From contig JAIELO010000439.1 in NCBI GenBank assembly GCA_019752915.1, forward strand, positions 1 to 12,692: a stretch of 12,692 nucleotides of DNA. Direction: 5' to 3'. The position numbers were made by a program, and so were the translations under genes. The first letter of the stretch is position 1. The number at the start of each line of letters is the position of its first letter. Below, piece by piece: positions 1 through 12,692 of this stretch. The DNA is from Burkholderiaceae bacterium. GTDB taxonomy: Bacteria; Pseudomonadota; Gammaproteobacteria; Burkholderiales; Burkholderiaceae_D. Below the pieces are notes generated by a model. It searched no databases, was not told where the DNA came from, and saw only the letters and a program-made list of their open reading frames with translations.

Positions 1-1
1 G

Positions 2-1351
2 TTTGATGGCAAAAAGCCGTCGCAGAATGTCTACGCTGGTCAGCAGCAAGCCTTGCAGGCGCGCGATCTGGCGCGGCAGGCCGTGCGTGAGTCGCTGGTC
101 CTGCTGAAAAATAACGGCGGCGTGCTGCCGCTGGTGCGCGGCAAAAAAATTCTGGTGGTCGGCAAGAGCGCCGACAATCTGGCTAACCAGTCCGGCGGCT
201 GGTCGCTGACCTGGCAGGGTACTGACAATACCAACCGCGATTATCCGGTCAGCGATAGTATCCTCGCCGGTATCCGTGAGGCGGTCGGTGCCGACAACGT
301 CACCTTCAGCGAGAACGCCGCCGGTGTCGACGTGAGCCGCTTCGATGCGGTGATTGCGGTGATCGGCGAAACCCCGTATGCGGAAGGCGATGGCGATATC
401 GGCCCATCGGGCACGCTGCGCCTGTCCGGCCGTCACCCGGAAGATCTGGCGGTGCTGCAAGCGGTCGCGGGCAAAGGCAAGCCGGTAGTCACGGTGCTGA
501 TCTCGGGACGCCCGATGTACGTTAATGATCTGCTCAACCTGTCGGACAGCTTTGTCGCAGCATGGCTGCCGGGTACCGAAGGCAAGGGCGTGGCCGATGT
601 GCTGTTCCGCAAAGCAGACGGCAAGATCAACGCCGACTTCCGTGGCAAGCTGTCGTTCTCGTGGCCCAAGTCGGCCTGCCAGTCGCCGCTCAATGTGGGC
701 GATGCCAAGTATGATCCGCTGTTCAAATTCGGTTATGGCCTCAACTACGCTAGCAAAGCCAGCCTGCCGCAACTCGACGCCAGCTATCCGGCCGGTGGCT
801 GCGGCAAAACCACCGCCATGCCGATCTACGCGCCGGCTGACCGCTCCACCTATGCGCTGTATGTGAGCAGCGCGGGCCAGCGCGTGGCACTGGGTGCCGA
901 CCTGAATGCCGTGTTCAATCTGCCGACTGTCAAAGTCGAAACGGCGCAGGTGAATACCCAGCAGGACGCCAAGCGTTTGACCTGGACCGGCGGCGCGAAA
1001 CTGGAAGCGCAAGCGGCCAAGCCACTGCCGCTGCCAGCCTATGCCAGCAGCGACGCGGCACTGCAGTTTGACGTGCTGGTGGCCGCAGCGCCACAAGGCG
1101 CGGTGCGCATCGGCGTCGATGGCACGGAAATCGATGCAAGCGCGGTGTTCCAGCGTCTGGCCGGCAAAGAAAAACAGACGGTCAAGATTCCGCTGGCCTG
1201 TTACAGTGCACGCGGCGCCGCACTGGCCGCGATCGGCGTACCGTTTAGCGTGGCAGCCGATGCGGCGTTCAGTGCCAGCTTTGCCAACATCCAGATCGTT
1301 GGCGGCGCAGCCAAAGATGCCGACGCGCTCAAGTGCGGCGACTTCAAATAA
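2..1351 (+). CDS. Glycoside hydrolase family 3 exo-beta-glucosidase/glucanase (ExoP type), C-terminal part
   Basis: Partial gene: the reading frame is open from the first bases, and 449 residues plus the stop are present. The family hydrolyses beta-glucosidic bonds of cello-oligosaccharides or beta-glucans from the non-reducing end. What is visible is the end of the (beta/alpha)8 domain, with the typical ESLVLLKNNGGVLPL segment (about nt 89-133), then the GH3 C-terminal alpha/beta sandwich with VIGETPYAEGDGD and the LISGRP and AAWLPGTEG motifs. The Glu of YAEG (codon 383-385) aligns, from memory, with the acid/base Glu of barley beta-glucan exohydrolase. After FKFGYGLNY (about nt 722-748) come about 200 further residues matching the extra C-terminal jelly-roll-like domain of ExoP-type enzymes. 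The nucleophile Asp and any signal peptide lie outside the window, so export is inferred. The sugar permease gene follows after 21 nt, which supports a saccharide-uptake operon. Exact substrate unknown. Confidence 0.93.
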   Translation, partial: FDGKKPSQNVYAGQQQALQARDLARQAVRESLVLLKNNGGVLPLVRGKKILVVGKSADNLANQSGGWSLTWQGTDNTNRDYPVSDSILAGIREAVGADNVTFSENAAGVDVSRFDAVIAVIGETPYAEGDGDIGPSGTLRLSGRHPEDLAVLQAVAGKGKPVVTVLISGRPMYVNDLLNLSDSFVAAWLPGTEGKGVADVLFRKADGKINADFRGKLSFSWPKSACQSPLNVGDAKYDPLFKFGYGLNYASKASLPQLDASYPAGGCGKTTAMPIYAPADRSTYALYVSSAGQRVALGADLNAVFNLPTVKVETAQVNTQQDAKRLTWTGGAKLEAQAAKPLPLPAYASSDAALQFDVLVAAAPQGAVRIGVDGTEIDASAVFQRLAGKEKQTVKIPLACYSARGAALAAIGVPFSVAADAAFSASFANIQIVGGAAKDADALKCGDFK

Positions 1352-1372
1352 TCATCAGGAGACAGCATCAAT

Positions 1373-2656
1373 ATGGAACACTATTCCCCAAGCGCGCCCC
1401 GGCGCGACGCAGCAACGCAAGGCGCCAGCAACACCGGCCCGCTGGTGATCGTCACCATTCTGTTTTTTATGTGGGGTCTGCTGACCTCATTGAATGACGT
1501 CCTGATCCCGCACCTGAAAGCCGTCTACACACTCAGTTATGTGCAGGCGATGCTGGTGCAGTTCTGCTTCTTCGGCGCCTACTTTATCGTCTCCATTCCG
1601 GCCGGTATGCTGATCCGCAAAATCGGTTACCAGCATGGTGCGGTTGCAGGGCTGACCATTGCCGCTGCCGGTTGCGCGCTGTTCTATCCGGCCGCCACCA
1701 GTGGCTACACGCTGTTCCTGATCGCTTTCTTCGTACTGGCGGGCGGCATCACCATCCTGCAGGTGGCGGCCAATCCCTACGTGACCGTGCTCGGTGATGC
1801 GCAGACGGCATCGAGCCGCCTGACGCTGACGCAGGCCTTCAATTCGCTGGGCACCACCGTCGCACCGACGCTGGGCGGCATGCTGATTCTGGCAGGCGGT
1901 GTTCTGAGCGCCGAAGATCTGGCCAAACAGAGCAGCGAACAGCTGGCGGCCTACCACGCCACGCAGGCAGCCGCCGTGCAAGGGCCGTATCTGGCGCTGG
2001 CTGCAGCGTTGCTGCTGCTGGCCGTGCTGTTTGCACTGGCACGTCTGCCGAAGATCGTCGATAGCGACGCTGCCAGCAGCGGTGGCTGGTCGGCCGTACT
2101 GCAGCAGCGCCATCTGGTACTGGGCGCCATCGCCATCTTCCTGTACGTTGGCGGTGAAGTCAGCGTGGGCAGCTTCCTGATCAACTTCATCGGCGACCCG
2201 AAAGTAGCGGGCCTGTCGACGGCCGACGCGGCACCTTATGTCAGCTACTACTGGGGTGGTGCGATGGTCGGGCGTTTCATCGGCTTTGCCGCGATGCGCT
2301 ACATCAGCCCCGGCAAAGCGCTGGCCTTCAATGCCGCCGCTGTGATCGCGCTGGTTCTGCTGGGTATTTTCGGTAGCGGCCATGTCGCCATGTGGGCTAT
2401 GCTGGCCGTCGGCCTGTTCAACTCCATCATGTTCCCGACTATCTTCTCGATGGCGCTGAACAAACTGGGTCCACTGACCGGTCAGGGTTCCGGCCTGCTG
2501 TGCATGGCCATTGTCGGCGGTGCACTGGTACCGTTCGCGCAGGGTGTGCTGGCGGACAGTCTGAGCCTGCAAATCTCCTTCCTGGTGCCGGCTGCCTGCT
2601 ACACCTTCATTTTGTACTTCGGCCTGAAATACGCCGGTATGTACAACGAGAAATAA
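1373..2656 (+). CDS. MFS sugar:H+ symporter, FHS family (GluP/FucP-like glucose/galactose transporter)
   Basis: A 427-residue inner-membrane permease, the normal length for the fucose-galactose-glucose:H+ symporter family. The ATG at 1373 is preceded by AGGAGA (1356-1361) at good spacing, 21 nt after the GH3 stop. The first helix contains [20 protein letters not shown] (residues 31-50), and further family motifs are [15 protein letters not shown] (75-89), [10 protein letters not shown] (132-141) and [10 protein letters not shown] (153-162). About twelve hydrophobic segments can be followed, with a central polar loop near residues 178-200. Asp42 aligns with the proton-coupling Asp46 of E. coli FucP. 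The FucP Glu135 position is Gln130 here ([10 protein letters not shown]), which fits the glucose/galactose (GluP) branch better than fucose permeases. Given the preceding beta-glucosidase, glucose or a short glucoside is the likely cargo. An N-acetylglucosamine (NagP-like) or other hexose specificity cannot be excluded. Confidence 0.92.
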
Positions 2657-2663
2657 ACCAATT

Positions 2664-2707
2664 GCGGGATCTGTTCAGCGAATGGATCCCGCCTTTCGCG
2701 GTTTTTT
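2664..2707 (+). terminator. Rho-independent terminator after the sugar-uptake operon
   Basis: An 8-bp perfect stem pairs GCGGGATC (2664-2671) with GATCCCGC (2685-2692) around a 13-nt loop. A smaller hairpin, CCGC (2689-2692) with GCGG (2698-2701), sits directly before the T6 run at 2702-2707 and overlaps the right arm of the large stem, so the two folds are mutually exclusive. Either way, a GC-rich hairpin followed by T6 lies 7-50 nt after the permease stop. Confidence 0.75.
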
Positions 2708-2834
2708 AAATCCCCTCTATTATTTTGCTTTTTTGATCTAGCGCATGGAAACCGTGCTTTAGAGGGCGGCCTCCGATTTTCCTACGGTGTGCGGCACTAT
2801 GATGATTGCCTATTTCCATGAAAAGGGCAGTGTC

Positions 2835-4406
2835 ATGAGTCATTCCATCAAAGCATATCTGGTCGGCGGCGGTATCGGTAACCTCGCTGCGGCTGCATTC
2901 ATGATCCGCGACGCCGGCGTGGCGGGCAGTGATATCACGATTTTCGAAGCCTCACCTTTGTCGGGCGGCAGTCTCGATGGCGGCGGTAATCCCGATACCG
3001 GCTACACCCTGCGCGGTGGCCGCATGCTCACCACCGATAACTACGAGTGCACCTGGGATCTGTTCAAAAGCATCCCATCGCTGGAGCACGCAGGCCAGAG
3101 CGTGTATGACGAAACCATCGCCTTCAACGAGATGCACAAATCGCACTCGCAGGCGCGACTGGTTGATCGCAATCGCTTCCGCCTGAAAGTATCGTCGATG
3201 GGCTTCACGATGCACGAGCGCACCGAACTGCTGGCGCTGGCCGAAGCCGATGAGGAAAAGCTCGGCAACACGCCAATCACCGACTGGCTCTCGCCGGAAT
3301 TCTTCGAGACCAAATTCTGGCTGATGTGGGCCACCACCTTTGCCTTCCAGCCTTGGCACAGCGCCGTGGAGTTCAAGCGCTACCTGCATCGCTTCATGAT
3401 GGAGTTCTCGCGCATCGAAACGCTGGCAGGTGTGAAACGCACGGTGTACAACCAGTATGATTCCTTCGTACGTCCATTGCAGCACTGGTTGCAGGAGCAG
3501 GGCGTGCAGGTGGTACACAACTGCAAAGTGGATGACATCGAATTGATGGAGGAGGGCGGCAACACCATCGCCACCAGGCTGCGTTGCATTCGCGATGGCG
3601 TGGCGCAGGATATCGAGGTGCGCCCGCAGGATCTGGTGTTCTTCCAGAACGCTTCGATGACCGATGCATCGAGCTTCGGCAGCATGCACAGCGCACCGCC
3701 GAAAATCGATAAGCGCGATAGTCAGGGCTGGGCCTTGTGGGAAAAGCTGGCGCTTGATCGTCCGCAGTTCGGTAATCCGGCGGCCTTCAATTCCAGCATC
3801 CCCGAATCGTGGTGGGAGTCGTTCACCGTGACGCTGAAAGATCCGGCCTTCTTCGACAAGATGGAACAGTTCACCGGCAATGCCGATGGTACCGGTGGTC
3901 TGGTGACGTTCAAGGATTCCAACTGGCTGATGTCGGTGGTACTGGCGCATCAGCCACACTTTGCCGGACAGCCCGATGGCGTGCAAGTGTTCTGGGGTTA
4001 CGCCCTGCATCCGGACCGGGTAGGGAATTTTGTCGCCAAGCCGATGGCCGATTGCAGCGGCGAAGAAATCCTGCGTGAACTGTGCGGCCACCTGAACTTC
4101 GACATGGAGATCATGGCCAAGGCGAATTGCATCCCTTGCCGCATGCCTTACATTACCAGCATGTTCATGCCGCGCTTCAAGAGCGACCGTCCATTGCCGG
4201 TGCCGACCAATTCGCGCAATCTGGCCTTTGTCAGCCAGTTTGTCGAAGTGCCGGAAGACGTGGTATTCACGGTGGAGTATTCGGTACGCGCCGCGCAGAT
4301 GGCTGTGTATGAACTGCTGAACGTGCAGCGCAAGGTGCCGCCGGTGAGTCACTACGACAAATCGCTGAAGGTGAAACTCGAAACGCTGGTGAAAGCCTTC
4401 CGTTAA
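2835..4406 (+). CDS. ohyA: Oleate hydratase (fatty acid double-bond hydratase, MCRA family), short form
   Basis: FAD-dependent hydratase adding water to the cis-9 double bond of unsaturated fatty acids, giving 10-hydroxy acids from oleate or palmitoleate. From ATG 2835 it has 523 residues. This start has AAAAGGG (2821-2827) at suitable spacing and puts the FAD-binding GGGIGNLAAAA at residues 11-21; in-frame GTG 2787 and ATG 2799/2802 would add 11-16 unconvincing residues. Family marks are FEASPLSGGSLDGGG (37-51), RGGR (60-63), ECTWDLFKSIPSLE (71-84), NQYDSFVRPL (206-215, with the conserved catalytic Tyr208), MPYITSMFMPR (437-447) and EYSVRAAQMAVYELL (481-495). The position after RGGR, a catalytic Glu in the Elizabethkingia-type enzyme, is Met64 in a loop of different length. 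This resembles the short, monomeric Rhodococcus-type group. No signal peptide; probably cytosolic or membrane-peripheral. It stands alone between terminators. Likely role, inferred: detoxification of unsaturated fatty acids. Confidence 0.93.
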   Translation: MSHSIKAYLVGGGIGNLAAAAFMIRDAGVAGSDITIFEASPLSGGSLDGGGNPDTGYTLRGGRMLTTDNYECTWDLFKSIPSLEHAGQSVYDETIAFNEMHKSHSQARLVDRNRFRLKVSSMGFTMHERTELLALAEADEEKLGNTPITDWLSPEFFETKFWLMWATTFAFQPWHSAVEFKRYLHRFMMEFSRIETLAGVKRTVYNQYDSFVRPLQHWLQEQGVQVVHNCKVDDIELMEEGGNTIATRLRCIRDGVAQDIEVRPQDLVFFQNASMTDASSFGSMHSAPPKIDKRDSQGWALWEKLALDRPQFGNPAAFNSSIPESWWESFTVTLKDPAFFDKMEQFTGNADGTGGLVTFKDSNWLMSVVLAHQPHFAGQPDGVQVFWGYALHPDRVGNFVAKPMADCSGEEILRELCGHLNFDMEIMAKANCIPCRMPYITSMFMPRFKSDRPLPVPTNSRNLAFVSQFVEVPEDVVFTVEYSVRAAQMAVYELLNVQRKVPPVSHYDKSLKVKLETLVKAFR

Positions 4407-4423
4407 TCCCTGACGCATAAAGA

Positions 4424-4469
4424 AACGGGGGCAGGTCGCCGTGTGGTGACCTGCCCCCGTTGTTTTTTT
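4424..4469. terminator. Strong bidirectional terminator between ohyA and the DUF1854 gene
   Basis: A 14-bp perfect stem pairs 4424-4437 (AACGGGGGCAGGTC) with 4448-4461, extendable by three pairs (one G-T) to a GTGT tetraloop. On the + strand T7 (4463-4469) follows, ending ohyA. On the - strand the bases after the stem read TTTCTTT (4425-4419), ending the ABC transporter/DUF1854 operon, whose last stop codon is at 4480-4482. The convergent arrangement explains the shared structure. Confidence 0.93.
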
Positions 4470-4479
4470 GGCCGTCTGT

Positions 4480-4947
4480 TTAGAGGAAACGGTCGAGAAT
4501 TTTCTTGCTGTGCTTATCCAGTTCGCGCAGGTCGCGCACCAGATAGTGGATGCCGTGGATGTCGGAGATCAGCAGGGTGTCGACGGTCAGGCGACGAATA
4601 TCTTCTTCGCCGCGCAGCACGAATTCGGTCGCGCCACGGTCGGTGCTGACCGCCCACGTGCATGGCGTGGCATAGCTGGTCACGCTGTGGATGCGGCTGA
4701 TCTCGGGCATGAATTCGCGCCCCGCCAGTTCTTCATTCACCAGCGCACTAGCTGCGGCGCTGAGGTCTTCCAGCCGGTCGATCCAGGCGACTTCCTTGCC
4801 GTCCAGATTGATCATGGCGATGCCGTCTTCCGGCGCCTGCACGGGGAAGGCACGCACCGGTGCAACGCCTTCGTGGACTTCGCCTTCGGCAGTGGTCAGT
4901 ATCAGCTTGCCGAAGGCGTTGCGGGTCAGTTCAAATGTGGTGGTCAT
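4480..4947 (-). CDS. DUF1854 family protein associated with cyanophycin metabolism
   Basis: A 155-residue soluble protein with no signal peptide or membrane segment. It matches the DUF1854 pattern: an N-terminal strand-rich part with VRAFPVQAPEDGIAMIN (31-47), then GKEVAWIDRLEDLS, NEELAGREFMPEISRI, a WAVSTDRGATEFVLRGEEDI block, and a C-terminal LLISDIHGIHYLVRDL plus LDKHSKKILDRFL. The biochemical function of this family is unknown. It starts 13 nt after the stop of the ABC transporter gene, so the two are co-transcribed, and the pair lies divergent from two cyanophycin synthetases. That arrangement is the basis for the name cyanophycin metabolism-associated DUF1854 protein (naming from memory). 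A role as cytosolic partner or regulator of the transporter is inference. No strong Shine-Dalgarno sequence precedes ATG 4947, so translational coupling to the upstream gene is plausible. Confidence 0.9.
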   Translation of the reverse strand: MTTTFELTRNAFGKLILTTAEGEVHEGVAPVRAFPVQAPEDGIAMINLDGKEVAWIDRLEDLSAAASALVNEELAGREFMPEISRIHSVTSYATPCTWAVSTDRGATEFVLRGEEDIRRLTVDTLLISDIHGIHYLVRDLRELDKHSKKILDRFL

Positions 4948-4960
4948 GGGTGTTCTCTAC

Positions 4961-7219
4961 TTATTCGTCTGCGAGGGTGGCGGCATTGCGGGCCTGCGCC
5001 TGATACAGGCGGAAGTAAGCGCCTTCTTGCGCCATCAGTGCGTCGTGGCCACCTTCTTCGACCACTTCGCCACGATCGAGTACCACCAGCCGGTCGGCTT
5101 TCTGCAGCGTCGACAGGCGGTGCGCAATCGCGATGGTGGTGCGACCCTGCACCAGATTTTCCAGCGCACGCTGGATCTCTTTCTCGGTTTCCGAGTCGAC
5201 CGAGGCGGTGGCTTCGTCGAGAATCAGAATCTTCGGATCGATCAGCAAAGCGCGCGCAATCGAGATACGCTGGCGCTCACCACCGGACAGACCCTGGCCG
5301 CGTTCACCCACCATCGAGTCGTAACCTTGCGGCAGACGCAGGATGAATTCGTGGGCGTGTGCGGCGCGCGCCGCAGCAATGATTTCGGCGCGGGTGGCAT
5401 TCGGCTTACCGTAGGCCAGATTTTCGGCGATGGTGCCGAAGAACAGGAACGGCTCCTGCAGCACCAGACCGATGTTGCGGCGGTAGTCGGAAATGGCAAA
5501 CGAGCGGATGTCCACGCCATCGAGCATGATGGCGCCTTCGGCCACGTCGTAGAAGCGGCAGATCAGATTGACCAGCGTCGATTTGCCAGAGCCCGAATGA
5601 CCCACCAGACCGATCATTTCACCGGCTTTGATCTCGAGGTTGATGCCGCGGTTGACCGCGCGGTTGCCATAGCGGAAGCCGACTTCACGCAGGCTGATAT
5701 TGCCTTCGATCTTATCCAGCTTGACCGGCTTGACCGGTTCCGGCACCGACGACACGTGATCGAGGATGTCGAAGATACGCTTGGCCGCGGACGCCGATTT
5801 CTGCGTGACGGAGACAATCCGGCTCATCGAATCGAGCCGGCCGTAGAAGCGGCTCGAGTACGAGATGAACAGGCTCAGAACACCGACCGTGATATGGCCT
5901 TTCGAGACCTGATAGATACCGAACACCCAGATCACCAGCAAGCCGATTTCGGTCAGGAAGGATACCGTCGGCGAGAACAGCGACCAGATTTTATTGAGCT
6001 TGTCGTTGACCGCCAGATTGTGTTTGTTGGCGGTGCGGAAGCGGTTCGCTTCGCGCTCTTCCTGCGCAAACGCTTTGACGACGCGGATGCCGGGAATGGT
6101 ATCGGCCAGCACGTTGGTCACTTCGCCCCACACCCGGTCGATTTTCTCGAAGCCGGTGCGCAGACGGTCACGCACGATGTGGATCATCCACGCGATGAAC
6201 GGCAGCGGCAGCAGCGTCACGGCGGCCATCCACGGATCGATGCTGAACAGGATGATGCCGGTCATGATGATCATCAGGCAGTCCGACGCGAAGTCCAGCA
6301 GGTGTAGCGACAGGAACACGCAGATGCGGTCACTCTCGCTACCGATACGCGACATCAGGTCACCGGTACGCTTGCCGCCGAAGTATTCCAGCGACAGCTT
6401 GAGCAAGTGTTCGTAGGTCGAGGTACGCAGGTCGGCGCCGATGCGCTCCGACACCAGTGCCAGCACATAGGTCTTGCCCCAGCCGAGCAGCCAGGCCAGG
6501 ATGGCCGAACCGAGCAGGCCGGACATGTACAGCACCACCAGATCGGTATCAACCGGCTGGCCGTTCTGGTACGGAATCAGCACATTGTCCATCAGTGGAC
6601 GGGTCAGATACGGCGGAATCATGTGCGCGCTGGTGCTGAGCAGCATCAGCGTAAAGCCCAGCGCCAGTTGCCAGCGGTACGGGCTGGCAAAGCGCCACAG
6701 CCGGAACAGCGTCCAGGTCGACGGCGGCGTGTACACCACCTTGGTGCAGATCGGGCATTCTTCCTGATCCGCTTCCAGTGGCGCCTTGCAGCTCGGGCAG
6801 ACATTGCTTTCTTCGCGCACCACCGGTACGCCCAGCGCATGGCTGTCGCGGTGTGCGGCGAACTGTTCGACCAGCCGGATCGCCTGCAGATTCTGGCCCA
6901 GCGTGAAGCGCCAGCTATCGAGCAGGGCCGAATCGCTGAGCAGTTCGAGGTGGCCGACACCGGCGTGATCGTGGTGCTGCAGTTGCAGGTGTTGGGTAAA
7001 TTGCCAATCTTGCCAGCTCGTGGCACCCGCTGCGCGGGCCAGAATGCGCCGCTCGGTGAGCACGATAATGCCCTTGGCGAAACGAAGTTGCGCATCCAAG
7101 TCAACCTCCAGGGCACTTACAACGTTTTCCCCTTTGGAAAGTTGTGCCTGTATCTCGGTACGCCAGCGTTCGGGCAACTCGCTAGGGCTGGAGACGGAGG
7201 AAAGTTGTTCAGTTGTCAT
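4961..7219 (-). CDS. Cyanophycin metabolism-associated ABC transporter (fused permease and ATPase half-transporter)
   Basis: A 752-residue exporter-type ABC half-transporter, expected to act as a dimer in the inner membrane. ATG 7219 is preferred over in-frame GTG 7270 because GGAG lies 11 nt upstream of it. Domains in order: residues 1-125, a soluble region with IIVLTERRILARA (51-63), reminiscent of bacterial PH-like folds; residues 141-158, a zinc ribbon with CPSC...CPIC (Cys141, 144, 155, 158); residues 180-460, a six-helix ABC membrane domain; residues 505-740, the ATPase with Walker A GHSGSGKST (540-548), Q-loop Gln588, signature LSGGE (644-648), Walker B ILILDE (664-669) and switch His700. 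All catalytic motifs are intact. The N-terminal 160 residues are additional to ordinary MsbA-like transporters of about 580 residues. It is co-operonic with the DUF1854 gene and divergent from cphA'. The cargo is unknown; cyanophycin, beta-Asp-Arg dipeptide, or arginine- or lipid-related compounds are guesses from context. Confidence 0.93.
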   Translation of the reverse strand: MTTEQLSSVSSPSELPERWRTEIQAQLSKGENVVSALEVDLDAQLRFAKGIIVLTERRILARAAGATSWQDWQFTQHLQLQHHDHAGVGHLELLSDSALLDSWRFTLGQNLQAIRLVEQFAAHRDSHALGVPVVREESNVCPSCKAPLEADQEECPICTKVVYTPPSTWTLFRLWRFASPYRWQLALGFTLMLLSTSAHMIPPYLTRPLMDNVLIPYQNGQPVDTDLVVLYMSGLLGSAILAWLLGWGKTYVLALVSERIGADLRTSTYEHLLKLSLEYFGGKRTGDLMSRIGSESDRICVFLSLHLLDFASDCLMIIMTGIILFSIDPWMAAVTLLPLPFIAWMIHIVRDRLRTGFEKIDRVWGEVTNVLADTIPGIRVVKAFAQEEREANRFRTANKHNLAVNDKLNKIWSLFSPTVSFLTEIGLLVIWVFGIYQVSKGHITVGVLSLFISYSSRFYGRLDSMSRIVSVTQKSASAAKRIFDILDHVSSVPEPVKPVKLDKIEGNISLREVGFRYGNRAVNRGINLEIKAGEMIGLVGHSGSGKSTLVNLICRFYDVAEGAIMLDGVDIRSFAISDYRRNIGLVLQEPFLFFGTIAENLAYGKPNATRAEIIAAARAAHAHEFILRLPQGYDSMVGERGQGLSGGERQRISIARALLIDPKILILDEATASVDSETEKEIQRALENLVQGRTTIAIAHRLSTLQKADRLVVLDRGEVVEEGGHDALMAQEGAYFRLYQAQARNAATLADE

Positions 7220-7533
7220 TGTGCAGCGTACTCCGGATGGGAAAAGGGCGGGTCTGTGCAAAATATTCACTTTGCCAGCCAGCAGTTGCGGCTGATATAA
7301 GTGCGTATTTACGGTATTCTGTCACTTGTCATACTTTTGACGGAAAACAAGAAAAGACCGGTGTTTTGTGTTGGCGCTGAGTATAACGCACAGACAGGAC
7401 GCCGGAATAGCTTGATGAACTTGATCGAAGCCACAGGTACCACCCAATGTAATTCGGCAACAAGCGGTAGTTCAAGGGTTAAAATACGGCGCGGGTAGGC
7501 CACGGCTGATAACAAAGACACAAGAATAGAAAC
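7220..7533. promoter_or_regulatory. Divergent intergenic control region of the cyanophycin locus (candidate elements only)
   Basis: This 314-bp gap is visibly richer in A/T than the flanking genes and holds no convincing gene. It must contain the promoters of both divergent operons. Candidates: on the + strand, TAAAAT (7480-7485), a possible -10 about 49 nt before cphA', but without a good -35; also TATAAC (7382-7387). On the - strand, TTATAT (7300-7295) with GTGACA (7325-7320) at a long 19-nt spacing. Repeats: TGTCA at 7320-7324 and 7327-7331, with TGAC in inverse orientation at 7338-7341; and a tandem CTTGATGAA / CTTGATCGAA at 7411-7419 and 7420-7429. None matches a regulator site that I can name with confidence. 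Confidence 0.35.
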
Positions 7534-9699
7534 ATGATCAAGAAGAAAGACATCGACATTCTCCGCGTGACGTATCTGCGCGGCCCGAATATCTGGACCT
7601 ATCGCCCGGTGGTGGAAGCCTGGCTCGATATCGGCGATCTGGAAAATTTCCCCTCGAATCTGCTACCCGGTCTGTATGAGCGCCTGACGGCGATCCTGCC
7701 GGGACTGATCGTGCACCGTTGCGGTGTGGGCGAACACGGCGGCTTCCTCGAGCGTCTGCGCGACGGCACCTACGCCGGTCACATTCTCGAGCACGTGGTA
7801 CTGGAGTTACAGAATCTGGCGGGTATGAAAACCGGCTTCGGTAAGACTCGCCAGATCGGCGAGGATACCGGCTTGTACAAAATGGCGTTCCGCACCCGTC
7901 AGGAACGCGTTGGTCGCGCCGCGCTGGCCGCTGGCCGCGATCTGCTGATGGCGATGATCGAAGACCGTCCTTACGATCTGGCGGCCACGGTGGAAAAGCT
8001 GACCGATATGGTCGAGCGCCTGTGTCTGGGCCCGAGCACCGGCAACATCGTCGATGCGGCCGGTGTGCGCAAAATTCCGTTCATCCGTCTGACCGATGGC
8101 AATCTGGTGCAACTGGGCCATGGTGCCCGTCAGCGCCGCATCTGGACCGCGGAAACCGAAGACACCAGCGCGATTGCCGAAGGCATCGCCAGTGACAAGG
8201 ATCTGACCAAGACGCTGCTCGCTTCCTGCGGCGTGCCGGTGCCGGAAGGCGAACTGGTGACCAGTCGCGAAGCGGCGTGGGAAGCTGCACAGGACATTGG
8301 TGCACCGGTGGCGGTGAAGCCGTACGACGGCAATCACGGTCGCGGCGTGTCGCTCAATCTGAATACGGAAAAAGACGTGATGGCCGCCTACGATGTGGCG
8401 GCGCTGCGCGGTGGTAGCAAGAACGTGATCGTTGAACGCTTCATCGCCGGCGACGAACACCGCCTGCTGGTGGTGGGCAAACGCATGGTGGCGGCGGCCG
8501 CCGGCGAATCGCTGTGGGTGACCGGCGATGGCAAATCCAACATCATCGAACTGTGCAACCTGCAGATCAATATCGATCCGCGCCGTGGCGAAACGGAAGA
8601 TGCGCCACTCGGTCTGGTGACGCCCGATAAGAGCGCCGAGATCCTGCTGGAACTCGAGCGTCAGAGCCTGACCGCGCAATCGGTGCCGGCTGCCGGCCAC
8701 AAAGTACTGATACAGCCGAATGGCAACGTGGCGGTCGACGTCACCGATAAAGTGCACCCGCAAGTGGCCGCAATGGCGGCGCTGGCAGCGCGCGTGGTCG
8801 GTCTGGATATCGCCGGCATCGATCTGGTGGCGTCCGACATCACCCGTCCACTGGACGAGCAGGGCGGCGCGATCATCGAAGTCAATGCCAGCCCGGGTTT
8901 GCTGGCGCACCTGAAACCGGCCAGCGGCGAAGCGCGCAACGTCGGCGAAGCCATCGTCGATCACCTGTTTGCACCGGAAGCGACCGGCCGTATGCCGATC
9001 GTCGGCATCACCGGCAAGCACGGCACCACCATGACCGCGCGTCTGGTGGCGTGGCTGCTGCAAATCGGCGGCAAGAAAACTGGCCTGAGCTGCAATGACG
9101 GTCTGTTCGTCAATGGCCGTCTGCTGCCACGCGACGGCCTGACCGACTGGGAAACCGGCGAACGTCTGCTGCTCAACAAGAGTGTCGAAGCGGCGGTGTT
9201 CGAGTCGAGCGCGCGCATGATCCTCAGCGAAGGTCTGGCCTACGACAAGTGCGAGGTCGGCATCGTTACCGACGTCAGCGATTTCGAAGATGTCAGCGAT
9301 TTCTATATCGATAGCGCCGATAAGCTGTACAACGTGCTGCGCACCCAGGTTGATGTAATTCTGCCGAGCGGTGCTGCGGTGCTGAACGCGGCCGACGAAC
9401 AGGTGGTCGAAATGGCCGAACTGTGCGACGGCGCAGTGATTTTCTATGGTCTGGACGAGCATCTGGCAGCGATTGCCGCGCATCGTCAGGATGGCTTGCG
9501 CGTGGTGTTCCAGCGTGGCGAGCGCATCGTGCTGGCCGAAGGGAGTAGCGAGGTGGCGACCCTGCCGCTGTCGCCACTGGTGCCGCCGGAAGCCGTGCTG
9601 GCAGCGATTGCTGCAGCATGGGCGCTGGGCCTGACGCCTGACCTGATCGGTGCTGGCCTGCGCACCTACGAGGCGAACCCGAAAAAAACCCATCACTGA
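7534..9699 (+). CDS. cphA': Short cyanophycin synthetase paralogue (CphA'/CphA2-like) with degenerate Mur-ligase region
   Basis: A 721-residue homologue of CphA. Domains: N domain (1-160) with LRGPNIW (15-21), GGFLERLRDGTY and HILEH (83-87); ATP-grasp region (about 215-480) with SAIAEGIASDKDLTK (212-226), VAVKPYDGNHGRGVS (259-273) and IIEVNASPGL (447-456); then a Mur-ligase-like domain (about 487-710). In the last, the P-loop reads GKHGTTM (494-500), so the Walker A Lys is Thr498, and the TNIGSGDHLG segment of active CphA is altered to TDVSDFEDVS. The protein ends at the equivalent of CphA residue 704 and lacks the Mur C-terminal domain. Two-ligase chemistry on free Asp and Arg is therefore unlikely. 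An ATP-grasp-only polymerase such as cyanobacterial CphA2 (beta-Asp-Arg units), or a helper of the next gene product, are alternatives. Only a weak AG-rich Shine-Dalgarno sequence precedes ATG 7534. cphA follows after 16 nt. Confidence 0.9.
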   Translation: MIKKKDIDILRVTYLRGPNIWTYRPVVEAWLDIGDLENFPSNLLPGLYERLTAILPGLIVHRCGVGEHGGFLERLRDGTYAGHILEHVVLELQNLAGMKTGFGKTRQIGEDTGLYKMAFRTRQERVGRAALAAGRDLLMAMIEDRPYDLAATVEKLTDMVERLCLGPSTGNIVDAAGVRKIPFIRLTDGNLVQLGHGARQRRIWTAETEDTSAIAEGIASDKDLTKTLLASCGVPVPEGELVTSREAAWEAAQDIGAPVAVKPYDGNHGRGVSLNLNTEKDVMAAYDVAALRGGSKNVIVERFIAGDEHRLLVVGKRMVAAAAGESLWVTGDGKSNIIELCNLQINIDPRRGETEDAPLGLVTPDKSAEILLELERQSLTAQSVPAAGHKVLIQPNGNVAVDVTDKVHPQVAAMAALAARVVGLDIAGIDLVASDITRPLDEQGGAIIEVNASPGLLAHLKPASGEARNVGEAIVDHLFAPEATGRMPIVGITGKHGTTMTARLVAWLLQIGGKKTGLSCNDGLFVNGRLLPRDGLTDWETGERLLLNKSVEAAVFESSARMILSEGLAYDKCEVGIVTDVSDFEDVSDFYIDSADKLYNVLRTQVDVILPSGAAVLNAADEQVVEMAELCDGAVIFYGLDEHLAAIAAHRQDGLRVVFQRGERIVLAEGSSEVATLPLSPLVPPEAVLAAIAAAWALGLTPDLIGAGLRTYEANPKKTHH

Positions 9700-9715
9700 G
9701 AGAACAAGCAGATTT

Positions 9716-12286
9716 ATGGAAGTTATCCGTACCCGCGCCCTTCGCGGCCCGAATCTCTGGAGCCACCACACCGCAGTGGAGGTAATTGTTTCGTGCACAC
9801 CCGAGGAGCGCTCGATCGCCGATTTGCCCGGCTTCGAACAGCGTTTGCATGCACGCTTCCCCGCCATTGGCGCGTTACAGGTAACCGGTCATTCCGGTGC
9901 TGTGCCGATGGCACGTGTGCTGGAAGTGGCGGCACTGAGCCTGCAGGCGCAGGCTGGCTGCCCGGTCACCTTCAGCCGTACCACGCCAACGCTGGAAGAA
10001 GGCATCTACCAGACCGTGGTGGAATACAGCGAAGAAGCGGTAGGGCGGCTGGCCATGAAACAGGCGGAAAGCCTGATCAATGCGGCATTGGCCGATACCC
10101 CGTTCGATCTGCCCGGCGCACTGGCCGAACTGGCCGAAGTCGATGAAGACGTGCGTCTGGGCCCAAGTACCGGTGCCATCGTCAGCGCCGCAGTAGCGCG
10201 CGACATTCCGTTCCGCCGCCTGACCGAAGGCAGCATGGTGATGTTTGGCTGGGGCTCGCGCCAGCGCCGCATTCAGGCGGCCGAAACCGACGCCACCAGC
10301 GCCATCGGCGAAGCGATCGCGCAGGATAAGGAACTGACCAAGAAGCTGCTGCATGCAGCAGGTGTGCCGGTGCCGATCGGCCGCTCCGTCTCCGACGCGG
10401 AAGACGCCTGGGCGGCAGCACAGGAAATCGGTCTGCCAGTCGTGGTAAAACCGAAGGACGGTAATCAGGGCAAGGGCGTAACGGTCAACGTGATGTCCAA
10501 AGAGCATCTGGAGCAGGCCTTCCATACGGCGCGCGAATTCCGCGACAACATCATGGTCGAGCGCTATCTGCCGGGCCACGATTTCCGTCTGCTGGTGATC
10601 GGTAACAAACTGGTGGCCGCCGCGCGCCGCGATCCACCGCAGGTGGTGGGCGATGGTGTACACACCGTGCGTGAGTTGGTGAACATCGTGAATGCCGACC
10701 CTCGTCGTGGCAGTGGTCACTCGACCTCGCTGACCAAGATCCGCTTCGACGATATCGCACTGGCGCGTCTGGCGCTGCAGGATCTGGAAGCTGATTCGGT
10801 GCCGAGCAAAGGCCAGCGCGTCATCCTGCGTAACAACGCCAATCTGTCCACCGGTGGCAGCGCAACCGACGTGACTGACGACGTGCATCCGGAAGTGGCG
10901 GCGCGTGCTGTGGAAGCGGCGCAGATGATCGGCCTCGATATCTGCGGCGTCGACGTGGTGTGCGAAAACGTTCTGCAACCGATCGAAAACCAGCGTGGCG
11001 GTGTAGTAGAAGTCAATGCCGCACCGGGCTTGCGCATGCACATTGCACCATCGTTCGGCAAAGGCCGCGCAGTGGGTGAAGCCATCGTCAACACCATGTT
11101 TGCGCCGGGCGACAATGGCCGTATTCCCGTGGTGGCAGTGACCGGTACCAACGGCAAGACCACCACCGTGCGTCTGATTGCCCACCTGCTGACCGCCAGC
11201 GGTCTGCGCACCGGCATGACCAATACCGACGGCGTGTACATCGAAGGGCGTCAGACCGACAGCGGCGATTGCAGCGGACCGCGCAGCGCCCGTAACGTGC
11301 TGCTGCATCCGGACGTCGATGCGGCCGTATTCGAAACGGCGCGTGGCGGTGTGCTGCGCGAAGGTCTGGCCTACGACCGTTGTCAGGTCGCCGTTGTGAC
11401 CAACATCGGTAGTGGCGATCACCTCGGCCTGAACTACATCACTACCGTGGAAGATCTGGCGGTACTGAAGCGCGTTATCGTTCAAAACGTCGGCGAGAGC
11501 GGTTACGCCGTGCTGAATGCGATTGATCCTATCGTCGCAGGCATGGCTGCCAACTGTCGTGGCAAAGTAATCTTCTTCGGTGCCGATCGCGGTCATCCGG
11601 TGATTGCCACCCATCTGGCACAGGGCAGCCGCACCGTGTACGTGGAAAACGGTCATATCGTCGCCGCCGAAGGTTCGCAGCAGCACCGCATCGACCTGAG
11701 CGAAGTACCAATCACCCGCAACGGCGTGATCGGCTTCCAGGTTGAAAACGTGATGGCCTCGGTAGCCGCAGCTTGGGGTGTCGGCATCAGCTGGGACGCC
11801 ATCCGCCTCGGCCTGCGCACCTTCGCCAACGACGCCGACAACGCGCCGGGTCGCTTCAACGTGTTCGATTACAAGGGCGCGACCCTGATCGCCGACTACG
11901 GCCACAATCCGGATGCGATTCTGGCGCTGGTACAGGCCGTAGAAACCATGCCGGCCAAGCGCCGCGGCGTGGTGATTTCCGGCGCCGGCGACCGCCGCGA
12001 TCAGGATATCCGTCAGCAGACGGAAATTCTTGGCCGTGCCTTCGACGACGTAATCCTGTACGAAGACCAGTGCCAGCGTGGCCGCACCGACGGTGAAGTC
12101 GTCGCACTGCTGCGTTCGGGTCTGAACAACGCCCCGCGTACTTCGCACATTCAGGAAATCTACGGCGAATTCCTCGCCATTGACACCGCGCTGGCCCGCC
12201 TTCAGCCCGGTGACCTGTGCCTGATTCTGGTCGATCAGGTAGAAGACGCACTGGCGCACATCGCCAAGCGTATCAAGGAAGCGTAA
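9716..12286 (+). CDS. cphA: Cyanophycin synthetase (full length)
   Basis: ATP-dependent polymerase making multi-L-arginyl-poly-L-aspartate, the cytosolic nitrogen storage granule, by alternate addition of Asp to the backbone and Arg to its side chain. 856 residues from ATG 9716. An in-frame ATG at 9650 inside cphA' would add 22 residues that do not resemble the family, whereas MEVIRTRALRGPNLW matches the N-terminus. Domains: N domain (1-160); ATP-grasp domain adding Asp (about 200-465) with VVVKPKDGNQGKGV (242-255), AARRDPPQVVGDG (302-314), RGSGHS (331-336) and VVEVNAAPGL (430-439); Mur-ligase-like domain adding Arg (about 470-856) with P-loop VTGTNGKTTT (475-484), ETARGG (540-545), TNIGSGDHLG (562-571) and ADYGHNPDA (726-734). 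Both ATP sites look intact. In the N domain both His of the HxxEH motif of some synthetases are replaced (Arg67, Val71). The upstream Shine-Dalgarno sequence is weak, so coupling to cphA' is likely. Confidence 0.97.
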   Translation: MEVIRTRALRGPNLWSHHTAVEVIVSCTPEERSIADLPGFEQRLHARFPAIGALQVTGHSGAVPMARVLEVAALSLQAQAGCPVTFSRTTPTLEEGIYQTVVEYSEEAVGRLAMKQAESLINAALADTPFDLPGALAELAEVDEDVRLGPSTGAIVSAAVARDIPFRRLTEGSMVMFGWGSRQRRIQAAETDATSAIGEAIAQDKELTKKLLHAAGVPVPIGRSVSDAEDAWAAAQEIGLPVVVKPKDGNQGKGVTVNVMSKEHLEQAFHTAREFRDNIMVERYLPGHDFRLLVIGNKLVAAARRDPPQVVGDGVHTVRELVNIVNADPRRGSGHSTSLTKIRFDDIALARLALQDLEADSVPSKGQRVILRNNANLSTGGSATDVTDDVHPEVAARAVEAAQMIGLDICGVDVVCENVLQPIENQRGGVVEVNAAPGLRMHIAPSFGKGRAVGEAIVNTMFAPGDNGRIPVVAVTGTNGKTTTVRLIAHLLTASGLRTGMTNTDGVYIEGRQTDSGDCSGPRSARNVLLHPDVDAAVFETARGGVLREGLAYDRCQVAVVTNIGSGDHLGLNYITTVEDLAVLKRVIVQNVGESGYAVLNAIDPIVAGMAANCRGKVIFFGADRGHPVIATHLAQGSRTVYVENGHIVAAEGSQQHRIDLSEVPITRNGVIGFQVENVMASVAAAWGVGISWDAIRLGLRTFANDADNAPGRFNVFDYKGATLIADYGHNPDAILALVQAVETMPAKRRGVVISGAGDRRDQDIRQQTEILGRAFDDVILYEDQCQRGRTDGEVVALLRSGLNNAPRTSHIQEIYGEFLAIDTALARLQPGDLCLILVDQVEDALAHIAKRIKEA

Positions 12287-12291
12287 AACAG

Positions 12292-12317
12292 AAGGGCAGC
12301 GTCAGCTGCCCTTTTTT
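12292..12317 (+). terminator. Rho-independent terminator of the cphA'-cphA operon
   Basis: A 9-bp perfect stem AAGGGCAGC (12292-12300) pairs with GCTGCCCTT (12305-12313) around a GTCA tetraloop. The T6 run at 12312-12317 starts within the last two stem bases. It begins 6 nt after the cphA stop codon. Confidence 0.92.
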
Positions 12318-12345
12318 GTAAATGCTGACGTCACATTATTGCCTC

Positions 12346-12391
12346 AAAAATAGGGACGCAACGCTTTTGATTGGCATTCGCGTTGCGTCCC
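12346..12391 (-). terminator. Perfect 12-bp hairpin, possible - strand terminator
   Basis: GGGACGCAACGC (12353-12364) pairs perfectly with GCGTTGCGTCCC (12380-12391) around a 15-nt loop. On the + strand no T-run follows. On the - strand the stem is followed by TA and then T5 (12350-12346), so it reads as a second terminator for transcription leaving the PEP-CTERM gene. The loop is longer than usual for a terminator. Confidence 0.6.
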
Positions 12392-12415
12392 GTGTTGACC
12401 GGCAAGTTACTCGCG

Positions 12416-12451
12416 AAAAAAAGCCGCCAGCATCACTGCTGGCGGCTTTTT
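12416..12451. terminator. Bidirectional terminator after the PEP-CTERM gene
   Basis: A 15-bp stem (12418-12432 with 12437-12451) has a GCCGCCAGCA/TGCTGGCGGC core, a TCAC loop, and A/T tails on both sides. The A7 run at 12416-12422 gives T7 on the - strand, directly downstream of the PEP-CTERM stop codon (12482-12484). On the + strand T5 forms the end of the stem. Main role: ending - strand transcription. Confidence 0.85.
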
Positions 12452-12481
12452 CCGCGTGGACTAGCGTGTTTAGCCAGTCAA

Positions 12482-12692
12482 TTAAGCGCGGCGACGGCGT
12501 GCAACGGCGCCCAGCATGGCCAGACCGCCCAGCAGCATGGCATAGGTTTCTGGCTCAGGCACCGGTGCCAGCGTATCGGCAGTGAAGGTCTGGTAGCCTT
12601 CGCCAGCTTTGGCAAATTGCACCTGCTGGCCGCCATCGCAGCAGCCTTCCAGACCATAGATGGTCAGGGTGTGGTTGCCGGCCGACAGGGCA
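12482..12692 (-). CDS. PEP-CTERM sorting domain protein, C-terminal end
   Basis: Partial gene: the last 70 codons and the stop are present and the rest lies beyond the right edge. The C-terminus reads PVPEPETYAMLLGGLAMLGA followed by VARRRRA. This is the complete tripartite PEP-CTERM signal: a VPEPxxYAM motif, a short hydrophobic helix and a basic tail, recognised by an EpsH-type exosortase. The mature protein would be exported and processed at the cell surface or into the exopolysaccharide matrix. The visible upstream part (SAGNHTLTIYGLEGCCDGGQ) is strand-rich and contains CCDG, which fits a CCxG signature that I recall as a named PEP-CTERM subfamily (from memory, not checked). It is convergent to cphA and shows no functional link to cyanophycin. 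Confidence 0.9.
   Translation of the reverse strand, partial: ALSAGNHTLTIYGLEGCCDGGQQVQFAKAGEGYQTFTADTLAPVPEPETYAMLLGGLAMLGAVARRRRA

Follow-up and report, generated by a model that had tools for sequence, protein, structure and literature searches.

The window, by which the whole analysed stretch of 12,692 nucleotides is meant, carries two adjacent genes of the cyanophycin synthetase family on the plus strand, separated by a gap of 16 bases. The upstream gene (7534..9699) encodes a protein of 721 amino acids, named CphA' here, which comprises an N domain with an intact endo-cyanophycinase site, an altered ATP-grasp G domain and a Mur-ligase-like core without the C-terminal lid. Its full-length partner, CphA (9716..12286; 856 amino acids from the ATG at 9716), reaches 986.4 bits with the TIGR02068 model (cut-off 850). 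CphA' with 681.7 bits falls below this equivalog cut-off and passes the broader PRK14016 model (978.6 over 877). Divergent from CphA' lies the gene of an exporter-type ABC transporter (4961..7270, minus strand; NCBIfam CphA_assoc_ABC, 1410.9 bits, cut-off 880), in whose N-terminal extension a CPSC...CPIC stretch looks zinc-ribbon-like by eye. Next to it a DUF1854 protein is encoded (4480..4947, minus strand; NCBIfam CphA_assoc_prot), the family being present in 102/300 genomes of the order sample used below and its name being absent from the open-licence PMC literature searched. An MFS transporter (1373-2656) and an MCRA-family protein (2787-4406) are apparently unrelated to cyanophycin. The opposite edge holds the C-terminal end of a partial protein (12482-12691, minus strand) with the tail VPEPETYAMLLGGLAMLGAVARRRRA, which we take to be PEP-CTERM-like.

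According to PMC9262961, residues C59, H79, E82 and H83 of SuCphA1 form a metallopeptidase-like site which cuts cyanophycin into primers, and the respective motif, Cx19HxxEH, is carried by 83% of CphA1s at 70% non-redundancy. An earlier note on this DNA had pointed to HILEHVVLELQ in the short protein (7780..7812, plus strand, starting at residue 83), with H83, E86, H87 and E91, and had supposed that it could be part of such a site; residues and position proved exact, and HILEH is indeed a piece of the published primer-making site (PMC9262961). What had been missed is the cysteine part, as CphA' has the whole motif from C63 to H87 (7720..7794, plus strand), in which C63, H83, E86 and H87 are equivalent to C59, H79, E82 and H83 of SuCphA1. 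Counterparts of SuCphA1 (PDB 7TXV) H57, F67 and R70 are also found (H61, F71 and R74), and E87 and Y110 are likewise present in CphA'. Judged by its motif and conserved second-shell residues, the N domain of CphA' would be a CphA1-type site, and the model predicts a CphA1-type fold with the His and Glu of the motif on the active helix (residues 81-95). The difference from SuCphA1 is that CphA' has this site on a protein with ligase sites altered or gone, in which any activity it has would serve a polymerase that is another protein. In the long CphA the corresponding helix reads RVLEVAALSLQ (9914..9946, plus strand, starting at residue 67 counted from ATG 9716), just as had been noted, and of the residues of the motif only the catalytic Glu is kept (RVLEV). 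Identity to SuCphA1 in the N domain is 44% for CphA' versus 29% for CphA, and in the M core 29% versus 44%.

The same arrangement was looked for in 53 loci from named genomes and in the CphA regions of an order sample (300 genomes) and a class sample (274). Adjacency alone served to choose 132 pairs of CphA genes that are neighbours on one strand and encode N domains. Cx19HxxEH is found in the upstream member in 132/132 and in the downstream member in 0/132, so the pattern holds across related paired loci, which had been named beforehand as a point where the idea could fail. The alignment also covers 132 pairs (32 named loci, 99 loci from other genomes and the window), and the two sets differ by one locus each: L221, the partner of which is partial, belongs to the pattern count, and L183, where the ORF calls overlap, to the alignment. 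All eight site residues (H57, C59, F67, R70, H79, E82, H83 and E87) are present in 132/132 aligned CphA', as is the polymer-contact residue Y110. Among the 132 partners H57, C59, F67 and R70 are found in none, H79 in 97, E82 in 102, H83 in 4 and E87 in 10. The earlier contrast of HxxEH between short and long protein therefore stands in 129/132 pairs and fails in three (L167, L169, L177), where the partner still has HxxEH without the Cys, R70 or E87; these partners are possible intermediates of site loss.

Twelve loci cut by contig ends or in pieces were left out of the 132 (L126, L163, L176, L186, L027, L218, L219, L220, L226, L233, L234 and L236), and those with the N domain of CphA' (L027, L218, L219, L220, L236) all carry the motif. 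Three genomes of one family have additional CphA pairs with the genes on opposite strands (L188-L190); these were set apart, as were L052, L210 and L227, in whose CphA-like proteins no N site could be recognised. L187, where two frames share the broken CphA, was retained, and L053-L057 are not CphA. Linked pairs in the alignment, 97 loci plus the window, account for 98/104 pair genomes in the order sample. The remaining six (G005, G030, G051, G172, G174, G287) have contig-end cuts or a partial gene, with only CphA visible in G287 and only CphA' in G030; G136, with a CphA-like protein without N site, was excluded.

Identity to the window CphA' over the N and G domains goes down to 44%. When CphA' was reduced to 78 representatives that are less than 80% identical, the eight site residues and Y110 belong to 24 invariant N-domain columns. 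For the eight residues to fall within 24 invariant of 160 columns the hypergeometric p is ~8e-8 with phylogeny ignored, and a chance origin of the pattern was rejected on this value and on the 132/132 versus 0/132 count. That CphA' could be a decaying pseudogene was likewise rejected, its N site being invariant in 132/132. Mean conservation among representatives is 0.725 for CphA' versus 0.637 for CphA in the N domain, and 0.569 versus 0.758 in the M core; the higher N and lower M-core values of CphA' count for a division of labour between the two proteins. Positions 607 and 603 of the SuCphA1 M domain touch the polymer at the N site according to PMC9262961; the former is Asp in 132/132 CphA' and Gln or Glu in 122/132 partners, and at the latter all 132 CphA' and 119 of the partners have Arg.

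It might be supposed that CphA' is a catalytically silent partner which stabilises or regulates CphA, its HxxEH binding metal for structural purposes only. The mostly decayed M site, the mostly lost lid and the close co-occurrence with CphA would suit such a pseudo-enzyme, however the catalytic Glu and the substrate-binding R70 and Y110, which lie beyond the metal ligands, are just as invariant, and we consider this reading very unlikely.

The tabulated residues of the G domain were taken from PMC9427784, N452 being our own addition. As described there, the incoming Asp is held in CphA1 by R323, N394 and R458, the ATP phosphates are contacted by K220 and K261 and Mg by D431 and E450, and the chain end is handled by R309 and H267. 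Intact ligase sites of this type are not found in the window CphA', where R323 is replaced by G324 (8503..8505, plus strand), R458 by L457 (8902..8904, plus strand) and the M-domain P-loop Lys K499 by T498 (9025..9027, plus strand), the LSTGG loop is deleted and the M lid is missing. In the alignment R323 and R458 are lost in 132/132 CphA' and kept in 132/132 partners, the R323 count being partly built in since CphA' was recognised in part by a non-Arg at this position. Four or five columns of the LSTGG loop are empty in 132/132 CphA', and position 394, which abuts this gap, is ambiguous. K220, K261, R309, D431, E450 and N452 occur together in 129/132 CphA' and H267 in 124/132. K499 is found in 36/132, and together with D585 and H586 in 10/132; the M lid is full in 8/132 and about half present in 2, and it changed at least five times on a tree of 82 CphA'. 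It can be said that within this set the Asp-binding residues are lost without exception, the decay of the M domain is partial and repeated, the G-domain ATP centre survives almost everywhere, and the N site alone has survived in every case. In three CphA' (L183, L200, L201) the ATP/Mg set of the G site is broken, yet all eight N-site residues are there, which again counts for a division of labour. The CphA' of L200 (genome G390; 674 amino acids) lacks the G-domain stretch of about 321-394 in query residues, has changed ATP/Mg residues and comes close to a natural N-site-only form.

The long CphA had been credited with both ligase sites, and it has all tabulated M and G residues with the exception of E215 (Ala) and H267 (Gln). 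Position 267, a G-domain P-loop His important in cyanobacterial CphA1 and His also in the A. baylyi enzyme (PDB 7LGM), is Gln in 129/132 partners and also in the tabulated planctomycete CphAs that have all other sites; nevertheless, H267A inactivates the G domain of SuCphA1, so that this replacement counts against a simple split of functions.

The ATP/Mg residues would be needless in a pure hydrolase, and their retention in 129/132 CphA' is the main fact left over by the simple splitting idea, counting against it and against the view of CphA' as just a dead ligase carrying a hydrolase. As far as residues can tell, the kept ATP centre points to some further activity of CphA'. One candidate is a two-headed enzyme in which the N domain would cut and the G domain would join a nucleophile other than Asp, as the set from K220 to N452 is kept and both Arg that bind the Asp carboxylate are replaced; together with the linked ABC exporter and the DUF1854 protein, the locus would then make short, possibly end-capped cyanophycin-like chains for export or another non-storage purpose. 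This would fit the lack of CphB described below and the reported absence of cyanophycin in wild-type R. eutropha, though on the whole we regard it as unlikely.

Another candidate is a CphA2-type enzyme, with the M function lost and the G domain re-polymerising beta-Asp-Arg dipeptides. The M P-loop and lid are lost in cyanobacterial CphA2 (PDB 7TA5, 8FXH/8FXI) and in the window CphA' alike, the G-domain ATP/Mg residues are kept, and one paper names adjacent copies CphA1 and CphA2 (PMC5178258). However, CphA2 is without the N site according to PMC9262961 and CphA' has it, in Stanieria CphA2 R323 and a loop reading NLSSGG are retained, both of which have no equivalent in CphA', and the lid is full in eight CphA'. 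No sequence named CphA2 occurred among the matches listed (120 of 2722, in a search limited by query length), where those with a name were labelled as cyanophycin synthetase, Mur ligase or ATP-grasp protein and many entries were flagged as partial. An ordinary CphA2 was set aside on residue and fold comparison, and the CphA2-type function as such appears highly improbable.

The origin of the pairs was followed on a G-domain tree of 85 rows, made by a quick method with the N-site columns excluded. All 30 sampled CphA' fall into one clade (SH-aLRT 99) and all 30 sampled partners into another (SH-aLRT 100), next to which sit three planctomycete CphAs with all sites (SH-aLRT 88). On this sampled tree the pairs descend from one old, strictly kept duplication, so the 132 pairs represent strict retention and not 132 independent events. 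Most simply, the ancestor had the N site, the partner lineage lost it once, and CphA' has retained it. Thirty CphAs standing alone in their stretch and picked for the N site, R323 and M lid have the other M residues too, T522 being Ser in one, and this counts for the division of labour; the Cys-His spacing is 21 and not 19 in 12 of them. In two planctomycete loci (L047, L048) one three-site CphA adjoins the same ABC gene, and in L047 the DUF1854 gene as well, an arrangement expected of the unsplit state and therefore in favour of the division of labour.

In the order sample the ABC gene (NF052233) is found in 102/104 pair genomes versus 0/196 others, and the DUF1854 gene (NF052234) in the same 102 pair genomes and none of the others. 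The ABC gene is partial and lies at the end of a contig in G122, one of the two pair genomes that failed to score; the other, G287, is a genome of 82% completeness. Among the class genomes tried, ABC exceeds the cut-off in 2/2 pair genomes versus 0/8 with a single CphA. In some genomes, e.g. G183, G146 and G205, the ABC gene lies far from the pair. Nine planctomycete genomes were tried, from 11 fetched loci with one three-site CphA as counted within the fetched stretch; ABC is over the cut-off in 6/9, which weakens its link to the split as such and assigns it to this CphA lineage. All nine have a cyanophycinase-family match over the cut-off (about 150-161 bits), so that it is the lack of such proteins which tracks the split, and not the ABC gene.

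This lack is pronounced. Strong CphB, defined as TIGR02069 over 200 bits, was found in 17/17 single-CphA genomes versus 3/106 pair genomes of the two samples (order sample 9/9 versus 3/104, class sample 8/8 versus 0/2), and the three exceptions, all from the order sample, carry it beside additional CphA genes. With the looser family cut-off 8/104 pair genomes have a match, the window genome included. In the class genome G527, which has a CphA-like protein without recognisable N site, cyanophycinase was not found. In G298, G269 and G056 (L188, L189, L190) a second set of two opposite-strand CphA genes exists beside the CphA'/CphA pair; it adjoins a cyanophycinase, and neither of its copies has Cx19HxxEH. 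The window genome (60.7% complete, so absences there mean little) has on another contig (G000:C82, L211) a tandem of S51 cyanophycinase-like proteins, two in number. By eye, their N termini look signal-like and the neighbouring ORF looks like a TonB receptor, which suggests that they may scavenge external cyanophycin.

CphA' could also be regarded as the intracellular cyanophycinase that is missing in betaproteobacteria, with an N domain that would be a depolymerase in place of CphB and not mainly a primer maker. The distribution of strong CphB and the weaker, apparently outward-directed matches of the window genome agree with it, as does the report that only 3% of the beta-proteobacterial genomes with cphA1 have a cyanophycinase that can be recognised (PMC10206079). 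However, the N-domain activity described in PMC9262961 is slow, cuts in endo fashion and yields mainly 4-mers, so that an exo step would be required in addition. Producing a cutter along with the polymerase would be futile in the absence of regulation, the looser cut-off does give matches in some pair genomes, and the genomes are related, which reduces the association to far fewer than 100 independent cases. We consider this reading less than probable, although it deserves serious attention.

The reading that we prefer, and hold to be probably correct, is that CphA' is a dedicated hydrolase which supplies primers in trans to CphA, the polymerase. The locus would be a cyanophycin synthetase split by duplication, its genes presumably being co-transcribed. 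In CphA the G domain would add Asp and the M domain Arg, and the N domain would serve as a binding platform only; by this and by analogy with TmCphA1, CphA should be primer-dependent. In the N domain of CphA' zinc would be held by C63, H83 and H87, with E86 as the general base, cyanophycin would be cut into short (beta-Asp-Arg)n pieces, and these would prime CphA, the two proteins perhaps being bound to each other. The earlier note had proposed such a split of work: HILEH as the published site and the complementarity in the sampled pairs support it in part, and the primer role itself is what we infer. Complementary sites, their conservation, the adjacency of the genes and, on the sampled tree, the single duplication are the observations on which this is built.

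There is a precedent for action in trans. As stated in PMC9262961, TmCphA1 has none of the four motif residues and is primer-dependent, and it becomes primer-independent with the isolated SuCphA1 N domain or with SuCphA1 having dead G and M sites. The long CphA resembles TmCphA1 (PDB 7LGN), an active G/M polymerase, in being without the N site; it differs in having CphA' upstream, an adjacent hydrolase paralogue not being mentioned for TmCphA1 in the consulted part of that paper. An engineered SuCphA1 N-G+M+/N+G-M- heterodimer was also active (Sharon et al. 2022, PMC9262961). Its active sites are shared out between protomers as in CphA/CphA', where contact of the two would have to be assumed; the heterodimer is man-made, whereas the pair consists of two natural genes, and CphA' is also without the M lid. 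Expression data for Accumulibacter, where two neighbouring cphA copies are evenly expressed (PMC10687191), count in its favour too, although these copies may or may not be of the CphA'/CphA type. Further points speak against the split: the heterodimer is in vitro without primer somewhat worse than the all-in-one protomer (PMC9262961), the missing CphB of most pair genomes suits a depolymerase equally, three partners retain HxxEH, and wild-type R. eutropha with its two homologues has no cyanophycin, according to a review (PMC11362209). Priming and depolymerisation share their chemistry, and both could be true.

The presence of two adjacent cphA genes outside cyanobacteria is already in print (PMC5178258, PMC10687191, PMC11362209). 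The Group 1 cphA cluster of activated-sludge bacteria, with two cphA, an ABC transporter and no cphB, is apparently the same locus type, and in the section describing it neither the N site nor a division of labour is brought up (PMC10687191). No statement on division of the N site between two cphA copies was found in the open-licence PMC literature searched. There is reportedly also a 2013 study of R. eutropha H16, cited in a review which mentions two homologues.

In the proposal of Sharon et al., CphA1s that lack the N site prime from leftover strands or other molecules (PMC9262961). Here the missing site is encoded next door, and partner CphAs may therefore be primer-independent as a pair. 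Since CphA1 was counted in 903 beta-proteobacterial genomes of 1614 CphA1 genomes overall (PMC10206079), the split form may be common. For polymer production, co-expression of both genes is suggested. The split makes testable the role of the second cphA and the way in which the polymer is dealt with by bacteria where no cyanophycinase is recognisable.
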